Below are positions 1 to 64,000 of a stretch of DNA of 64,000 bases, piece after piece. Made by a program: the position numbers and the translations under genes. Origin of the DNA: Pseudomonas furukawaii (GTDB lineage Bacteria; Pseudomonadota; Gammaproteobacteria; Pseudomonadales; Pseudomonadaceae); NCBI RefSeq assembly GCF_002355475.1, contig NZ_AP014862.1, forward strand, positions 3,162,001 through 3,226,000. The letters run 5' to 3'. The notes beneath the pieces are model-generated. The model was not told where the DNA came from and did not search any database. It saw nothing but the letters and a program-made list of their open reading frames with translations. The first letter of the stretch is position 1; each line of letters starts with the position of its first letter.

Positions 1-417
1 GAGAAAGAGCTCTTCGTTTTCGACGACTACGCCACCTACCGCGAGTTCCTGAAATCCGGTCAGGCCCCCGTCAAGCAGGCACTGGAGCGACAGGACGGCT
101 TCGGCCGCAACATCGTCCTGGTGCTCAAGGCCGCCGATCAGGGCAAGGCACAGAACGCCCTGTCGGCCAAGCGTTTCCTCGATATCAGCCTGCCGCCCGC
201 CGAGCCCTTCTACGGTGAACTGCGCGATGAAGAAGGCGTCATCTACGTCTTCAGCCGCTACGGCGACATGATGGACATGTATCGCATCGGCGAGCCCACC
301 TTCAGCTACGTCGACATCGGCGGTGGTCCTGAAGGTCAGCGCGTCGTCTACGTCCTGGGCAAGGAAGAACCGAAGCCCGAGAAACAGATCGCGCTGTTCC
401 GCACCAAGTACCAGTGA
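1..417 (+). CDS. C-terminal part of an unrecognised protein
   Basis: The frame is open from base 1 to a TGA at 415-417, so this is the 3' end of a gene that begins outside the window; 138 residues are visible. The sequence is soluble and charged, with no membrane segment. It reads FDDYATYREFLKSG early, YGELRDEEGVIYVFSRYGD in the middle and ends KPEKQIALFRTKYQ. I do not recognise the family. An internal ATG at 121 is probably not the real start because the frame remains open and protein-like upstream of it. Confidence 0.75.
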   Translation, partial: EKELFVFDDYATYREFLKSGQAPVKQALERQDGFGRNIVLVLKAADQGKAQNALSAKRFLDISLPPAEPFYGELRDEEGVIYVFSRYGDMMDMYRIGEPTFSYVDIGGGPEGQRVVYVLGKEEPKPEKQIALFRTKYQ

Positions 418-776
418 CCTCCTCCGGGGAGATGGCCGGCACCCCGTGCTGCCGGCTGCTCCCGCACCTCGCAAACCGCTCTACCGCCCGCCCTTCGATC
501 TTCACCGCCCGTCTTTTTGCAAAATCTGCAACATTCGCCGCCATGCCTAGTGCCAGAAGCCACTGGCCACCATGGAACGGCAAATTCTTGGCATTTCGCC
601 ATTTGAATATCCCAAGTGAAAGGTCTTTAGTCGGCTTATTGGCGCTTAGGTCGCGCGAGCAGTTTCAACTGGCGGCCTGCACCTTCGTGCGAACGGATGG
701 GGACAACGAGTCCTGGAGCATTGCATCCAGGGCAGGCCGTGCGCGCGAGTTCGCTGAGGGGAGGTGGAGTACACCC
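418..776. other. intergenic region before the multicopper oxidase gene
   Basis: No convincing gene lies here. A short hairpin of the GCCGGCA / TGCCGGC type at about 435-455 could end the preceding gene. The stretch 515-650 is less GC-rich than its surroundings and probably contains the promoter of the downstream oxidase. A strong purine-rich ribosome binding site (GAGGGGAGGTGGAG) lies at about 756-769. The frame of the oxidase stays open upstream to 414, but that extension looks like translated non-coding DNA. Confidence 0.4.
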
Positions 777-2552
777 ATGAAAAACAGATCATCCAGGGCA
801 GAAAACAAGAAAGCGAAAGACAAACCGATCAATGAGGACCGGAGGGACTTTCTCAAGCTGTCGGCGCTGGCCGCAGCCACTCCAGCCCTGCTCAGGTCGC
901 CGCAAGCGGCCGCCGCGGCCCCCATCCTCCCGCCAAGCCCGGCCACCAGCCCCTGGGTGATGGAACTGCCCAAGCAGATAGTGCCGGCAGCCAACGTCCC
1001 CTACCTCACCCCCGCGCCCACCGAGCTGGCCAACGTGGCCGGTGGCGAAGCCGGGCGCGGGCGCCATCAGCACTGGGCCAGGTTCCGCCCGGGCGCCGAG
1101 TACTACGAACTGAGGGCGAAGGAGGTCAACTGGGTGTTCAACCCGGCCTATCCGTCCCAGAAAATCTGGAGCTACCGTGCCGCGAACACCCCGTCCAACG
1201 AGTTCAGCGCCACGGTGATGGCCCACTACGGCACCCCGACGTTGTGTCGTATCTACAACGACCTGCCGGCCAACCACACCGGGTTCGGCACTCCGGAAAT
1301 CTCTACGCACCTGCACAACCTGCACTGCGGCTCGGAGAGCGACGGATTCCCCGGGGACTACTACAGCGCCACCAAGGCGGGCCCCAGCCTCACCGCTCCG
1401 GGCAAGTTCAAGGACCACCTCTACCCCAATGCCTACGCGGGGTTCGACACACCGCCCAACAGCACGGGCGATTATCGCGAAGCCCTGGGCACGCTCTTCT
1501 ACCATGACCACACTCTGGACTTCACCGCCCCCAACCTCTATCGCGGGCTGGCCGGTTTCTACCTGCTCTACGACCACCTGGACTCCGGCAACGAGGCCGA
1601 TCCCACGCCGGGCGCCCTGCGCCTGCCCAGCCATCCCTACGACTACCCCCTGATGTTCGCCGACCGGCTGTTCGACGCTTCGGGGCGGCTCTACTACGAC
1701 CAGGTGAACCCGGAGGGCGTGCTGGGCGACAAGATCCTGGTCAACGGCCTGATCGAACCGGTGCTGAAGGTGGCCGCAAGGCGCTACCGGTTCCGCCTGC
1801 TGAACGCCGGGCCAAGCCGCTTCTACGACTTCGCCCTGGTCAACCCCAACAACGTCAAGCAGAAGTTCACCTACATCGGCAACGACGGCAACCTGCTGCC
1901 CAATCCCCTGCTCAACATGCAGAACATCACACTGGGCGTCGCCGAGCGGGCGGATATCGTGGTGGATTTCTCCAAGTACCTGGTGGGCACCACCCTTTAC
2001 CTGGTCAATCGCATGCGCCAGGAGGAAACCCGACGGCCCAAGGACATTAAGGAGCCCGGTGTCCGCGTGCTGAAGATCGTGGTGGACCGCTGGCCCAGCG
2101 CCCAGGACCTCAGCCAGGTGCCAGCCAACCTGCGCCCCCTGCCCCCCATTGATCCGGCGGAACTGGCCGCCGCGCCGGTACGCCGCTTCGTCTTCGAACG
2201 CCGGCAGAACATGTGGGCGATCAACGGGCAGTTCGTGAACCTCAGTTCGCCGCGCTTCGTCGTGCCCAAGGGGCGTGGGGAGATCTGGGAGTTGATGAAT
2301 ATCGACAACGGCTGGTCCCACCCCATCCATATCCATCTGGAGGAAGGCCGCATCCTCTCGCGATCACGTGATGGCCAGCAGTTGCCTATCCCCCCATACG
2401 AACGGGGACGAAAGGACGTCTACACCATCCACGAGAACGAGACCATCCGGATCTTCATCCGCTTCAGGGACTACGCCGGCAAGTACGTCATGCACTGCCA
2501 CAACCTGATCCACGAAGACCACGCGATGATGCTGCGCTTCGACGTCCAGTAG
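777..2552 (+). CDS. Tat-exported multicopper oxidase
   Basis: A 591-residue multicopper oxidase, probably periplasmic. The ATG at 777 is chosen because a strong GGAGG-type site precedes it and because it places a twin-arginine motif (DRRDFLK, residues 21-27) followed by an Ala/Leu stretch at the N-terminus. All four copper-binding blocks are visible: THLHNLHC (about residue 176), YHDHTLDF (about 242), HPIHIHLEEG (about 515) and HCHNLIHEDHAMM (about 573). The last supplies the type 1 copper Cys, His and axial Met. The overall pattern resembles the CotA/bilirubin-oxidase branch. The physiological substrate cannot be read from the sequence. A SCO-type copper protein gene follows after 17 bp, so the two probably form one operon concerned with copper-dependent oxidation. 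Confidence 0.9.
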   Translation: MKNRSSRAENKKAKDKPINEDRRDFLKLSALAAATPALLRSPQAAAAAPILPPSPATSPWVMELPKQIVPAANVPYLTPAPTELANVAGGEAGRGRHQHWARFRPGAEYYELRAKEVNWVFNPAYPSQKIWSYRAANTPSNEFSATVMAHYGTPTLCRIYNDLPANHTGFGTPEISTHLHNLHCGSESDGFPGDYYSATKAGPSLTAPGKFKDHLYPNAYAGFDTPPNSTGDYREALGTLFYHDHTLDFTAPNLYRGLAGFYLLYDHLDSGNEADPTPGALRLPSHPYDYPLMFADRLFDASGRLYYDQVNPEGVLGDKILVNGLIEPVLKVAARRYRFRLLNAGPSRFYDFALVNPNNVKQKFTYIGNDGNLLPNPLLNMQNITLGVAERADIVVDFSKYLVGTTLYLVNRMRQEETRRPKDIKEPGVRVLKIVVDRWPSAQDLSQVPANLRPLPPIDPAELAAAPVRRFVFERRQNMWAINGQFVNLSSPRFVVPKGRGEIWELMNIDNGWSHPIHIHLEEGRILSRSRDGQQLPIPPYERGRKDVYTIHENETIRIFIRFRDYAGKYVMHCHNLIHEDHAMMLRFDVQ

Positions 2553-2569
2553 CCCGGGAGGAATCGACC

Positions 2570-3205
2570 ATGAACACTCGAAGAAACCTCATCGGCGGTC
2601 TCGGCGCTGGCGTGCTCGGGCTGATGGCCCTGGGCGCCCTGGGTGGCAGCCGGGAAACCCGACCGGGGCGGCCCGGTACCCGCAACCTGCCCAATACGCC
2701 CCTGTTCAACCAGCAGGGGCGCCGGTTCGCCTTCTACGACGACCTGGTGCGCGGCAAGGTGGTGGCCCTGAACATGATGTACACCAACTGCGGAAACAGC
2801 TGCCCCACCTCCATCGCCAACCTGCGCAAGGTGCAGCGGATGCTGGGAGACCGGCTGGGGCGGGACGTCTTCATGTACTCGCTGACGCTGCAGCCGGAAC
2901 TGGACCAGCCAAGGCACCTCCAGGAATACATCGATCGCTACCGGATCGGGCCCAACTGGGACTTCTTCACCGGCGACCCCCAGGACATGCTGGAACTGCG
3001 CTATGCCCTGGGCTTCTACGATGTCGACCCGCAGGTGGATGCCAACCAGCTCAGCCACACCGGGATGGTGCGCGTGGGCAACGAGCCCATCGACCGCTGG
3101 ACCATGGTGCCGTCACTGACGGATCCCGAGCACATCCTCTTCACCATCAACCACGTCGACCCGAACATGGAGCACACGGGCCCGTCGCACCCGCAAACAG
3201 CCTGA
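2570..3205 (+). CDS. SCO1/SenC-family copper or redox protein
   Basis: A 211-residue protein with an N-terminal export signal (MNTRRNLIGGLGAGVLGL, Arg-Arg and a hydrophobic run, possibly Tat) and a thioredoxin-like SCO domain. The copper-binding CxxxC is seen as NCGNSCP at about residues 73-79, and the conserved distal His lies in LSHTGM near residue 163. SCO proteins deliver copper to cupro-enzymes or keep their cysteines reduced. Its position 17 bp behind the multicopper oxidase suggests it serves that enzyme, which is an inference from context. The start has a GGAGGAATC ribosome binding site a few bases upstream. Confidence 0.85.
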   Translation: MNTRRNLIGGLGAGVLGLMALGALGGSRETRPGRPGTRNLPNTPLFNQQGRRFAFYDDLVRGKVVALNMMYTNCGNSCPTSIANLRKVQRMLGDRLGRDVFMYSLTLQPELDQPRHLQEYIDRYRIGPNWDFFTGDPQDMLELRYALGFYDVDPQVDANQLSHTGMVRVGNEPIDRWTMVPSLTDPEHILFTINHVDPNMEHTGPSHPQTA

Positions 3206-3210
3206 ATCCG

Positions 3211-3240
3211 CGGGCCTCCGGAATGCTCCCCGGAGGCCCG
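3211..3240 (+). terminator. hairpin after the SCO gene
   Basis: A perfect 10-bp stem (CGGGCCTCCG / CGGAGGCCCG) with a 10-base loop sits directly behind the SCO stop codon. No T-tract follows, so it could be a weak terminator or an mRNA-stabilising hairpin. Confidence 0.5.
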
Positions 3241-3312
3241 GGGCCCGCCCATGGTGTATGATGCGCGCCTCCGGCCCGACCACGGGCCAAGCCCGAAACG
3301 AGCGGAACCACC

Positions 3313-3495
3313 ATGACCAGCCAAGACCTCGACCAGGCCGACGCCCAGAACCAGGAAAGCCCTGCAGCCGAAGCCCCCGTGGCCAAGCCGAAGAAGCCGA
3401 ACATTCCCTGGCACCAGACCCTGAAGGGCCACGACCGTGGCCAGCGCATGCACCCCGCCCCTCGCGGCTCCCGCCGCTCCATGGGCAAACGCTGA
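3313..3495 (+). CDS. small basic conserved-looking protein
   Basis: A 60-residue protein with an acidic, Ala/Gln-rich first third and a basic tail (KGHDRGQRMHPAPRGSRRSMGKR). The middle reads PKKPNIPWHQTLKG. It has no signal peptide or membrane segment. I believe similar short proteins occur in other pseudomonads, but I cannot give a function. It has its own ATG after a GAGCGGAACC stretch and is not obviously in an operon with the copper genes. The codon pattern, with G/C at third positions, supports real coding. Confidence 0.6.
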   Translation: MTSQDLDQADAQNQESPAAEAPVAKPKKPNIPWHQTLKGHDRGQRMHPAPRGSRRSMGKR

Positions 3496-3850
3496 GCGAC
3501 GGCCCAAGCGCCCTCGCCTCGCCGGGCCTTGCGCCCGGCTCATTCCCCGCCCCAACGCCCAGCTCCCGCCCCTTCGAACCCTTTCTCGACGGTTCCTCGC
3601 GGAATCATTGCAGCAGCCTATCAGCCCTATATATCGATGCTATCGATTATAAATATCCACGCAAAAGCCTCTTGAGCGAAGCGCGATAATGATCAGATTT
3701 TATTTATAAGACATTGTTTTATATGGATTAAAACAACTATCACCGACATCGATGGCAACCATCAGCGAGGATCACTTCTTCATCGAAATCTCATCGGTAA
3801 CATGGGCCCCGTAGACGAATTCCAACCCCTTCCTCACCGAGGTGCCCGTC
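3496..3850. other. AT-rich region upstream of the repeat-protein gene
   Basis: No gene is seen. From about 3610 to 3760 the DNA is markedly AT-rich for this genome (runs such as TTTTATTTATAAG and TTTTATATGGATTAAAAC), which suggests a strong promoter or a nucleoid-protein-bound upstream region for the repeat protein. Near 3630 there is a short dyad, ATCGATGCTATCGAT. The start of the downstream gene is preceded by CGAGGTG. Confidence 0.45.
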
Positions 3851-4441
3851 ATGAAAAAGCAAATCCTTGCCAGCCTGTTCATCGCCAGCCTGTCCGCCAC
3901 TGCTTTCGCCCTGCCCCAGGGCACCGTCGCTGAAGGTGGTTCCGACCGCACCTCGATCCACCGCGTAGCCGAAGGCGGCTCCGACCGTACCAAAGGCTTC
4001 GATATCGCCGAAGGTGGTTCCGACCGCACCAAGGGCTTCGATGTTGCCGAAGGTGGCTCCGACCGCACCAAGGGCTTCGATGTCGCTGAAGGCGGCTCCG
4101 ATCGCACCAAGGGCTTCGATGTCGCTGAAGGTGGTTCCGACCGCACCAAGGGCTTCGATGTCGCCGAAGGTGGCTCCGACCGCACCAAGGGCTTCGATGT
4201 CGCTGAAGGCGGCTCCGATCGCACCAAGGGCTTCGATGTCGCCGAAGGTGGCTCCGACCGCACCAAGGGCTTCGATGTCGCTGAAGGCGGCTCCGATCGC
4301 ACCAAGGGCTTCGATGTCGCTGAAGGTGGTTCCGACCGCACCAAGGGCTTCGATGTCGCCGAAGGTGGTTCCGACCGCACCAAGGGCTTCGATGTCGCTG
4401 AAGGTGGCTCCGACCGCGTAGGCGCCAACCGCATCAGCTGA
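3851..4441 (+). CDS. secreted AEGGSDR-repeat protein
   Basis: A 196-residue protein built from a signal peptide (MKKQILASLFIASLSATAFA) and a nearly perfect array of a 13-residue unit, consensus VAEGGSDRTKGFD. There are twelve full units plus a final AEGGSDRVGANRIS, so AEGGSDR occurs thirteen times. The ATG at 3851 is preferred over the GTG at 3842 because it follows CGAGGTG at proper spacing and starts a clean signal peptide. The mature protein would be periplasmic or secreted, very Gly/Asp/Arg rich and probably disordered or a simple repeat fold. I remember AEGGSDR-type repeat proteins in other pseudomonads but know no proven function. A Rho-independent terminator follows at 4493. Copy number probably varies between strains. 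Confidence 0.8.
   Translation: MKKQILASLFIASLSATAFALPQGTVAEGGSDRTSIHRVAEGGSDRTKGFDIAEGGSDRTKGFDVAEGGSDRTKGFDVAEGGSDRTKGFDVAEGGSDRTKGFDVAEGGSDRTKGFDVAEGGSDRTKGFDVAEGGSDRTKGFDVAEGGSDRTKGFDVAEGGSDRTKGFDVAEGGSDRTKGFDVAEGGSDRVGANRIS
3926..4417 (+). repeat. 39-bp in-frame tandem repeat array
   Basis: Thirteen head-to-tail copies of a 39-bp unit encode VAEGGSDRTKGFD. The last copy is truncated. Copies differ mainly at silent positions (GCT/GCC, GGT/GGC, TCC/TCT, GAC/GAT), and the same variant pattern recurs in blocks, which points to duplication of multi-unit segments. The complementary strand is also open through the whole array. Confidence 0.95.
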
Positions 4442-4492
4442 TTCCGCAACCGTTCAGAGGCAGGCAATCACGATGTATGCACCCCTCGAAAG

Positions 4493-4528
4493 GCAGAAGG
4501 CGCCCCCTGTGGCGCCTTCTGCTTTTTT
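4493..4528 (+). terminator. Rho-independent terminator
   Basis: A perfect 12-bp stem (GCAGAAGGCGCC / GGCGCCTTCTGC, 4493-4504 and 4511-4522) with a 6-base loop is followed by six T residues. It ends transcription of the repeat-protein gene. Confidence 0.9.
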
Positions 4529-4730
4529 GTAGGAGCGAGCTCGCTCGCGAAGCAGTCCGCGCTATTCGCCGACAAGCCGGCTCCTACGACATCAGCCCCG
4601 CACAGGCTCGCGAAATAGTCCGCACCCTTCGCCGGCAAGCCGGCTCCTACGACACCAGGCCCCGCACACGCTCGCGAAGCAGTCCGCGCCCTTCGCCGAC
4701 AAGCCGGCTCCTGCGATGCCAATCAGCCCT
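4529..4730. repeat. REP element cluster
   Basis: Several Pseudomonas REP units, in both orientations, contain the cores GTAGGAGCGAGCTCGCTCGCGAA and its partner CGCCGACAAGCCGGCTCCTAC. The units lie between the terminator and the convergent GTPase gene. They form imperfect palindromes typical of 3' intergenic BIMEs. Confidence 0.85.
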
Positions 4731-4731
4731 G

Positions 4732-5697
4732 TCAGGCCACGCACGCCTCGAATCGCGCCTGCAGGTCGGCCGGGTCCAGGGCGCCTCGGCGCCCGATCAG
4801 GATGAGCCGGGTGCCGGGTTCACGTCCCGCCCAGCCCTGCTCCGGCAGGATCTCGCTGCGGGCACCTACCAGGTGCAGCACGCAGCGCTTGTCTGGCACT
4901 TCGGCGATCCGGCACACGCCCTTGGCGCGGTAGATCTCCGTCGGCAGGCTGGCCAGGGCCTGGCGCAGCGCCTTGAGGGACAGCGGCCGGTCGCAGGCGA
5001 AGCTCCAGGTATCGAACAGGGCCGAGTGATCCTGCGGTCGAGAGTCCCCCAGCAGCGGCGCCGCCGTAGCCGGGGTAAAGCTCCAGGCACTGCGGAAGCG
5101 ACCCACGCCCAGCACCAGTTCCAGCGGCACGTCGCCGTAGCGGCTTTCCAGCACCCGGGCGCGGGGGTAGAGCCAGCGGGCCTTGAGTGCCGCCACCTGT
5201 TCGGCGGACACCCGGTCGAGCTTGTTCAGCACGATGATGTCGGCCACGTCCAGTTGCTCCATGGCCAGCTGCGCCATCTCGCCCTGCAGGTCGCCGTACT
5301 GCTCGGCATCCACCACCGTGATGATGCTGTCGATGGACAGGTCCTGGCGGAACTGCGGATAGCGCAGGGTGTTGGCGATCTTGCTCGGGTTGGAAACACC
5401 GCTGGCCTCGATGACGATGTACTCGGGGCGGTTCTGGCGATCATCCAGCAGGCGCGCGAGCTGCTCGATCAGGTCGCTTTCCACCGTGCAGCAGATGCAG
5501 CCATTGGCCAGGCTCACCGTGGTCTGGGTCTGGCTGACGATCAGGTCGCTGTCGATGTTGATCGCGCCGAAGTCGTTCACCATCACCGCCATGCGCAGCC
5601 CGTGATCGCTGTTGAGGATGCGGTTGAGCAAGGTGGTCTTGCCGGCGCCGAGGAATCCCGACACCAGGGTGACCGGAATGGGAGCCTGTCTGGTCAT
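4732..5697 (-). CDS. COG0523 (CobW/ZNG1-type) G3E GTPase, putative metal chaperone
   Basis: A 321-residue P-loop GTPase of the CobW/UreG/HypB class. The Walker A motif GFLGAGKTT covers residues 14-22, the metal-binding CxCC motif (GCICC) lies at 67-70, and NKLD is the guanine-specificity motif. A C-terminal CobW_C-type domain ends the protein. COG0523 proteins use GTP to place zinc or another metal in client enzymes. It is the last gene of a four-gene minus-strand operon that starts with a class II aldolase, with a 23-bp gap to the amidohydrolase. Both those enzymes are metal-dependent, so one may be its client; this is inference. The start follows a CGGAGGCAGGACC ribosome binding site. Confidence 0.9.
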   Translation of the reverse strand: MTRQAPIPVTLVSGFLGAGKTTLLNRILNSDHGLRMAVMVNDFGAINIDSDLIVSQTQTTVSLANGCICCTVESDLIEQLARLLDDRQNRPEYIVIEASGVSNPSKIANTLRYPQFRQDLSIDSIITVVDAEQYGDLQGEMAQLAMEQLDVADIIVLNKLDRVSAEQVAALKARWLYPRARVLESRYGDVPLELVLGVGRFRSAWSFTPATAAPLLGDSRPQDHSALFDTWSFACDRPLSLKALRQALASLPTEIYRAKGVCRIAEVPDKRCVLHLVGARSEILPEQGWAGREPGTRLILIGRRGALDPADLQARFEACVA

Positions 5698-5720
5698 GGT
5701 CCTGCCTCCGTGGGATGGGT

Positions 5721-7457
5721 TCAGAAGTTCGGCAGCTCGCCGCGCCAGGTAGCGGCGTGGCGGCTGTCGTCGAACTCGCCGTGGCGATCCCAGGTCACCT
5801 CGCCCTCAAGGAGGGTCAGCTGCACCTGGGTGTTGTGGATGTTGCCCTTGGGCGACACCTCGAACAGGTTGCGGTCCAGCACGATCAGGTCGGCGGACTT
5901 GCCCACCTGGATGGAGCCGGCCTTGTCGTCGATGCCCATGCACCAGGCGCCGTTGAGGGTCATCACGCGGATCGCCTGCTCGAGGGAGATCGGCTCGCCA
6001 TAGAAGCGACCGGCTTCCTCGCCGAAGGGGTTCTCGCGGGTGACCATGGCCTCGAAGCCGATCCAGGGGTTGATGCTGGACACCGGCCAGTCGGTGCCCA
6101 TCACCGCGACGCCGCCCTGCTCCAGCACGCCCTTGAAGTTGTAGGCGCGCTGCATGCGATCCTCGCCGAACACCGCGCGGGCATAGGCGAAGGACGAGGG
6201 GAACCAGCCCACCGGGGAGAACTCGGCGGTGACCTTGAGCTCGGCGAAGCGCGGCAGGTTGGCGTCCAGCAAGGTGGTGCTGTGGGCGCATTGGTGGCGC
6301 ACGCCGCTGTCGCCGTTGCGCCGGCGGGCCTCGGCCACCGCGTCGAGGAACAGGTCCGAGGCGCCATCCCCGGTGCAGTGGGCGATGACCCGGATGCCCT
6401 TGCGGTCCATGTCCACCACCATGTCGGTGATGTGTTCCGGGGTCAGGTTGAGGTGGCCGCGCCAGCTGCTGTCCCCTGGCCAGGCGCTGGACAGGTAGGA
6501 CGAACGGGATTCATGGGTGCCGTCGAAATGGAACTTCACCGCGTTGGCGTTGAGGCGGGCGCTGCGGTAGTAGTGGCGTTCGCCGGCCAGCAACTCCCAG
6601 CGGCGCTTCACCGGGAAGATGTCGTCCTGCCAGCTGATGGCGGCTTCCACCCGCACCGACAGCTCGCCGGCCTGGTCGATGGACTTCAGCGCATTCAGGC
6701 GGTGCTCGCAGACGTGCACGTACTTGGTGCCGACTACGCCGTGGCCGCTCTGGAACCAGACGCCTTCGCGGTAGGCACGCTTGAGCGCGTGCTGCGGCGT
6801 CGGCGGCATGGCCGCGTGGACCATGGCGTAGGCGCCGTCCACCAGGATGCCGGTGGGTTCACCCGTGACGCTGTCGCGCTCGATATAGCCGTGGCGCGGG
6901 TCCGGGGTGTCGCGGTCGATGCCGGCCAGTTCCAGGGCCCTGGAGTTGACCATCATGCAGCCCCAGGAACGGTCGAGGATGGCCACCGGGCGGTCCGGCA
7001 GGACGCTGTCCAGCCAGTCGCGGTCGGCCACCAGGCCCGCCTGCTTGAAGGTGTAGCGGACGAAGTACTGGCCGTAGACCCAGCCATCGCCGGGGTGGGC
7101 GGCGGCGTAGTCCAGGATGGCCTGGCGCACCTGCGCCGGGGTCGGGTCCTCCACGCCCACTTCCAGGTACCCGGCATAGCCGGGCGCCAGCTTCAGGTCC
7201 GGGTGGGTGTGCATGTCGTAGATCCCGGGCATGACGAAACGGCCCTTGAGGTCACGGACCTCGGTACGCGGGCCGATCAGGTCATCCATCTCGGCGTTGC
7301 TGCCCACCGCGATGAAATGCCCCCCGCGAATGGCCACCGCCTCGGCCCAGGGCTTGGCCTCGTCGACGGTGTAGATGCGGCCGTTGGTGAGCACCAGGTC
7401 GGCGGCGCCCAGGGCGCCCGGAATGTTCGACGAGCGATAGTCGGTGTGTTTGTCCAT
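5721..7457 (-). CDS. YtcJ-like metal-dependent amidohydrolase
   Basis: A 578-residue amidohydrolase-superfamily enzyme. Visible features are the N-terminal composite domain, the first-strand metal motif HTH (DMHTHPD, H83 and H85), further ligand regions IAHCTGDGASD and CAHSTTL, and a late catalytic Asp in GTDWPVSS. YtcJ/NfdA relatives hydrolyse amide or formamide bonds on varied small molecules; the substrate here is unknown. The ATG at 7457 is chosen because it opens MDKHTDYRSS; an upstream TTG at 7478 would add seven residues. It sits between the YjiH-like membrane protein and the GTPase in one operon, so it is probably part of an uptake-and-degradation pathway. Confidence 0.88.
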   Translation of the reverse strand: MDKHTDYRSSNIPGALGAADLVLTNGRIYTVDEAKPWAEAVAIRGGHFIAVGSNAEMDDLIGPRTEVRDLKGRFVMPGIYDMHTHPDLKLAPGYAGYLEVGVEDPTPAQVRQAILDYAAAHPGDGWVYGQYFVRYTFKQAGLVADRDWLDSVLPDRPVAILDRSWGCMMVNSRALELAGIDRDTPDPRHGYIERDSVTGEPTGILVDGAYAMVHAAMPPTPQHALKRAYREGVWFQSGHGVVGTKYVHVCEHRLNALKSIDQAGELSVRVEAAISWQDDIFPVKRRWELLAGERHYYRSARLNANAVKFHFDGTHESRSSYLSSAWPGDSSWRGHLNLTPEHITDMVVDMDRKGIRVIAHCTGDGASDLFLDAVAEARRRNGDSGVRHQCAHSTTLLDANLPRFAELKVTAEFSPVGWFPSSFAYARAVFGEDRMQRAYNFKGVLEQGGVAVMGTDWPVSSINPWIGFEAMVTRENPFGEEAGRFYGEPISLEQAIRVMTLNGAWCMGIDDKAGSIQVGKSADLIVLDRNLFEVSPKGNIHNTQVQLTLLEGEVTWDRHGEFDDSRHAATWRGELPNF

Positions 7458-7526
7458 GGCAGTGAAATCCACAAGCAATGCATGTTGTTGTCGGGCCGGG
7501 GCGTGGGAGACGCCCCGGCCGGAGGC

Positions 7527-8918
7527 TCAACCCACGATCAGGTGGGCGAGCAGCGCGAGGATGGGCAGGGACACCAGGACCCGGACCACATAGATCATCA
7601 GCAGGTCGCGCAGGCGCAGGCCGATGTTGGCGCGCAGCAGCAGGATGGCCGCCTCGGTGAAGAAGATGATCTGGTTCACCGCCACGCCCACCATCACGAA
7701 GCGGGTCACCTCGCTCTCGATGCTGGCCCCGAGGATCGACGGCATGATGCTATCCACCATGCCAGCCAGCAGCGCGGGAGCGGCCTTGTCGGCTTCCGGC
7801 AGCTGCAGCAGCTCCATGTAGGGCACCAGCGGCATCGAGAGGTACTTGAACAGCGGCGTGAACTCCACCAGGGACAGGCCCAGGCAGCCGATCACCATCA
7901 TCGCCGGGTACACGGAGATGGCGATGTCCATGCTCACATGCAGGCCATGCTTGAGCTGGGTGAAGGGCGACGGCGCGGTGTCGGCGCGCTCCACGGCGCG
8001 GCGCAGACCCAGTGCCACGAGGCCCTCGCCTTCGCGGCGGTCGGTCTTCAGCTGCTTGCCGACGAGCGGATCGTAGCTGTTCGGCTTGCCCCGGAGCGGC
8101 GGCAGCTTGGGCACGATCAGCGCACAGAGCACGCCGGTAACGGCCACCGAGAGGTACCAGGGCACGAAGACGTGCTCCATGCCGATCAGCTTCAGCAGCA
8201 GGTAGGAATAGGCGATCGACACGATGGAGAAGTTCGTGGCGATCACGCAGGCCTCGCGGCTGGAGTAGAAGCCCTGGCGGTACTGCTGGGTGGTGAGGAT
8301 GATGCCCACGCTGGACGCCGCCAGCCAGGACGCCATGCAGTCCACCGCGGCCCGGCCCGGCAGGCCGAACAGCTTCTCGAAGACACGGCTGACCAGGGTG
8401 CCGACGAACTCCATCAGGCCGTAGTCGGTGAGCAGCGGCAGCAGCACGGCCGACAGCAGGTAGATGGCCAGCACCACCGGCCCCACGTCATAGAGCATCA
8501 CGCCGCCGGTGTTGCGGTGCCAGATCCACTCCGGCCCGACCTTCCAGTAGGTCATCACCATGAGCACCGCACCCACGGCGCGCACCAGGGTCCAGCCCAG
8601 GCCCGGATTGAACAGTTGCACGAAGCGGTTCGGATTCTTCTTCAGCGCGCTGAAGCTGACGATGACGGTGAGCAGGCTGGGAAGGGTGGCGACGCCTACG
8701 GTGACCGGCACCATCATCGGCTTGACCACATCGTTGATGTAGTCGATCAGGTAGGCGATGAGGATGTTGCTCTTGCCGTTGATATCGAAGGGGACGAGGA
8801 ACAGCAGCACGCCGATCAGCGACGGAATCAGGAAGCGCAGCAGTTGCGTGGCGCTGTACTGGCTCAGGGGGTTGCCGGGCTGACGCATCACCGCTCCGGA
8901 ATCGGGTTGTTCTTGCAT
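7527..8918 (-). CDS. YjiH-family membrane protein with nucleoside-recognition/gate domains
   Basis: A 463-residue polytopic membrane protein with about ten hydrophobic segments, for example FLIPSLIGVLLFLVPF near residue 30 and VVLAIYLLSAVLLPLLTDYG near 150. The signature stretch DCMASWLAASSVGIILTT and the VNQIIFFTEAAILLL region match the YjiH group, which carries the Gate (nucleoside recognition) domain. Transport of a small organic solute across the inner membrane is likely but unproven in the family. It lies between aldolase and amidohydrolase genes in the same operon and may import their substrate. Confidence 0.8.
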   Translation of the reverse strand: MQEQPDSGAVMRQPGNPLSQYSATQLLRFLIPSLIGVLLFLVPFDINGKSNILIAYLIDYINDVVKPMMVPVTVGVATLPSLLTVIVSFSALKKNPNRFVQLFNPGLGWTLVRAVGAVLMVMTYWKVGPEWIWHRNTGGVMLYDVGPVVLAIYLLSAVLLPLLTDYGLMEFVGTLVSRVFEKLFGLPGRAAVDCMASWLAASSVGIILTTQQYRQGFYSSREACVIATNFSIVSIAYSYLLLKLIGMEHVFVPWYLSVAVTGVLCALIVPKLPPLRGKPNSYDPLVGKQLKTDRREGEGLVALGLRRAVERADTAPSPFTQLKHGLHVSMDIAISVYPAMMVIGCLGLSLVEFTPLFKYLSMPLVPYMELLQLPEADKAAPALLAGMVDSIMPSILGASIESEVTRFVMVGVAVNQIIFFTEAAILLLRANIGLRLRDLLMIYVVRVLVSLPILALLAHLIVG

Positions 8919-9012
8919 GGGGCATACCTTCTTGTAGTTGTAGTGGTTCTCGCTCCGGCCGCTCGCGGCTGGCCGGTTCGCACCAGGGCATCAAGCGTTT
9001 CCGTTGCGGGCG

Positions 9013-9753
9013 TCAGCCCCTGAACGACGGGTCCAGGCGATCCAGCCGGCGCAGCTCCGCCTTCCAGACCAGGTCCACGCTTTCCAGGTGATAGCGCTCG
9101 TCGTTCAACTGGCGCGCGGTGAACTCGCAGGCATCGTGGCCTGGGACGATCAGCGTGCGGCCGGCCTTCATGGCTTCCAGCTGGATCTCGCAGGCCTGGT
9201 TCAGGTAGTACATGAGGAAGTAGGCCTCGGCGACGCTGCGGCCCGTGGTCAGGAGGCCGTGGTTGCGCAGGATCATGGCCTTGCTGTCGCCCAGGGCGGC
9301 GACGATGCGCCCACGGACTTCCAGGTCCAGCGGCACGCCCTCGTAGTCGTAGTAGGCGATGCGGTCGTAGAAGGTCATGTTGGTCTGGTTGAGGGGCAGC
9401 AGGCCCTCCTCCAGCGCCGCCACGGCCATGCCGGCCAGGGTGTGGGTGTGCATCACGCAGACCGCGTCGTGCCGGTTCATGTGGATGGCGCTGTGGATGG
9501 TGAAACCGGCCGGGTTCACCTCCGGAAAGCGGTCATCCAGCTTCCTGCCGTTGACGTCGATGGGCACCAGGTTGGACGCGGTCACCTCTTCCGGGCGCAG
9601 GCCGTACTCGTTGATCAGGAAGGCCGGCTCGTCAGAGGGCAGGCGCACCGAGATATGGGTGAAGACCTGGTCGCTCCAGCCGTTCAGGGCCAGCAGCCGG
9701 TAGGCCGCCGCCAGGTCGGTTCGAAGGGTCTGTTCCGATTGTTCTTGCTTCAT
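9013..9753 (-). CDS. class II aldolase/adducin-family protein
   Basis: A 246-residue member of the class II aldolase/adducin fold (FucA, AraD). The zinc ligands appear as HTH in VMHTHTLAG (about residues 92-94) and the His of LRNHGLLTTG. The ATG at 9753 (MKQEQSEQTL) is chosen as the start of recognisable sequence; 29 upstream codons in the same frame do not look conserved. It is first in the operon with the YjiH protein, amidohydrolase and GTPase, and is divergent from a LysR gene. Adducin-type proteins often act as aldolases, epimerases or decarboxylases on sugar-phosphate or hydroxy-acid compounds; which applies here is unknown. Confidence 0.87.
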   Translation of the reverse strand: MKQEQSEQTLRTDLAAAYRLLALNGWSDQVFTHISVRLPSDEPAFLINEYGLRPEEVTASNLVPIDVNGRKLDDRFPEVNPAGFTIHSAIHMNRHDAVCVMHTHTLAGMAVAALEEGLLPLNQTNMTFYDRIAYYDYEGVPLDLEVRGRIVAALGDSKAMILRNHGLLTTGRSVAEAYFLMYYLNQACEIQLEAMKAGRTLIVPGHDACEFTARQLNDERYHLESVDLVWKAELRRLDRLDPSFRG

Positions 9754-9904
9754 CAGGGAATCCGCCGTAGTGGGACAACGCGGGTGATGCCGGCCACTTC
9801 CCTGTACGGACGCTCCCTCCTGTCGCGCCGCCGCCCTCATTCACCCTCGAGCCGCAGGTTAGGCCCCTTGCCGGGGGGGCGAATATCGATTTATCTTGCA
9901 GATC

Positions 9905-9925
9905 TTCATTCCAATTCGTCATGAA
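9905..9925. promoter_or_regulatory. LysR-type dyad before the aldolase operon
   Basis: The dyad TTCAT-N11-ATGAA (9905-9909 and 9921-9925) has the T-N11-A geometry of LysR-type operators. It lies between the divergent aldolase operon and the LysR gene, six bases before the LysR start. The left arm continues as TTCATTCC, the half-site seen again in the amaB/hglS palindromes. Confidence 0.5.
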
Positions 9926-9930
9926 CTCCT

Positions 9931-10836
9931 ATGCGCCGACAGCTTCCCAGCATGATCTCCCTCTGCTGCTTCGCCGCGTTCGCCCGGCACATGAGCGTGA
10001 CCCGCGCGGCCGAGGAGCTGAACCTCACCCAGAGCGCCGTCAGCCGGCAGATCAAGAACCTGGAGGAGATGCTGGGCTGCACCCTGGTGGAGAAGGTCCG
10101 CCAGCGCCTGCTGCTCACCGACGAAGGCCGCGAGTACGTGCAGGAAGTCAGCCTGCTGCTGGACCAACTGGAAGCCGCCACCCTGCGGGTACGCAGCAGC
10201 CATTCGGGGCGCTTGCGGGTCGGCGCCGAGCCCTCCTTCACCACCCGCTGGCTGTTGCCGCGCCTGAAGGAATACGCGCGCCTCAACCCGGAGGTGGAAC
10301 TGGCGATCATGAACGACCTGCGCCGGCTCTATGACCAGCACGAGGGCTACGACGTGGGCATTCTCTATGGCGATGGCGACTGGCCGGCGTTCGACGCGCG
10401 CTTTCTCATGGCCGGCGAAATGGTCGCCGTGTGCACGCCGGACCTGCTGGAGCGCTTCGGCCCCATCGTCGAGCGACGGGACATCCTGCGCTATCCGCTC
10501 CTGCACCACAGCTCGCTGACCAGCCTGACCAAGTCCTCAACCCAGCTCTGGCTGCAGGCGGCCGGACTCAGCTCCCGCGAGATCGAAGCCCTGCCCGGCC
10601 AGCGCCTGGAGCATTTCCAGTTCGTCCTCGACGCCGCCCTGCATGGCTTGGGCGTCACGGTGCTGCCGGCCTTCTTCGTCGCTCGGGAAGTGGCGGACGG
10701 CCGCCTGGTGATCGCCAGCCAGGAGCCGCTCATCAGCGGCAGTTACTACGTGGTGGTGCCGCGCGAAAACCGCGACCCCAAGCTTCAGCGCTTCGCCGAC
10801 TGGCTCCTGCAATGGGCCGAACCCAAGCCGGCATGA
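9931..10836 (+). CDS. LysR-family regulator (GcvA-like)
   Basis: A 301-residue LysR-type transcription factor. The N-terminal winged helix-turn-helix is clear (ARHMSVTRAAEELNLTQSAVSRQIKNLEEML, about residues 18-48), followed by a periplasmic-binding-protein-like effector domain with VGAEPSFTTRWLLPRLKEY. The GcvA-type arrangement is very like that of the regulator at 40663. It is divergent from the aldolase-YjiH-amidohydrolase-GTPase operon and is the natural candidate to control it in response to the unknown substrate. The start at 9931 has little ribosome binding site but matches the length of the paralogue. Confidence 0.9.
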   Translation: MRRQLPSMISLCCFAAFARHMSVTRAAEELNLTQSAVSRQIKNLEEMLGCTLVEKVRQRLLLTDEGREYVQEVSLLLDQLEAATLRVRSSHSGRLRVGAEPSFTTRWLLPRLKEYARLNPEVELAIMNDLRRLYDQHEGYDVGILYGDGDWPAFDARFLMAGEMVAVCTPDLLERFGPIVERRDILRYPLLHHSSLTSLTKSSTQLWLQAAGLSSREIEALPGQRLEHFQFVLDAALHGLGVTVLPAFFVAREVADGRLVIASQEPLISGSYYVVVPRENRDPKLQRFADWLLQWAEPKPA

Positions 10837-10867
10837 CGCCGGGCCCGCGCCATCCCGCGAACAGTTC

Positions 10868-11097
10868 CACACTCTTCGCCGGCAAGCCGGCTCCTACAAA
10901 GCCACACTCCGCGCCAAGCGCGCGTAGGAGCGGGCTCGCCCGCGAACAACTCCACACCCTCCGCCGGCAAGCCGGCTCCTACAAAGCCACACCCCGCGCC
11001 AAGCGCGCGTAGGAGCGGGCTCGCCCGCGAACAGCTCCACACCCTTCGCCGGCAAGCCGGCTCCTACAAAGCCACACCCCGCGCCAAACCCGCGTAG
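10868..11097. repeat. REP cluster, left part, interrupted by an IS
   Basis: Three alternating REP pairs: CGCCGGCAAGCCGGCTCCTAC units and TAGGAGCGGGCTCGCCCGCGAA units are joined by a conserved linker containing AAAGCCACACCCCGCGCCAAG. The last copy stops at CGCGTAG (11097), and the remainder, GGAGCGGGCTCGCCCGCG, reappears at 12592 beyond the IS element. Confidence 0.88.
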
Positions 11098-11192
11098 ACA
11101 TCATGGATTGACCTGCCCCACCTCGAAAGCGCGGGTTATGTTTTCGGGGTGGAAACACCTCCAACACAGAGCCGCATCGAGGGGGACAGGTC

Positions 11193-12323
11193 ATGAACGA
11201 GTTTAACCAGGTCTATGTAGGTTTGGACGTTCACCAGGCGACGATTGCTGTCGCGGTGGCACGGCCGGGGCGCGGTGAGCCGGACTATCACGGCACCATC
11301 GAGAACCGCGACAGCGCGCTGCGCAAACTGCTCAAGCAGCTGAGCCGGCAGGGCGAGGCGTTGAGCTTCTGCTACGAGGCCGGCCCCTGCGGCTACGGCC
11401 TTTACCGTGAGCTGACAGCGCTGGGCCATGGTTGCGTGGTGGTGGCGCCCTCGCTGATTCCGCGCAAGGCGGGCGAGCGGTTGAAAACCGACCGTCGGGA
11501 CGCCCTGATGTTGGCGCGCCTGCATCGGGCGGGCGAGCTGACGGCGGTGTGGGTGCCGGATCAGGAGCAGGAAGCGATCCGCGACTTGACGCGCGCCCGG
11601 GAGGACATGAAGTCCCTGGAACTGAAGTGCCGGCAACGCCTGGGCGCGTTCTTGCTGCGTCATGGGCACGTCTATGCCGGTAAAAGTCGCTGGACCCAGG
11701 CCCATTTCCACTGGTTGGCGAGCGTGAAACTTGACTCGCCGGTGCAGCAGATCGTCCTGCAGGAGTACCTCGACACCGTTAAATCGATGCAACGGCGGGT
11801 GGCCGATCTGGAAGCGCAAATGCACGAAGCGCTGGCCGGCTGGTCGCTGGGTACGGTGGCGCAAGCCCTGATGGCGTTGCGCGGGGTGAGCCTGATCACG
11901 GCGATGACGGTGTTGGCGGAGTTGGGCGACCTCAGTCGCTTCGACTCGCCGCGCGAGCTGATGGCCTACCTGGGACTGGTTCCCAGCGAGCACTCCAGCG
12001 GTGGCTCACGCCGCCAGGGCCGCATTACCCGCACGGGCAATGGCCATGTCCGGCGGGTGCTGGTGGAAGCGGGGTGGAACTACCGTTTCCCGGCACGCAA
12101 GACACGCGTCATCGAGGCGCGCGCGGCGAAAACCTCGGCGGTGGTTCAGGCCATCGCCTGGCACGCGCAGATGCGCTTGTGCGGTCGTTATCGAGCGCTG
12201 CTGGCGGCGGGCAAGCTCAAGCAGCAGGTCACCACCGCCATCGCCCGGGAGCTGGCGGGATTCATCTGGGCCATCGCCTGCGCGGTGGCGGGCAAGGCAC
12301 ACGGTAGTAAGGCCGTGGCATGA
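11193..12323 (+). CDS. IS110/IS1111-family transposase (DEDD recombinase)
   Basis: A 376-residue transposase. The N-terminal RuvC-like domain shows the acidic residues in VGLDVHQ (D12), CYEAGPCGYGLYR and KTDRRDALMLARL. The C-terminal transposase_20 domain shows ALRGVSLITAMTVLAELGDL and the Ser-containing SGGSRRQGRITRTGNGHVRR. It is full-length and intact, so probably functional. A strong GAGGGGGACAGG ribosome binding site precedes the ATG. The family uses a structured bridge RNA from the element end to choose donor and target; the candidate RNA here lies downstream of the gene. Confidence 0.93.
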   Translation: MNEFNQVYVGLDVHQATIAVAVARPGRGEPDYHGTIENRDSALRKLLKQLSRQGEALSFCYEAGPCGYGLYRELTALGHGCVVVAPSLIPRKAGERLKTDRRDALMLARLHRAGELTAVWVPDQEQEAIRDLTRAREDMKSLELKCRQRLGAFLLRHGHVYAGKSRWTQAHFHWLASVKLDSPVQQIVLQEYLDTVKSMQRRVADLEAQMHEALAGWSLGTVAQALMALRGVSLITAMTVLAELGDLSRFDSPRELMAYLGLVPSEHSSGGSRRQGRITRTGNGHVRRVLVEAGWNYRFPARKTRVIEARAAKTSAVVQAIAWHAQMRLCGRYRALLAAGKLKQQVTTAIARELAGFIWAIACAVAGKAHGSKAVA

Positions 12324-12331
12324 ACCCGCAG

Positions 12332-12536
12332 CAGTGGCTTCGGTTCAGGGGGTGGAGGGCCGGTGAGGAGAACCCCTGGCGCTCCTATGTGGCGTCCTCT
12401 GCGAGGAGGACAGACCCACGACCGTAGAGAAGGGCAGCTCCGCGACGAAGTGAAGTCAGGTCGGTAACCAACCCACGTATATCAGAGTGATCCACCGTCG
12501 CCTAATCGCCCTCCACCCCCTGAACCGAAGCCACTG
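12332..12536 (+). ncRNA. candidate bridge RNA region of the IS1111-type element
   Basis: Non-coding right-end segment bounded by a perfect 28-bp inverted repeat (12332-12359 and 12509-12536, starting CAGTGGCTTCGG). Inside it, CGCTCCTA at 12380-12387 is exactly complementary to TAGGAGCG of the REP target at the insertion point, and ATATCAG at 12479-12485 repeats the element's own right end (12587-12593). These are the expected positions for target and donor guides. In the IS1111 group the bridge RNA is known to come from the right end. The RNA itself, its ends and its fold are inferred. Confidence 0.5.
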
Positions 12537-12591
12537 GCGGAGAAGAACAAAACGAAAGAATAGACCCAGAGTTGACAGGTCAATCCATATC

Positions 12592-12657
12592 AGGAGCGGG
12601 CTCGCCCGCGAACAGCTCCACACCCTTCGCCGGCAAGCCGGCTCCTACCGGGCCTTG
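12592..12657. repeat. REP cluster, right part
   Basis: Continuation of the REP split by the IS (GGAGCGGGCTCGCCCGCGAA), followed by CGCCGGCAAGCCGGCTCCTAC, directly abutting the stop codon of the amidinotransferase-like gene. Confidence 0.85.
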
Positions 12658-13569
12658 TCAGGCCGGGTCGCGGCGCAGGGGCTGGCACATGCAATGCACG
12701 CCACCCCCGCCCTTGGCGATCATGCTGATATCCGGGTCATAGACCTTCAGCCCCAGCGCCAGGCATTTCTCCTTGAGCGTCTTGCTGGTGGAGGGCAGCA
12801 GGACGCGGCCATCCCCCAGGGCCACCACGTTGCAGCCCAGTTCCATAGCGTCCTTGAACGGAATGTCGACGATCTCGATGCCCTTGGCCTTCAGCCAGTC
12901 CACCAGCTCCGGCTCCACCGCCTCGACGCAGACCGCCGCCAGCCGCTCGGCGAGCATCACGCAGAGGGCGTCCATGTGCACGAAGAAGGGATCCATGCCA
13001 TAGCGCTTCACTTCCCAGCCCTCGGCCTCCAGCCAGCCCTGCATCTGCTGCACCGCCGGCTCCTGGGAGCGTTCGCCGGTGTAGCCGCAGAGAATCACCC
13101 CAGGCTGCAGCATCATGAAGTCGCCGCCCTCGAAGGATCCGGCGCTGATCATGTCGTAGATCGGGATGCCGGCGGCCTGGTAGAACTGGATCACCGGCGC
13201 GTATTCGCCCCGGCGCCACCACTGGGCCATCTGGGTGACGATGGGGCCGAAGGGGGTCATCACGCTGGAGTCACGGGCGAACACCTGGTACTTCAGGTTC
13301 GGGTCGGTGGGCAGCAGATGCACCTGCACCCCCGCCTCACGGTAGGCCGCCACCATCTCGGCATGCTGGGCGCGGGCCACGGCGGCGTCGAAGCGATAGC
13401 CCAGGCGCAGGCTCTTGCGCGAGATGGAGCTGGTTTCCAGCCAGTGATAATGGTCCACCGGGCCCAGCAGCACGTCGCGCAGCACGCCGTACTCGGAATC
13501 GGCGCCCCAATGTTCCAGACGCGGGGTGTCGCCGCCTTCGCGGCGGTGTTTCAGGGTGAAGGGGGTCAT
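12658..13569 (-). CDS. arginine deiminase/amidinotransferase superfamily protein
   Basis: A 303-residue guanidino-group-modifying enzyme of the dimethylargininase/amidinotransferase superfamily. Recognisable blocks are FARDSSVMTPFGPIV (about residue 98), the catalytic-acid region AGSFEGGDFMML (about 144), FFVHMDALCVML (about 198) containing the catalytic His, and the C-terminal GGGGVHCMCQPL with the nucleophilic Cys. Such enzymes act on arginine, methylarginines or related guanidines; the exact substrate is unknown. Interestingly, a TPP enzyme resembling the arginine-transaminase-pathway decarboxylase AruI lies at 18522. The LuxR gene upstream points the same way and may be co-transcribed. 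Confidence 0.85.
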   Translation of the reverse strand: MTPFTLKHRREGGDTPRLEHWGADSEYGVLRDVLLGPVDHYHWLETSSISRKSLRLGYRFDAAVARAQHAEMVAAYREAGVQVHLLPTDPNLKYQVFARDSSVMTPFGPIVTQMAQWWRRGEYAPVIQFYQAAGIPIYDMISAGSFEGGDFMMLQPGVILCGYTGERSQEPAVQQMQGWLEAEGWEVKRYGMDPFFVHMDALCVMLAERLAAVCVEAVEPELVDWLKAKGIEIVDIPFKDAMELGCNVVALGDGRVLLPSTSKTLKEKCLALGLKVYDPDISMIAKGGGGVHCMCQPLRRDPA

Positions 13570-13629
13570 GGTCTGCTCCAGGTCGAATCCTGGAGCGAGG
13601 CTAGGGACGCGCGCCCCTCGTCACCATAC

Positions 13630-14493
13630 CTAGATTGAGGTAGAGCCCGGCGCTTCGCAGCCGATGGCGTCGAGGAACAGCGAGAACAGCTCGCCCTGGG
13701 AACCGATGCCGAGCTTGGTATGGATGTTCTTGCGATGGACGCGCACCGTCTCCGGGGTGATCTCCAGTTCCCGGGCGATGGACTTGGACGAGTGCCCCCG
13801 CAGGATCAGCCGCGCCACCTCGCTTTCGCGCTCCGTGAGGCTGCCCTGGCCGATGCGCCGGACAATCCCCTCCAGATCGGCGCCGCGCGGCGCCACGGGC
13901 CAGTCCGGCTGGCCCCAATGGCGGCGCGCCATCGCCCGCACCAGGGGCTCGACCGCCCGCAGCGCGTCCAGTTCGGCAGGTGTGAAACCCGGCGCCACCC
14001 CGACCCGTCCCAGGGAAATCGCAATGCCCTCCCCCGCGCCCAGGGGGACCAGGAAGTTCGCCTCGTCCGTCAGCCCGTGAGACGCGTAGAAGCTGCGGAA
14101 GTACTCGGATTCGGCGAAGTCGTCCGGGGCGATCCGCCGCAACTGGACCAGCCCTTCCCGCCCGGCGGTGCAGGCCAGGTGAACCGGGTCGAGCAGATAG
14201 GGGCCGGCGAGATAGCGAGACACTTCCTGCCAGCGGCCTTCCAGCACCCGCCCGCGCTCCAGCAGTTGCGGCGCATGGCCGGCCCTGTGGGCCAGGATGA
14301 AGGCGCTGTCCACCGCTACCGCCTGGTAGATCGCGTCCAGCAGCGCACCGGGAAATGCCTCCCCGCCCACGCGTTCGATCACGCCCGCATTGGCCGCCAG
14401 CCAGCTCTGCAGCTCGAATCCCATCTGGTCCATCCCGCTGTCACCCCATCCGAACGAGCCCGGATTCTCCATCAGGAAGCCCTGGAGGGTCAT
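13630..14493 (-). CDS. LuxR-family transcriptional regulator
   Basis: A 287-residue regulator with an unrecognised N-terminal sensory part and a C-terminal LuxR/FixJ helix-turn-helix: LTERESEVARLILRGHSSKSIARELEITPETVRVHRKNIHTKLGI at about residues 219-263. There is no receiver domain signature, so it is probably a ligand-responsive or orphan LuxR. It is divergent from the lutABC-like operon, and the shared 70-bp intergenic region contains the 16-bp palindrome at 14506. A second ATG (MENPGSFG, eight codons in) is an alternative start. It may regulate itself, the amidinotransferase gene or the lactate operon. Confidence 0.82.
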   Translation of the reverse strand: MTLQGFLMENPGSFGWGDSGMDQMGFELQSWLAANAGVIERVGGEAFPGALLDAIYQAVAVDSAFILAHRAGHAPQLLERGRVLEGRWQEVSRYLAGPYLLDPVHLACTAGREGLVQLRRIAPDDFAESEYFRSFYASHGLTDEANFLVPLGAGEGIAISLGRVGVAPGFTPAELDALRAVEPLVRAMARRHWGQPDWPVAPRGADLEGIVRRIGQGSLTERESEVARLILRGHSSKSIARELEITPETVRVHRKNIHTKLGIGSQGELFSLFLDAIGCEAPGSTSI

Positions 14494-14505
14494 GTGTTGA
14501 CACCG

Positions 14506-14521
14506 ATGTTATCGCTAACAT
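14506..14521. promoter_or_regulatory. LacI-type operator, copy 1
   Basis: ATGTTATCGCTAACAT, a dyad with ATGTTA/TAACAT arms, lies between the divergent luxR and lutA-like genes. Its exact reverse complement occurs at 20185-20200 before the TPP enzyme gene. ATGTTA-N4-TAACAT resembles operators of GntR-type LacI-family repressors, and a LacI gene lies between the two sites. Confidence 0.7.
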
Positions 14522-14563
14522 AGAGTCCGTCGCATTCGCTCACCCCGCTCCGAGGCTGCCGCC

Positions 14564-15328
14564 ATGTCCAGCGCCCGACCCCGAGTCGCCCTGTTCCATA
14601 CCTGCCTGGTGGACCTCTATCGCCCCAGTGTCGGCTTCGCCTCGGTGCAGTTGCTGGAAGCGTCCGGCTGCGTGGTGGAGGTGCCGGAGAACCAGACCTG
14701 TTGCGGCCAGCCGGCCTTCAACAGCGGCGCGCAGGATGAGGCCCGCAGCCTGGCCCGGCGGATGATCGCGCTCTTCGCGGGCTTCGATTACGTCGTCGCG
14801 CCGTCGGGGTCCTGCATCGGGCTGCTCAAGGGCTACCCCGCGCTGTTCCAGGACGATCCCCAATGGCTGCCCAGGGCCCGCGACCTGGCCGGGCGCAGCC
14901 ACGAGCTCCTCGCCTTCCTGGACGGGGTGATGGGCTACCGCCCAGCGGTCCGGCACAGCGGCACCGTCACCTACCACGACAGCTGCTCGGGCCTGCGGGA
15001 ACTGGGCATCAAGGCCCAACCCCGCAACCTGCTGGCGGCGGTGGAGGACCTGACCCTGGACGAGATGCCGGACGCGGAGACCTGTTGCGGCTTTGGCGGC
15101 ACCTTCTGCGTCAAGTACCCGGACATCTCCACCCGCATGGCCTCGGAAAAGGTGGCCCAGGTGGAGGCCAGCGGCGCCGGCACCCTGCTCGGCGGCGACC
15201 TCGGCTGCCTGCTCGCCATCAGCGGGCGGCTCAGCCGCCTGGCAAGCCCGGTACGGGTATTCCACACCGCCGAACTGCTGGCGGGCATGACCGACGAGCC
15301 GGCCATTGGCGAGCGGAGCCGTCACTGA
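14564..15328 (+). CDS. lutA: LutA/LldE-like (Fe-S)-binding subunit of lactate oxidation
   Basis: A 254-residue member of the CCG-domain Fe-S oxidoreductase family. Two CCG motifs are seen: NQTCCGQPAFNSG (about residue 46) and AETCCGFGGTFCVKYP (about 179), together with an SGSCIG and YHDSCSG motif that bind iron-sulfur. LutA works with LutB and LutC in oxidising L-lactate to pyruvate. The three genes are translationally coupled: the stop of this gene overlaps the next start (TGATG at 15326). The upstream palindrome at 14506 suggests LacI control. Confidence 0.9.
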   Translation: MSSARPRVALFHTCLVDLYRPSVGFASVQLLEASGCVVEVPENQTCCGQPAFNSGAQDEARSLARRMIALFAGFDYVVAPSGSCIGLLKGYPALFQDDPQWLPRARDLAGRSHELLAFLDGVMGYRPAVRHSGTVTYHDSCSGLRELGIKAQPRNLLAAVEDLTLDEMPDAETCCGFGGTFCVKYPDISTRMASEKVAQVEASGAGTLLGGDLGCLLAISGRLSRLASPVRVFHTAELLAGMTDEPAIGERSRH

Positions 15329-16737
15329 TGGAACTGCGCGCGCACCGCTTCAAGTCCGCCGTCCGGGCGGCCCTCGCCGACCCGGACCTGCAGGAAGCCA
15401 TGGCGGACAACCGCCGATTCGCCGCCCATGTGCGGCGCCAGGTGGCGGCCAGCGGCGGCTTCCGGTCCCTGCGGGACCAGGCGAAGGCCATCAAGGATCA
15501 CACCCTGGCCCATCTCGACCATTACCTGGAAGCCTACGAGGCGGCCGCCAGCCGCCGGGGCGTCCAGGTCCACTGGGCGGCGACGCCGGAGGACGCCCAG
15601 GCCCGGGTGGTGGAGATCTGCCGCAGCGCCGGGGCCCGCCGCATCATCAAGGGCAAGACCATGATCGGCGAGGAGATGGGCATCAACGCCGCCCTCGCCA
15701 GGGCCGGTCTGCAACGCGTCGAGACCGACCTGGGCGAATACATCCTGCAACTGGCGGACGAGCCCCCGAGCCACATCAACGGCCCGGCGATCCACAAGAC
15801 GCTCCGGCAGGTGCAGGCCTTGTTCCACCAGCACCACCAGGCACTCGGGCGCACGCATTACCTGCAGGACCCGGCGGAGCTCCTGGCCGAGGCCCGCAGG
15901 TTGCTGCGGGACCGGTTCCTCGACGCCGACGTCGGCATTACCGGCGCCAACTTCCTCATCGCCGAGGACGGACGCCACGTGCTGGTCACCAACGAGGGCA
16001 ACGGCGATCTCGCCAGCCTGCTGCCCCGGGTACGGATCGTCCTGGCCAGCATCGAGAAGGTGCTGCCCAGCCTCGCCGACGCCGGCACCCACCTGCAGCT
16101 GCTGGCCCTGTCCGCCACCGGCCAGCCGCTCACCAGCTACACCTCCTTCTATGGCGGCCCGCTGGACGATGGGCCGGAGGAATGCCATGTGGTGCTGCTG
16201 GACAATGGCCGCAGCGAGATGCTCGCCGGCGCCTTCCGGCCGATGCTGCGCTGCATTCGCTGCGCCGCCTGCATGGACAACTGCCCGGTCTACAACTGGG
16301 TCGGCGGCCATGCCTATGGCTGGATCTACCCCGGTCCCATGGGTTCGGTGTGGACGCCGAACCTCACCCACCTCGAAGGCACCCGCGACCTGCCCAATGC
16401 CTGCACCCTGAACGGCCGTTGCAAGGAGGTCTGCCCGATGCAGATTCCCCTGCCGGACATGCTGCGGGAACTGCGCAACCGCCAGTGGCAGTGGCGCCTG
16501 GTGCCCGCCACGACGCGCTGGGGCCTGCGGCTCTGGGCCGCCCTGGCCCGGCGACCGCGGCTCTACCGAGCCGCCACCGCCCTCCTCGCCCGGCTCATGA
16601 AGCGGGCGTCCGGCAACCGGGGATACCTGCGCCACCTGCCCCTTGCCGGCAACTGGACGGCCACACGGGACATGCCCGCCCCCCAGGGCGCCACCTTCCA
16701 GCAACGCTGGAAACAACGAAAGCAGGCCGACACATGA
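15328..16737 (+). CDS. lutB: LutB/LldF-like iron-sulfur subunit
   Basis: A 469-residue protein with the LutB plan: an N-terminal LUD domain (KAIKDHTLAHLDHYLEAYE, IIKGKTMIGEEMGIN, GANFLIAEDGRHVLVTNEGN) and a C-terminal ferredoxin-type part with cysteine motifs CIRCAACMDNCP (about residue 310) and CTLNGRCKEVCP (about 362). The ATG at 15328 overlaps the preceding stop and matches the usual N-terminus. It is expected to form the membrane-associated lactate-oxidising complex with LutA and LutC. Confidence 0.92.
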   Translation: MELRAHRFKSAVRAALADPDLQEAMADNRRFAAHVRRQVAASGGFRSLRDQAKAIKDHTLAHLDHYLEAYEAAASRRGVQVHWAATPEDAQARVVEICRSAGARRIIKGKTMIGEEMGINAALARAGLQRVETDLGEYILQLADEPPSHINGPAIHKTLRQVQALFHQHHQALGRTHYLQDPAELLAEARRLLRDRFLDADVGITGANFLIAEDGRHVLVTNEGNGDLASLLPRVRIVLASIEKVLPSLADAGTHLQLLALSATGQPLTSYTSFYGGPLDDGPEECHVVLLDNGRSEMLAGAFRPMLRCIRCAACMDNCPVYNWVGGHAYGWIYPGPMGSVWTPNLTHLEGTRDLPNACTLNGRCKEVCPMQIPLPDMLRELRNRQWQWRLVPATTRWGLRLWAALARRPRLYRAATALLARLMKRASGNRGYLRHLPLAGNWTATRDMPAPQGATFQQRWKQRKQADT

Positions 16738-17351
16738 CCGATGCACGAGCCGCCATCCTCGCGAGGGTCCGCCACGCCCTGGGACGCGAGCCCGGGCAGG
16801 CGCCCGCCCCACGACCGCAACCGGGCGCCATCGCCGTGCAGGAAGCCCAGGACCTCGAACGCCGGCTGGTGGAACGCCTGGCCAGCACCGGTGTATCCCT
16901 GATGCCCCTGCACAGCCGGGAGGAGATTCCCGCCGCCGTGATTCGATACCGGGAACAGCATGGCCTCGACGGCCCCGTCGCCGTGGCCCCGGCGCTCGCC
17001 GCCCTCGACTGGCACGGCCAACCGGTGGTCTTCGGCAGCGCCCGTCCCGACCACGCCCTCGCGGTGGGCGAGGCCTTCGCCGCCATAGCCGCCACCGGCA
17101 GCCTGGCGCTGCTGGCGGACCCGCAGCATCCGCCCAGGCTGGCCTTCCTGCCGGAGCATCATCTGCTGGTGTTGTCGCGACGTCGGCTCCTGGCGAACCT
17201 GGAACGGCTCTGGGTGCTGCTGGCGGAAGAACGGCGGGACAGTGAGGCCATTCACCTGGTGACGGGCCCATCGAGCACGGCGGATATCGGTGGGCAACTG
17301 CTCTATGGGGCGCATGGACCGAGGGCGGTGCGGGTGTTCCTGACGCCTTAG
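16734..17351 (+). CDS. lutC: LutC/LldG-like LUD-domain subunit
   Basis: A 205-residue LUD-domain protein. The ATG at 16734 overlaps the lutB stop (ATGA). The family pattern is seen in GEAFAAIAATGSLALLADP and in the C-terminal HLVTGPSSTADIGGQLLYGAHGPRAVRVFL, with the conserved GPSxTADI and HGP motifs. It completes the three-gene lactate utilisation operon. Its stop codon overlaps the convergent lacI stop by four bases. Confidence 0.92.
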   Translation: MTDARAAILARVRHALGREPGQAPAPRPQPGAIAVQEAQDLERRLVERLASTGVSLMPLHSREEIPAAVIRYREQHGLDGPVAVAPALAALDWHGQPVVFGSARPDHALAVGEAFAAIAATGSLALLADPQHPPRLAFLPEHHLLVLSRRRLLANLERLWVLLAEERRDSEAIHLVTGPSSTADIGGQLLYGAHGPRAVRVFLTP

Positions 17352-18373
17352 CGATTCAGCGCCGTCGACTCCCGCGCGATCAGCTCGCAACCCACATCCA
17401 CCTGGGCGTGCGCCTCGCCCTCGCCGCGAATGCGCTGGCAGAGCAAGTCCACCGTGGCGTTGGCCACCTGCTCGGCGGGAATCCGCACGCTGGTGAGCGA
17501 TGGCGTGGCCACCCGGGCGATGGGCAGGTCGCCGAAGCCGCAGATGCCCAGCTGCCCCGGCACCGACAGCCCCAGCCGCTGGCAGGTGAAGAGCGCGCCG
17601 ATGGCGGGCATGTCGTTGGTGAAGAAGGCGCCATCGCAGTCGATCTCGCCCCGGGCGATGCGCTGCACCACGTCCACCCCGTCGTCGATATGGGGGACGG
17701 GCGAGGTATTGAGTCGCAGCGGTTCGACGCCCAAACCCGCCATCACGGCCTCGCGGAAGCCGGCGAAGCGCAGGTTCTCGCGCTCGTCGTCATAGCCGAA
17801 GAACGCCGGCCTGCGGTAACCGCAGTCCACCAGGTGACGGCCGGCGGCGGCCCCGGCGGCCCAGTTGGAAAAGCCCACCACCTGCCCCACCGGTTCGCGG
17901 GGTGCATCGCCTTCCGGCAGGTCCCAGAGCTCGATCAGCGGGATATCGGTGCCTTGCAGCAGCTCCAGGGTTTCCACCGAGTGATAGCCGTAGGCGAGGA
18001 TGAGGCCATCCAGCTGGCGCCCGAGGAAGGCCCGCAGCAGCTTGCCCTCCTCCTCCTGCGAAAAACGGGTCTCGCCGATCAGCAGGTGGAAGCCGGCGCG
18101 GGCCAGGCCCTGCTGCAGGGTTTCGATGGTGGTGGCGAGAATGGGGTTGGTGATGGTGGTGATCAGTGCGCCGATGATGCCGCTGCGCCGGGTCACCAAC
18201 TGGCTGGCCGCCAGGTTGGGCACGTAGCCCAGCTCCCGCACGGCCTGCTCGATACGCTGGCGCGTCTGGTCCGAGACCTTGTCCGGCTTGGTCAGGGCGC
18301 GCGACACCGTCATGCCGGACACCCCCGCCAGGCGGGCGACGTCCTGCAGGGTGGGTTTGCTCTTGGTGGTCAT
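17348..18373 (-). CDS. LacI-family transcriptional repressor
   Basis: A 341-residue LacI/GntR-type regulator. The DNA-binding head is TLQDVARLAGVSGMTVSRALTKPDKVSDQT (about residues 9-38) with the hinge helix near YVPNLAASQL, followed by a sugar-binding-type effector domain (GIIGALITTITNPILATTIETLQQG). The ATG at 18373 begins MTTKSKPTLQD; the longer frame upstream is not needed. The likely operators are the ATGTTA-N4-TAACAT palindromes at 14506 and 20185, which bracket the gene. Known GntR-like LacI proteins sense sugar acids; the ligand here is not evident. Confidence 0.9.
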   Translation of the reverse strand: MTTKSKPTLQDVARLAGVSGMTVSRALTKPDKVSDQTRQRIEQAVRELGYVPNLAASQLVTRRSGIIGALITTITNPILATTIETLQQGLARAGFHLLIGETRFSQEEEGKLLRAFLGRQLDGLILAYGYHSVETLELLQGTDIPLIELWDLPEGDAPREPVGQVVGFSNWAAGAAAGRHLVDCGYRRPAFFGYDDERENLRFAGFREAVMAGLGVEPLRLNTSPVPHIDDGVDVVQRIARGEIDCDGAFFTNDMPAIGALFTCQRLGLSVPGQLGICGFGDLPIARVATPSLTSVRIPAEQVANATVDLLCQRIRGEGEAHAQVDVGCELIARESTALNR

Positions 18374-18478
18374 CCTGGCCTCCGGCGCCGGTTCGGGAGG
18401 CGCATTATCCCTGAACGGGCGCCTTCGGGTGCAGCCACCGGGTGGCGAAGGCGGCACCCGTCGCGCAGCCGGGCCAAG

Positions 18479-18504
18479 GCCTGCCCCTCGGCCGAGGGGC
18501 AGGC
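18479..18504 (-). terminator. hairpin after the TPP-enzyme gene
   Basis: A 12-bp perfect stem, GCCTGCCCCTCG / CGAGGGGCAGGC, with a 2-base loop lies 18 bp past the stop of the minus-strand TPP-enzyme gene. There is only a weak T-tract, so termination is likely but not certain. Confidence 0.5.
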
Positions 18505-18521
18505 GGCAGCGGACGTGCGGA

Positions 18522-20132
18522 TCAGGCCAGGAACCCGGCGTGCTCCCACACCTCGATCACCGTCGGGCGATCGGCCTTGGCGGCGGCCGCCAGCAGCTCG
18601 GCCAGGTGTTCCAGGCTTTCCGCCTTGGCGGCGTTGCAGCCGAAGGCGCGGGCCAGGCCCTGGAAGTCGGGCGTGTAGATATCGACGCCGATGGTGGGGA
18701 TGTCGCGGTTCTGCATGTAGCGCTTGATCTCGCCGTAGCCGCTGTTGTTCCACAGCAGGACGATGATGGGCGCACCGGCTTCCACGGCGGAGGCCAGTTC
18801 CGGCAGGGTGAACTGGATGCCGCCGTCGCCGATCAGGGCGATCACCGGCCGCTCGGGCGCCGCCAGCTTGGCGCCGATGGCCGCCGGCAGGCCGTAGCCC
18901 AGGGTGCCGTAGCCGGTGGCCGAGTTGAACCAGCTGCGCGGTCGGGTGGCCTCGAACAGGTGGTTGCCGGAATACACCGGCTGGGTGGAATCCCCCGCCA
19001 CGATCAGGTCCGGCAGCGTCGCCTGCAGCAGGTCCAGCACCTTGCGCTGGCCGTTCCAGGTCGCGGGCCACTGGGCATCCAGCGCTTCGCGCACCGCAGC
19101 GGCGCGCCGCGATCCCGCGCTGTCGGCGCTGAAGGTCGCGCCGGGGGCAAGGGCATCGGCCAGGGCGGCGAGGGCCAGGCGGGCGTCGCTGAGAATCGCC
19201 AGGTCCGCCGGGTAGTTGCGGTTCAGTTGTTCGGCGTCGATATCGACGCGGATCAGGGTGCTTTCGATACGGAAGTTGCCGTCGAAGACCACGTCGTAGT
19301 CGGTCTCACCCAGTTCGGTGCCCACGGCCAGGATCACATCGGATTCCAGCACCAGTTGGCGCACCGGCACCCAGGCCTGGTTGCACCCCAGGGCCAGCGG
19401 GTGCCCCTTGGGCAGCACGCCCTTGGCATTGATGGTGTAGGCGGTGGGTGCGTCCAGCGCCTCCACCAGGCGCCGGGCCTCGGCGCCGGCGTCGGCGCAG
19501 CCGCCCCCCAGCAGCACCAGGGGACGCCGGGCACCCTTCAGCAGTTCGGCGGCGCGGGCGATGGCCTCGGCGGCCGGACCGGGACGGCTCGGCTGCGCGC
19601 CCAGCTTGCGGCGCACGTGATCCGCCGGCGCGGTGATCACGTCGATGGGAATCTCGATATGCACCGGACGCGGCCGGGCGCCGTTGAACACGGCAAAGGC
19701 GCGGGACAGCACCTCGGGCAGCTCGTCCGGACGCATCAGGGTGTGGCTGAAGGCGGCGACGCCGCTCACCAGGTTGCGCTGGGACGGCAGTTCGTGGAGG
19801 CGACCGCCACCCATGCCCAGTTGCTCGGTGTTGTTCACGGCGGAGATCACCAGCATGGGGATGGAGTCGGCGTAGGCCTGGCCCATGGCGGTGGTGATGT
19901 TGGTCATGCCGGGACCCGTGATGATGAAGCACACGCCCGGTTTGCCGGAAACCCGGGCGTAGCCGTCGGCCATGAACCCGGCGCCCTGCTCGTGGCGCGG
20001 AGTGATATGGCGGATGCGGGTATTGGGCAGGCCACGGTAGAGCTCGACGGTGTGTACACCGGGAATACCGAACACGGTATCCACGCCAAAGCCTTCCAGC
20101 AGCTCAACCAGCAGCTCTCCACAGGTCAACAT
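18522..20132 (-). CDS. TPP-dependent enzyme, acetolactate-synthase fold, AruI-like
   Basis: A 536-residue thiamine diphosphate enzyme. The N-terminal pyrimidine-binding domain has the catalytic Glu in PRHEQGAGFMADGYAR, and the C-terminal diphosphate-binding domain has the GDGG...NN motif (IGDGGIQFTLPELAS through LLWNN). From memory the closest named family member is 5-guanidino-2-oxopentanoate decarboxylase (AruI); catabolic acetolactate synthase is the alternative. The ATG at 20132 follows GGAGGACTGCCC. A palindrome shared with the lactate operon lies 53 bp upstream of the start, so the two are probably co-regulated by the LacI protein. If it makes acetolactate it could consume lactate-derived pyruvate; if it is a decarboxylase, the nearby amidinotransferase-like gene would fit guanidino metabolism. 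Confidence 0.82.
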   Translation of the reverse strand: MLTCGELLVELLEGFGVDTVFGIPGVHTVELYRGLPNTRIRHITPRHEQGAGFMADGYARVSGKPGVCFIITGPGMTNITTAMGQAYADSIPMLVISAVNNTEQLGMGGGRLHELPSQRNLVSGVAAFSHTLMRPDELPEVLSRAFAVFNGARPRPVHIEIPIDVITAPADHVRRKLGAQPSRPGPAAEAIARAAELLKGARRPLVLLGGGCADAGAEARRLVEALDAPTAYTINAKGVLPKGHPLALGCNQAWVPVRQLVLESDVILAVGTELGETDYDVVFDGNFRIESTLIRVDIDAEQLNRNYPADLAILSDARLALAALADALAPGATFSADSAGSRRAAAVREALDAQWPATWNGQRKVLDLLQATLPDLIVAGDSTQPVYSGNHLFEATRPRSWFNSATGYGTLGYGLPAAIGAKLAAPERPVIALIGDGGIQFTLPELASAVEAGAPIIVLLWNNSGYGEIKRYMQNRDIPTIGVDIYTPDFQGLARAFGCNAAKAESLEHLAELLAAAAKADRPTVIEVWEHAGFLA

Positions 20133-20174
20133 GGGCAGTCCTCCAAAGGAACGGATCAACGATGGAGCGCACTC

Positions 20175-20200
20175 TAACATTGAAATGTTAGCGATAACAT
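20175..20200. promoter_or_regulatory. LacI-type operator, copy 2, with an overlapping dyad
   Basis: ATGTTAGCGATAACAT (20185-20200) is the exact reverse complement of the site at 14506. It overlaps a second perfect dyad, TAACATT-GA-AATGTTA (20175-20190), sharing the ATGTTA arm, so two repressor dimers or alternative registers could bind. The sites lie 43-68 bp before the TPP-enzyme start. Confidence 0.7.
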
Positions 20201-20346
20201 ACCTTTCATCGAACCGCTTCGACCGGAGTCGCGCAGTGGATCGCAGCCGAGAGGGGCAGCGCTGCGCACAGCCCATGACGCCGCTGATGGGTTTCGCTTC
20301 GCTCTACGCCATCCTACGAAGCCGGCAGGGCTGTTGGCCCCGGAGA

Positions 20347-21924
20347 TCAGCCGAGGAACAGGCGGCACGCCGGGTTGTCGCTTTCGTCCCACCAGGGATA
20401 GCCGATGTCCTCCAGGGCCTCGACAAGGGCCGCGCGCTCCGCCGGGGGCACGGCCAGTCCGGCCAGCACGCGGCCATCGGCGGCGCCATGGTTGCGGTAG
20501 TGGAACAGGGTGATGTTCCAGCGGCCGCCCAGCTTGTCGAGGAACTTGAACAGGGCACCGGGACGTTCCGGGAACTCGAAGCGCAGCAGCATCTCGTCGC
20601 CGAGCTGCGGCGCGTGGCCACCCACCATGTGCCGCAGGTGCAGCTTGGCCAGTTCGTTCTCGGTCAGGTCCAGCACCGGGAAGCCCTGGTCGCCCAGGCG
20701 CTGCACCAGCGCGGCGCGGGGATCGTTCTGCGGATGGGTCTGGACGCCGACGAAGATGTGCGCGGCGTCGCCCGAGCTGTAGCGGTAGTTGAACTCGGTG
20801 ATCTGGCGTCGCCCCAGGGCCTCGCAGAACGCCCTGAACGCGCCGGGCCGCTCCGGCAGGGTCACGGCGAGGATGGCCTCGCGCTGCTCCCCCAGCTCCG
20901 CGCGCTCGGCCACATGGCGGAGGCGGTCGAAGTTGATGTTGGCGCCGGAGTCGATGGCCACCAGCGTCTGGCCGCGCACGCCGTCGCGCTCCACGTACTT
21001 CTTGATCCCGGCCACGGCCAGGGCGCCGGCCGGCTCGGTGATGGAGCGGGTGTCGTCGTAGATGTCCTTGATCGCCGCGCAGATCTCATCGGCGCTCACC
21101 GTCAGCACCTCGTCGACGAAGTGCCGGCACAGCTCGAAGTTGTGGGCGCCGATCTGGGCGACCGCCACGCCGTCGGCGAACAGCCCCACCTGGCTCAGCA
21201 CCACCCGCTCGCCGGCGGCCAGGGCGGCCTGCAGGCAGTTCGAATCCTCGGGCTCGACGCCGATCACCCGGATCTCCGGGCGCAGGTATTTCACGTAGGC
21301 CGCGATGCCGGCGATCAGGCTGCCCCCGCCCACCGGGACGAAGATGGCGTCCAGCGGACCGGCATGCTGGCGGAGGATTTCCATCGCCACCGTGCCCTGG
21401 CCGGCGATCACGTCCGGGTCGTCGTAGGGCGGCACGAAGGTCAGGCCCTGCTCCTCGGCAAGCTTGAGCGCATGGGCCAGGGCATCGGGGAAGGCATCGC
21501 CATGCAGCACCACCTTGCCGCCCCGGGAACGCACGCCCTGGACCTTGAGTTCCGGCGTGGTGCGGGGCATCACGATGGTGGCCTTCACACCCAGCTCGCG
21601 CGCCGCCAGGGCCAGGCCCTGGGCATGGTTGCCGGCCGACGCCGCGATCACCCCCCGTGAACGCTCTTCCGCGCTCAGTTGCACCACGCGGTTGTAGGCG
21701 CCACGGATCTTGAAGGAGAACACCGGCTGCAGGTCCTCGCGCTTGAGCAGCACCTGGTTGTCCAGGCGCTCGCTCAGTTGCCGCGCCGGCTGCAGCGGCG
21801 TCTCGATGGCCACGTCGTAGACCGGCGCCGCGAGGATCTTGCGCACGTAATGCTTGAGCAGGCGCTCGCCCGCGTCGGGTGACGTCGGGGTCAGGGGTTC
21901 GGTGGCGGGGGTGAAACGGCTCAT
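20347..21924 (-). CDS. ilvA: threonine ammonia-lyase, biosynthetic
   Basis: A 525-residue biosynthetic threonine deaminase, the first enzyme of isoleucine synthesis (threonine to 2-oxobutanoate). The PLP lysine is K72 in FSFKIRGAYNR, and the phosphate-binding loop is VGGGSLIAG. Two ACT-like regulatory domains follow (AILAVTLPERPGAFRAFCEAL and MLLRFEFPERPGALFKFLDKL), the feedback-regulated long form. An extra ~20-residue N-terminal stretch (MSRFTPATEPLTPTSPDAGE) precedes the core. Upstream is a complete transcription attenuator with an isoleucine-containing leader peptide, so expression should respond to charged tRNA-Ile. Confidence 0.95.
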   Translation of the reverse strand: MSRFTPATEPLTPTSPDAGERLLKHYVRKILAAPVYDVAIETPLQPARQLSERLDNQVLLKREDLQPVFSFKIRGAYNRVVQLSAEERSRGVIAASAGNHAQGLALAARELGVKATIVMPRTTPELKVQGVRSRGGKVVLHGDAFPDALAHALKLAEEQGLTFVPPYDDPDVIAGQGTVAMEILRQHAGPLDAIFVPVGGGSLIAGIAAYVKYLRPEIRVIGVEPEDSNCLQAALAAGERVVLSQVGLFADGVAVAQIGAHNFELCRHFVDEVLTVSADEICAAIKDIYDDTRSITEPAGALAVAGIKKYVERDGVRGQTLVAIDSGANINFDRLRHVAERAELGEQREAILAVTLPERPGAFRAFCEALGRRQITEFNYRYSSGDAAHIFVGVQTHPQNDPRAALVQRLGDQGFPVLDLTENELAKLHLRHMVGGHAPQLGDEMLLRFEFPERPGALFKFLDKLGGRWNITLFHYRNHGAADGRVLAGLAVPPAERAALVEALEDIGYPWWDESDNPACRLFLG

Positions 21925-21967
21925 GCTGGGCTCCTGGTTTCGATTTCGGCGCCCAGGAGACAGAAGG

Positions 21968-22034
21968 AAAAAACCCGCCTCGAGGGCGGGTTTCTGTTTG
22001 GTCGTCGGCTAACCCGCCATATCGCTAATGGCGG
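21968..22034 (-). promoter_or_regulatory. ilvA attenuator (1:2, 2:3 and 3:4 stems)
   Basis: Read on the minus strand, CCGCCAT/ATGGCGG (22034-22014) forms a pause stem. GGCGGGTT next pairs alternatively with AACCCGCC (antiterminator), and AAACCCGCC pairs with GGCGGGTTT followed by a U-tract (terminator, 21993-21968). The pause stem overlaps the leader peptide's last codons, and the mutually exclusive pairings are those of classical amino-acid attenuators. Ribosome stalling at the Ile codons would free the antiterminator and allow ilvA transcription. Confidence 0.82.
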
Positions 22035-22074
22035 TAATAATCGAGGGGCCGGACAACCAGGTGAATTGAGTCAT
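22009..22074 (-). CDS. ilvA leader peptide
   Basis: A 21-codon open frame encodes MTQFTWLSGPSIITAISDMAG. It holds three ATT Ile codons (two adjacent) plus three Thr codons. It ends with TAG inside the attenuator, just behind the pause stem, in the place expected of a controlling leader peptide. The ribosome binding site is weak. The start is inferred from position and frame; no other frame gives a suitable peptide. Confidence 0.7.
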   Translation of the reverse strand: MTQFTWLSGPSIITAISDMAG

Positions 22075-22146
22075 GGCCGGCAACATAGAGGGCTGCGGGC
22101 CTTCAGGTCAAGCAACAAATTCATACAAAGCCAGTTATGGATTCCT

Positions 22147-22338
22147 TCAGACATGTTCCCGAACCACCCGCAGCTCCGCTGCGTCCTGGTTCATCCGCTG
22201 GATCACGTTGAACAACTGCTGCTTCAGGGATTCGTCACCGATGCGGTCGGCGGCCCGCATCACGGCGATGGCGGCCGCCTCGTTGTTCATGGCCACGGCG
22301 TCGAGGGTCTTGCGAAAGTTCTTGATGGTGCGAGTCAC
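22147..22338 (-). CDS. small soluble protein of unknown function
   Basis: A 63-residue, helical, charged protein (core MNNEAAAIAVMRAADRIGDESLKQQLFNVIQRMNQDAAELRVVREHV). The GTG at 22338 is chosen because AAGGGA precedes it at normal spacing; the frame is open further upstream to 22458, but that part looks non-coding. An AT-rich stretch (ATTAGATAAATATTTCC) upstream is probably its promoter. It lies before the ilvA leader on the same strand but is separated from it by about 70 bp. Not recognised. Confidence 0.6.
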   Translation of the reverse strand: MTRTIKNFRKTLDAVAMNNEAAAIAVMRAADRIGDESLKQQLFNVIQRMNQDAAELRVVREHV

Positions 22339-22496
22339 GGCAGGGGTCCCTTGCAAAGCTGCGTGCACAGTATTAGATAAATATTTCCTTTTGATTTCAG
22401 TGCCTTGGATCAATGGATCGGCCCGACGGCATTTGACGGGCCTGCCGTCATTCACCATTCTGGTCGCCCCCGATTCCCCACCAGGAAGATCACACC

Positions 22497-23660
22497 GTGA
22501 TTGCCCCCCGATTCCGCCGGGGCCGGCTGGCGCTTTGCGTCGCCGCCCTCCTCGCCCTGGTCGCAGGTTGCGACAAGGAACCCGGCAAGACCGAACCGCC
22601 CAAGGTGAACACCTATACCCGCGCCACCTGGGAGGCGCTGCCCGCCAGCTCGGATGCCGACCTCATCGCCGGCTTCGAAGCCTGGCGCTCGGCCTGCGAG
22701 CGGCTGGCCCGCGACCCGATCTGGTCGGCGCCCTGTGCCCAGGCCACCCAGGTCCCCCGGGACGCCGCCGCGATTCGCGCCTGGATGAAGGCCCAGCTGG
22801 AGGTCTACAGCCTGCGCAATGCCCGCGACAGCGCCGACGGCCTGATCACCGGCTACTACGAGCCGGTCTATCCCGGCAGCCTCGAACAGGGTGAGCGGAC
22901 GCCGGTTCCGGTCTACGGCATCCCCGAGGACATGATCGTGGTCGCCCTGGACGGCCTCTACCCCGAGCTCAAGGGCAAGCGCCTGCGGGGTCGCCTGGAG
23001 GGACGCGTCCTCAAGCCCTATGACGACGGCGCCACCATCCGCGCCAACGGCGTGAAAGCACCCGTCCTGGCCTGGCTGACCGATCCGATGGACCTGCAGT
23101 TCCTGCAGATCCAGGGTTCGGGCCGCATCCAGTTGGACGACGGCCGGCAACTGCGCCTGGGCTACGCCGACCAGAACGGCCACCCCTACCGCCCGGTGGG
23201 CCGCTGGCTGGTGGAACAGGGCCAGCTCAAGCAGGAGGAGGTCAACATGGGCAGCATCCGCGACTGGGCGGCGGCCAATCCGCAGCGGGTGCCGGAACTC
23301 CTGGCGAGCAACCCCAGCTACGTCTTCTTCGCCCTCAACCCCGAGAGCGCCGAAGGGCCGCGCGGCTCCCTCAACGTACCGCTGACCGCCGGCTACAGCG
23401 TCGCCATCGACCGCAAGGTGATCCCCCTCGGCAGCCTGCTCTGGCTCTCCACCACGCGCCCGGACGGCCAACCGGTGATTCGCCCGGTGGCGGCCCAGGA
23501 CACCGGCGGCGCCATCGCCGGGGAAGTCCGCGCCGACCTGTTCTGGGGCACCGGGGCCGAAGCCGGCGAACTGGCCGGGCACATGAAGCAGCGAGGGAAC
23601 CTCTGGCTGCTCTGGCCCAAGGGTGCGCCCCTGCCCAACAGCGCCCCGGCGTCGCCCTGA
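22497..23660 (+). CDS. mltA: membrane-bound lytic murein transglycosylase A
   Basis: A 387-residue lipoprotein. The lipobox LVAGC (Cys near residue 23) follows an N-terminal hydrophobic stretch. The MltA and 3D domains are recognisable: GLITGYYEPVYPGS (about residue 118), LQIQGSGRIQL, and the 3D block IPLGSLLWLSTT...RPVAAQDTGGAIAGEVRADLFWG with the catalytic Asp. It cleaves peptidoglycan glycan strands to 1,6-anhydromuropeptides in the periplasm, anchored to the outer membrane. The start is a GTG at 22497 preceded by AGGAAGAT. Confidence 0.95.
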   Translation: MIAPRFRRGRLALCVAALLALVAGCDKEPGKTEPPKVNTYTRATWEALPASSDADLIAGFEAWRSACERLARDPIWSAPCAQATQVPRDAAAIRAWMKAQLEVYSLRNARDSADGLITGYYEPVYPGSLEQGERTPVPVYGIPEDMIVVALDGLYPELKGKRLRGRLEGRVLKPYDDGATIRANGVKAPVLAWLTDPMDLQFLQIQGSGRIQLDDGRQLRLGYADQNGHPYRPVGRWLVEQGQLKQEEVNMGSIRDWAAANPQRVPELLASNPSYVFFALNPESAEGPRGSLNVPLTAGYSVAIDRKVIPLGSLLWLSTTRPDGQPVIRPVAAQDTGGAIAGEVRADLFWGTGAEAGELAGHMKQRGNLWLLWPKGAPLPNSAPASP

Positions 23661-23666
23661 AGCGCC

Positions 23667-23699
23667 TCGCCCGCCCGATGACGACCGTCGGGCGGGCGA
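23667..23699 (+). terminator. hairpin after mltA
   Basis: A perfect 12-bp stem, TCGCCCGCCCGA / TCGGGCGGGCGA, with a 9-base loop starts six bases after the mltA stop. No T-tract follows; it is a probable terminator or 3'-end stabiliser. Confidence 0.5.
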
Positions 23700-23811
23700 C
23701 TCCGAACGAAAGGCCCCAGAGGCCATTGCCAGCCCCCCCGCCCGATTCGGTATAAGGGAGCCTTCGCGCAGGGAGGGCGCGGATCGAAGCGGCAGGCATT
23801 TGGGGGCAACC

Positions 23812-24783
23812 ATGAGAGAAGACGCCGACACCACCCAGGAGGTCTACAAGGCCCTCCTCGAATCCACCCGGGCGATCCCCTGGAAGATCGACTGGAAGAC
23901 CATGACCTTCGCCTACATCGGCCCGCAGATCGAAGCGCTGCTGGGCTGGAGCCCGTCCAGCTGGGTGAGCGTCAACGACTGGGCCGAACGCATGCACCCG
24001 GATGACCGCGATACCGTGGTCGCCTTCTGCGTGGCCCAATCCCAGTCCGGCACCGACCACGAGGCCGACTACCGCGCGCTCACCCGCGACGGCGGCTATG
24101 TCTGGATCCGCGATGTGGTCCACGTGATGCGCAACGCCGAGGGCGAAGTCGAGGCCCTGGTGGGCTTCATGTTCGACATCAGCGAACGGAAGAAGGCCGA
24201 GCAGCAACTGATCGACCTGCAGAAGAAACTGGAGGAGTACTCCTACCAGGACGGCCTCACCGGCGTCGCCAACCGGCGCATGTTCGACTCCATGCTGGAG
24301 ATGGAATGGGCCAACGCCCAGCGCGCCGGGGAGCCCCTGTCGCTGATCCTCCTGGATATCGACTACTTCAAGCAGTACAACGACCACTACGGCCACATCC
24401 AGGGCGACGACTGCCTGCGCAACGTCGGCCAGGCCCTGAAGAACGCCGCCATCCGCCCTCGGGACTTCGTCGCCCGTTTCGGCGGCGAGGAGTTCGTGCT
24501 CATCCTGCCGGGCACCGACGAGCCCGCCGCCCGCCAGGTGGCCGAGCGCTGCCGCAAGCTGATCCGCGAGCGCTGCATCCCCCACGAGAAGTCCAGCGTA
24601 GCCTCCCTGCTGACCATCAGCCTGGGTGTCGGCAGCATCACGCCGACCCATCAGGACCAGCCGCTGCCCTTCGTCGAAGCCGTCGACCGCCTGCTCTACC
24701 AGGCCAAGCAGAAAGGCCGTGATCGCCTGGAATCGGCCAGCTGGAGCGGCAGCGCCACGCCGGGCCGGCGCGAGGAGCACTGA
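23812..24783 (+). CDS. PAS-GGDEF diguanylate cyclase
   Basis: A 323-residue cytoplasmic enzyme that should make cyclic di-GMP. An N-terminal PAS/PAC sensor covers about residues 10-130 (IPWKIDWKTMTFAYIGPQIEALLGWSP and RDGGYVWIRDVVHVMRNAEGE). A short coiled linker (ISERKKAEQQLIDLQKKLEEYSYQDGLTGVANRR) leads into a GGDEF domain with an intact GGEEF active site and, five residues upstream, an RPRD allosteric I-site. No membrane segment is present, so it would respond to a cytoplasmic cue. The ATG at 23812 is the first that gives a compact PAS domain. Confidence 0.92.
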   Translation: MREDADTTQEVYKALLESTRAIPWKIDWKTMTFAYIGPQIEALLGWSPSSWVSVNDWAERMHPDDRDTVVAFCVAQSQSGTDHEADYRALTRDGGYVWIRDVVHVMRNAEGEVEALVGFMFDISERKKAEQQLIDLQKKLEEYSYQDGLTGVANRRMFDSMLEMEWANAQRAGEPLSLILLDIDYFKQYNDHYGHIQGDDCLRNVGQALKNAAIRPRDFVARFGGEEFVLILPGTDEPAARQVAERCRKLIRERCIPHEKSSVASLLTISLGVGSITPTHQDQPLPFVEAVDRLLYQAKQKGRDRLESASWSGSATPGRREEH

Positions 24784-24999
24784 GGGCCGGGGATCCCGGC
24801 CTTGCGCGTCGGATGACGACAGCCCGCGGCCACAAGCCGACGCGCATTCGCGGGTGCGTGATCGAGGCGCCGGACGACGTCGGCGAAGCGCCAGTTTTTA
24901 CGCATTTTTTACGCCGCCGCGACGACGCCTTCCGGATACTTGATCGCCTTTCCCCGGCTACCCTTGCCGTGCCTTCCCCAGCGATCCACGAGAGTAACC

Positions 25000-26907
25000 A
25001 TGCGTTCCAGCCCCTTGGAGCATCAGGCTCAGCCCCCCGCCACGGCCCATGCCTCGTCCTTCGGCCTGCTGGTGGCGGCGGCCGGCGTCGTCTACGGCGA
25101 TATCGGCACCAGTCCGCTCTACACCCTCAAGGAAGTGTTCGCCGGCCACTACGGCGTGCAGGTCAATGAGGAAGGCGTGCTCGGAATCCTCTCCCTGGTG
25201 CTCTGGTCGCTGCTCTGGGTGGTCTCGCTCAAGTACGTGATGTTCATGCTGCGGGCCGACAACGAGGGCGAAGGTGGCGTCATGGCGCTCACCGCCCTGG
25301 CCCGCCGCGCCACCTCTGCCCATCCCCGCCTCAGCGCCACGCTGGTCCTGCTGGGCCTGTTCGGCACCGCGCTGTTCTACGGCGACAGCATGATCACCCC
25401 GGCCATCTCTGTGCTGTCGGCCGTCGAAGGGCTGGATGTCGCCGTGCCCGGCCTGTCCCACTGGGTGGTGCCGATCACCGTGGTGCTGCTGATCGGCCTG
25501 TTCGTGATCCAGAAACACGGCACGGCGCGTATCGGCACGCTGTTCGGGCCCGTGATGGTGATCTGGTTCAGCGTCCTGGGCCTGCTGGGCATCCACGGCA
25601 TCCTGCAGCGACCGGAGGTGCTGCAGGCCGTGAACCCCTGGTGGGCGTTCAACTTCTTCCTGGCCCATCCCGGCATCGGCATCACCATACTCGGGGCCGT
25701 GGTCCTGGCCCTGACCGGTGCCGAGGCGCTGTACGCGGACATGGGACACTTCGGCCGCAAGCCCATCGCCCGGGCCTGGTTCGGCCTGGTGCTGCCAGGC
25801 CTGCTGCTCAATTACTTCGGCCAGGGCGCCCTGCTGCTCGCCGACCCGGGCGCCGCCCGCAACCCCTTCTACCTGCTGGCCCCGGATTGGGCGCTGCTGC
25901 CCATGATCGGCCTGGCCACCCTGTCCACCATCATCGCGTCCCAGGCGGTGATCTCCGGCGCCTTCTCCCTCAGCCAGCAGGCAATCCAGCTGGGCTACAT
26001 TCCGCGCATGCAGATCCAGCACACCTCCAGTGCGGCCCAGGGGCAGATCTACATCGGCGTGGTGAACTGGGCCCTGATGGCCTGCGTCGTGCTGCTGGTG
26101 ATCGGCTTCGGCTCGTCGGGCGCCCTGGCGGCGGCCTACGGCGTGGCGGTCACCACCACCATGCTGATCGACACCCTGTTGGTAGCGGCGGTGATGCTGC
26201 TGCTCTGGAAGGCCCCGCGCTGGCTGGCCATCCCGCTGCTGCTGGGGTTCCTGCTGGTGGATGGCCTCTTCTTCGCCGCCAACGCGCCCAAGGTCCTGCA
26301 GGGCGGCGCCTTCCCGGTGGTCGCCGGCGTCGTGCTGTACCTGCTGATGACCACCTGGAAGCGCGGCAAGCAGATACTCTTCGAGCGGCTGGACGAAACC
26401 GCCCTGCCGCTCCCGGTCTTCCTCGCCAGCATCGGCCTGCAGCCGCCCCATCGGGTCGACGGCACCGCCGTGTTCCTCACCGCCAGCCCGGATGCGGTCC
26501 CTCACGCGCTGCTGCACAACCTGCTGCACAACCAGGTGCTGCATCGCCAGGTGGTGCTGCTCACCGTGGTCACCCGCGACACGCCACGCCTGGACCCGAG
26601 CCAGCGCTTCGAAGTGACGGCCTACGAACAGGGCTTCTACCGTGTCCTGCTGAACTTCGGCTTCATGGAGGAGCCGGACGTCCCCGCCGCCCTGCAACAC
26701 TGCCCGGACAAGACACTGGACTTCGCCCCCATGCGCACGACCTGGTTCCTCAGCCGGGAAACGGTGATACCGACCCGGCGCCTGGGCATGGCGCCCTGGC
26801 GCGAACGCCTGTTCGCCTTCCTCCACAAGAACGCCAACAGCAGCATGCGCTACTTCGGGCTGCCGGCGAACCGGGTCATCGAACTGGGCACCCAGGTAGA
26901 GATCTGA
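25000..26907 (+). CDS. kup: Kup potassium uptake permease
   Basis: A 635-residue KUP/HAK/KT-type K+:H+ symporter. The family signature [19 protein letters not shown] begins near residue 31 and [18 protein letters not shown] near 128. About twelve membrane segments follow, then a soluble C-terminal domain (about 430-635). The ATG at 25000 ([11 protein letters not shown]) follows ACGAGAGTAACC and is preferred over the in-frame upstream start. It appears to be a single-gene unit. Confidence 0.95.
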
Positions 26908-27031
26908 CCCCTCCAGGCATCGCCACGTCGGGAATGCCGTGCTTGACGCCCTCGCGCCCCCTTTGGGCGCTTGAGATCGAGGCTCGGAAAATGAAACACT
27001 ATTACATTCCAAAACCCGACCCGACGTGCCC

Positions 27032-28180
27032 ATGCCCCCTCTCAATCCCTCACGCCTCCATGCCATCGATGCCCTGCGCGGGCTGGTGATCCTCTTCATG
27101 CTGCTGGACCACGTCCGCGAGACCTTCTACCTGCACTTGCAGGTGACCGACCCCATGGACATCACCCAGACCTCGCCCGCCCTGTTCATCAGCCGCACCC
27201 TCGCCCACCTCTGCGCGCCGGTCTTCGTCTTCCTCACCGGACTGTCCGCCTTCCTCTACGGCGAGCGCCACGACGGGCGCGGTGCCGTGTCGACCTTCCT
27301 GTTCAAGCGCGGCCTGTTCCTCGTGCTGCTGGAAATCACCCTGGTGAACTTCGCCTGGACCTTCCAGTTCCCGCCCGGCGTCCTCTACCTCCAGGTGATC
27401 TGGGTGATCGGACTGAGCATGCTGGCGCTTTCCGCCCTGGTCTGGCTGCCGCGTCCGGCGCTGGTGCTGCTGGGATCGCTGCTGGTGGCCGGGCACAACC
27501 TGCTGGACCCGATCCACTTCCCGGCCGGCACCTGGGCGCACATTCCCTGGGCGGTGCTCCACGACCGTGGCTGGATCGAGGTGACCGACGGCCTGCGCCT
27601 GCGCACCTCCTATCCCCTGCTGCCCTGGATCGGCGTCATCGCCCTGGGCTACGCCGCCGGCCCATGGTTCGGGGCGGGTGGTTCGGCGACGTCGCGCCAG
27701 CGGCAGTTGCTGGTCGCCGGGCTCGGCGCTCTGGGCCTGTTCGCCCTGCTCCGCCTGCTGAACGGCTACGGCGAAAAGCCCTGGAGCCTGGGCGATACCG
27801 GGGTACAGACCCTGATGAGCCTGTTCAACATCACCAAATACCCGCCCTCCCTGCTGTTCCTGGCACTGACCCTGGGCATCGGCCTGCTGCTCCTGCGCCA
27901 ATTCGAACGGATCGGCGAAGGCCCCTGGCTTCGCAGGCTGGCGACCTTCGGTGCCGCGCCCATGTTCTTCTACCTGCTGCACCTTTACGTCCTGAAGGCG
28001 CTCTACCTGGCCGCCGTCGCCCTCTGGGGCCTCAACCAGGGCAGCCATTTCGGCTTCAGCGCCGTCTGGATGGTCTGGCTCGGCACCCTGGTGCTGATGG
28101 TCGCGCTCTACCCGCCGGTACGAAGCTTCGCGGCGTTCAAGGCGCGCCGGCGGGACATCGCCTGGTTGAAGTACCTGTAA
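27032..28180 (+). CDS. DUF1624-type polytopic membrane protein
   Basis: A 382-residue inner-membrane protein of the DUF1624 / heparan-glucosaminide N-acetyltransferase-like group. The N-terminal signature RLHAIDALRGLVILFMLLDHVRETF is followed by about ten hydrophobic segments, and RTLAHLCAPVFVFLTGLSAFLYG is typical. Family members are thought to be membrane acyltransferases, but the substrate here is unknown. The ATG at 27032 is taken; a GTG two codons upstream is possible, and neither has a strong ribosome binding site. No operon partner. Confidence 0.8.
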   Translation: MPPLNPSRLHAIDALRGLVILFMLLDHVRETFYLHLQVTDPMDITQTSPALFISRTLAHLCAPVFVFLTGLSAFLYGERHDGRGAVSTFLFKRGLFLVLLEITLVNFAWTFQFPPGVLYLQVIWVIGLSMLALSALVWLPRPALVLLGSLLVAGHNLLDPIHFPAGTWAHIPWAVLHDRGWIEVTDGLRLRTSYPLLPWIGVIALGYAAGPWFGAGGSATSRQRQLLVAGLGALGLFALLRLLNGYGEKPWSLGDTGVQTLMSLFNITKYPPSLLFLALTLGIGLLLLRQFERIGEGPWLRRLATFGAAPMFFYLLHLYVLKALYLAAVALWGLNQGSHFGFSAVWMVWLGTLVLMVALYPPVRSFAAFKARRRDIAWLKYL

Positions 28181-28251
28181 GGGCGCCCCAAGGGCGGTGG
28201 AATACCAGGTGAGCGAGGATGCCCCGACCATCCCGGGTCACGCCTCCCGGC

Positions 28252-28279
28252 TTGAGTGACTACCCATATCGGGTAATAT
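28252..28279 (+). promoter_or_regulatory. mqsRA promoter with operator dyad
   Basis: A -35 box TTGAGT (28252-28257) and a -10 box TAATAT (28274-28279) are separated by 16 bp. Between them lies the dyad TACCC-ATATC-GGGTA (28261-28275), which a bound MqsA antitoxin dimer could cover to repress the operon. Confidence 0.6.
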
Positions 28280-28305
28280 TTTGCCAATGGATCATGAGGT
28301 GCTTC

Positions 28306-28614
28306 ATGGAGAAACACGTGCCTCACTACGATCTCGCGACCATCAAGGCGGATGTCGCGAGATTGGGGGCTGCGGCCTTTACCCGTTCCGCCCTGGACGG
28401 CGGCAGGAAGCTGGGCCTTTCGACCAGGGCAATGATTCGGGTGATCCTGTCGATGGAGCGGGCCCAGTTCTACAAATCGATGACCACCCACGGCGACCAC
28501 AGGGTCTGGCAGGACGTCTATCACCCGGCTGCACCCGACGGCACCGCGCTGTATGTGAAGGTGACCTACCGCGGGCCAGAACGTCCGCCCGTCATCTCCT
28601 TCAAGGAGAAATGA
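28306..28614 (+). CDS. mqsR: MqsR-type mRNA interferase toxin
   Basis: A 102-residue type II toxin. The block AQFYKSMTTHGDHRVWQDVYH and the C-terminal VISFKEK match the E. coli MqsR sequence I remember almost residue for residue, and the N-terminal MEKHVPHYDL also fits. MqsR is a ribosome-independent, GC(U/A)-cutting endoribonuclease neutralised by MqsA. The ATG at 28306 gives the usual length. Toxin comes first, as in E. coli, and the next gene starts three bases after the stop. Confidence 0.93.
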   Translation: MEKHVPHYDLATIKADVARLGAAAFTRSALDGGRKLGLSTRAMIRVILSMERAQFYKSMTTHGDHRVWQDVYHPAAPDGTALYVKVTYRGPERPPVISFKEK

Positions 28615-28617
28615 GTG

Positions 28618-29082
28618 ATGAAACATCAGGACTGTGTAAGTTGCGGCGCAGCCAATGGCATGACGCGCTTCGAGGACCGATCGTTCGAAGTCGAGTACAG
28701 AAACCTCAGGCGAAGCGTCCAGGGCCTGTCGGGCTGGGAGTGCCGGGCCTGCGGCGAGACCGAGTTCGACCCCGATAGCGCCCTGCGCTATGGCGCAGCC
28801 GGAGACCAGTTGATCGAAACCGCGAGACGTACCATCGCCCAGGAAATGAAGCGCATCCGCCGCAAGTTGAGCCTGACCCAGAAAACCGCCGTTCAGATGC
28901 TCTCGGGCGGAGGACACAATGCCTTTTCCCGCTACGAACGCGGGGAGGTGGAGCCCCCCCGATCACTGGTCGTACTCATGGCCTTGCTGGACCGCCACCC
29001 CCAGTTGATGGAAGAGATCGTGGCCATCAACCAGGACGTCCGCCTGGATCCTCAGATCGCCGCGCAAGAGCCCGGTCACTGA
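28618..29082 (+). CDS. mqsA: MqsA-type antitoxin
   Basis: A 154-residue antitoxin-repressor. The N-terminal zinc-binding part shows CVSCG (about residues 6-10) and CRACGE (about 43-48). The C-terminal XRE-type helix-turn-helix (LSLTQKTAVQMLSGGGHNAFSRYERGEVEPPRSL) binds DNA. The N-terminal domain should bind and block MqsR, and the C-terminal domain should repress the operon at the dyad at 28261. The ATG at 28618 is preferred over the adjacent GTG because AAGGAG lies at 28602. Confidence 0.93.
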   Translation: MKHQDCVSCGAANGMTRFEDRSFEVEYRNLRRSVQGLSGWECRACGETEFDPDSALRYGAAGDQLIETARRTIAQEMKRIRRKLSLTQKTAVQMLSGGGHNAFSRYERGEVEPPRSLVVLMALLDRHPQLMEEIVAINQDVRLDPQIAAQEPGH

Positions 29083-29119
29083 GACTAGGCGGTGGGCTCA
29101 GGGGGTAGCGCCCCGTCCG

Positions 29120-30343
29120 TCAGCTCCCGTCCAAGCCCTGGTGCGCGCGCTCCTTCAACAACGCGCGGATCACCGCTTCCTGCTCCGCGTAATCGCCCTC
29201 GCCCACGTGCAGGTGGCGGACCTGGCCACGGGCATCGATGAAGTAGTGCGCCGGCCAGTAGCGATTGGAGAAGGCGTTCCAGATCCGGTACTGGTTGTCG
29301 ATGGCCACCGGGTGGTGAACATCAAGCCGCCGCATTGCCGCCTGCACGTTCTCCAGGATTCGCTCATAGGGGTATTCCGGGGTATGCACGCCGATCACCA
29401 CCAGGCCCTGGTCGCGATACTTCCGCGCCCATTGGTTCACATGGGGCAGGCTGTTCCGGCAGTTGATGCAGTCATAGGTCCAGAAATCCACCAGCACCAC
29501 CTTGCCCCTCAGCCCTTCCACGTCCAGGGACGGACCATTGAGCCACTGGGTGGCGCCGTCCAGGCTCGGCATGGCCCCCAGCTCCGGCAAGCGTCCCGAC
29601 GTTTCAGCCTGGGCGCTGGCCACCAGCGGCTCCAAGAGCCGTGGGACGCCCTCCAGCACGGCACGCTCCAGCGCCGAGGCCAGACGCGACGAACCGAGGC
29701 TGGCGAGCTGGGCGCCATTCCCCGTGGCGATGACCACCACCGCCAGCAGGGCCAGGGCGCCGGCGCCACGGCGCAGCCATGCCAGGGCCGGCAGCGACGG
29801 ACGCAGGCGCCGGACCAGCCCACGGCCGAGGAAGATCACCGCCCCCAGCGCCACGGCATTGCCCAGGCCGAACGCCAGGAGCGACAGGCTGGTGGAGGCG
29901 CTCGGCCCCTCCAGCATCGCACCGGACAGGATCAGGCCCAGGATCGGCCCCGCGCAGGGCGCCCAGAGCAGCCCGGCGGCGCAGCCCAGCAGCCAGGCCG
30001 AGAGCGCCGGAGGCAGCCCGCCCGCACGCGCCTGCAGCCGCTCGCCGAGCCAGAGCCAGGGGCGCGAGAGCCAGGTGCCGATACGCGACGACAGCAGCGC
30101 CAGGGATGACAGCGTCAGCAGCACCAGGGCCAGGTAGCGCCCCGCCTGGCTGGCCCCCTCCACCCAGGCGCTGGACAGGGTGGCCAGGCTCGCCAGCACG
30201 GCGAATCCGCTGGCCAGTCCCGCCAGGGTCAGCGCCGGCGCCCAGGCCGGACCGCCGGCGCGGGACAGCAGCAGGGGGAGTACGGGAAGAATGCAGGGAC
30301 TCAGCAGGGTCAGGACCCCGCCAAGGAAGGCGATGAGCAGCAT
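29120..30343 (-). CDS. DsbD/DipZ-like thiol-redox membrane protein with a TlpA-type thioredoxin domain
   Basis: A 407-residue protein. The first ~230 residues are a CcdA/DsbD-type six-helix domain with the paired cysteines in LLSPCILPVLPLLLS (near residue 17) and LLWAPCAGPILGLIL. The rest is a periplasmic thioredoxin-like domain with the CxxC in TYDCINCRNSLPH and the cis-Pro region WPAHYFID. It should carry reducing equivalents from the cytoplasm to periplasmic thiols. The ATG at 30343 follows GAGAGGTG. It is divergent from the two-component genes and faces the same GGATAC repeat region, so it probably belongs to the HvfA system. Keeping precursor or copper-ligand cysteines reduced would be a sensible role, but this is inference. 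Confidence 0.88.
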   Translation of the reverse strand: MLLIAFLGGVLTLLSPCILPVLPLLLSRAGGPAWAPALTLAGLASGFAVLASLATLSSAWVEGASQAGRYLALVLLTLSSLALLSSRIGTWLSRPWLWLGERLQARAGGLPPALSAWLLGCAAGLLWAPCAGPILGLILSGAMLEGPSASTSLSLLAFGLGNAVALGAVIFLGRGLVRRLRPSLPALAWLRRGAGALALLAVVVIATGNGAQLASLGSSRLASALERAVLEGVPRLLEPLVASAQAETSGRLPELGAMPSLDGATQWLNGPSLDVEGLRGKVVLVDFWTYDCINCRNSLPHVNQWARKYRDQGLVVIGVHTPEYPYERILENVQAAMRRLDVHHPVAIDNQYRIWNAFSNRYWPAHYFIDARGQVRHLHVGEGDYAEQEAVIRALLKERAHQGLDGS

Positions 30344-30423
30344 GGGGCACCTCTCGGGGATCGGTGGTTGTCGCGGCAGCCGTCGGGGCGTCCGCCTGGT
30401 GCCCATTGCAGCCTCGGGAGGTA

Positions 30424-30553
30424 TCCCCCCTGTGTCCCGCCCTGGCCCGGCCTGGGGTCGCCGGTATCCAGACCGGTCCCGGATACAGAGGGATACGTTC
30501 GCGACTGTCGTGCAATCCCAGGTATCCGCACGCCCCCGGATACACTGGAATAC
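30424..30553. promoter_or_regulatory. GGATAC direct-repeat operator region
   Basis: The divergent intergenic region holds three pairs of a GGATAC-like element. GGATAC occurs at 30481-30486 and 30491-30496 (10-bp period). GGATAC at 30538-30543 and GAATAC ending at 30553 also have a 10-bp period. On the minus strand, GGACAC...GGATAC lies around 30424-30440 (11-bp period). Direct repeats one helical turn apart are typical binding sites of OmpR-type response regulators, and such a gene follows at 30623. Confidence 0.65.
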
Positions 30554-30622
30554 AAAGGGCGGCAGGCAAGGTCGCTGGCCGCCGATACACTGCGTTCGCG
30601 ACGAACCCAACGAGGCCCCTCC

Positions 30623-31363
30623 ATGGACCATGTCGATCACATCCTGATCGTCGACGACGACCGGGAAATCCGCGAACTGGTTGGCAACTACCTGAAGAAG
30701 AACGGCCTGCGCGTGAGCCTCGCGGCCGATGGCCGGCAGATGCGCAGCTTCCTCGCCGCCAATGCGGTGGACCTGATCGTGCTCGACATCATGATGCCCG
30801 GCGACGATGGCCTGCGCCTGTGCCGCGAGCTGCGGGTGGGCAAGCACAAGGCGACCCCGGTGCTGATGCTCACCGCCCGTAACGACGAGACCGACCGCAT
30901 CGTCGGCCTGGAAATGGGCGCCGACGACTACCTCACCAAACCCTTCTCCGCCCGCGAGCTGCTGGCCCGCATCAACGCCGTACTGCGCCGCACCCGCATG
31001 CTGCCGCCGAACCTGCAGATCAGCGAGAGCAGCCGCCTGATCGGCTTCGGCCAGTGGCGCCTCGACACCACCACCCGGCACCTGCTGGACGCCCAGGGCA
31101 CGCTGGTGGCCCTCAGCGGTGCCGAATACCGCTTGCTGCGGGTCTTCCTCGACCATCCGCAACGGGTACTCAGCCGCGACCAGTTGCTCAACCTCACCCA
31201 GGGCCGCGAGGCGGACCTGTTCGACCGCTCCATCGACCTGCTGGTAAGCCGCCTGCGCCAACGCCTGGCGGACGACGCACGCGAACCCGCCTACATCAAG
31301 ACGGTACGCAACGAGGGCTACGTGTTCTCGCTGCCCGTCGAACTGATCGAGCCGAACGACTGA
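30623..31363 (+). CDS. OmpR-family response regulator
   Basis: A 246-residue two-component response regulator. The receiver domain shows IVDDD (acidic pocket), the phospho-acceptor Asp in LIVLDIMMPGDDG and the conserved Lys in LTKPF. The C-terminal winged helix reads LSGAEYRLLRVFLDHPQRVLSRDQLL and SRLRQRLADD...IKTVRNEGYVF. The ATG at 30623 begins MDHVDHILIVDDD. It overlaps the sensor kinase start (TGATG at 31361). The GGATAC direct repeats upstream of this gene, of hvfX and of hvfA suggest it controls all three units and itself. Confidence 0.93.
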   Translation: MDHVDHILIVDDDREIRELVGNYLKKNGLRVSLAADGRQMRSFLAANAVDLIVLDIMMPGDDGLRLCRELRVGKHKATPVLMLTARNDETDRIVGLEMGADDYLTKPFSARELLARINAVLRRTRMLPPNLQISESSRLIGFGQWRLDTTTRHLLDAQGTLVALSGAEYRLLRVFLDHPQRVLSRDQLLNLTQGREADLFDRSIDLLVSRLRQRLADDAREPAYIKTVRNEGYVFSLPVELIEPND

Positions 31364-32670
31364 TGGGCCGCCTGCCCTGGCCCCGGACCCTGGCGGCCCG
31401 CCTGGCCCTGATCTTCCTCGCCGGGCTCCTGCTGGCCTACGGGCTGTCCTTCTCCTCGCAGTTCTACGAGCGCTACCAGACCTCCCGCGACATGATGCTG
31501 GGCAGCCTGGAAATGGACGTGCACACCACCGTCGCACTGCTGGACCACCTGCCCGCCGAGGAGCGGGCAAGCTGGCTGCCCCGGCTGGAGCGACGCAACT
31601 ACCGCTTCCGCCTGGACCGGGGCCTTCCCGGCGAACCCATGGACCTCGACCAGGCCCCCGTCGCCGCCGCCGCCATCCAGCGCGCCATCGGCGAACACTA
31701 CGACCTGCGCTTCGAGAACATCCCCGGCGACCTGCCACGCTTCCAGGCGCACCTGACCCTGAAGGACGGCAGCCCCCTCACCCTGGACGTCACCCCGCGC
31801 CCCATTCCCCTGGCCCACTGGCTGCCGCTGGTGCTGCTGGTGCAGCTGGCGCTGCTGCTGGTCTGCACCGGGCTGGCGGTGCGCATGGCCATTCGCCCCC
31901 TGACCCGCCTGGCCGGGAGCCTGGACAACCTGGACCCCGACGCCCCCAGGCCGCCCCTGGACGAGAACGGCCCCCGTGAAGTGGCCCACGCCGCCCGGGC
32001 GGTCAACGCCCTGCAGGCGCGCATCGGTGCCTACCTCAAGGAGCGCATGCAGCTGCTGGCGGCCATTTCCCACGACCTGCAGACCCCCATCACCCGCATG
32101 AAGCTGCGGGTGGAACAGATGGACGACTCGCCGGAGCGCGAGCGGCTCTGGAGCGACCTGGAGGAAATGCAGCACCTGGTGCGGGAAGGCGTGGCCTACG
32201 CCCGCAGCCTTGACGGCGCCAGCGAAGCGCCCCGGCGCATCGACCTGGACGCTTTCCTCGACAGCCTGGTCTGCGACTACCAGGACAGCGGCCAGCGGGT
32301 GACTCTCACCGGCAGCAGCGGCCTGCAGCTGGAAACCCGCCCCCATGCGCTACGTCGGGTGCTCGGCAACCTCATCGACAACGCCCTGAAGTTCGGCGGC
32401 AGCGCCAGGGTGGAGCTGCAGGCCGACGAGCACGGCATGGTCCGGGTGCAGGTGCTGGATGAAGGGCCGGGCATTCCCGAAGCGGAACTGGAAAATGTCT
32501 TCAAGCCCTTCTACCGGGTGGAAAGCTCACGCAACCGCAGCACCGGCGGGACCGGCCTGGGCCTGGCCATCGCCCTCCAACTGAGCCAGGCCCTGGGGGC
32601 CCGCCTCTCCCTTCGCAACCGCGACGGCGGCGGCCTCTGCGCCCGGCTGGAGTTCGGCGCTTCCGCCTGA
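31363..32670 (+). CDS. sensor histidine kinase
   Basis: A 435-residue membrane kinase paired with the preceding regulator. It has two transmembrane segments (about residues 12-30 and 150-172) flanking a ~120-residue periplasmic sensor region (with LEMDVHTTVALLDHLPAEERASW), a HAMP domain, and the phospho-acceptor block AAISHDLQTPITRMKLRVEQM. The ATPase part has N box NLIDNALKFGG, G1 DEGPGIP and G2 GGTGLGLAI. The periplasmic region has no obvious Cys/His metal cluster, but context suggests it senses copper or envelope redox stress. Confidence 0.92.
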   Translation: MGRLPWPRTLAARLALIFLAGLLLAYGLSFSSQFYERYQTSRDMMLGSLEMDVHTTVALLDHLPAEERASWLPRLERRNYRFRLDRGLPGEPMDLDQAPVAAAAIQRAIGEHYDLRFENIPGDLPRFQAHLTLKDGSPLTLDVTPRPIPLAHWLPLVLLVQLALLLVCTGLAVRMAIRPLTRLAGSLDNLDPDAPRPPLDENGPREVAHAARAVNALQARIGAYLKERMQLLAAISHDLQTPITRMKLRVEQMDDSPERERLWSDLEEMQHLVREGVAYARSLDGASEAPRRIDLDAFLDSLVCDYQDSGQRVTLTGSSGLQLETRPHALRRVLGNLIDNALKFGGSARVELQADEHGMVRVQVLDEGPGIPEAELENVFKPFYRVESSRNRSTGGTGLGLAIALQLSQALGARLSLRNRDGGGLCARLEFGASA

Positions 32671-32680
32671 GGCCGGCGTC

Positions 32681-32697
32681 ACGTACAGAGGGATACA
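32681..32697. promoter_or_regulatory. GGATAC-type direct repeat before hvfX
   Basis: CGTACAGAGGGATACA holds a degenerate first element (CGTACA) and a perfect second one (GGATACA) with 10-bp spacing. It is nearly identical to the 30480 site. It lies directly behind the sensor kinase stop and before the hvfX unit. Confidence 0.5.
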
Positions 32698-32802
32698 GGA
32701 CTCCAGCGTGCAGGACACATGCGGGACACGCCCCCTTGCCAGCATGGCACCGGGAGCAGCGCCAGTATCCCGCCGAGCGCGCCCCGCCCAAAGGAGTCCA
32801 CG

Positions 32803-32868
32803 ATGCCCCGTTCCAGCCCCCCCGACAGCCTGTTCAGCCTCCTCCCCCTCCTGGTAATCGCCCGCTGA
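32803..32868 (+). CDS. possible 21-residue peptide before hvfX
   Basis: A short frame encodes [21 protein letters not shown]. It is preceded by a perfect AAGGAG site with 7-bp spacing (32791), the best ribosome binding site in the neighbourhood, and ends 13 bp before hvfX. It could be a small membrane peptide or a translational leader coupling to hvfX. Real expression is unproven. Confidence 0.4.
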
Positions 32869-32881
32869 TCCCGAGGTCCCC

Positions 32882-33376
32882 ATGACACGCCTTGCGCCAA
32901 TCCGTAACGCCTTTGTCCGCATCGACCGCCTGGGCGCCTGGAGCGCCGACCTGCCGCTGCGCCTGTTCCTCGCCTGGGAGTTCTTCGAGTCCGGGCTGGA
33001 AAAATGGAACGGCGAGAACTGGTTCGCCCAGATCCAGCCCGCCTTTCCCTTCCCCTTCGACCTGATGCCCGCCGGGCTCAACTGGCAGCTCTCCATGTGG
33101 GTGGAGCTGATCGCCCCCCTGCTCCTGCTGCTGGGCCTGGGAACCCGCCTCGCCGCCCTGGCGCTGGCGGTGCTCACCGTCGTGGCCATCGCCGCCGTGC
33201 ACTGGCCGGCCCACTGGTCGAGCCTCGCCGAACTGGCCCTCGGCTACTCCATCAGCGACAAGGGCTTCGGCAACTACAAGCTGCCCCTGATCTACCTGGT
33301 CGCCCTCCTGCCCCTGATGCTCAAGGGCGCGGGCCGCCTGAGCCTCGACGCCCTGCTTCGCTCCCGGCCGCTGTAG
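32882..33376 (+). CDS. hvfX: DoxX-family protein, HvfX-like RiPP maturation protein
   Basis: A 164-residue membrane protein with four hydrophobic segments and the DoxX pattern ([25 protein letters not shown] near residue 25, [22 protein letters not shown] near 80). DoxX proteins accompany HvfA/HvfB/HvfC sets, where they are annotated as HvfX maturation proteins. Here it lies on the opposite strand, convergent with hvfCBA and behind the two-component genes, rather than inside the hvfABC operon. The ATG at 32882 follows CCCGAGGTCCCC. Confidence 0.82.
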
Positions 33377-33582
33377 GAGCCGGCTTGCCGGCGAAGATTC
33401 GCGAGCAAGCTCGCTCCTACAGCGGGGACGGTCTCGTAGGAGCCGGCTTGCCGGCGAATGGCGCGGGCGGTTCGCGAGCAAGCTCGCTCCTACAGGATCG
33501 CCGCCGTAGGAGCCGGCTCGCCGGCGAATGGCGCGGGCGGTTCGCGAGCAAGCTCGCTCCTACAGCGATCGCCGCTGTAGGG
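33374..33582. repeat. REP cluster between convergent hvfX and hvfC
   Basis: Three consecutive pairs of GTAGGAGCCGGCTTGCCGGCGAA and TTCGCGAGCAAGCTCGCTCCTAC facing each other; the second and third are nearly identical, including the GGCGCGGGCGG linker. A regular BIME-like array at a convergent gene end. Confidence 0.9.
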
Positions 33583-33595
33583 GCCGTCCGCTCCA

Positions 33596-33632
33596 ACAAA
33601 AAGCCCGCGCAATCCGTCGATTGCGCGGGCTT
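33596..33632 (-). terminator. Rho-independent terminator of the hvfABC operon
   Basis: A 14-bp perfect stem, AAGCCCGCGCAATC / GATTGCGCGGGCTT, with a 4-base loop. Read on the minus strand it is followed by a T-run (CTTTTTG). It lies 19 bp past the hvfC stop. Confidence 0.88.
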
Positions 33633-33650
33633 CGTCCATCCGGCAGCCGG

Positions 33651-34394
33651 TCACCCGGACCGGGTGCCCAGCACCACCCCCTGCTCCCGCAGGCTTTCCA
33701 GCAGCGCCAGGCCCTGGGGCATGAGCACCTCCCGTTCCACCCCGACGGCATCCGCCAACTCCCCGATGTGCTCGCGGCCACTGCGGCGGCTGTCCTGTAG
33801 CGACACCAGCAGGGCATGGGCCAGGGGCGCCAGGCGGGAGAAATGCACCTTGAGGTCGGTCCCGCGCCGGGCCAGCAACAGTGTCGGCTCGTTTGGCGCC
33901 CGCTCCGGCAGGTGGCCGGGACCCAGGTCGCAGACCGGCCAGGCATAGGCAAGCGGCCAGGCCAGCCGCGACAGCAGCGGAACCCCATCCAGCAGGTCGC
34001 CCCGGGGATCGTGGGCGCACTCCGTCGCGTCGCTCAGCAGCAACTCGCTCTCCACCCATTCATAGTGGGCCAGCTCCGCCAGCCAGGCGGGCAGCGCGGC
34101 ATCCTCCAGGTCCCCCAGCCAGGCGACGAACTCCCCGGCCAACTGGGTGAACAGCGGCGTGCGGCACCGGTACTCGCCATAGAAACGGCTCACCAGGTCC
34201 TGCCAGGTCCCCTCTCCCAGGCTGGCATGGATGACCGGAAAGCCCCCCGCCAGCAAGGACGTCAGATTGCCCAGGAACAGTTGCCGATACACCGCCAGGC
34301 GCCGTGCCTCCAGGCCCGGGGGCGGACCGTGGCGGGCCGGGTCCCGTACGTGGTGGGCCATGGCCAGCAATTGCGCGTTCAGGGTCTCAGCCAT
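33651..34394 (-). CDS. hvfC: HvfC/BufC-like peptide modification partner (DUF2063)
   Basis: A 247-residue protein with the DUF2063 N-terminal domain ([48 protein letters not shown], about residues 28-76) and a C-terminal winged-helix-like part ending [23 protein letters not shown]. In related clusters this protein binds the precursor peptide and the MNIO enzyme as a modification chaperone. The ATG at 34394 overlaps the hvfB stop by eight bases (ATGGCTGA), so the two are translationally coupled. Confidence 0.88.
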
Positions 34395-35217
34395 GACGCA
34401 CCTCCTGCTGCCGGCTGCGGATCTGCCCGACTTCGGCCAGCAGTTCCCCCAGCGGCGGAAAGTTGAAATCCCGCTCCAGCAGCGTCGGCACCGGGCCGAA
34501 GCGTCCGTAGGCACGCGTCAACAAGGCCCAGACGTCATCCTTCACCCGGGTGCCGTGGGTATCGATCTTCAGGTCCGGCGCTTCATCGTAATGCCCCGCC
34601 ACGTGCAGGCAGACCACCCGCTCCGCCGGTACCGCGTCCAGCCAGGCGACCGCGTCGTAGCCGTGGTTGATGGCGTTGACGAAGAGATTGTTCAGGTCCA
34701 GCAACAGGTCGCAGTCGGCCTCCTCCAGCACCGCCCGGAGAAAGTCGATCTCCGCCAGGGCCTGGTAGGGCGCCGCATAGTAGGAAACGTTCTCCACCGC
34801 GATGCGCCGCTCCAGCACGTCCTGGGCCTGACGAATGCGCCTGGCCACATGGCGTACCGCCTCTTCGGTGAAGGGCAAGGGCAGCAGGTCGTACAGCTGG
34901 CCCTCGTCGGAGCAGTAGCTCAGGTGCTCGCTGTAGAGGCGAACCCGGTGCTGCTCGAGGAAGCGGCGGGTACCGTGCAGCAGGCCCAGGTCCAGCGGCG
35001 CCGGACCGCCCAGGGACAGCGACAGGCCATGGCAGCTCAGCGGGATGCGCTCGGCGAGCTGCGCCAGCGCCTCGCCCTGGGCGCCGCCGACGCCAATCCA
35101 GTTGTCTGGGGCGCATTCGAGAAAGTCCAGGGAGCCGGCGTCCATCGCCAGCAGTTCGGGCAACAGGGCGCGGCGGAGGCCGAGGCCGGCGCCGGACAGG
35201 GGAGATACAGGTGTCAT
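34387..35217 (-). CDS. hvfB: HvfB-type MNIO (DUF692) RiPP maturase
   Basis: A 276-residue multinuclear non-haem iron oxygenase. The TIM-barrel metal-ligand blocks are visible: [71 protein letters not shown] and LLERDFNFP. Relatives oxidise cysteines in EGKCG motifs of HvfA peptides to copper-binding oxazolone/thioamide groups. The start at 35217 is the only one before this conserved sequence. It lies downstream of the precursor hvfA, separated by a stable hairpin, and overlaps hvfC. Confidence 0.92.
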
Positions 35218-35238
35218 TGGGGCCTCTCCGGACGGCAG

Positions 35239-35272
35239 CCAGCCCTCCAGGCACCTGGGCCGGGAGGGCTGG
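35239..35272 (-). other. intercistronic hairpin between hvfA and hvfB
   Basis: A perfect 10-bp stem (CCAGCCCTCC / GGAGGGCTGG) with a 14-base loop lies just behind the hvfA stop. There is no T-tract. It may stabilise the hvfA end of the transcript or partly terminate, giving more precursor than enzyme. Confidence 0.5.
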
Positions 35273-35286
35273 CAAAGGGGTTGGGA

Positions 35287-35754
35287 TCAGTCCTTGGCCT
35301 GGCTCATGTTGGTGAAGAGCTCGGTGGGAACCTTCTTGCCGTTGGAGAGGTACTGGTTGCTGCGGAACTTGTAGACCTCCGCTTCGGAGAGGTAGCCGTC
35401 CTGGTTGCTGTCCATCGCCCTGAACTCGCTGGTGCCATCGGGGGCCACGGCCAGCAGCTCCTTCAGGGAAACGCGAGCGTCGTCGTCGGTATCCGTGCGG
35501 GCGAAGGAGGCATCACCGCATTTGCCTTCGCCACACTTGCCTTCGGTCTGGGTGGCCTTGGCCTCGCTGGCGCCGCATTTGCCCTCGCCGCATTTCCCTT
35601 CGCCGCACTTGCCTTCCCCGGCCTTGTCGGCCGCCGCCAGCAGGTAGCCCTGGGGCAGCGCCTCGACGGCGAAGGCGGACGACGCGAGGTTCATGCCGCC
35701 GGCCAGGGCGACGGCGAGCAGGCCAATACGGGTGGTGTTCTGGATACGGGTCAT
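35287..35754 (-). CDS. hvfA: HvfA-type copper-binding RiPP precursor fused to an EF-hand pair
   Basis: A 155-residue secreted precursor. A signal peptide (residues 1-29, ending SSAFA) precedes a Cys-rich segment with five EGKCG motifs at residues 47-51, 52-56, 57-61, 71-75 and 76-80, the known substrate motif of HvfB-like MNIO enzymes. The C-terminal half has two EF-hand loops, D88-x-D90-x-D92 ending at E99 and D115-x-N117-x-D119 ending at E126. There are five cysteines, all within the EGKCG motifs. The ATG follows GGAGAAGC. It should be modified, exported and bind copper, possibly with calcium binding by the tail. First gene of hvfABC; GGATAC repeats lie upstream. Confidence 0.88.
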   Translation of the reverse strand: MTRIQNTTRIGLLAVALAGGMNLASSAFAVEALPQGYLLAAADKAGEGKCGEGKCGEGKCGASEAKATQTEGKCGEGKCGDASFARTDTDDDARVSLKELLAVAPDGTSEFRAMDSNQDGYLSEAEVYKFRSNQYLSNGKKVPTELFTNMSQAKD

Positions 35755-35869
35755 GGTGCTTCTCCGGATAAGGGCGCGGCATTGCCGCAGGGGCTGCCAG
35801 GGGTGGCGTTATCCGGTGTCGAGGCCCCTTGCGAGCCTCGATCGGACAGCGACATTTCGCCTCAGCCCT

Positions 35870-35945
35870 GTATCCCCCACGTATCCGAATCGGACGCCTT
35901 TGTAGTCGAGGTGTCGTCCAGGCCTCGCCGGATACACGGGGATAC
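35870..35945. promoter_or_regulatory. GGATAC direct-repeat operators before hvfA
   Basis: Two pairs occur. On the minus strand, GGATAC at 35886-35881 and 35875-35870 has an 11-bp period. On the plus strand, GGATAC at 35930-35935 and 35940-35945 has a 10-bp period. These are the most perfect copies in the window and match the sites before the response regulator gene and hvfX. No gene but hvfA can easily be served by them. Confidence 0.7.
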
Positions 35946-36044
35946 AGGGTCTCGCGGATCAGGCTGCTCCCGGGAACAGGACGAACCCGATCGCCATCTC
36001 CGCGCGCCCCCGTCGACGCCGCCCAGTGGCGGTCCTACCCCGCC

Positions 36045-37331
36045 TCAGAGCACCACCCGCAGGCACTGGCCCGCGTGATAGAGCGAGAAACCCGCCTCGT
36101 AGAAGCAGCTGCGCAAGCCGGCGGTGCGCAGCTTGCCGACCGGCGCGAAGGGTATCGGCAGTGCCTCGGGGTCATCCTTCACCAGGTAATCCGCCAGTGC
36201 CTGGCCGATCACGGTGCCGGTGGTGTTGCCCCGGCCGTTGTAGCCGGTGACCGCGACCACGCCGGGCGCCGGTGCGAACAGGCGCATCAGGTGATCCGGG
36301 GTGAAGTCGATGCAGCCGGTCCAGTGCAGCTCCCATTCCACCTTGCCCAGTTCCGGGAAGTAGTGGCCCTGGATACGGTCGGCCCAGCTGCGGATGAACC
36401 AGTCCGGCTTGTTGTCGGCCTTGCCCAGGCTACCCAGCAACAGTCGTCCCTCGGCATCCCGGCGGATGCTGCTGAGCACGGTGCGGGTGTCCCAGGAACC
36501 CTGGCCGTGGGGCAGCACGCGGTCAGCCGCCGCACCCGACAGGGGCCTGGAGGCCACCTGGTAGTAGTAGCCCCGGAAGTAGTTGCGGCGTACCTCGGTC
36601 CATTCGCCTTCGGTGTAGGCGCCGGTCGAGATCACCACCTGCCCGGCGAGGACGCTGCCGTCGGCGCTTCGCACCCGCCAATCCCCTCCTTCGCGCTCCA
36701 GGGCCTGCACCGGCGAGCGCTCGTAGAGCGTGCCGCCGCGCGTGACGAAGGCCCTGGCCAGCCCGGTGGTGTAGCCCATGGGGTTGAGGGTGCCGGCGCG
36801 CCGGTCCAGCAGGGCCGCGGCGATCCTGTCGGTGCCGCAGTACTCGGCGCAGGTCGCGCCGGTCAGCAGCTCCACGTCCGCGCCGCGACGGCGCCACTGG
36901 GCCTCGCGGTCGCGCAGGTCGGCCACGCCGGCCTCGTTGTGGGCCATGTGCAGCGTGCCCTTGTGCTGCGCCTGGCAGTCGATGCCGTAACGCTCGATGG
37001 CGGCGAAGACCTCGGCCGGCGCCTGGCCCAGCACCTGGTTGAGGCGCGCGCCCTGCTTGGCGCCCAGCGTCGACTCCACATCATCGGGCTTGATCCAGGT
37101 GCCGGCGTTCACCAGCCCCACATTGCGCCCGGAGCCACCGTGGCCCACTTCGTGGGCTTCAAGCACGCACACCGAGCGCCCGGCTTCCCGCAGCCGCAGG
37201 GCCGCCGTCAGGCCGGTGATGCCGCCACCGATCACGCAGACGTCGAAGCGTGCCTCACCCTTCAGGCGCTCGCCACGGGCCCGTTCGGGGGTCACCTTTT
37301 CCCAAAGGCATTCCTGATGAAAACCTGTCAT
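36045..37331 (-). CDS. amaA: L-pipecolate oxidase-like FAD oxidoreductase (AmaA)
   Basis: A 428-residue DAO-type flavoprotein. The FAD-binding Rossmann motif is DVCVIGGGITGLTAALRLREAG (about residues 30-51), followed by EAHEVGHGGSGRNVGLVNAG. The C-terminal GVVAVTGYNGRGNTTGT region also binds FAD. The family includes glutamylputrescine oxidase and AmaA, which oxidises L-pipecolate to piperideine-6-carboxylate. The AmaA reading is favoured because amaB, amaC, a D-2-hydroxyglutarate dehydrogenase and hglS lie in the same block. The ATG at 37331 is chosen; nhaC ends 25 bp upstream, so the two form an operon. Confidence 0.82.
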   Translation of the reverse strand: MTGFHQECLWEKVTPERARGERLKGEARFDVCVIGGGITGLTAALRLREAGRSVCVLEAHEVGHGGSGRNVGLVNAGTWIKPDDVESTLGAKQGARLNQVLGQAPAEVFAAIERYGIDCQAQHKGTLHMAHNEAGVADLRDREAQWRRRGADVELLTGATCAEYCGTDRIAAALLDRRAGTLNPMGYTTGLARAFVTRGGTLYERSPVQALEREGGDWRVRSADGSVLAGQVVISTGAYTEGEWTEVRRNYFRGYYYQVASRPLSGAAADRVLPHGQGSWDTRTVLSSIRRDAEGRLLLGSLGKADNKPDWFIRSWADRIQGHYFPELGKVEWELHWTGCIDFTPDHLMRLFAPAPGVVAVTGYNGRGNTTGTVIGQALADYLVKDDPEALPIPFAPVGKLRTAGLRSCFYEAGFSLYHAGQCLRVVL

Positions 37332-37356
37332 GCAAACATCCTCTCGATACGTCTGA

Positions 37357-38814
37357 TCAGCGACCTGTGCCCCACTCCGCCACTTCGGCGCCGGTTTCCT
37401 CCGGCGCCTGCACCGCCTCGTCGGCATCGATCCGGGGCATGAACCAGCCGAGTGCGGCCCAGAGCAATCCGAACAGGGGTGACAACCAGCAGGCGAAGGC
37501 GACCGGGGCGTAGAGCACCGTCGGCACGCCGATGGCCGAGGAGACGAAGGCGCCACCCATGTTCCAGGGAATCAGCGGCGAGCAGAGGGTGCCGCAGTCC
37601 TCGATGCTGCGCGACAGCGTGGTCGGCTTGTAGCCCATTGCCCGGTACTTGTCCTTCAGCAACTGGCCGGGCAGCACCAGGGAGGTGTAGACGTCGCCGA
37701 TCAGGGTGCCGACGCCCAGCACGCTGGCCTGGCTGCCCAGCACCAGGCCGAAACGCCCCTTGATGATCTGGTCCAGCTTGCGGCGGATGGCGTCCAGGGT
37801 GCCGTAGGCTTCCAGCGCACCGACGAAGCCCAGTGCGAACAGGGTGAGGGTGATCACCCAGGTCATGGACATGATCCCGCCCTTGCTCAGGAGCTTGTCC
37901 ACCGCCTCGACGCCGGTCTGGCTGACATGGCCCGAATGCAGCACCGTGGACAGCGTCTTGAGCTCGATGCCCTGCTGGAACACCGCCAGCGCACAGGCCA
38001 GGAGAATGCCGGTGAACATCACCGGCAGCGCCGGCGCCCTGAGCATCCCCAGCACCACCACCGCCACGGCGGGCAGCAGGGTGACGAGGCCGACCTGGTA
38101 GTGCTGCTCGATGGCCACGCGTATCTGCTCGACATTGCCGGCTGCGCCGAGGCTCCCTTCGTACCCGGAACCGATCCAGGCGTACAGGCAGAGGGCGACC
38201 AGCATCGCCGGCACCGTGGTGGCCATCATCCCGCGGATGTGGCTCCACAGGTCGGTGCCGCACACCGCCGGGGTCAGGTTGGTGGTTTCCGACAGCGGCG
38301 ACATCTTGTCGCCGAAGAAGGCGCCGGAGACCAGCGCGCCACCGGTGAGGTAGGCCGGCACGCCGAGGCCCTCGCCCACCCCCATGAGCGCCAGGCCCAC
38401 GGTGCCGACGGTGCCCCAGGAGGTGCCTGTCATCAACGAGATGAGCGAACAGATCAGGCAGGTGACCACCAGGAAGCTGCCGGCCGACAGATAGCCGAAG
38501 CCGAAGTGGATGAGAGTCGGCACGGTGCCGGAGACGATCCAGGCGCTGATCAGCATGCCCACGCACATCAGGATGAAGATGGCCGGCAGGCCCACGCGGA
38601 CCACCTTGAGCATGGACTCCTCGATCACCGACCAGCGCATCCCCCTGGCCATGGCGAAGAGACCGCAGATGACGATACCCAGGGCCAGCGGCACGTGGGG
38701 CGTGAAATCCTGGAAAACGAAGAACTGGACCATCAGCAGGACGGTCGTGATCAGCAAGGGAGCGACTGCCAGAAGGAAGGACGGCGCACGCACGGGCGCC
38801 TCGTGCGTACTCAT
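37357..38814 (-). CDS. NhaC-family antiporter/transporter
   Basis: A 485-residue membrane protein with about twelve hydrophobic segments and NhaC features (GTSWGTVGTVGLALMGVGEGLGVPAYLTGGALVSGAFFGDKMSPLSETTNL at about residues 130-180, and CSPLIPWNMGGAFVSSAIGV near 400). NhaC proteins exchange Na+ for H+ or organic substrates (malate/lactate types are known). Lying between amaA and amaB, it may import pipecolate or lysine, or export a product in exchange for sodium; this is inference. The ATG at 38814 follows CAGGAACC. Confidence 0.85.
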   Translation of the reverse strand: MSTHEAPVRAPSFLLAVAPLLITTVLLMVQFFVFQDFTPHVPLALGIVICGLFAMARGMRWSVIEESMLKVVRVGLPAIFILMCVGMLISAWIVSGTVPTLIHFGFGYLSAGSFLVVTCLICSLISLMTGTSWGTVGTVGLALMGVGEGLGVPAYLTGGALVSGAFFGDKMSPLSETTNLTPAVCGTDLWSHIRGMMATTVPAMLVALCLYAWIGSGYEGSLGAAGNVEQIRVAIEQHYQVGLVTLLPAVAVVVLGMLRAPALPVMFTGILLACALAVFQQGIELKTLSTVLHSGHVSQTGVEAVDKLLSKGGIMSMTWVITLTLFALGFVGALEAYGTLDAIRRKLDQIIKGRFGLVLGSQASVLGVGTLIGDVYTSLVLPGQLLKDKYRAMGYKPTTLSRSIEDCGTLCSPLIPWNMGGAFVSSAIGVPTVLYAPVAFACWLSPLFGLLWAALGWFMPRIDADEAVQAPEETGAEVAEWGTGR

Positions 38815-38978
38815 GTCGAGGTTCCTGTCATTGGGTTGCCGGCAGTCGGAAGGGGTCGTGTCGCTTCGCATCGCGGGTTCTCTTTGTTGTTCTTCTGGGC
38901 GTGCCTTGGGCACGCAGGCATTCGACGGGTAGCAGGCGGCGGCACGGACCTCCCAGGCCGCGCGCTGAAGAATGGAGT

Positions 38979-39018
38979 CAAAAGGCCCCTGCCGGTCGGG
39001 GGGACTGCCGGCAGGGGC
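38979..39018 (-). terminator. Rho-independent terminator of amaB
   Basis: An 11-bp stem, GCCCCTGCCGG / CCGGCAGGGGC, at 39018-39008 and 38995-38985 on the minus strand, is followed by CTTTTG. It lies nine bases after the amaB stop and separates amaB from nhaC-amaA. Confidence 0.85.
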
Positions 39019-39026
39019 AAGCGTGG

Positions 39027-40517
39027 TCAGTCGAAGACGATGCCCTGGGCGAGCGGCAGCTCGCGGGAGTAGTTCACCGTGTTGGTCTGGCGGCGCATGT
39101 AGGCCTTCCAGGAATCGGAGCCGGACTCACGGCCACCGCCGGTTTCCTTCTCGCCACCGAAGGCGCCGCCGATCTCGGCGCCGCTGGTGCCGATGTTGAC
39201 GTTGGCGATGCCGCAGTCGCTGCCCGAGGCGCTCTGGAAGCGCTCCGCCTCGCGGATATCGGTGGTGAAGATGCAGGACGACAGGCCCTGGGGCACCTCG
39301 TTGTTCAGCGCCAGGGCCTCCTCGAAGTCGTCATAGGCGATCACGTAGAGGATGGGCGCGAAGGTCTCGTGACGGACCACGGCGCTCTGCGCGGGCATCT
39401 CGACGATGGCCGGGGACACGTACCAGGCGTCGGGGAACTGGTCCTGCAACTGGCGTTCGCCGCCGAACACCTGACCGCCCTCGTCGCGGGCGCGCACCAG
39501 GGCGTCCTGCATGGCCTGGAAGGCCTGCTTGTCCATCAGCGGCCCCACCAGGTTGTCCTTGCGCGGGTCGCCGATGCGGACCTTGCCGTAGGCGGCCTTC
39601 ACCCGGGCCACCACCTCGTCCTTGATGGAGCGATGCACCAGCAGGCGGCGCAGGGTGGTGCAGCGCTGGCCGGCGGTGCCGACGGCGGCGAAGAGGATGC
39701 CGCGCACGGCCAGGTCGAGGTCGGCGCTGGGGGTCAGGATCATGGCGTTGTTGCCGCCGAGTTCGAGGATGCAGCGACCGAAGCGTGCCGCAACGCGCGG
39801 ACCGACTTCCCGGCCCATGCGGGTGCTGCCGGTGGCGCTGACCAGGGGCACGCGCGGGTGGTCAACCAGCACCTCGCCAGCGGCGCGGTCGCCGATCACC
39901 AGCTGGCTCAGACCCTCCGGCGCTTCGCCGAAGCGTGCCAGGGCCTGCTCGAACAGCGCCTGGCAGGCCAGGGCGGTGAGCGGGGTCTTCTCCGACGGCT
40001 TCCAGACCACGGCGTTGCCGCAGACCAGGGCCAGGGTGGTGTTCCAGGCCCACACCGCGACCGGGAAGTTGAAGGCGCTGATGACACCCACCACGCCCAG
40101 CGGATGCCAGCTCTCGCGCATGTGGTGGCCGGGGCGCTCGGACGCGATGGTGAGGCCGTAGAGCTGACGCGACAGGCCCACGGCGAAGTCGCAGATATCG
40201 ATCATTTCCTGGACTTCGCCCAGGCCTTCCTGGGTGATCTTGCCGGCCTCGATGGACACCAGCTCGCCCAGTTCCGCCTTGTACTGGCGCAGCACTTCGC
40301 CGAACAGGCGAACCAGTTCGCCACGGCGCGGTGCCGGCACATCGCGCCAGGCCAGGTAGGCCTGGTGGGCCGCCTCGATCTTGCCGGCCACGGCTTCCGG
40401 GCTCTCCAGCGTCACCTGCGCAATGCGGCTGCCGTCGATGGGGGTATGCACGGGATGGTCGCCCCCCTGGTAGGCGCTGGCGCTGACACCGAGTTTCTTG
40501 AGCAGCTCGTCAACCAT
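39027..40517 (-). CDS. amaB: piperideine-6-carboxylate dehydrogenase (ALDH7-type, AmaB)
   Basis: A 496-residue NAD+-dependent aldehyde dehydrogenase. The fold motifs are VGVISAFNFPVAVWAWN (about residue 154), the catalytic Glu in RCILELGGNN and the nucleophilic Cys in AAVGTAGQRCTTLRRL. The C-terminal VNIGTSGAEIGGAFGGEKETGGGRESGSD stretch is typical of the ALDH7 (antiquitin) branch. It oxidises the AmaA product to 2-aminoadipate. Start at 40517, where CAGGAGAACGAC precedes MVDELLKK. It is divergent from the LysR gene with a palindromic operator between them. Confidence 0.92.
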   Translation of the reverse strand: MVDELLKKLGVSASAYQGGDHPVHTPIDGSRIAQVTLESPEAVAGKIEAAHQAYLAWRDVPAPRRGELVRLFGEVLRQYKAELGELVSIEAGKITQEGLGEVQEMIDICDFAVGLSRQLYGLTIASERPGHHMRESWHPLGVVGVISAFNFPVAVWAWNTTLALVCGNAVVWKPSEKTPLTALACQALFEQALARFGEAPEGLSQLVIGDRAAGEVLVDHPRVPLVSATGSTRMGREVGPRVAARFGRCILELGGNNAMILTPSADLDLAVRGILFAAVGTAGQRCTTLRRLLVHRSIKDEVVARVKAAYGKVRIGDPRKDNLVGPLMDKQAFQAMQDALVRARDEGGQVFGGERQLQDQFPDAWYVSPAIVEMPAQSAVVRHETFAPILYVIAYDDFEEALALNNEVPQGLSSCIFTTDIREAERFQSASGSDCGIANVNIGTSGAEIGGAFGGEKETGGGRESGSDSWKAYMRRQTNTVNYSRELPLAQGIVFD

Positions 40518-40613
40518 GTCGTTCTCCTGCATCGGGTAGGTGGTTGATTTCATTGACGGGGGTCAGTATTAATCCTCCGCACCCGCTGCAACAAACGACC
40601 TTTAAGCACCACA

Positions 40614-40632
40614 TCATTCCCCTAGGGAATGA
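40614..40632. promoter_or_regulatory. TCATTCC-N5-GGAATGA operator, copy 1
   Basis: A perfect 7+5+7 palindrome (TCATTCC, CCTAG, GGAATGA) in the amaB/lysR intergenic region, 31 bp before the LysR start. The same palindrome with a different spacer occurs before hglS at 47388. A lone GGAATGA half lies at 41619-41625 before amaC. Confidence 0.75.
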
Positions 40633-40662
40633 AATGCACCCTTCCCCTGCCCAGAGCCCGAC

Positions 40663-41577
40663 ATGTCCAAACGCCTGCTTCCCTCCATGGCCGCCCTGCA
40701 ATGCTTCGAGTCCGCCGCCCGGCACATGAGCTTCACCCGCGCCGCCGAAGAGCTGCACCTGACCCAGAGCGCAGTGAGCAAGCAGGTGGCGCAACTGGAG
40801 GACATGCTCCAGCACCTGCTCTTCCACCGCGTACGCCGGCGCCTGCAACTGACCCCGGCCGGCGAGCTCTATCTCGCGGAGGTGAACAAGATCCTCACCC
40901 AGGTGGACATCTCCAGCCGTTACATCCTCTCCTACGGCGGCGCCACCGAAGTGCTGCGGGTGGCGACCCAGCCCACCTTCGGCGCCCGCTGGCTGATCCC
41001 CAACCTCAAGGGCTTTTCCCGCCAGAACCCCAGCATCCACCTGGACATCCGCAACGAACTGGAACCCTTCGACCTGGTCCAGGCCAAGGCCGACGTGGCC
41101 TTCTTCTACGGCCAGGGCTCCTGGCCCGGCGCCACCTGCATCGAGCTGTTCGGCGAGGACGTGGTGCCGGTGTGCGCCCCGGACCTGCTGCCCGGCCGCC
41201 CGCTGGAGAGCGCCGCCGAGCTGGCCGACCTGGTGCTGCTGCAATGCACCTCGCGCCCCGAAGCCTGGCACGAATGGTTCGAGGAACAGGGCATCGACCA
41301 CGAACACAGCTACCACGGGCCGCGCTTCGACACCTTCTACATGTGCATCCGCGCCGCCCAGTCGGGCTGCGGCGTCGCGCTGGTACCGCACTTCCTGGTG
41401 GAGGACGAACTGGCCGAGGGCAAGCTGGTGATCCCCTGGAAGCACCACAAGCCGAGCCAGGGACGCCACTTCCTCGCCTTCGCCGAAACCTCCATCGATA
41501 TCCCCAAGGTGCGCGCCTTCGTCGACTGGGTCCTGGAACGGGTGGGCAAACCCAATCCCTACGACGCGGCGTCCTGA
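40663..41577 (+). CDS. LysR-family regulator of the pipecolate/lysine genes (GcvA-like)
   Basis: A 304-residue LysR-type regulator. The helix-turn-helix is ARHMSFTRAAEELHLTQSAVSKQVAQLEDML (about residues 21-51), with an effector domain starting VLRVATQPTFGARWLIPNLKGFSRQNP. It is divergent from amaB, and amaC, ydiJ and hglS follow downstream. In P. putida a LysR gene stands beside amaAB in the same way. The TCATTCC-N5-GGAATGA palindromes are the likely binding sites. It is clearly related to the regulator at 9931. Confidence 0.9.
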   Translation: MSKRLLPSMAALQCFESAARHMSFTRAAEELHLTQSAVSKQVAQLEDMLQHLLFHRVRRRLQLTPAGELYLAEVNKILTQVDISSRYILSYGGATEVLRVATQPTFGARWLIPNLKGFSRQNPSIHLDIRNELEPFDLVQAKADVAFFYGQGSWPGATCIELFGEDVVPVCAPDLLPGRPLESAAELADLVLLQCTSRPEAWHEWFEEQGIDHEHSYHGPRFDTFYMCIRAAQSGCGVALVPHFLVEDELAEGKLVIPWKHHKPSQGRHFLAFAETSIDIPKVRAFVDWVLERVGKPNPYDAAS

Positions 41578-41763
41578 TTCCGTGGCGACTCGCCGACCGC
41601 CCGACATCCCGAATTTAAGGAATGACCCGATAATTTCTTTTCGCTTGTGAGCGGCCCGCCTTCCTCGCTCTGATAAAGGGAAATACCCGCCCGAAGAGGA
41701 CCGCTCCATGCCCCTGCGTGACCGCCCCACCCTCCGCACTCGCCTGCGGGCCGAGGTGCGCCC

Positions 41764-43011
41764 ATGAGTTCCGCCATCGCCAGCCCGCTGGGCATCGTCC
41801 ATCCCATCACCCTCAGCCACGGCCGCAACGCCGAGGTCTGGGACGACCAGGGGCGCCGCTACATCGACTTCGTCGGCGGCATCGGCGTGCTCAACCTGGG
41901 GCACTGCAATCCGGCGGTGGTGGCGGCCGTCACCGAGCAGGCCGGCCAGCTCATCCATTCGGCCTTCAACGCCGTTCCCCATGCCGGCTACCGCCGCTTG
42001 ATGGAGGCCCTGCAGGCCTTCGTGCCGGTCAGCTACCCGCTGGCCGGCATGCTCACCAACAGCGGCGCCGAGGCCGCCGAGAACGCCCTGAAGATCGTCC
42101 GGGCCGCCACCGGCCGCACCGGGGTGGTGGCCTTCGACGGCGGCTTCCACGGCCGCACCCTCGCCACCCTCAACCTCAACGGCAAGGTCGCGCCCTACAA
42201 GCAGCGCGTCGGCATCCTGCCCGGCCCGGTGTACCACGTGCCCTACCCCAGCGCCGACAACGGCGTCGGCGCCGACCAGGCCTTCGCCGCCCTGGAGCGG
42301 CTGTTCAGCGTCGAAGTGGACGTCAACGACATCGCCTGCTTCATCTTCGAGCCGGTGCTGGGCGAAGGTGGCTTCCAGGCCATGGACCCGGCCTTCGCCC
42401 AACGCCTGCGCGCCTTCGCCGACCAGCACGGCATCCGCCTGATCGTCGACGAGATCCAGAGCGGCTTCGGCCGTACCGGCCAGCGCTTCGCCTTCAGCCG
42501 CCTGGGCATCGAGCCGGACCTGCTGCTGCTCGGCAAGAGCATCGCCGGCGGCCTGCCCCTGGGCGCCGTGGTGGGCCGGCCGGAGCTGGTCAACGGCCTG
42601 CCCAAGGGCGGCCTGGGCGGGACCTACTCCGGCAACCCGCTGGCCTGCGCCGCCGCGCTGGCCTCCCTCGAACAGCTCAGCGACGCCAACCTCGCGACCT
42701 GGGGCGAAGCCCAGGAGCAGGCCATCGTCCGCCGCTACGAACACTGGCGGGAACGCGGGCTCACGCCCTGCCTCGGGCGCCTCAGCGGCACCGGCTGCAT
42801 GCGCGGTATCGAACTGCTGACCCCCGAGGGCCAGCCCGGCACCGCGCAGCTGGCCGCCCTGCTGGAGTCGGCGCGGAACCGGGGCCTGCTGCTGATGCCC
42901 AGCGGCAAGTACCGCCACGTGGTGCGCCTGCTGGCCCCGCTGACCATCGAGCCCGAGCTGTTCGAACAGGGCCTGGACATCCTCGAAACATGCCTGGCCG
43001 AGCTGCGCTGA
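41764..43011 (+). CDS. amaC: class III aminotransferase, probable 2-aminoadipate transaminase (AmaC)
   Basis: A 415-residue PLP enzyme. Visible motifs are YIDFVGGIGVLNLGHCNPAV near residue 35, LTNSGAEAAENALKIVRAATGR near 97, the PLP-binding Asp in LIVDEIQSGFGRTG and the Schiff-base Lys in LLLGKSIAGGLPLGAVVG. Related enzymes are 4-aminobutyrate, 5-aminovalerate and 2-aminoadipate transaminases. Since the product of AmaB is 2-aminoadipate and the next step (2-oxoadipate) is used by HglS in the same block, AmaC is the favoured reading. ydiJ starts five bases after its stop. Confidence 0.82.
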   Translation: MSSAIASPLGIVHPITLSHGRNAEVWDDQGRRYIDFVGGIGVLNLGHCNPAVVAAVTEQAGQLIHSAFNAVPHAGYRRLMEALQAFVPVSYPLAGMLTNSGAEAAENALKIVRAATGRTGVVAFDGGFHGRTLATLNLNGKVAPYKQRVGILPGPVYHVPYPSADNGVGADQAFAALERLFSVEVDVNDIACFIFEPVLGEGGFQAMDPAFAQRLRAFADQHGIRLIVDEIQSGFGRTGQRFAFSRLGIEPDLLLLGKSIAGGLPLGAVVGRPELVNGLPKGGLGGTYSGNPLACAAALASLEQLSDANLATWGEAQEQAIVRRYEHWRERGLTPCLGRLSGTGCMRGIELLTPEGQPGTAQLAALLESARNRGLLLMPSGKYRHVVRLLAPLTIEPELFEQGLDILETCLAELR

Positions 43012-43015
43012 CGAC

Positions 43016-46000
43016 ATGATTGCCCGACTCGCTTCCCCGGCGGCGCTCACAAGGCGCTACCGCGACTTCCTGGCGTCGCTCGTGGACCAGGGGTTCCAGG
43101 GGGAAATCACCCCCGACCATGGCACCCGCACCGTCCTGGCGACCGACAACTCGATCTACCAGCGCCTGCCACAAGCGGCGCTGTTCCCCCGGCACCGGGA
43201 GGACGTCCGGCTGCTGACCGGCCTGGCCGGACGCCCGGAATGGCGCGACATCGTCCTCACGCCACGGGGCGGTGGCACCGGCACCAACGGCCAGTCCCTC
43301 ACCCAGGGGCTGGTGGTGGACCTGTCGCGGCACATGAACCGCATCCTCGAAATCAACGTCGAGGAACGCTGGGTCCGGGTCGAGGCCGGCGTGGTCAAGG
43401 ACCAGCTCAACGCCGCGCTGAAACCCCATGGCCTGTTCTTCGCCCCCGAGCTGTCCACCTCCAACCGCGCCACCCTGGGCGGCATGATCAACACCGATGC
43501 CAGCGGCCAGGGCAGTTGCACCTACGGCAAGACCCGCGACCACGTACTGGAGCTGGATACCCTGCTGCTGGGCGGCGAATGCCTGCACTCCTGCGCGCTC
43601 GCCCCGGAAACCCTGACGATGCGCCTGGCCGAGCCGGGCCGGATCGGTGAGGTGCACCGCACCCTGGCGCAGCTGGAGCGCGAACAGGGCGACCTGATCC
43701 GCCGGACCTTCCCGCCCCTCAACCGCTGCCTCACCGGTTACGACCTGGCGCACCTCCGCGACGAGCAGGGACGGCTCAACCTCAACAACATCCTCTGTGG
43801 CTCGGAAGGCTCCCTCGGCTTCGTGGTGGAGGCCCGCCTCAACGTGCTGCCGATTCCCCGCCACTCGGTGCTGGTGAACGTCTCCTACGCCAGCTTCATG
43901 GACGCCCTGCGGGATGCCCGCGCGCTGATGGCCCTGCATCCCCTGTCCATCGAAACCCTCGACTCCACGGTGCTTGGACTGGCCAGGCAGGACATCACCT
44001 GGCACCAGGTCGCGGACTACTTCCCCGAGACCCCGCAGGCCCCGACCCTCGGCATCAACCTGGTGGAATTCTCCGGGGACGATGCCGAGGCGCTCGACCA
44101 CCAGGTCGCCCGCTTCCTCGCCCACCTCGGCCAGGACCGCAGCGTGCTGCGACTCGGCCACACCGTGGCGCGGGGTGCGGGGGCGATCAAGCAGGTCTAC
44201 GCCATGCGCAAGCGCGCCGTCGGCCTGCTGGGCAACGCCCAGGGCGAGGCACGCCCGCAGCCTTTCGTCGAAGACACCGCCGTCCCCCCGGAGCACCTGG
44301 CGGACTTCATCGCGGAATTCCGTGCCCTGCTGGACAGCCACCAACTGCGCTACGGCATGTTCGGCCACGTGGATGCCGGCGTGCTGCACGTGCGCCCCGC
44401 ACTGGACATGAAGGACCCGGCCCAGGCCGCCCTGGTCCGGCCCATCACCGATGCGGTGGCCGCCCTCACCCACAAGTACGGCGGCCTGCTCTGGGGCGAA
44501 CACGGCAAGGGATTGCGCTCGGAATACGCGCCCCGGTTCTTCGGCCCGCTCTATCCCGCGCTGCAGGCGGTCAAGGCGGCCTTCGACCCACACAACCAGC
44601 TCAACCCCGGCAAGATCGCCACCCCGGCGGGCGGCGACGCCGCACTCACCCCGCTGGACGGCGTGCCCCTGCGCGGCGAACTGGACCGGCAGATCGACGA
44701 GCGTGTCTGGCGCTCCTGGTCCAGCGCCGTTCACTGCAACGGCAACGGCGCCTGCTACAACTTCGACCCGGACGACGCCATGTGCCCCTCGTGGAAAGCC
44801 ACCCGTGACCGGACCCAGTCCCCCAAGGGCCGCGCCTCGCTGATCCGTGAGTGGCTGCGCCTGCAGGGGCTGGCCGGTGTGGATGTGCTGGCGGCGAGCC
44901 AACGCGCGCGCGCCGCCGGTATCGGCCAGTGGCTGGCCAAGGCCTGGCGTGGCCGGCGCCGGGACGACGACTTCAGCCACGAGGTCTTCGACGCCCTGTC
45001 CGGTTGCCTCGCCTGCAAGTCCTGCGCGGGGCAGTGCCCGATCAAGGTGAACGTCCCGGAGTTCCGCTCCCGTTTCCTCGAGCTCTACCACAGCCGCTAC
45101 CTGCGCCCGGCGAAGGACTACCTGATCGGCTCGCTGGAGTTCAGCATGCCCTGGCTCGCGCGGGTGCCCTGGTTCTACAACGGCGTGATGGGCCTGGGGC
45201 TCAGCCGCCAGTTCCTGGCCCGGTTCGCGGGGATGGTGGACAGCCCGCTCCTCAGCCGCTTCGACCTGGCACCGGTGCTGCGTCGCTGGCAGGTGGAGAC
45301 AGCCACGCCCGAACGCCTGGCAGACCTCGACGCCCCGTCGCGCGCCCGCAGCGTGATCCTGGTGCAGGACGCCTTCACCCGCTACTTCGAGACACCGCTG
45401 CTGGCCGATTTCATCGAGCTGCTTTCACGCCTGGGCTATCGCGTGCTGCTGGCGCCCTACCGGCCCAATGGCAAGCCATTGCAGGTCCTGGGCTTTCTCG
45501 GCGCCTTCGAGCGGGCCGCGCGGCGCAATGCCGCCCAGCTCAACGAACTGGCCGCCCAGGGGGTGAAACTGGTGGGACTGGATCCGGCCATGACCCTCGT
45601 TTACCGGCAGGAGTACCGCACCTCGCTGGGGGATGCCGCACCGGAGGTGCTGCTGCCCCAGGAATGGCTCGCTGAAGCCCTGGCCGATCACCCCGAAACG
45701 CCCCTCGCGGAGACACCCTGGTTCCTCCTCGGGCACTGCACGGAGCGCACCAACGCAGCGGGTGCCGCCAACCTCTGGCCAGCGGTGTTCCGCCGCCTGG
45801 GGCAACGGCTGGAACCCCTGGCCGCAGGCTGCTGCGGCATGTCCGGGACCTATGGCCACGAGGCGGTGAACCGCGCCACTTCGGCGCGCATCTTCGACCT
45901 CTCCTGGCGAGGCATCCTGGAACGCCAGGGCGACCGGGTGCTCGCCAACGGCTACTCCTGCCGCAGCCAGGCCGAACGCCTCGCCGGCGTCGGCCTGCGC

Positions 46001-46234
46001 CATCCCGTCCAGGCCCTGCTGGCCAGCCTGCGCCAGGCGGATGGAGCGCCGCAGGGTGGATCGCGCTTCACCTATCCGCGCGGGAGCCTGGCGCGGAATC
46101 CACAGGTGGATGAAAACAGCGTCATCCACCCTACGAAGCCACTCCTGCCTATGCCAGGCGGACGGAGCGCCGTAGGGTGGATCGCGCTTCACCGATCCAC
46201 GCGGGTGCCTGGCACGGAACCCACAGGTGGATGA
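43016..46234 (+). CDS. ydiJ: D-2-hydroxyglutarate dehydrogenase, YdiJ-type FAD/Fe-S, with repeat-derived tail
   Basis: A 1072-residue flavo-iron-sulfur enzyme. The N-terminal FAD-binding part (PRGGGTGTNGQSLTQGLVVDLSRHMNRILE near residue 81) is followed by the FAD-linked oxidase C-domain, a ferredoxin-type CLACKSCAGQCPIKV motif near 665 and a CCG-type domain (GHCTER..., LAAGCCGMSGTYGHE). YdiJ converts D-2-hydroxyglutarate, the product of HglS, to 2-oxoglutarate. Normal homologues are about 1005-1020 residues. From roughly residue 1005 the sequence is encoded by the 121-bp intergenic repeat (with VDENSVIHP), so the native stop has been lost and about 65 residues added. Start ATG at 43016, four bases after the amaC stop. 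Confidence 0.88.
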   Translation: MIARLASPAALTRRYRDFLASLVDQGFQGEITPDHGTRTVLATDNSIYQRLPQAALFPRHREDVRLLTGLAGRPEWRDIVLTPRGGGTGTNGQSLTQGLVVDLSRHMNRILEINVEERWVRVEAGVVKDQLNAALKPHGLFFAPELSTSNRATLGGMINTDASGQGSCTYGKTRDHVLELDTLLLGGECLHSCALAPETLTMRLAEPGRIGEVHRTLAQLEREQGDLIRRTFPPLNRCLTGYDLAHLRDEQGRLNLNNILCGSEGSLGFVVEARLNVLPIPRHSVLVNVSYASFMDALRDARALMALHPLSIETLDSTVLGLARQDITWHQVADYFPETPQAPTLGINLVEFSGDDAEALDHQVARFLAHLGQDRSVLRLGHTVARGAGAIKQVYAMRKRAVGLLGNAQGEARPQPFVEDTAVPPEHLADFIAEFRALLDSHQLRYGMFGHVDAGVLHVRPALDMKDPAQAALVRPITDAVAALTHKYGGLLWGEHGKGLRSEYAPRFFGPLYPALQAVKAAFDPHNQLNPGKIATPAGGDAALTPLDGVPLRGELDRQIDERVWRSWSSAVHCNGNGACYNFDPDDAMCPSWKATRDRTQSPKGRASLIREWLRLQGLAGVDVLAASQRARAAGIGQWLAKAWRGRRRDDDFSHEVFDALSGCLACKSCAGQCPIKVNVPEFRSRFLELYHSRYLRPAKDYLIGSLEFSMPWLARVPWFYNGVMGLGLSRQFLARFAGMVDSPLLSRFDLAPVLRRWQVETATPERLADLDAPSRARSVILVQDAFTRYFETPLLADFIELLSRLGYRVLLAPYRPNGKPLQVLGFLGAFERAARRNAAQLNELAAQGVKLVGLDPAMTLVYRQEYRTSLGDAAPEVLLPQEWLAEALADHPETPLAETPWFLLGHCTERTNAAGAANLWPAVFRRLGQRLEPLAAGCCGMSGTYGHEAVNRATSARIFDLSWRGILERQGDRVLANGYSCRSQAERLAGVGLRHPVQALLASLRQADGAPQGGSRFTYPRGSLARNPQVDENSVIHPTKPLLPMPGGRSAVGWIALHRSTRVPGTEPTGG

Positions 46235-47265
46235 AAACAGCGTCATCCACCCTACGAAGCCACTCCTGCCTATGCCAGGCGGACGGAGCGCCCTAGGGTG
46301 GATCGCGCTTCACCGATCCACGCGGGAGCCTGGCGCGGAATCCGCAGGTGGATGAAAACAGCGTCATCCACCCTACGAAGCCACTCCTGCCTGCGTCAGG
46401 CTGACGGAGGGCCGTAGGGTGGATCGCGCTTCACCGATCCACGCGGGTGCCTTGCGCGGAACCCGCAGGTGGATGAAAACAGCGTCATCCACCCTACGAA
46501 GCCACTCCTGCCTGCGTCAGGCTAACGGAGGGCCGTAGGGTGGATCGCGCTTCACCGATCCACGCGGGTGCCTGGCACGGAACCCACAGGTGGATGAAAA
46601 CAGCGTCATCCACCCTACGAAGCCACTCCTGCCTGCGTCAGGCTAACGGAGGGCCGTAGGGTGGATCGCGCTTCACCGATCCACGCGGGTGCCTGGCGCG
46701 GACGCCACAGGTGGATGAAAGCAGCGTCATCCACCCTACGAAGCCACTCCTGCCTATGCCAGGCGGACGGAGCGCCGTAGGGTGGATCGCGCTTCACCGA
46801 TCCACGCGGGTGCCTGGCGCGGAACCCACAGGTGGATGAAAACAGCGTCATCCACCCTCGACGCTGATCCACCTTGCTGAAGCTCGCTCCTGCGAGGCAC
46901 ATCGCAGCCGTAGGGTGGATCGCGCTTCACCGATCCACGCGGGTGCCTGGCACGGAACCCACAGGTGGATGAGAACAGCGTCATCCACCCTACGAAGCCA
47001 CTCCTGCCTGCTTCAGGCTGACGGAGCGCCGTAGGGTGGATCGCGCTTCACCGATCCACGCGGGTGCCTGGCGCGGAACCCACAGGTGGATGAAAACAGC
47101 GTCATCCACCCTACGAAGCCACTCCTGCCTGCTTCAGGCTGACGGAGCGCCGTAGGGTGGATCGCGCTTCACCGATCCACGCGGGTGCCTGGCGCGGAAC
47201 CCACAGGTGGATGAAAGCAGCGTCATCCACCTTACGAAGCTGATCCACCTTGGTGGAGCTCGCTC
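46030..47265. repeat. ten-unit tandem array of a 121-bp repeat
   Basis: The landmark GGGTGGATCGCGCTTCA recurs at 46054, 46175, 46296, 46417, 46538, 46659, 46780, 46913, 47034 and 47155, a steady 121-bp period with one 133-bp interval. Each unit contains the inverted pair GTAGGGTGGAT / ATCCACCCTAC about 85 bp apart and so can form a long hairpin. The odd interval near 46861-46905 carries an AGCTCGCTCCTGCGAGGCA module that also marks the array end at 47255, suggesting fusion of two arrays. The first units code for the tail of YdiJ. Confidence 0.93.
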
Positions 47266-47387
47266 CTGCGAGGCAGATCGCAGGAGCCGGCTCGCCGGCG
47301 AATCCCCCGGGCCGGTTCCCTCGCCACGCCCTGCTTTCCCGAATAAAACAATGAAACCCACAGCCGGCGAGGCTCTTTCGCCCGGCT

Positions 47388-47406
47388 TCATTCCCCCGAG
47401 GAATGA
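47388..47406. promoter_or_regulatory. TCATTCC-N5-GGAATGA operator, copy 2
   Basis: The same perfect 7+5+7 palindrome as at 40614, with spacer CCCGA, about 100 bp before the hglS start. It marks hglS as a member of the same LysR regulon although the repeat array separates it from ydiJ. Confidence 0.75.
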
Positions 47407-47505
47407 AGTACTGAAGAGATGTCGTTTGTCAGCCCCAGGACGCGGTCGCAGAATCCTCCCATGCCAATCGTGGCCCCATCGGTTCCGCCAGGAGATCGCC
47501 TCACC

Positions 47506-48903
47506 ATGACCGCACAGGGATTCACCCCCGCCGACGAGATCCGCAGCCGCTTCTCGCGCGCCATGTCCGAGATGTACAAGAACGAAGTACCGCTCTACGG
47601 GACCTTGCTGGACCTGGTGGCCGACACCAACCGGCGTGTGCTGGAGGAGCAGCCGGAACTGCGCCAGCGCCTGGAACGCAGCGGCGAGTTGGAACGCCTG
47701 TCGGTGGAGCGCCACGGTGCCATCCGTGTCGGCACCGCCGCCGAGCTGTCGATGATCCGTCGCCTCTTCGCGGTGATGGGCATGGAGCCCGTTGGCTACT
47801 ACGACCTCAGCCCCGCCGGCGTGCCGGTACATTCCACCGCCTTCCGCCCGGTGGGCGACGAAGCGCTGGCGAAGAACCCCTTCCGTGTCTTCACCTCACT
47901 GCTGCGCCTCGAACTGATCACCGATACCGCGCTGCGCCAGGAGGCCGCCGAGATCCTCGCCCGCCGCGATATCTTCACCCCCGGCTGCCGCGAGCTGATC
48001 GCCCGCCACGAAGCCCAGGGCGGGCTGGGCGAGGCCGATGCCGACGCCTTCGTCCGCGAAGCCCTGGAAACCTTCCGCTGGCACACCCAGGCCAGGGTCA
48101 GCGCCGAGCAGTACCAGCGCCTGCACGACCAGCACCGGCTGATCGCCGACGTGGTGGCCTTCAAGGGGCCGCACATCAACCACCTGACCCCGCGCACCCT
48201 GGACATCGACCTGATCCAGGCCGGCATGCCCGAACGCGGCATCACTCCCAAGGCCGTGGTGGAAGGTCCGCCGCGCCGCCGGTGCCCGATCCTGCTGCGC
48301 CAGACCAGCTTCAAGGCCCTGCAGGAAAAGGTCGCCTTCACCGGCGAGGACAGCGCACAAGGCAGCCACACCGCCCGTTTCGGCGAGATCGAACAGCGCG
48401 GCGCGGCCCTCACCCCCAAGGGCCGCGCCCTCTACGACGACCTGCTCAACGCCGCCCGCGACGCCCTCGGCGATTTCCCCTCCGAGCACAACGCCGCCCG
48501 TTACGACGCACTCATGGCGCAGCACTTCGAGGCCTTCCCGGATGACTACGCGAGCATGCGAGAGCAGGACCTCGCCTACTTCCGCTATTTCGTCACCGAC
48601 AAGGGACTGGCCGCCCGCAGCGACGAACTGCGTCCGCGCACCCTCGATGACCTGGTCCGAGCCGGCCATGTCGCCTACGAACCGCTGGTCTACGAGGATT
48701 TCCTGCCGGTCAGCGCCGCTGGCATCTTCCAGTCCAACCTCGGCGACAACGCCCAGTCGCGCTACGCCATCAGCTCCAGCCAGAGCGAGTTCCACGCCGC
48801 CCTGGGCGCCGAGGTGCGCGATGAACTGGCGCTCTACGCCCAGGCCCAGCGGCGCTCCATCCTCGCGTGCGCGGAAATCCTCCAGCTACCGCCCTTGGGC
48901 TGA
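47506..48903 (+). CDS. hglS: 2-oxoadipate dioxygenase/decarboxylase (DUF1338, HglS)
   Basis: A 465-residue VOC-fold iron enzyme that converts 2-oxoadipate and O2 to D-2-hydroxyglutarate and CO2. With the ATG at 47506 (behind CAGGAGATCGCC) the metal ligands reported for P. putida HglS fall on the same numbers: H70 (VERHGAIRVG), H226 (GPHINHLTPR) and E294 (ARFGEIEQRG). This supports both start and function. It is the penultimate step of the D-lysine/pipecolate route; AmaC supplies the substrate and YdiJ removes the product. Confidence 0.93.
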   Translation: MTAQGFTPADEIRSRFSRAMSEMYKNEVPLYGTLLDLVADTNRRVLEEQPELRQRLERSGELERLSVERHGAIRVGTAAELSMIRRLFAVMGMEPVGYYDLSPAGVPVHSTAFRPVGDEALAKNPFRVFTSLLRLELITDTALRQEAAEILARRDIFTPGCRELIARHEAQGGLGEADADAFVREALETFRWHTQARVSAEQYQRLHDQHRLIADVVAFKGPHINHLTPRTLDIDLIQAGMPERGITPKAVVEGPPRRRCPILLRQTSFKALQEKVAFTGEDSAQGSHTARFGEIEQRGAALTPKGRALYDDLLNAARDALGDFPSEHNAARYDALMAQHFEAFPDDYASMREQDLAYFRYFVTDKGLAARSDELRPRTLDDLVRAGHVAYEPLVYEDFLPVSAAGIFQSNLGDNAQSRYAISSSQSEFHAALGAEVRDELALYAQAQRRSILACAEILQLPPLG

Positions 48904-48929
48904 CCGCCGACAGGACGGCTCCTGATCCC

Positions 48930-48955
48930 CGTAGGGGCGAGCTTGCTCGCGAACG
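48930..48955. repeat. single REP element
   Basis: CGTAGGGGCGAGCTTGCTCGCGAAC behind hglS matches the local REP core. Confidence 0.7.
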
Positions 48956-48974
48956 CACCCGCACCGCGCGGGGA

Positions 48975-49011
48975 TCAGCCGGAGGTACGGGCAACGAAGC
49001 CGGCAATGTGC
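48975..49011 (-). pseudogene. 3' remnant of an alpha/beta-hydrolase gene
   Basis: On the minus strand this stretch encodes HIAGFVARTSG and a stop. It closely resembles the end of the intact hydrolase at 52941 (YIADFIARTSC and stop), with most bases identical. The adjoining GAACGCACCCGC after a REP core is also shared by both places. It looks like the tail of a lost paralogue or the scar of a recombination event. It is only 37 bp, so chance similarity is not fully excluded. Confidence 0.45.
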
Positions 49012-49018
49012 AAGGCGC

Positions 49019-49942
49019 TCAGAGGCCGACCGTCACTTCCCGCAGCGCCGCGCCTTCGCGCTGCAGGAAGATCGCCTGCAACCCCTGCTGCCGGGCCACA
49101 CGGCAGCCGCTCTCCACCCCCAACACCATCAGCGCCGTGGCCCAGGCATCGGCATACATGCAGCTGGTGGCCAGCACCGTGACTGAGGCCAGGCCGTTGT
49201 CCAACGGCGCACCGCGTCGGGGATCCATGGTGTGGGCATAGGTGCCTCCGGGGCCATCAAGCCAGTGCCGGTAGTCGCCGGAAGTGGCCACCGACACCTC
49301 CGCCAGCTCCAGCAGCCCGCGCGCTTCGCGCCGTCCGCGCAACGGTGCTTCCAGGGCCACCGCCCACTCCCGGCCATCGGTGCGGGCCAGCCCGGCGCGC
49401 ATCTCGCCGTCGATGCCCACCAGGTGGCACGGCAGGTCGAACGCCGCCAGGCAGCGGGCCAGTTCGTCGACGCCAAACCCCTTGGCGATGCCGTTCAGGT
49501 CCAGCGTCAGCGGCTGATGCTTGCGCGCCCGGCATCCCTCGGGATCCAGCTCAAGGGCCATGCAGGCCGAAGCCGGTGCACCCGGCTTGAACGCCTGGGC
49601 AGGTCCGGGACCGAACCCCCAGGCGCCCACCAACGCCCCCACGGCGATCTCGAAGGCACCGCCCGATTCGCGGGAAATGCGCAAGGCGCTGGCCAGCACC
49701 CACACCAGTTCCTCCGGCAGGCTTACCCAATCGTTCAGCGGCGCCGCGTTGAGGCGCATCAGGTCCGAGTCCGGGTTCCAGCTGGACATCTGCCGGTCCA
49801 CCCGGTCCACCGCCTGTTGCAGGGCGGCGCGCAACGGCTCCACCGCGAGGCCCGGCGGGCCCTCGAATACGGCGGTGAAACGGCTGCCCATGGTCGGCCC
49901 GCTGATCCGATAGCGCGCCAGAGTTGGCGTCTCAGTAGACAT
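49019..49942 (-). CDS. apbE: ApbE-type FAD:protein FMN transferase
   Basis: A 307-residue flavin transferase, which attaches FMN to Thr/Ser of exported redox proteins. Seen are SGPTMGSRF near residue 14, MSSWNPDSDLMRLN, the FAD/Mg site DLNGIAKGFGVDELA and the C-terminal SGDYRHWLDGPGGTYAHTMDPRRGAPLDNG. No clear signal peptide is present at the chosen start (49942), which overlaps the flavoreductase stop by 11 bases; export could need a different start. The probable client is the DUF2271 protein at the head of the operon, which has a DGLTGAS flavinylation motif. Confidence 0.9.
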   Translation of the reverse strand: MSTETPTLARYRISGPTMGSRFTAVFEGPPGLAVEPLRAALQQAVDRVDRQMSSWNPDSDLMRLNAAPLNDWVSLPEELVWVLASALRISRESGGAFEIAVGALVGAWGFGPGPAQAFKPGAPASACMALELDPEGCRARKHQPLTLDLNGIAKGFGVDELARCLAAFDLPCHLVGIDGEMRAGLARTDGREWAVALEAPLRGRREARGLLELAEVSVATSGDYRHWLDGPGGTYAHTMDPRRGAPLDNGLASVTVLATSCMYADAWATALMVLGVESGCRVARQQGLQAIFLQREGAALREVTVGL

Positions 49943-52097
49943 CTTCGCGGTACCTCCCCTGCTGGCGCAGTCCATCCAGATCCACCCCCAGCGAGGCAAG
50001 CACCGGCACCAGTGCGTTGCGCACGCCCTGAGCCATATCCCGCGAGCCGCACACCCGCACCTGGGCGCCCTGGGTCAGCAGCGCCCGCAACTCCTCGGCC
50101 TGCTCACGCAGTCGGTCCTGCACGTAGTGGCGCTCATGGCCCTGGGAGAACGCCAGGCTGAGGCGCTGCAGGCGACCATCGGTGAGGCACTGGCCCAGCT
50201 CCGACTCGTAGAGGAAATCCGACTCGGGACAGCGCCCACCCCAGAACAGGTGCATGGGTTGGCGCAAACGGTTGGTACGGATGAACCCCATCAGGGGCGC
50301 CAGGCCGGTGCCCGCACCGATCAGGATCACCGGCTGCAGGCCCACCACCGGGCGGAACTCGGGATGCGCCTGGAGGCTGCCCTCGATGCGCTCGCCCAGT
50401 GCCAGTTCATGCAGCCAGCCGGAGCAACGGCCCTGGGCATGACGCCGGACGCAGATTTCCAGGTAGCCATCCTCGGTGCTGCTGGCGATGGAGTAATAGC
50501 GCACCGCCTCACCCGGCCCCGGGCGCACCCCGAGCAGGTCGCCCGGCGCGAAGGTGGCGCCCTCGCAGGCGAAACGCAGCACGGCGGCTGGCGCGTCGCC
50601 TTCACGGCCATAGAGCTCGCGGCTCAGCAGGGTCAGGCCGTAGCGCGGCTCATCCGCCAATCCGGCCTTGAGGTCGAGGGCGAGTCCCAGGCGCTGACCC
50701 AGCCGCTGGGCCCACTGCTGGAGCTGCGCCGGGTCCTGGCGGTCGACGCTGGCCATCGGCAGCAGCGGCGTCAGCCCACGATTGCGCAGTTGCTGGTCGA
50801 CCTTCACGGCATAGCCGCAGTAACGGGGAAAGCGCGAATCACCGAAGCCCAGCACGGCGAACTCCAGGCCGCCGCCCAGTTCGCCGCGGGCCAGCCGGTC
50901 GAGGAACGAGCGCGCGGAATCCGGTGCTTCGCCATCGCCATGGGTTGCGGTGAGCACCAGCAGGCGACGGGCGTTCGGATAGTGCGAAGCCAGCTCGTTC
51001 ATCGGTGCGCAATGAACCTGGCAACCGGCGGCCACCAGTTGCGCCTGCAACTGGCGGGCGATAGCCCAGGTGCTGCCACCCTGGCTGCCCACGAGCACCA
51101 GCGTATCGGCCTCGTCGGCCGCAGCGCCGCGGCTTGCCGCACCACGCACCTGCCGACGCCGCCACCAGACCAGCAGGCCGCTGCCGGCAAGGAACAAGGT
51201 CGCGCCGGCAGCGGCGCCCAGCAGCAGCGTCCAGATCGGGCCGAATCCCCCTGTGTGCAGCCGGTAGGCCAGTTCGTAGAGGTTGCGTGCGCTGCCGTGG
51301 GGCTGGTAGCTCAGCCACTGGCCGGTGACGGCGTCCACGTAACCGTCGCCCTGGGCCAGGTGAAGCGTGTAGAAGCCGTCCCCCGGCATGGGGAGTTCCA
51401 GCTCCCGCAGTTGGTCAAGGGACAACCGGCGCAGGGCGTGCAACTGGCCGATCGGGGCGGCCGGCCCGACGCTAGACGATTCGGGATAGGCCGGCTCCTG
51501 GCCCTGGCCATCGGCGATCAGCCCCTGGCTGGCGGCCGACAGGTAGGCCCCGCTGAGGGCCAGCACCAGCAGCAGCGGCAGTCCCCAGCGGGCAACGCGG
51601 GTATGCCACTGGCCAGCGCCGCCCACCGGCGGCAAGGGGCTGAACAGCCGGCGCCAGCCACCCAGGCGGCGCGCCAGCAGGAACAGTCCGGAGAGCGACA
51701 GCAGCGCCAGCGCCAGCGCCCCGACGCCGGTCATCAGGCGTCCGCCGTCTCCCAGCAGCAGGTCGCGGTGCAGGGTGCGAATCCAGGCCATGGCCGGCGA
51801 CGGGACGTAGTCCCCCAGTACCAGCCCGGTGGCCGGGTCGACTCGCACCACGCCCTCGCCGTCCACGCCGCTGAAGCTCACCCGCAGCTCGCCGCTCGGA
51901 GACCGTTCAAGGCGCTCCGCACCCGGCACCTGGCGCACCACCTGCTCGGCCACCGCTGCCAGGTTCTGGCCGCTGGCCACCGGAGCTTGCAACTGGTCCA
52001 GCAGGGCACTGCCGGCAAGCAGCAGGCCGGAGCCGGCCGCCACCATCAGCAGCAGGCCGAAGACCAGGCTGAGATAGAGATGGACACGTTGTGACAT
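49932..52097 (-). CDS. PepSY-flavodoxin-FNR fused membrane reductase
   Basis: A 721-residue protein with three parts. Residues 1-345 are a PepSY-TM domain with four membrane segments and conserved His (RTLHRDLLLGDGGR near 105, RLHTGGFGPIW near 280). Residues about 355-490 are flavodoxin-like (LVLVGSQGGSTWAIARQLQ, LLVLTATHGDGEAPDSA). The rest is a ferredoxin-NADP+ reductase module (RYYSIASSTEDGYLEICV, VILIGAGTGLAPLMGFI). It should pass NADPH electrons through FMN/FAD across the inner membrane. With DUF2271 and ApbE it forms an extracytosolic flavin electron-transfer unit, a type often linked to iron reduction. Confidence 0.9.
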   Translation of the reverse strand: MSQRVHLYLSLVFGLLLMVAAGSGLLLAGSALLDQLQAPVASGQNLAAVAEQVVRQVPGAERLERSPSGELRVSFSGVDGEGVVRVDPATGLVLGDYVPSPAMAWIRTLHRDLLLGDGGRLMTGVGALALALLSLSGLFLLARRLGGWRRLFSPLPPVGGAGQWHTRVARWGLPLLLVLALSGAYLSAASQGLIADGQGQEPAYPESSSVGPAAPIGQLHALRRLSLDQLRELELPMPGDGFYTLHLAQGDGYVDAVTGQWLSYQPHGSARNLYELAYRLHTGGFGPIWTLLLGAAAGATLFLAGSGLLVWWRRRQVRGAASRGAAADEADTLVLVGSQGGSTWAIARQLQAQLVAAGCQVHCAPMNELASHYPNARRLLVLTATHGDGEAPDSARSFLDRLARGELGGGLEFAVLGFGDSRFPRYCGYAVKVDQQLRNRGLTPLLPMASVDRQDPAQLQQWAQRLGQRLGLALDLKAGLADEPRYGLTLLSRELYGREGDAPAAVLRFACEGATFAPGDLLGVRPGPGEAVRYYSIASSTEDGYLEICVRRHAQGRCSGWLHELALGERIEGSLQAHPEFRPVVGLQPVILIGAGTGLAPLMGFIRTNRLRQPMHLFWGGRCPESDFLYESELGQCLTDGRLQRLSLAFSQGHERHYVQDRLREQAEELRALLTQGAQVRVCGSRDMAQGVRNALVPVLASLGVDLDGLRQQGRYREDVY

Positions 52098-52113
52098 GAC
52101 TCGGCCCGCCCCG

Positions 52114-52584
52114 TCAGAAGTGGTAGCTCAGTTGCTCGACGAAACCCTGGGCGCTGCCCTGGGCCTGTCCGCCAGCCGAACTCAAGGGCACACGCACGTC
52201 GGCGCGCACGTCACGCTTGTCCTCCACCGCCGAATCCACGCGGATCTCGTAACCGGCGTCGATCAGGGCGTCGGCCAGTTCCACCGAGACGCTCAGGGTC
52301 TCGCCGCCACCCACGCTGGCACCGGTGAGCCCGTCGAACTCGGCCGGGCGCAGGCCGCTGCCACGCGCCCAGTCACGCAGGTGCTTGTAGTACTTGGCCT
52401 TCTTGCCGGCTACCCAGAGGGTGCGTTGGTACTGTCCCTGGGCATCGGTCAGGTAGATCGCCAGGTAGGCCTCGTTACCCCGGTAGTCCTTGAGTTTCGT
52501 ATCCAGGGTGATTTCGCGGGCCTGGGACAAGGCAGGAACGGCGGCGACACCCGCCAGGGCCAGGGACACAACGGTCTTGTTCAT
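52114..52584 (-). CDS. DUF2271 periplasmic protein with a flavinylation motif
   Basis: A 156-residue exported protein. The signal peptide ends near residue 22 (AVPALSQA). The DUF2271 body includes DYRGNEAYLAIYLTDAQGQYQRTLWVAGKKAKYYKHLRDW. The segment DGLTGAS at residues 84-90 matches the D-x-x-[S/T]-G-A-[S/T] flavinylation motif recognised by ApbE, so S90 is the likely FMN attachment point. It leads the operon with the PepSY reductase and apbE, 16 bp before the next gene. A TTAAG-N6-TTAAG box lies 87-102 bp upstream. Confidence 0.87.
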   Translation of the reverse strand: MNKTVVSLALAGVAAVPALSQAREITLDTKLKDYRGNEAYLAIYLTDAQGQYQRTLWVAGKKAKYYKHLRDWARGSGLRPAEFDGLTGASVGGGETLSVSVELADALIDAGYEIRVDSAVEDKRDVRADVRVPLSSAGGQAQGSAQGFVEQLSYHF

Positions 52585-52670
52585 GGTGGAGCCCTCTTCA
52601 GCTCATCAGGTCGGATGGCGTCACGTTATCCGCGTTTGCTGAATCCAAACTGAAGGCACCAGAAGGCCGT

Positions 52671-52686
52671 CTTAATGGGATCTTAA
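52671..52686 (-). promoter_or_regulatory. TTAAG-N6-TTAAG response-regulator box
   Basis: Read on the minus strand, TTAAG-ATCCCA-TTAAG lies about 90 bp before the DUF2271 start. TTAAG-N6-TTAAG is the published binding motif of the Fe(II)-responsive regulator BqsR of P. aeruginosa, and PmrA/QseB-type boxes are similar. No such regulator is encoded in the window. Confidence 0.65.
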
Positions 52687-52940
52687 GGTTGTCGTGGGCC
52701 GTCTGCGGCGCGGCTTTGCGCCGTTTCTACGGGGCCCGCACGGGAGGCGGCCGGGGACGAATCGCGGTCTCGAACCAACGACTTTGCATAGCATCGATAA
52801 CGGCAATAGAAGCATCCTTTTAGAACACAAAATTCTTAAGCTCACCCATCCGCGCGGTACTCCAGCGTCGAGGGCGTCATCAGGAGCTCGCTCGCGAACG
52901 CACCCGCGCCGCCGTTCGCCGGCCAGCCGGGACGCTGGGA
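52687..52940. other. intergenic region, no gene seen
   Basis: The tail-side region of the hydrolase gene. A stretch near 52790-52845 is AT-rich (TTTTAGAACACAAAATTCTTAAG). A REP-like core, GAGCTCGCTCGCGAAC, lies at 52883-52900, and a GCCGGCCAGCCGG fragment just before the hydrolase stop. An 89-codon plus-strand frame at 52694 has no protein-like features. Confidence 0.4.
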
Positions 52941-53810
52941 TCAGCAGGAGGTTCGGGCGATGAAGTCGGCAATGTACTCCGCCGACAGTTCCGGGTACTG
53001 GTGCTGGGGGCCATGGCCCGATTCGGGATAGAAGACGAATTGCGCGTTCTGCAGCTGGCCAATGAGCGGAAACCAGTTCTGGCCAGCGGTACTGGTGTCG
53101 TTGTCACCACTGATGACCAGCATCGGCGTACGCGTCCGGGTCAGTCCGGCGCGGCGTCCCAGCGCGTCTTCGCGAAAGACCTCCGCAGCCTTGAGGTACA
53201 CCATGAACTGCTCCAAGCGCGACGGAATCTTCGAAACGACATCGGGACGCGCGTAGATGCGGTCATGGGAGGCCTTGGCTGCCGCGCGACTGAACGCGGA
53301 CCTGGGCTCGAAGAACAGCACCTCCTCGTCGTCCAGGTCGTTCACCGGTTTCATCGCGCGGTCGATGAACACCTGCTGGATCGGCAGTTGACCCGGCCCC
53401 GGGGGATTGGTGCCCACCAGGATCGCATGGGTGACGCGCTCCGGTTGGTCGAGCAGCAGCGTCTGCGTGGTGAAACCGCCCCAGGACCACCCCAGCATGG
53501 CGAAGCTGTCCAGTCCGATCGCGGTGGTGAAATCGCTCACGAAGCGGGCGACCTCGCCCAAGTCGTCGGGAAGCGTACCGCTTGAGTAGCCGACCCCCGG
53601 ATAGTCGAAGGTGATCACAGTGTGCCGGTCGGCCAGCGAGTCGAGGAACAGCGGATCCCAGGTATCCAGGGTGCCGCGCATGCGATTGGCCAGGACGATG
53701 GGGCTACCGACACCGAAGGTGCGATAGGCGATCTCGTTGCCATTGACCTGCACGTACTGGTTCTCGGCGGTTGCTGCACGGGCGGAGTGATGCGGGGTGT
53801 TCATGGTCAT
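52941..53810 (-). CDS. alpha/beta hydrolase
   Basis: A 289-residue alpha/beta-hydrolase-fold protein. The nucleophile elbow is GWSWGG (Ser in FAMLGWSWGGFTTQ, about residue 111), the acid is probably the Asp in LVISGDNDTSTA and the base the His in ESGHGPQHQYP near the C-terminus. The oxyanion region is PIVLANRMRGTLDTWDP. Substrate unknown; haloperoxidase/esterase-like or hydrolytic roles are possible. Start ATG at 53810, behind CCGAGGATCG. It is divergent from a LysR gene that probably controls it. Confidence 0.85.
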   Translation of the reverse strand: MTMNTPHHSARAATAENQYVQVNGNEIAYRTFGVGSPIVLANRMRGTLDTWDPLFLDSLADRHTVITFDYPGVGYSSGTLPDDLGEVARFVSDFTTAIGLDSFAMLGWSWGGFTTQTLLLDQPERVTHAILVGTNPPGPGQLPIQQVFIDRAMKPVNDLDDEEVLFFEPRSAFSRAAAKASHDRIYARPDVVSKIPSRLEQFMVYLKAAEVFREDALGRRAGLTRTRTPMLVISGDNDTSTAGQNWFPLIGQLQNAQFVFYPESGHGPQHQYPELSAEYIADFIARTSC

Positions 53811-53873
53811 CGATCCTCGGAGGAAAGCGGGGTGAGTCGGTTGGCTGTGGCGTACCGCATGAAGGCATCCTCG

Positions 53874-53972
53874 GTACCCGGCGGATGCCTCATCCGTCGG
53901 GTACGTTCTACGCCCAACGATTCGTTGCTTAAATAGCCATGAAAGCAATCCGGCGTTGCATCCACGCAACGC
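53874..53972. promoter_or_regulatory. two dyads between the hydrolase and lysR genes
   Basis: A perfect dyad GCGTTGC-ATCCAC-GCAACGC covers 53953-53972. A longer imperfect dyad, GTACCCG and CGGGTAC arms with GGATG/CATCC inside, covers 53874-53904. Both lie in the shared promoter region and are candidate LysR binding sites. Confidence 0.5.
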
Positions 53973-54005
53973 ATCTGGCGCATCGCTTGCCTGGAAACCT
54001 TGGCC

Positions 54006-54890
54006 ATGAACTTCGATTGGAATGACATTCCCCTGCTACTCAAGCTCGCCGAGTCCGGCAACATGGCGCAGACAGCACGTGAGTTGGGCCTGGTGACTTC
54101 TACGGTCAGCCGTCGCCTCGCGGCGGCCGAGCGCGTCCTCGGCATCAAGCTCTTCGTCCGCGACCACGCCGGCTATCAGCCCACCGCCGGAGGAACGATC
54201 TTCCTGTCCCATGCCGATACCCTGGTCGACCGCGTCAAGACGATGCTTCTGGAGAGCCGGGAAGAAGCACAGGCCATTTCCGGCGTGGTCAACATCACCG
54301 CAATCGACGTGCTGCTCAGTCACTGGCTGGTGCGCCATGTTCCGGCGCTACTGGCCACGCATCCACGACTTGAACTGAACCTTATCGGTGACTTTCGTGA
54401 ACTCTCGTTCACGCGACGCGAAACCGATCTCGCCATTCGTCTCAACCGGCCCACGGCAGACGCCGCCTTGCGGATGCGCAAGATCGGAACGCTGGGCTTC
54501 GCGGTCTACGGTGCCCGTCGCTTCTCCGGCGCCACGCGCAAGGACTGGCCGACACTTCCCTGGCTGTCCTTTCCGGACGACATGTCCCGTTTGGCGGAGA
54601 TGCAATGGCTCGAGCGGATCGGGCCGACGCAGAAGATTCGGCTGACCAGCATTTCGATGATCGCCAGCGCGTGCGAAGCGGGGGCCGGCCTGGCGCTGCT
54701 TCCCTGTGTCGTCGGAGAGCGCCTGGGGTTGACCCGGATGCAGGACGAGCCCGAATCCCAGCGGGAGCTCTGGTTGCTCAGCCACAAGGATGCCGGCCAG
54801 GTCGCGCGGTTCAGGACCGTGTCGCACTGGTTGAGCGAATGTGTAGCGCAGGAAGCGGACCTGCTCGCCGGATACTCCCGACAACCCTGA
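54006..54890 (+). CDS. LysR-family regulator
   Basis: A 294-residue LysR-type protein. The helix-turn-helix reads LAESGNMAQTARELGLVTSTVSRRLAAAERVLGIKLF (about residues 13-49), followed by an effector domain with SGVVNITAIDVLLSHWLVRHVPALL. The ATG at 54006 begins MNFDWNDIPLLL; a TTG two codons upstream is less likely. It is divergent from the hydrolase gene and is its probable regulator. It belongs to a different LysR branch from the two GcvA-like proteins. Confidence 0.88.
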   Translation: MNFDWNDIPLLLKLAESGNMAQTARELGLVTSTVSRRLAAAERVLGIKLFVRDHAGYQPTAGGTIFLSHADTLVDRVKTMLLESREEAQAISGVVNITAIDVLLSHWLVRHVPALLATHPRLELNLIGDFRELSFTRRETDLAIRLNRPTADAALRMRKIGTLGFAVYGARRFSGATRKDWPTLPWLSFPDDMSRLAEMQWLERIGPTQKIRLTSISMIASACEAGAGLALLPCVVGERLGLTRMQDEPESQRELWLLSHKDAGQVARFRTVSHWLSECVAQEADLLAGYSRQP

Positions 54891-54970
54891 AACACAGGGG
54901 CTGGCCGGTCTCCATGCACCGGCCAGCGAAGCGAACGCCGGCGTCCCGCAATGGGCCTAGCGGGCTCGGG

Positions 54971-55441
54971 CTAACCCGGCCGCACCTCCGCGCCCTCCTC
55001 CATGAACACGGGCAGGTCGCGCCAGGCGACCCAGACCTCGCGCTGCCACTTCACCACGCCGATGCGCTGGTCCGCCCAGAGCAGGAAGCTCCGACGTGGC
55101 TCGGCGTCCGGGTCGCGGTGATAGTCATGCAGCGTCGGCACCAGCACCTCGCTCATCCAGCGCGCCACCTCGCGGTTCTCCGGCGTGTCGAAGCGCAGCA
55201 GCGCCTTGTAGGCGCCGGCATCGCTGATGGCGTCCACCTCCACGGCAGGCACTTCGGGGCACTCCAGCAGAAGGCTGCGCTTCTCGAAAGGCTCCAGGGC
55301 CTTGAGCAGTCGGTGGGGATAACGCGCGCCTATCAATCGGCAGAGGTCGGTGGCGATGAACCAGGGCTGGTGGTCGATCATCACGGCGCGCAGGGGCTGG
55401 TCGTGGTGGTAGAAGAGGATTGGCGTGTGGGCGAGTTGCAT
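54971..55441 (-). CDS. Bro-N domain (antirepressor-like) protein
   Basis: A 156-residue protein with a Bro-N domain: FYHHDQPLRAVMIDHQPWFIATDLCRLIGARYPHRLLKALE, about residues 10-50, then AGAYKALLRFDTPENREVARWMSEVLVPTLH. Bro-N domains are found in phage antirepressors and bind DNA. No phage structural or integrase genes surround it, so it is either a domesticated regulator or a prophage remnant. The ATG at 55441 follows CGGAGATCCGCC. A -35-like TTGACA and a 9-bp dyad lie upstream. Confidence 0.8.
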   Translation of the reverse strand: MQLAHTPILFYHHDQPLRAVMIDHQPWFIATDLCRLIGARYPHRLLKALEPFEKRSLLLECPEVPAVEVDAISDAGAYKALLRFDTPENREVARWMSEVLVPTLHDYHRDPDAEPRRSFLLWADQRIGVVKWQREVWVAWRDLPVFMEEGAEVRPG

Positions 55442-55459
55442 GGCGGATCTCCGTTATGG

Positions 55460-55521
55460 GATAGGGAGCTGCCACCTTTCGCTGTCAACCGAGTGGGGGG
55501 CAGACCACGCGGGGTTGACAG
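55460..55521 (-). promoter_or_regulatory. promoter and dyad upstream of the Bro-N gene
   Basis: On the minus strand, TTGACA (55488-55483) is followed after 17 bp by CCTATC (55465-55460), a plausible sigma-70 promoter with a weak -10. A perfect 9-bp inverted repeat, CTGTCAACC (55482-55490) and GGTTGACAG (55513-55521), overlaps the -35 box and could be an operator for autoregulation. Confidence 0.4.
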
Positions 55522-55889
55522 ACCGGCTAACGGGAACCGGCAGATCACGAGGATCTCCCCGCGCGATCTGCCATAAAGCAGAGCAGCCTCGAAAAGCTGC
55601 ATGCGTACAAAGGCCTGCAAAAACGTTCGCCGTTTTCGCATGCACCGTTGGCGCAATCGCGCCCGTTAGTTCCAGGCTGTCAAACCCGGCCACGGGATTG
55701 ACCGTGGCCGGCGCAGGATAGGGGGGCCGTCGGGAATGGGCAAGACCCGTGCTACCCGGGCCAGCAGGCATGGTGATGGGTTTCGCTGCGCTCTAGCCTC
55801 ACCCCGGAGGAGCGGGCTTGCCCGCGAACCCATCCGCATCATTCACCGGGGTACCGCCGTACTGACAAAGGCACCGACGTCCAGAAAGC
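55522..55889. other. intergenic region with dyads and one REP
   Basis: No convincing gene. It contains an 8-bp inverted repeat (GGCAGATC / GATCTGCC around 55542-55575), a hairpin CCGGCCACGG / CCGTGGCCGG near 55688-55713 and a REP core GGAGCGGGCTTGCCCGCGAAC near 55808-55828. Short frames on both strands look random. Confidence 0.45.
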
Positions 55890-55915
55890 AGAATGCCCTC
55901 CGAAGAGGGCATTCT
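55890..55915 (-). terminator. terminator of the DUF3015 gene
   Basis: An 11-bp stem AGAATGCCCTC / GAGGGCATTCT with a CGAA/TTCG loop, 16 bp past the stop of the minus-strand DUF3015 gene. The tract after it is only moderately T-rich. Confidence 0.7.
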
Positions 55916-55930
55916 CTCAACCAGAAACGA

Positions 55931-56437
55931 TCAGCTCGGCAGCTTGGCGTAGCGAGCCAGTTGCTGGTCGCGGCTCATCACGTCGAGGGTGGCGGCCAGC
56001 ACCTGCTCGCCGGTCGCATCCGGGCTGGCGAAGATGGTGGAGAAGTGCTCATGGGTGACCTTGGCGAAATGCGCGCGGTCAGCCTGTTCCACCCCCAGCA
56101 GCGTGGCATAGGCATCCAGCGCCTCGCCCTGGCCCTGAGCCATGTCTTCCGCGATGTTGTCCAGCATGCCGTTCATGGCGAACAGCGAACGACCGCCGTA
56201 GCCGAGCCTGACGCTGGAATCGCAGCCGTTGGTACCCGAGGTGAGGCCGAAGGTGGCGTTACCCGAGGTGCCGTTGGTGGTGGTGGCCAGCAGGTGCGGA
56301 ACCAGGCCGCGCTGCCCTTCGAAAACCATGTTCCCCCAGCCGCAACCTTTGCCACCGGCCGATTCAGCCTGGACCAGTACGCTCGCGGTGCTGAGAAGCC
56401 CGAAAATCACGGCCTTGCCAATCAGTTTGTTCTTCAT
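55931..56437 (-). CDS. DUF3015 exported protein
   Basis: A 168-residue protein with a signal peptide (KAVIFGLLSTASVLVQAES) and the DUF3015 body: GCGWGNMVFEGQRGLVPHLLATTTNGTSGNATFGLTSGTNGC near residues 33-74, then NIAEDMAQGQGEALDAYATLLGV. The function of this periplasmic family is unknown. The ATG at 56437 (MKNKLIG) is preferred because AAGGA lies nine bases upstream; the ATG three codons earlier would be too close to it. Confidence 0.85.
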   Translation of the reverse strand: MKNKLIGKAVIFGLLSTASVLVQAESAGGKGCGWGNMVFEGQRGLVPHLLATTTNGTSGNATFGLTSGTNGCDSSVRLGYGGRSLFAMNGMLDNIAEDMAQGQGEALDAYATLLGVEQADRAHFAKVTHEHFSTIFASPDATGEQVLAATLDVMSRDQQLARYAKLPS

Positions 56438-56727
56438 GCGTTTCATTCCTTGGTCATGGGTCTTTATGGACGCGCGACATCCCGTGCGAGTTCACCGCTG
56501 CACGACGCGCGAACTTACTCAATGTTTAGGCGAGGTTACGACGACTTTCAAACCTCGCCCGCAAGATAATCGCGCCCCCGACGCCCGGCAATTGGCCCCA
56601 CGCCCCGTGGAGCGAGCGTGCTCGCGAAGCGGCTTCGGTGCGCGAACCCGGCTTCTGCGGGGCCTGCAGGACGCCGGGATACTGCGGATCCACCATCGGC
56701 AACAGCCCCACTTGCATCGCTCGGGTG
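56438..56727. other. intergenic region with a REP-like element
   Basis: This lies between the second DUF2931 gene and the DUF3015 gene. A REP-like core (GTGGAGCGAGCGTGCTCGCGAAGC) lies near 56607-56630. AT-rich sequence before 56540 probably holds the DUF3015 promoter. No gene is supported. Confidence 0.4.
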
Positions 56728-57357
56728 CTACCAGGAGCCATAGGGAATGCCGTGCTCCTTGATGTAGGACTGTGCGGCCTCGGTAGGTGGGCGGTAGTAG
56801 CGGCCGCTGGAATTGCCCTCATAAGGCCCGCGTGGATCGATCTTGGCCTGGTAACGGCCTATCTCGATATTCGACAGGCAAGGCCCGCCTACCCAGGCCT
56901 TGGCAATGCCGCCCGGGGCCATGCCGATGGAAATCATCTTTCGATAATCGGTTTCCCAGCTTTTTGAACCCTGGCAGTAGGTGCGTTGCGGCTTGACCAT
57001 CTCGTCACGCACCCATTGCGGAATGGCGACGCGCAGCTTGTAGACCTGCGGCTCCACCAGGGATTGCCAGCGCACGAAGAGCGTTTCCGGCAGGTCGACA
57101 TTGCTGACGGGCATCATCTTGCCGCCACCGTCGTACCAGCCGGGCACTTTGTCGTTGTAAGCCACGACGCCGCCATGGATATCGAAGTAGGCCAAACCTC
57201 GACGGTCGATCACATCCACGCTTTCCACCCAGACCTCCATATAGCGTGGCGCCCCTATTCCGACATACCAGTAGTCATAGGGCAGCCGTGGGCGCCCCTG
57301 GCCGGCGGCACAGCCGGCCAGGGCGACGATGGCGAGGGCCAGCATCAGGCGCTTCAT
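56728..57357 (-). CDS. DUF2931 lipoprotein, second copy (putative immunity)
   Basis: A 209-residue lipoprotein (lipobox VALAGC, Cys near residue 16) of the DUF2931 type. It is about three quarters identical to the copy at 57460; the N-terminal 60 residues and the stretch IGMAPGGIAKAWVGGPCLSNIEIGRYQAKIDPRGP are almost unchanged, while residues about 65-90, 125-145 and 185-200 differ. Such lipoproteins protect the periplasm against Tle-type lipase effectors. The divergence between the copies suggests specificity for different effector variants. It is preceded by a duplicated piece of the effector gene. Confidence 0.82.
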   Translation of the reverse strand: MKRLMLALAIVALAGCAAGQGRPRLPYDYWYVGIGAPRYMEVWVESVDVIDRRGLAYFDIHGGVVAYNDKVPGWYDGGGKMMPVSNVDLPETLFVRWQSLVEPQVYKLRVAIPQWVRDEMVKPQRTYCQGSKSWETDYRKMISIGMAPGGIAKAWVGGPCLSNIEIGRYQAKIDPRGPYEGNSSGRYYRPPTEAAQSYIKEHGIPYGSW

Positions 57358-57443
57358 TCCGGATACCCCGCTTGCGGTTTGTTGTTGAAGATCAGCCGCC
57401 GATTGGGTGCGGGCTTGTTGACCAGCAGTCCCTTGCTGGGTGT
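57354..57443 (-). pseudogene. orphan duplicated C-terminus of the Tle1-like effector
   Basis: Twenty-nine codons plus stop encode TPSKGLLVNKPAPNRRL... ending AGYPE, identical to the effector end at 58092-58181 except His to Gln before AGYPE. As in the parent gene, the stop overlaps the start of the DUF2931 gene that follows (ATGA). The duplication unit was therefore effector tail plus immunity gene. The fragment lacks any start or catalytic part. Confidence 0.9.
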
Positions 57444-57459
57444 TTGGCGAATTGGGCGA

Positions 57460-58095
57460 TTACCAGGAGCCATAGGGAATGCCGTGCTCCTTGATGTAGG
57501 CCTCTGACTCGGGCTCGAGAGAAGGCCACGCATATCGCCCGTTGGTTTTACCTTCTGATGGCCCGCGTGGATCGATCTTGGCCTGGTAACGGCCTATCTC
57601 GATATTCGACAGGCAAGGCCCGCCTACCCAGGCCTTGGCAATGCCGCCCGGGGCCATGCCGATGGAGATGTCGTAGCGGTAGAGATTATCGATCCACTTG
57701 CCGTCGGCCCGGCAGAAGGCCCGTTGCGGCTTGACCATCTCGTCACGCACCCATTGCGGAATGTCGATGCGCAGCTTGTAGACCTGCGGCTCCACCAGGG
57801 ATTGCCAGCGCACGAAAAGCGTTTCCGGCAGATCGACATTGGACGCCTGCTTCATGGCTCCGCCTCCCTTGTGCCAGCCGACCGGGTTACCGGTGTAGCC
57901 GACAACCCCGCCGTGAATATGGAAGAACGCCAGCCCACGGCGGTCGATCACATCCACGCTTTCCACCCAGACCTCCATGTAGCGTGGTGCGGCAATGCCG
58001 ACATACCAGTAGTCGTAGGGCAGCCGTGGGCGCCCCTGGCCAGCGGCACAGCCGACCAGGGCGACGATGGCGAGGGCCAGCATCAGGCGCTTCAT
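57460..58095 (-). CDS. DUF2931 lipoprotein, first copy (putative Tle1 immunity)
   Basis: A 211-residue lipoprotein with lipobox VALVGC near residue 16 and the DUF2931 sequence YDYWYVGIAAPRYMEVWVESVDVIDRRGLAFFHIHGGVVGY. Its ATG overlaps the effector stop (ATGA at 58092-58095), so the two are translationally coupled, as usual for effector-immunity pairs. It is expected to sit in the periplasm, bind the lipase and block it. Confidence 0.87.
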   Translation of the reverse strand: MKRLMLALAIVALVGCAAGQGRPRLPYDYWYVGIAAPRYMEVWVESVDVIDRRGLAFFHIHGGVVGYTGNPVGWHKGGGAMKQASNVDLPETLFVRWQSLVEPQVYKLRIDIPQWVRDEMVKPQRAFCRADGKWIDNLYRYDISIGMAPGGIAKAWVGGPCLSNIEIGRYQAKIDPRGPSEGKTNGRYAWPSLEPESEAYIKEHGIPYGSW

Positions 58096-59948
58096 TCCGG
58101 ATACCCCGCGTGCGGTTTGTTGTTGAAGATCAGCCGCCGGTTAGGTGCGGGCTTGTTGACCAGCAGTCCCTTGCTGGGTGTCCAGTGGGCGGACAGGTGG
58201 ATATAGCGCGCCCAGAGGTGGCGCAGGTCCTCCTGGGTCAGTTGACTCACGCCGCCACGGACATGGGCGAGGATTTTTTCAGCGATCGGAAGCAGGTCAT
58301 CCGGCAAGGCAAATTCCTTCGTCTCCGGCACTGACTTGAACGGCACGCCATGTTTCACGGCCAGCTCACGCATGGCCCGCAGCGCCACCCGTGACAGCTC
58401 GCCCCGCACCCGTCGGCGGATGGCAACGCCCACCAGGGCCTCCTGGGTATCGGCCCTCTCGCGGGTGGGGTGGGTGCTCTTGCGCGACCAGGCCGCGACC
58501 TTGAGTTCGCCGTCGCCGGGCAGGCCCAGTTGGCGGTAATGCGCCATTGCGTCCTGGGCGTCCCGCCAGGCCGGGCTGGCCTCCAGGGGCCGGCCGAAGC
58601 GCTCCGTCGCGGTAGCGGGCCGGGAGAGGAGCAGCCGTTCCTCCATCAACGGCGGGTAGCCACCTCCGATATCCGAATGGACGCCCGGCAGGGTGATTTC
58701 CTGGTGATGGGGCGCCACGCTGTTGAGGGCGAAGTTCCAGCGCAGCTCGGCACCGGCGGCCAGTTGCACCACCTTGCGGGCGCAGCCGGGCGGCAGGTAG
58801 AGGTTGATGCCGGGGTTGTCGGCGTTGGCCGCACTCCAATCGCCGCGCAAAGGGTCGACGGTGGCCGCCACCGTGTCGAACAGGCCGATGAAGTTGAGCC
58901 GCACATGGCGCTGCCAGTCGAACCCGCTGACCAGTCCGAACAGGCCGGGACGCAGCACCTCGGCCAGCAGGCCACCACGGGGCTTGAGCACTTCATTGGC
59001 GAAATGCCGAGCCGCCGCCGCGCCCCGGCTGAACCCGAAGATGTCGAACTCCAGATGGCGGATGTGCGTGCCCGGGTTGGTCTCCAGGAAGCGGCGCAGT
59101 TGTGCTCTGATCATATCCGGGCTTTGCGCTACCCGATGCAGGATGCCGGTCTCCCCTCGCCCACTGGCCTGAGCCGGCAATACGGAGTCCGAGCCTTCAC
59201 TGGTGGTGCCGATGCCTTCGATGTAGAGCCGCACATAGGCGGTTTCTTCGCCGGCCGCGATGGGCGTGGTGGCATTGTCTGGATACAGGGCGTACAGATG
59301 CGCCACATTGCTCGCCGCATTGCCATAGCTGCTATCCGGGGTGGTACGGAACAGGCCCTCCTCGTCCGGATCGCGATAACCGTAGCGGGTGCAGTAGGCG
59401 ACTATGGCGTTCAGGGCATTTTCGTCGAACTGCCGGAGATCTTCCCGGCGGCACTCTTCGGTAAGCGCCGAGTTGGCCAGGTTGTTACCGGTGCCGTCGA
59501 AGAACAGGCCCAGGCGCAGGACGATGCCGACGTCTTGCTGCCTTCTTTCAGCCTGATCCTCTATCCGTGGGCTGTTCGGCGTCGGCGAGAAATCCCTGAC
59601 GGGGGGAGCGGCCCCGAAGGAGGCTGCTGCACTTGGAGCGGGACTGGCCTCCCTGGTGGTGGTGCTCCGATTCGAGTTGTACTGGGCGCTCGTCAGCGAT
59701 GGAATCAACTGCGCCTTGCAGGGACAGCCACTGATGCTGTCCAGGGAGCCTGCCACCCTTCTCCCATGGCTGCGCATGTACGCGATGCCGCCGACTATCT
59801 GATAGACCTTTCCATCCTTTCCGCAGCTAACACGGTCACCCTCGCGTGAGTGCGCGATGCCGCGCATCATGACCGCCGTGTCGCCCTCCAACACCGTGCC
59901 TCCACAGGTGGTCTTGTCGCCTGCGCGGATGAAGTACCCGATTGCCAT
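58092..59948 (-). CDS. PAAR-DUF2235 (Tle1-like) type VI phospholipase effector
   Basis: A 618-residue protein. Residues 1-90 form a PAAR-like spike domain (IRAGDKTTCGGTVLEGD, HSREGDRVSCGKDGKVYQIVGG). A Ser/Thr/Pro-rich linker (about 95-130) leads to a DUF2235 hydrolase: LGLFFDGTGNNLANS near 146, the nucleophile GFSRGAAAARHF near 305, the acid region in LNFIGLFDTVAA and the late GVHSDIGGGYPPL. It would ride on a VgrG tip and hydrolyse phospholipids of the target cell. No VgrG or other type VI genes are in the window, so it is an orphan effector island. Two immunity genes follow. Confidence 0.9.
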   Translation of the reverse strand: MAIGYFIRAGDKTTCGGTVLEGDTAVMMRGIAHSREGDRVSCGKDGKVYQIVGGIAYMRSHGRRVAGSLDSISGCPCKAQLIPSLTSAQYNSNRSTTTREASPAPSAAASFGAAPPVRDFSPTPNSPRIEDQAERRQQDVGIVLRLGLFFDGTGNNLANSALTEECRREDLRQFDENALNAIVAYCTRYGYRDPDEEGLFRTTPDSSYGNAASNVAHLYALYPDNATTPIAAGEETAYVRLYIEGIGTTSEGSDSVLPAQASGRGETGILHRVAQSPDMIRAQLRRFLETNPGTHIRHLEFDIFGFSRGAAAARHFANEVLKPRGGLLAEVLRPGLFGLVSGFDWQRHVRLNFIGLFDTVAATVDPLRGDWSAANADNPGINLYLPPGCARKVVQLAAGAELRWNFALNSVAPHHQEITLPGVHSDIGGGYPPLMEERLLLSRPATATERFGRPLEASPAWRDAQDAMAHYRQLGLPGDGELKVAAWSRKSTHPTRERADTQEALVGVAIRRRVRGELSRVALRAMRELAVKHGVPFKSVPETKEFALPDDLLPIAEKILAHVRGGVSQLTQEDLRHLWARYIHLSAHWTPSKGLLVNKPAPNRRLIFNNKPHAGYPE

Positions 59949-60301
59949 GCCGATTTCCTTCCCGTTGTCGTTCCTCTGGACCCGAAGCGCGCTCTGCGTT
60001 TCCGGCCGTGAATGGCGCCGACCGCCCGTGAGCCAGGAGATGGGCGAACGCCTGGCTTCAAGGCTCGGGATGGGGATATCGAAAAGAAATAGGAAGGATC
60101 TGAAACTGGGCGGGGAATGTCAGAAAGCCTTGGGCACACTCTGCCCCGTGACCCGCTTGAGGCCGCGCGCGGGGATTCCCCGGCATTCATCCCCCGCGAT
60201 CAGACCCGCTTCGCTCGGCGCATTCCTGCGACGTGAAGGTGCCGCCTATTGCACCTGATGGGCCCCATGATCCAGCCAGGTAACCAGGGTCCTCGTAGGA
60301 G
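59949..60301. other. intergenic region between the effector and an IS
   Basis: No gene is supported. It should contain the effector promoter; the run GATATCGAAAAGAAATAGGAAGG near 60076 is the only AT-rich part. It ends in REP sequence GTAGGAG at 60295-60301, where the IS begins. Confidence 0.4.
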
Positions 60302-60310
60302 ATTCTATGT

Positions 60311-61255
60311 CTACCCCGCCGTACAGGTTGGTGACCGATACGGCTGCTGGGTCTTCATGAGGGCGAAGGCAATTCGAGCCAGTTTCCGTGCCAGGATGGT
60401 CAGGGCTTCGGTCTTTTTCAGACCACGCTCCAGGTAGCCCAGATAGAGCTTCTGCCAAGCTTTGGTGCGACTGGCGGCCATGGCGGCATTGTGTAGCAGC
60501 CGCCGGACCTCCGGATCGCCCTGTTTGCTCAACTTGCGGCGTCCGCTGTAGCGCCCCGATTCCTTCGCGCGCACATCCAGGCCCAGGAAGGCGATGAAGG
60601 CGTCGCTGTTGCGGAAGGGGCCACGCTGAAAGGCCATGTTCAGGGCTGCTGCGGTTAGCGGGCCGATGCCTTCAATGGCCCGGCAACGCTTGGCCTGCTC
60701 GGCCAGGCCAGCGTCCTTCAGGGCCTGGGCAATGTCCTGATCGAGGCGCTGCTCCAGGCGCTTGAGGGAGCTGAGCGCCGCTTTCATCGACACCTTGAAC
60801 TGGGTGTCATGGCCAAAGCTCTGGCGCAGCGCCGTGGCACTGCGGATCAGCGTCGCCCGGCGTCGCAGCAGGCTTTGCAGCAGCCGGTAAGCCTTGCCGG
60901 CGGGTTGCCAGACCCGCAGTTGGGCCTGTTCGTGGGCCAGATAACGGGCCAGTAGACGGGCATCGCTGGCGTCGGTCTTGATGCGGCCACCGATGCCCTT
61001 GCGGTAATTGCTCAGGCGATAGCCATCAATGACATAGAGGCGATGACCACGCGCATGGGCCAGGTCGACCAGCTGCACGTGATAGGTGCTGGTGGCTTCC
61101 ACTGCCAAGGCACAGTCGCCGGGGAGCGTCTTCAGCCAGGCGCGGATGCTGCGGGCGTCATTGTCCAGGGTGCAGTACTGGTCCAGGTCGGCGCGATACA
61201 GGCTCAGGCTGTCCTTGGCCACGTCGATGCCGATGATGGGGGATTGGGTTGTCAT
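60311..61255 (-). CDS. IS110-family transposase
   Basis: A 314-residue DEDD recombinase, intact. Acidic residues are in IIGIDVAKDSL (D10), AVEATSTYHVQL and KTDASDARLLARYL. The transposase_20 domain shows IEGIGPLTAAALNMA, and the Ser region is SGRYSGRRKLSKQGDPEVRRLLHNAAM. It is clearly different from the transposase at 11193 (shorter, little direct similarity), so the two elements arrived independently. Start ATG at 61255. Confidence 0.93.
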   Translation of the reverse strand: MTTQSPIIGIDVAKDSLSLYRADLDQYCTLDNDARSIRAWLKTLPGDCALAVEATSTYHVQLVDLAHARGHRLYVIDGYRLSNYRKGIGGRIKTDASDARLLARYLAHEQAQLRVWQPAGKAYRLLQSLLRRRATLIRSATALRQSFGHDTQFKVSMKAALSSLKRLEQRLDQDIAQALKDAGLAEQAKRCRAIEGIGPLTAAALNMAFQRGPFRNSDAFIAFLGLDVRAKESGRYSGRRKLSKQGDPEVRRLLHNAAMAASRTKAWQKLYLGYLERGLKKTEALTILARKLARIAFALMKTQQPYRSPTCTAG

Positions 61256-61284
61256 GTGCGATTCCGGCCGACAAGATGAATGAG

Positions 61285-61449
61285 TCTGTCGGGGGGCTCA
61301 CCTGTGCGCAGGCTTGCAGATATGGTCGATCTCGAGCGGCTACTCGAGTCGATGGATTCCTTATCGGCGCTTGTCGTGAGCCAGGAGTGGGGGAGTTCTC
61401 CTACCGTCTGTCTTGCAGAAGCGAGCTCAGTCCCTCCACCCCCGACAGA
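61285..61449 (-). ncRNA. candidate bridge RNA region of the IS110 element
   Basis: Non-coding DNA upstream of the transposase, bounded by an 11-bp inverted repeat (TCTGTCGGGGG at 61285-61295 and its complement at 61439-61449). An internal stem CTCGAGCGGCTACTCGAG lies near 61335-61352. The minus-strand RNA would contain GTAGGAG (61404-61398), identical to the REP sequence at the insertion junction and thus able to pair with its other strand. Position and size fit a bridge RNA; the RNA is inferred. Confidence 0.45.
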
Positions 61450-61468
61450 CCCACCTTACGACATACAA

Positions 61469-61580
61469 GCGAGCTCGCTCGCGAACCAGCCGCCCGCATC
61501 GTTCGCCGGCGAGCCGGCACCTACGGACGTGCCCCCATGAGCGAACCTGCTCGCGAAGCGGCTTCGCTTCGCGAGCCCCG
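61469..61580. repeat. REP sequences right of the IS
   Basis: GCGAGCTCGCTCGCGAAC continues the REP split by the element, then CGCCGGCGAGCCGGCACCTACG and GAACCTGCTCGCGAAGC follow up to the MFS gene stop. Confidence 0.8.
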
Positions 61581-61582
61581 GA

Positions 61583-62929
61583 TCAGCTGGCCGTAGAGGG
61601 GATCGACCGCCCGACGTGCGGAGCGCCCTGCCCCGGCCGGTGCCGGAGGAACACCAGGATCGCCAGGGCGCCGACCACGCCCGGCGCGGCGAAGGCGAGG
61701 AAGCTCGCCTGCAGCGGGAGTTGCGCGGCATGCAGGGCACCACCCAGCAGCGGGCCGATGATGGCGCCGATGCGACCCACGCCCATGGCCCAGCCGAGGC
61801 CCGTGGAGCGGATATGCGCCGGGTAGAACTGCACCGTGCAGGCATTGGCGAGGATCTGGGTGCCGATGGTGCAGGCGCCGGCGATACCGATGAGCCCATA
61901 GAGCACCGGCAACGGGGATTTCAATGCCAGCAGCGCCAGGGACAGGGCACCGGTGGCGAAGAAGCCCAGCAGCACCCGGCCGAGGCCGATGCGGTCACCC
62001 AGCCAGCCGCCTCCGATGGCGCCGAAGATGGCCCCGAAGTTCAGCACCAGCAGGAACGCAAGGCTGGAGTTCAGGCCGTAGCCGGCGGCGGTCATCAGCT
62101 TCGGCAGCCAGGAGCCCAGGGCGTAGACCATCAGCAGGCAGCAGAAGAAGGCCAGCCAGAGCATCAGGGTGTTGAGGGTGCGACCGTCGTGGAACAACTG
62201 GGAAATCGCCACCTTGCTCCCCTGCCCCTGGGCCGCCACCAGGCGATCCTCCGGCATCAGGTCGTGATCCGGCAGCGCACGCTGGAGCAGGCCGCGGGCC
62301 CGCGCCTGGTCCCCCCTGCGCAGCAGGAAGTTGATGGACTCCGGCAACTGACGCACCAGCAGGGGCAGCACCAGCAGCGGCACCACCGCCACGAAGAACA
62401 CCGACTGCCAGCCCCAGGTGGGCATCAGCGCCATGCCGAGCCCGGCCGACAGCATGCCGCCCACCGAGTAGCCGCTGAACATGATGGCCACCAGGGTGCT
62501 GCGGATCTTCTTCGGCGCGTACTCGTTCATCAGCGCCACCACATTGGGCATGACGCCGCCGATCCCCAGTCCGGCGATGAAGCGGCAGGCCGCGAACTCT
62601 TCGGGGCTGCGGGCGAAGCCGTTGATGACGGTGAAGCCGCTGAAGAGGATCACGCAGGTCATGATGGTGCGGCGGCGGCCGATGCGGTCCGACAGCGGAC
62701 CGAAGAACAGCGCGCCCAGCATCATCCCCACCAGGGCGCAGCTGCCGAGCAGACCGGCCTCCAGGGCGCTGAGGTTCCAGGCCTGCATCAGCGCCGGCAA
62801 TACCACGCCGTAGATGACCAGGTCGTAGCCGTCGAAAATGATGATCAGCGCGCACCAGAACAGCACGCGCCCATGGAAGGCATTGAAGCGGGCCCCGTCC
62901 AGCAGGGCGGAAACGTCGATATCACGCAT
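61583..62929 (-). CDS. MFS transporter, aromatic acid:H+ symporter type
   Basis: A 448-residue major facilitator protein with twelve hydrophobic segments. Features of the AAHS branch (PcaK, BenK) are FDGYDLVIYGVVLPALMQAWNLS near residue 33, GPLSDRIGRRRTIM near 77, and RFIAGLGIGGVMPNVVALMNEYAPKKIRSTLVAIMFSGYSVGGML at about 115-160. It probably imports an aromatic acid; the salicylate-hydroxylase-like gene upstream on the same strand (73 bp away) suggests salicylate or a related hydroxybenzoate. Confidence 0.9.
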   Translation of the reverse strand: MRDIDVSALLDGARFNAFHGRVLFWCALIIIFDGYDLVIYGVVLPALMQAWNLSALEAGLLGSCALVGMMLGALFFGPLSDRIGRRRTIMTCVILFSGFTVINGFARSPEEFAACRFIAGLGIGGVMPNVVALMNEYAPKKIRSTLVAIMFSGYSVGGMLSAGLGMALMPTWGWQSVFFVAVVPLLVLPLLVRQLPESINFLLRRGDQARARGLLQRALPDHDLMPEDRLVAAQGQGSKVAISQLFHDGRTLNTLMLWLAFFCCLLMVYALGSWLPKLMTAAGYGLNSSLAFLLVLNFGAIFGAIGGGWLGDRIGLGRVLLGFFATGALSLALLALKSPLPVLYGLIGIAGACTIGTQILANACTVQFYPAHIRSTGLGWAMGVGRIGAIIGPLLGGALHAAQLPLQASFLAFAAPGVVGALAILVFLRHRPGQGAPHVGRSIPSTAS

Positions 62930-63002
62930 GGCTTGGCTCTTCTTGTCGTTGTTATAGAGCCGGAGGCGGCATCGGGGCCGCCTTCCGGTGAGGGCGTCGG
63001 GG

Positions 63003-64000
63003 TCAGGCGCAGTGGCTCAGCGCCTCCCAACCCAGTCGGCGCCGGGCATCGGCCAGGTCGGCCTCCAGGTCGTGGTTCCACAGCCAGTCGAAGCGGCTGG
63101 CCAGGGTGGCGCCCAGGGCCTGTTCGTCGTTGCCGACCTGCGGGTCCCGCAATTCGTAAAGCTCGCCGGCCTCCCAGGAGGTGCGCTGCACCCGGCAGGC
63201 ACGGGGACGACGGAGCGCGTCATAGGCCGCCAGCAGCGCCTCCGGCGCGGCATCCCGCGCGCGCGGATCACCCAGCAGGCGTGCCAGGAACCAGGCATCT
63301 TCAAGGCCCTGCCCGGCACCCGCGCCTTGGTGCGGCAACATGGCGTGGGCGGCATCGCCGATCAGCGCGACGCGGCCGTGGACGTAGCCCGGTAGCTCGG
63401 CCAGGTCGTGGAGCGCCCAGTGGGTGGGCGCCGGAATGCATTCCAGCAACACCCGCGCGGCGTCGCCCCAGCCGGCGAAGGCGTCGAGCATTTCCCGCTG
63501 GCTGGCCTCGCGCACCCAGGGCGCGTCCGCCGGCCACTGCGGATCGGGCCGGCTGCGGTCGGAGATGAAGGCCACCACATTGATGACGCGGCCCTGCTTC
63601 ACCGGGAAGGTGAGGATGTGGCCGTCCAGCCCGAGGTACATCTGCGGCACGTCCACCAGGTGCTCGTCCACCCCGGCGGCGCGGTAGGCCTCGCGCAGGC
63701 GCAGGCTGTCGATCATGCCCCGGTAGGCACAGGTGCCGGTGAAGCGCGGTGCGGCAGGCGCCGCGCCGATGCCTTCCAGCACATGGTTGCGCAGGGCCGA
63801 CTTGATGCCGTCGGCGGCGATCAGCAGGTCGCCCCGGTAGTCGCTGCCATCGGTGAAGCGCACGCGCACTCCGGCGCCCTCCTGCTCCACGGCGACCGCG
63901 CGCTTGTTGAAGCGGGCCACGCCCTCGGGCAGGCGGCTGGCCAGCACATCGAGGAAGTCGGCGCGGTGCACCGAGGACTGGCCCACGCCGGGCGCCACGC
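63003..64000 (-). CDS. FAD-dependent aromatic monooxygenase (salicylate hydroxylase-like), 5' end outside
   Basis: The C-terminal 331 residues of a group A flavoprotein monooxygenase; the N-terminal FAD Rossmann motif lies beyond the window. Visible are the DG motif LLIAADGIKSALRNHV and the GD motif VALIGDAAHAMLPHQGAGAGQGLEDAWFLARLL. The pattern resembles salicylate 1-monooxygenase (NahG/SalA), which converts salicylate to catechol; 3- or 6-hydroxybenzoate or hydroxynicotinate hydroxylases are alternatives. It is probably co-transcribed with the AAHS transporter that follows. Confidence 0.82.
   Translation of the reverse strand, partial: VAPGVGQSSVHRADFLDVLASRLPEGVARFNKRAVAVEQEGAGVRVRFTDGSDYRGDLLIAADGIKSALRNHVLEGIGAAPAAPRFTGTCAYRGMIDSLRLREAYRAAGVDEHLVDVPQMYLGLDGHILTFPVKQGRVINVVAFISDRSRPDPQWPADAPWVREASQREMLDAFAGWGDAARVLLECIPAPTHWALHDLAELPGYVHGRVALIGDAAHAMLPHQGAGAGQGLEDAWFLARLLGDPRARDAAPEALLAAYDALRRPRACRVQRTSWEAGELYELRDPQVGNDEQALGATLASRFDWLWNHDLEADLADARRRLGWEALSHCA

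Follow-up and report, generated by a model that had tools for sequence, protein, structure and literature searches.

This locus raises the question of whether a copper-peptide gene cluster that lies beside a two-component system and a thiol-redox gene is an unusual arrangement, or a form of a system already studied under other names. The locus occupies positions 29120..35754 of the window, which is the whole 64,000-nucleotide stretch of Pseudomonas furukawaii analysed (NZ_AP014862.1, GCF_002355475.1, positions 3,162,001-3,226,000, forward strand).

Gene content and the encoded proteins

A preliminary description had recognised HvfA, HvfB, HvfC and HvfX, a regulator/kinase pair and a DsbD-TlpA-like protein, and the family models agree with this content (Table 1). 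The matches of the four Hvf proteins support its view that the cluster is of the copper-RiPP type. HvfB scores 336.9 bits against PF05114 and 413.5 against NF003818 (cut-off 360), and its His/Asp/Glu set is conserved across 69 HvfB sequences. HvfC reaches 251.2 bits with NF050145 (cut-off 142) and HvfX 146.9 bits with NF050144 (cut-off 80). The REP cluster reported earlier is present as REP-like repeats, and the 14-bp inverted repeat beside it is perhaps a two-way terminator.

Table 1. Features of the locus, in window coordinates
Feature	Position	Strand	Basis
hvfA / efhP-type precursor	35287..35754	-	ORF; NF050137 above cut-off; predicted EF-hand pair
hvfB, MNIO (DUF692) maturase	34387..35217	-	PF05114 and NF003818 above cut-off
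hvfC, DUF2063 partner protein	33651..34397	-	PF09836 and NF050145 above cut-off
hvfX, DoxX-family membrane protein	32882..33376	+	PF07681 and NF050144 above cut-off
Sensor kinase, BfmS type	31360..32670	+	HisKA and HATPase; position and order as in L081
Response regulator, BfmR type (OmpR family)	30623..31363	+	PF00072 and PF00486
CcdA-TlpA fusion, DipZ-like, predicted trans-membrane thiol reductase	29120..30343	-	PDB sequence matches
BfmR-box-like site, 2 mismatches, redoxin/regulator intergenic	30484..30497	+	overlaps GATACN5GATAC at 30482-30496
Second BfmR-box-like site, 2 mismatches, redoxin/regulator intergenic	30541..30554	+	box scan
BfmR-box-like site, 1 mismatch, upstream of hvfX	32684..32697	+	box scan
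BfmR-box-like site, 1 mismatch, upstream of hvfA	35933..35946	+	box scan
Second BfmR-box-like site, opposite, upstream of hvfA	35869..35883	-	gap 4, 2 mismatches
REP/REPIN-like repeats between convergent hvfX and hvfC	33370..33586	.	repeats in sequence
Perfect 14-bp inverted repeat, 4-nt loop, between hvfX and hvfC	33601..33632	.	sequence

HvfA is a protein of 155 aa with a putative signal peptide, judged by eye, and the five EGKCG motifs noted before are present in the translation at residues 47-61 and 71-80. Such a short precursor with at least two EGKCG repeats, adjoining an HvfB-type MNIO and an HvfC partner, has the sequence features of an EGKCG thiooxazole RiPP. It passes the NCBIfam model of the KCGExKCG domain (NF050137; 42 bits, cut-off 19.5). 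Against the HvfA equivalog model NF050188 it scores 30.3 bits, below the cut-off of 95, which sets it apart from the HvfA of oxazolin; it is an EF-hand variant and no HvfA equivalog in NCBI's sense. Two canonical EF-hand loops had been claimed. Loop 2 (115-126, DSNQDGYLSEAE) is canonical, whereas loop 1 (88-99, DTDDDARVSLKE) is not, since its sixth position holds Ala, not Gly. Four EF-hand Pfam models match HvfA, each below its cut-off; the relatives from loci L081 and L137 pass some of these cut-offs. In the predicted structure, a paired helix-loop-helix fold of EF-hand type is found at 81-137 (pLDDT about 71-85 by blocks), and the 50 Foldseek matches listed are mostly EF-hand proteins, all with E >0.05. 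The hvfA cluster probably makes a secreted peptide that binds both copper and calcium.

The CcdA-TlpA protein (hereafter, the redoxin) has 407 aa. In a PDB sequence search its thioredoxin domain, with a CxxC motif (CINC), matches DipZ (2hyx, 5cyy) and its membrane half matches CcdA (2n4x, 5vkv); the match to Pfam DsbD_2 is below the cut-off. Cysteines 21, 134, 296 and 299 (numbering of window:29120-30355) are found in 59/59 full-length forms, the window included. DipZ bears a further C-terminal domain after TlpA. This domain is absent from the redoxin, whose sequence stops after TlpA. Longer frames in genomes of the family (about 600 aa, 47-53% identity) are presumed to be full-length DipZ.

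Correspondence with the bfmRS-efhP locus

The regulator and kinase look OmpR/EnvZ-like, the best NCBIfam models being OmpR and EnvZ, each below its cut-off. They are 89% and 68% identical, respectively, to the pair of L081, a locus that stands in for that of P. aeruginosa PAO1; the two were matched on gene content, in part by eye, the content of L081 being that of PA4100-PA4107 as the papers describe it. The sensor pair of the window is very probably BfmRS. No cluster of conserved Cys/His residues is seen in the sensor region of the kinase (a single His recurs in 63/74 sequences and a single Met in 70/74); this, and osmotic stress as the BfmS signal given in the available part of PMC10924945, count against the mechanism proposed below.

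In the published excerpts on P. aeruginosa, bfmRS (PA4101-4102) and pa4103-4104 are followed by the convergent EF-hand/EGKCG gene efhP with the DUF692 and DUF2063 genes PA4106-PA4105 (PMC4148453, PMC8025907, PMC4053335), and GATACA-type BfmR boxes lie at the promoters corresponding to those in the window. The window likewise has a regulator and kinase adjoining an EF-hand/EGKCG, DUF692 and DUF2063 operon. According to the same excerpts, BfmRS control of efhP-PA4106-PA4105 has already been shown (PMC4148453, PMC8025907); the top three BfmR ChIP-seq peaks are the efhP, pa4103 and bfmR promoters, and efhP is the gene most activated by BfmR (PMC8025907). In these excerpts the strongest targets are efhP-PA4106-PA4105, pa4103-4104 and bfmRS.

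The P. aeruginosa-like L081 differs in having a dehydrogenase where the window has the divergent CcdA-TlpA gene, and a PA4103-type membrane protein between kinase and hvfX. Searches with the L081 proteins found neither the PA4103-type gene nor the PA4100-type dehydrogenase in the window; the former occurs in 36/103 sequences searched and the latter in 1/103, L081 itself. The PA4103-type protein of L081 is weakly MsrQ-like (26.8 bits, cut-off 130) and has no Pfam match; PA4103 has been assigned a ferric-reductase domain in the part of PMC4148453 consulted. Because L081 lacks a CcdA-TlpA gene, the BfmRS-efhP unit does not depend on the redoxin.

The combination of EGKCG repeats and EF hands is already published as a chimaera, of which EfhP-PA4106-PA4105 is the P. 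aeruginosa counterpart. The available text of PMC12452194 describes a pair of C-terminal EF hands behind a short EGKCG domain, accompanied by MNIO, DUF2063 and DoxX genes, and also names EfhP. The terms BfmR, two-component, thioredoxin and DsbD do not occur in its main text; the window adds the regulator, the candidate operator and the redoxin. Oxazolin (HvfABC) and fontiphorin, the 'captophorins', share EGKCG repeats, an HvfB-type MNIO and HvfC/PME1, whereas EF hands or BfmRS are not described in the portions of PMC13097082 and PMC13419390 consulted.

Among the papers that the literature searches listed, none joins BfmR with MNIO/DUF692. Two literatures seem to have remained apart, one on BfmRS and EfhP (biofilm, calcium and cystic-fibrosis adaptation; BfmRS is studied as a biofilm/virulence switch) and one on MNIO thiooxazole copper RiPPs. 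Joining them would give the strongest BfmR target both a metal and a chemistry, would assign EfhP's EGKCG cysteines a role that can be tested, and would name a conserved thiol reductase as partner of these RiPPs.

Candidate BfmR sites and conserved linkage

The published BfmR box is matched by a motif found upstream of the redoxin/regulator pair, hvfX and hvfA, and these candidate sites (1-2 mismatches) stand where P. aeruginosa has boxes at the bfmR, pa4103 and efhP promoters. The published box was counted in promoter regions with at most 2 mismatches and a gap of 3 or 4. It occurs in 36/36 hvfA promoters with BfmRS on the same contig (in three, 17-56 kb away), in 8/8 hvfABC loci whose BfmRS lies elsewhere (in three, the precursor has no EF loops), and in 19/20 EF-hand hvfA genes encoded away from hvfBC. 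The figure is 2/34 for hvfA from genomes without a close BfmS, 0/3 for distant-type hvfA copies within BfmRS genomes, and 6/240 for control windows. Redoxin/regulator intergenic regions carry the box in 53/54 cases (53/540 when shuffled) and unlinked redoxin promoters in 4/4 (7/40 shuffled). The redoxin, as CcdA-TlpA or TlpA alone, is apparently a new member of the predicted BfmR regulon. Precursors are also encoded away from hvfBC, which suggests that a single regulator and a single maturase locus may act on dispersed substrates.

A strict box, TACANNNNGATACA, has two matches in the 6.24-Mb genome of the strain, upstream of hvfX and of hvfA. Its reversed control likewise has two, so that placement alone speaks for the strict box. 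At least one match lies at the locus in 11/13 genus genomes with BfmRS, and none in G006 and G009. GATACN{5,6}GATAC is found in 18/18 genus genomes, with 2-5 matches in the five without BfmRS and 4-9 in the 13 others.

The order DsbDT(-) RR(+) HK(+) HvfX(+) HvfC(-) HvfB(-) HvfA(-) is complete in 30/81 mapped sequences, which include controls and loci chosen for split or missing parts. The convergent hvfX and the linked sensor system had been thought unusual. This did not hold: the first is part of the ordinary layout in these relatives, the second is of the BfmRS type, and the EF-hand-fused precursor is in print, as the excerpts cited above describe.

Co-occurrence was counted in 298 Pseudomonadaceae genomes; the counts and their Fisher p-values ignore shared ancestry. 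The kinase (at least 60% identity) is present in 61/61 genomes with HvfB of at least 65% identity and in 17/237 others; these include 1/37 genomes with only a more distant HvfB and 16/200 without an HvfB match at E<=1e-70. Since 14 of these 16 hold a redoxin form, BfmRS and the redoxin work apart from hvfABC. CcdA-TlpA itself is found in 51/61 genomes with such an HvfB and in 13/237 others, again with ancestry ignored. Either CcdA-TlpA or the short TlpA form is present in 75/78 kinase genomes, and in none outside them at the same cut-offs. The earlier claim that hvfABC is linked to the two-component and DsbD/TlpA-like genes survived a check of relatives for lost linkage: the DsbD-TlpA gene is present in 13/13 genus genomes with a close HvfB, and within 5.5 kb in 11/13. 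Conserved order, co-occurrence and a shared predicted operator support the link, although it is not universal; the 80 named loci include 37 EF-hand loci that contain HvfB, and 22 of these 37 lack a BfmRS-type regulator within the fetched flanks.

A proposed mechanism and its alternatives

It is reasonably likely that the locus represents, in the P. resinovorans group, the P. aeruginosa bfmRS - pa4103/4104 - efhP-PA4106-PA4105 locus, and that control, thiooxazoles, Cu(I) and the redoxin are jointly explained as follows. An envelope signal would cause BfmS to switch on BfmR, which would act at GATACA-type boxes upstream of hvfA(efhP)-hvfB-hvfC, hvfX and the divergent redoxin/bfmR pair. HvfB and HvfC would convert the EGKCG cysteines to 5-thiooxazoles, a chemistry known from papers on their relatives. 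HvfA would reach the envelope, where its thiooxazoles may bind Cu(I) and its EF-hand pair calcium, EfhP being described as a calcium protein. The CcdA-TlpA protein would pass cytoplasmic electrons through the membrane and keep thiols reduced, either in HvfA or in other envelope proteins under copper or oxidant stress. BfmR control of efhP-PA4106-PA4105 comes from the papers, and gene content, conserved linkage, co-occurrence and shared boxes were observed here. That the main output of BfmRS is a probable thiooxazole copper RiPP is apparently new. A calcium-coupled copper metallophore as the chief target of BfmRS, with the thiooxazole pair fused to the first EF-hand helix, calcium gating copper capture and the BfmR-boxed redoxin recharging the thiols, seems unlikely.

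EfhP/HvfA might instead be mainly an envelope sensor of calcium, perhaps of iron, tuned by its EGKCG part and with copper not its physiological ligand. Excerpts treat EfhP as a Ca2+-binding sensor affecting iron uptake (PMC11559002, PMC4053335), propose that its four EGKCG repeats sense iron, not copper (PMC11559002), and tie BfmRS to siderophore control (PMC10924945). However, relatives of HvfB/HvfC convert EGKCG cysteines to 5-thiooxazoles, and peptides of this kind bind Cu (PMC13097082, in part), the HvfB of the window passes the HvfB-family cut-off, and the last EGKCGEG(K/Q)CG pair is retained in aligned relatives even after loss of other repeats; such a mainly sensory role is improbable. 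Somewhat less doubtful, though still not favoured, is that BfmRS acts together with the redoxin as a separate module for envelope thiol or osmotic stress, with hvfABC as one output and the redoxin without a direct role in HvfA. Of the 13 genomes that hold CcdA-TlpA without a close HvfB, 12 give no HvfB match at E<=1e-70, and the redoxin lies apart from the kinase, yet boxed, in L099, L104, L105 and L106. Against this, it stays near hvfABC in many relatives, and in Lysobacter L256 and L259 it lies inside the hvf/regulator gene run.

Chance inheritance within a single lineage would fit counts that ignore phylogeny and a synteny inherited within the genus, but it is very improbable as the source of the linkage assumed in the proposed mechanism. 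HvfB and the redoxin are jointly present in 13 and jointly absent in 5 of the 18 genus genomes. The co-occurrence of the kinase with close HvfB, the boxes mostly kept at unlinked copies, and the persistence of the set in other gene orders argue that the linkage is no local chance: BfmRS-like genes and a TlpA protein are linked, in orders differing from that in Pseudomonas, in Stenotrophomonas, Lysobacter and Steroidobacter (L255, L256, L258-L260, L276).

The locus and its precursor

Features of the locus in the window (G000:C1:3162001-3226000, from a genome of 6.24 Mb)
Feature	Position	Strand	Remark
CcdA-TlpA redoxin	29120-30343	-	
Response regulator	30623-31363	+	
Sensor kinase	31360-32670	+	
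hvfX	32882-33376	+	
REP-like repeats and perfect hairpin	33370-33632		Between hvfX and hvfC
hvfC, hvfB, hvfA		-	In this left-to-right order beyond the hairpin

The window's HvfA contains five EGKCG motifs. In its AlphaFold2 model (mean pLDDT 58) these are unstructured, with pLDDT below 50 across residues 17-78, and an EF-hand pair occupies residues 81-137, its first helix beginning directly after the last EGKCG. The first EF loop has an Ala at position 6. Foldseek gave E-values above 0.05 for all 50 matches listed, thus the match to the EF-hand fold is qualitative. The protein was rejected as an HvfA equivalog since it fails NF050188. For HvfC, single-sequence search gave no PDB match.

An MqsR/MqsA-type toxin-antitoxin pair (window 28219-29082, plus strand; Pfam over cut-off) is located directly past the redoxin gene on its 3' side. 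The same genome has two further MNIO loci. One, about 166 kb off, encodes a BufA2-type precursor (NF050166 over cut-off) beside a frame whose beginning resembles a multicopper oxidase (PF07732, likewise over cut-off). In the other, about 83 kb off, the MNIO is preceded by two frames that, judged by eye, are DoxX-like and Cys-containing, respectively.

The complete gene order of the window is present in 30 of 81 mapped sequences, and one more lacks only hvfX. Another 12 have the redoxin, regulator, kinase, hvfC and hvfB in the window's order with no adjoining EGKCG precursor; all 12 genomes encode an EF-hand HvfA elsewhere. No alternative precursor beside hvfB in these loci was convincing by eye, and frames with 11 and 15 Cys in one of them (L068) were taken for chance. 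The mapping around hvfB left out contigs of G045, G120, G127 and G169 where the parts are spread over different contigs.

Linkage to the sensor pair and the redoxin

A scan of named genomes with an HvfA profile, from which the best 80 of at least 360 relatives were kept, found BfmRS-type genes within the flanks (up to 10 kb) of 15. All 15 have EF hands and HvfB, and 13 the redoxin. Among the same 80, BfmRS-type genes were absent within the flanks from all nine HvfB loci without an EF loop, and also, within up to 10 kb, from 22 EF-hand loci with HvfB, some of which (e.g., L228 and L241) belong to Pseudomonas with BfmRS elsewhere or past the flank; 34 relatives have no HvfB in reach. The BfmRS-linked loci include Stenotrophomonas, Lysobacter and Steroidobacter, with differing gene orders. 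In Lysobacter L259, an Ohr-family peroxiredoxin gene (12118-12534; TIGR03561 over cut-off) is found within the hvf/regulator cluster; L256 has a similar frame.

Within the genus, HvfB orthologues (at least 78% identity) and the CcdA-TlpA gene (at least 70%) occur in the same 13 of 18 genomes. The two genes are less than 5.5 kb apart in 11 of these; the remaining two have gaps of 17 kb and 56 kb. G010, one of the other five, retains pieces of hvfB as well as an hvfA that still has the operator. For the family, 298 genomes were sampled evenly out of a larger group. The kinase (at least 60% identity) is present in 61/61 genomes with HvfB of at least 65% identity, in 1/37 with only more distant HvfB, and in 16/200 without an HvfB match at E<=1e-70. 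CcdA-TlpA is present in 51 of these 61 compared with 13 of the 237 others. Nine of the remaining ten of these 61, which lack the full fusion, have a short TlpA-only protein, the tenth being the P. aeruginosa-like G130. With G294 and G295, TlpA-only genomes number 11, and this gene adjoins the regulator in all 11 mapped loci (L082, L187-L196). All 59 of 59 full-length redoxins, the window's included, have the same four cysteines, one pair in the CcdA half and the other in the CINC of the TlpA half; the redoxin sets exclude long frames (about 600 aa), a 356-aa frame and a second G016 match.

Identity of the sensor pair

The window's regulator and kinase are very probably a BfmRS-like pair. This identity was judged via the gene content of L081, the P. 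aeruginosa-like locus of G130. L081 comprises genes for an EF-hand HvfA (four EGKCG), HvfB, HvfC, HvfX, a membrane protein, the kinase and the regulator, and a dehydrogenase-like gene, with an HD-GYP-like gene (by eye) before the HvfA end. The literature describes a calcium motif in PA4107, DUF692 in PA4106, DUF2063 in PA4105, a ferric-reductase-like domain in PA4103, bfmRS as PA4101-4102, a dehydrogenase in PA4100, and four EGKCG repeats in EfhP. The L081 membrane protein has no Pfam match and a weak MsrQ score, which counts against equivalence to PA4103. A DsbRS-type copper sensor was set aside because locus order and the candidate operator fit BfmRS. No Cys/His cluster was found as a metal site in the sensor region of the kinase.

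The EGKCG/EF-hand chimaera has been published (PMC12452194), thiooxazole formation and copper binding on EGKCG peptides are known (PMC13097082), EfhP is known as a calcium protein (PMC9132961, PMC4053335, PMC11559002), and so is control of the efhP operon by BfmR. We infer thiooxazole chemistry at the window locus. Among the papers listed by literature searches, which covered few subscription papers, BfmR was found neither joined with MNIO, bufferin, oxazolin or DUF692 nor together with redoxin terms. Apparently new, therefore, are the connection between these two fields, a redoxin conserved alongside, and the cis and trans evidence for the operator.

The candidate operator

GGATAC/GATACA words, read by inspection, are repeated in the window's intergenic regions. 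Half sites 10 or 11 bp apart occur between the redoxin and regulator genes as well as in hvfA promoters, both in cis and in trans; the hvfX side alone gives a weak signal. Words and spacing were noticed before the published BfmR motif was known to the analysis. According to the ChIP-seq reports, that motif is TACAA-N3-GATACA (PMC8025907), and the top three enriched regions are efhP-PA4106-PA4105, pa4103-4104 and bfmRS, with efhP the most activated gene (PMC8025907, PMC4148453). The published box was searched for with up to two mismatches and a gap of 3 or 4, gap 4 being an addition of this analysis. Every locus in the promoter groups has two or more EGKC motifs.

Occurrence of the published box, with single-base shuffles as controls, and of the first motif (GGATAC half sites 10/11 bp apart), which the box replaced
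Region	Box	Shuffled	First motif
hvfA promoters, BfmRS on same contig	36/36	20/360	33/36
hvfA promoters, BfmRS elsewhere	8/8	6/80	8/8
Ahead of EF-hand hvfA away from hvfBC	19/20	19/200	11/20
Ahead of hvfA, genomes without close BfmS (other, non-EF lineage)	2/34	22/340	1/34
Ahead of distant-type hvfA copies in BfmRS genomes	0/3	5/30	0/3
Redoxin/regulator intergenic regions (longer)	53/54	53/540	
Ahead of unlinked redoxins (one mismatch each)	4/4	7/40	
Control windows from ends of same loci	6/240	146/2400	

The same-contig group includes L087, L090 and L092, with BfmRS 17-56 kb away; three of the eight loci with BfmRS elsewhere (L083, L084, L086) lack EF loops, and some of the 20 orphan stretches are second copies (e.g., G006, G190, G254, G269). 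Since the 34 control hvfA genes are of another, non-EF lineage, ancestry is a confounder in this comparison; nine of them have half sites at a 14-bp spacing. They include L115 from G020, whose kinase (52% identity) is outside the kinase set. G178 was counted among the three distant-type copies, and G164 and G198, which belong to the 37 genomes whose HvfB is of the more distant kind only, are not in the promoter counts. Allowing up to two mismatches, the window itself has 11 sites, five in the three intergenic regions 30344-30622, 32671-32881 and 35755-36044 and six elsewhere. In the six BfmRS-linked Stenotrophomonas, Lysobacter and Steroidobacter loci the box is absent ahead of hvfA (3-5 mismatches); in five, hvfX is just upstream on the same strand, so the tested region may not be the promoter.

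Decayed hvf copies, counted apart, were seen in L095 (G010:C1:2872000-2885000) and L096 (G016:C80:128000-141500), with hvfB in fragments and the hvfA frame open. Both have a GGATAC-type repeat ahead of hvfA; the stricter box is kept only in L095, L096 having three mismatches. Next to the L096 copy are truncated remnants of the redoxin and the kinase.

Genome-wide, the strict form TACANNNNGATACA has two matches in the window's genome (window 32684 and 35933), as does the reversed control pattern; their number therefore does not exceed chance, and it is their placement alone that is informative. Among the 13 BfmRS-bearing genomes of the genus, 11 have at least one strict match at the locus, whereas G006 and G009 have none there; other strict matches lie elsewhere. 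The exact pattern GATACN{5,6}GATAC has eight matches in the window's genome, three at the locus, against one for the control; the five genus genomes without BfmRS have 2-5, so that genomes with and without BfmRS are not sharply distinguished by this count. One strict box (L325 1501-1514; G002:C1:3118339) lies about 4.5 kb past the redoxin gene, beside a frame that is AraC-type-like by eye. Another (L314 1501-1514; G009:C1:3027200) lies upstream of a frame resembling, by eye, a secreted cupin, a possible regulon member.
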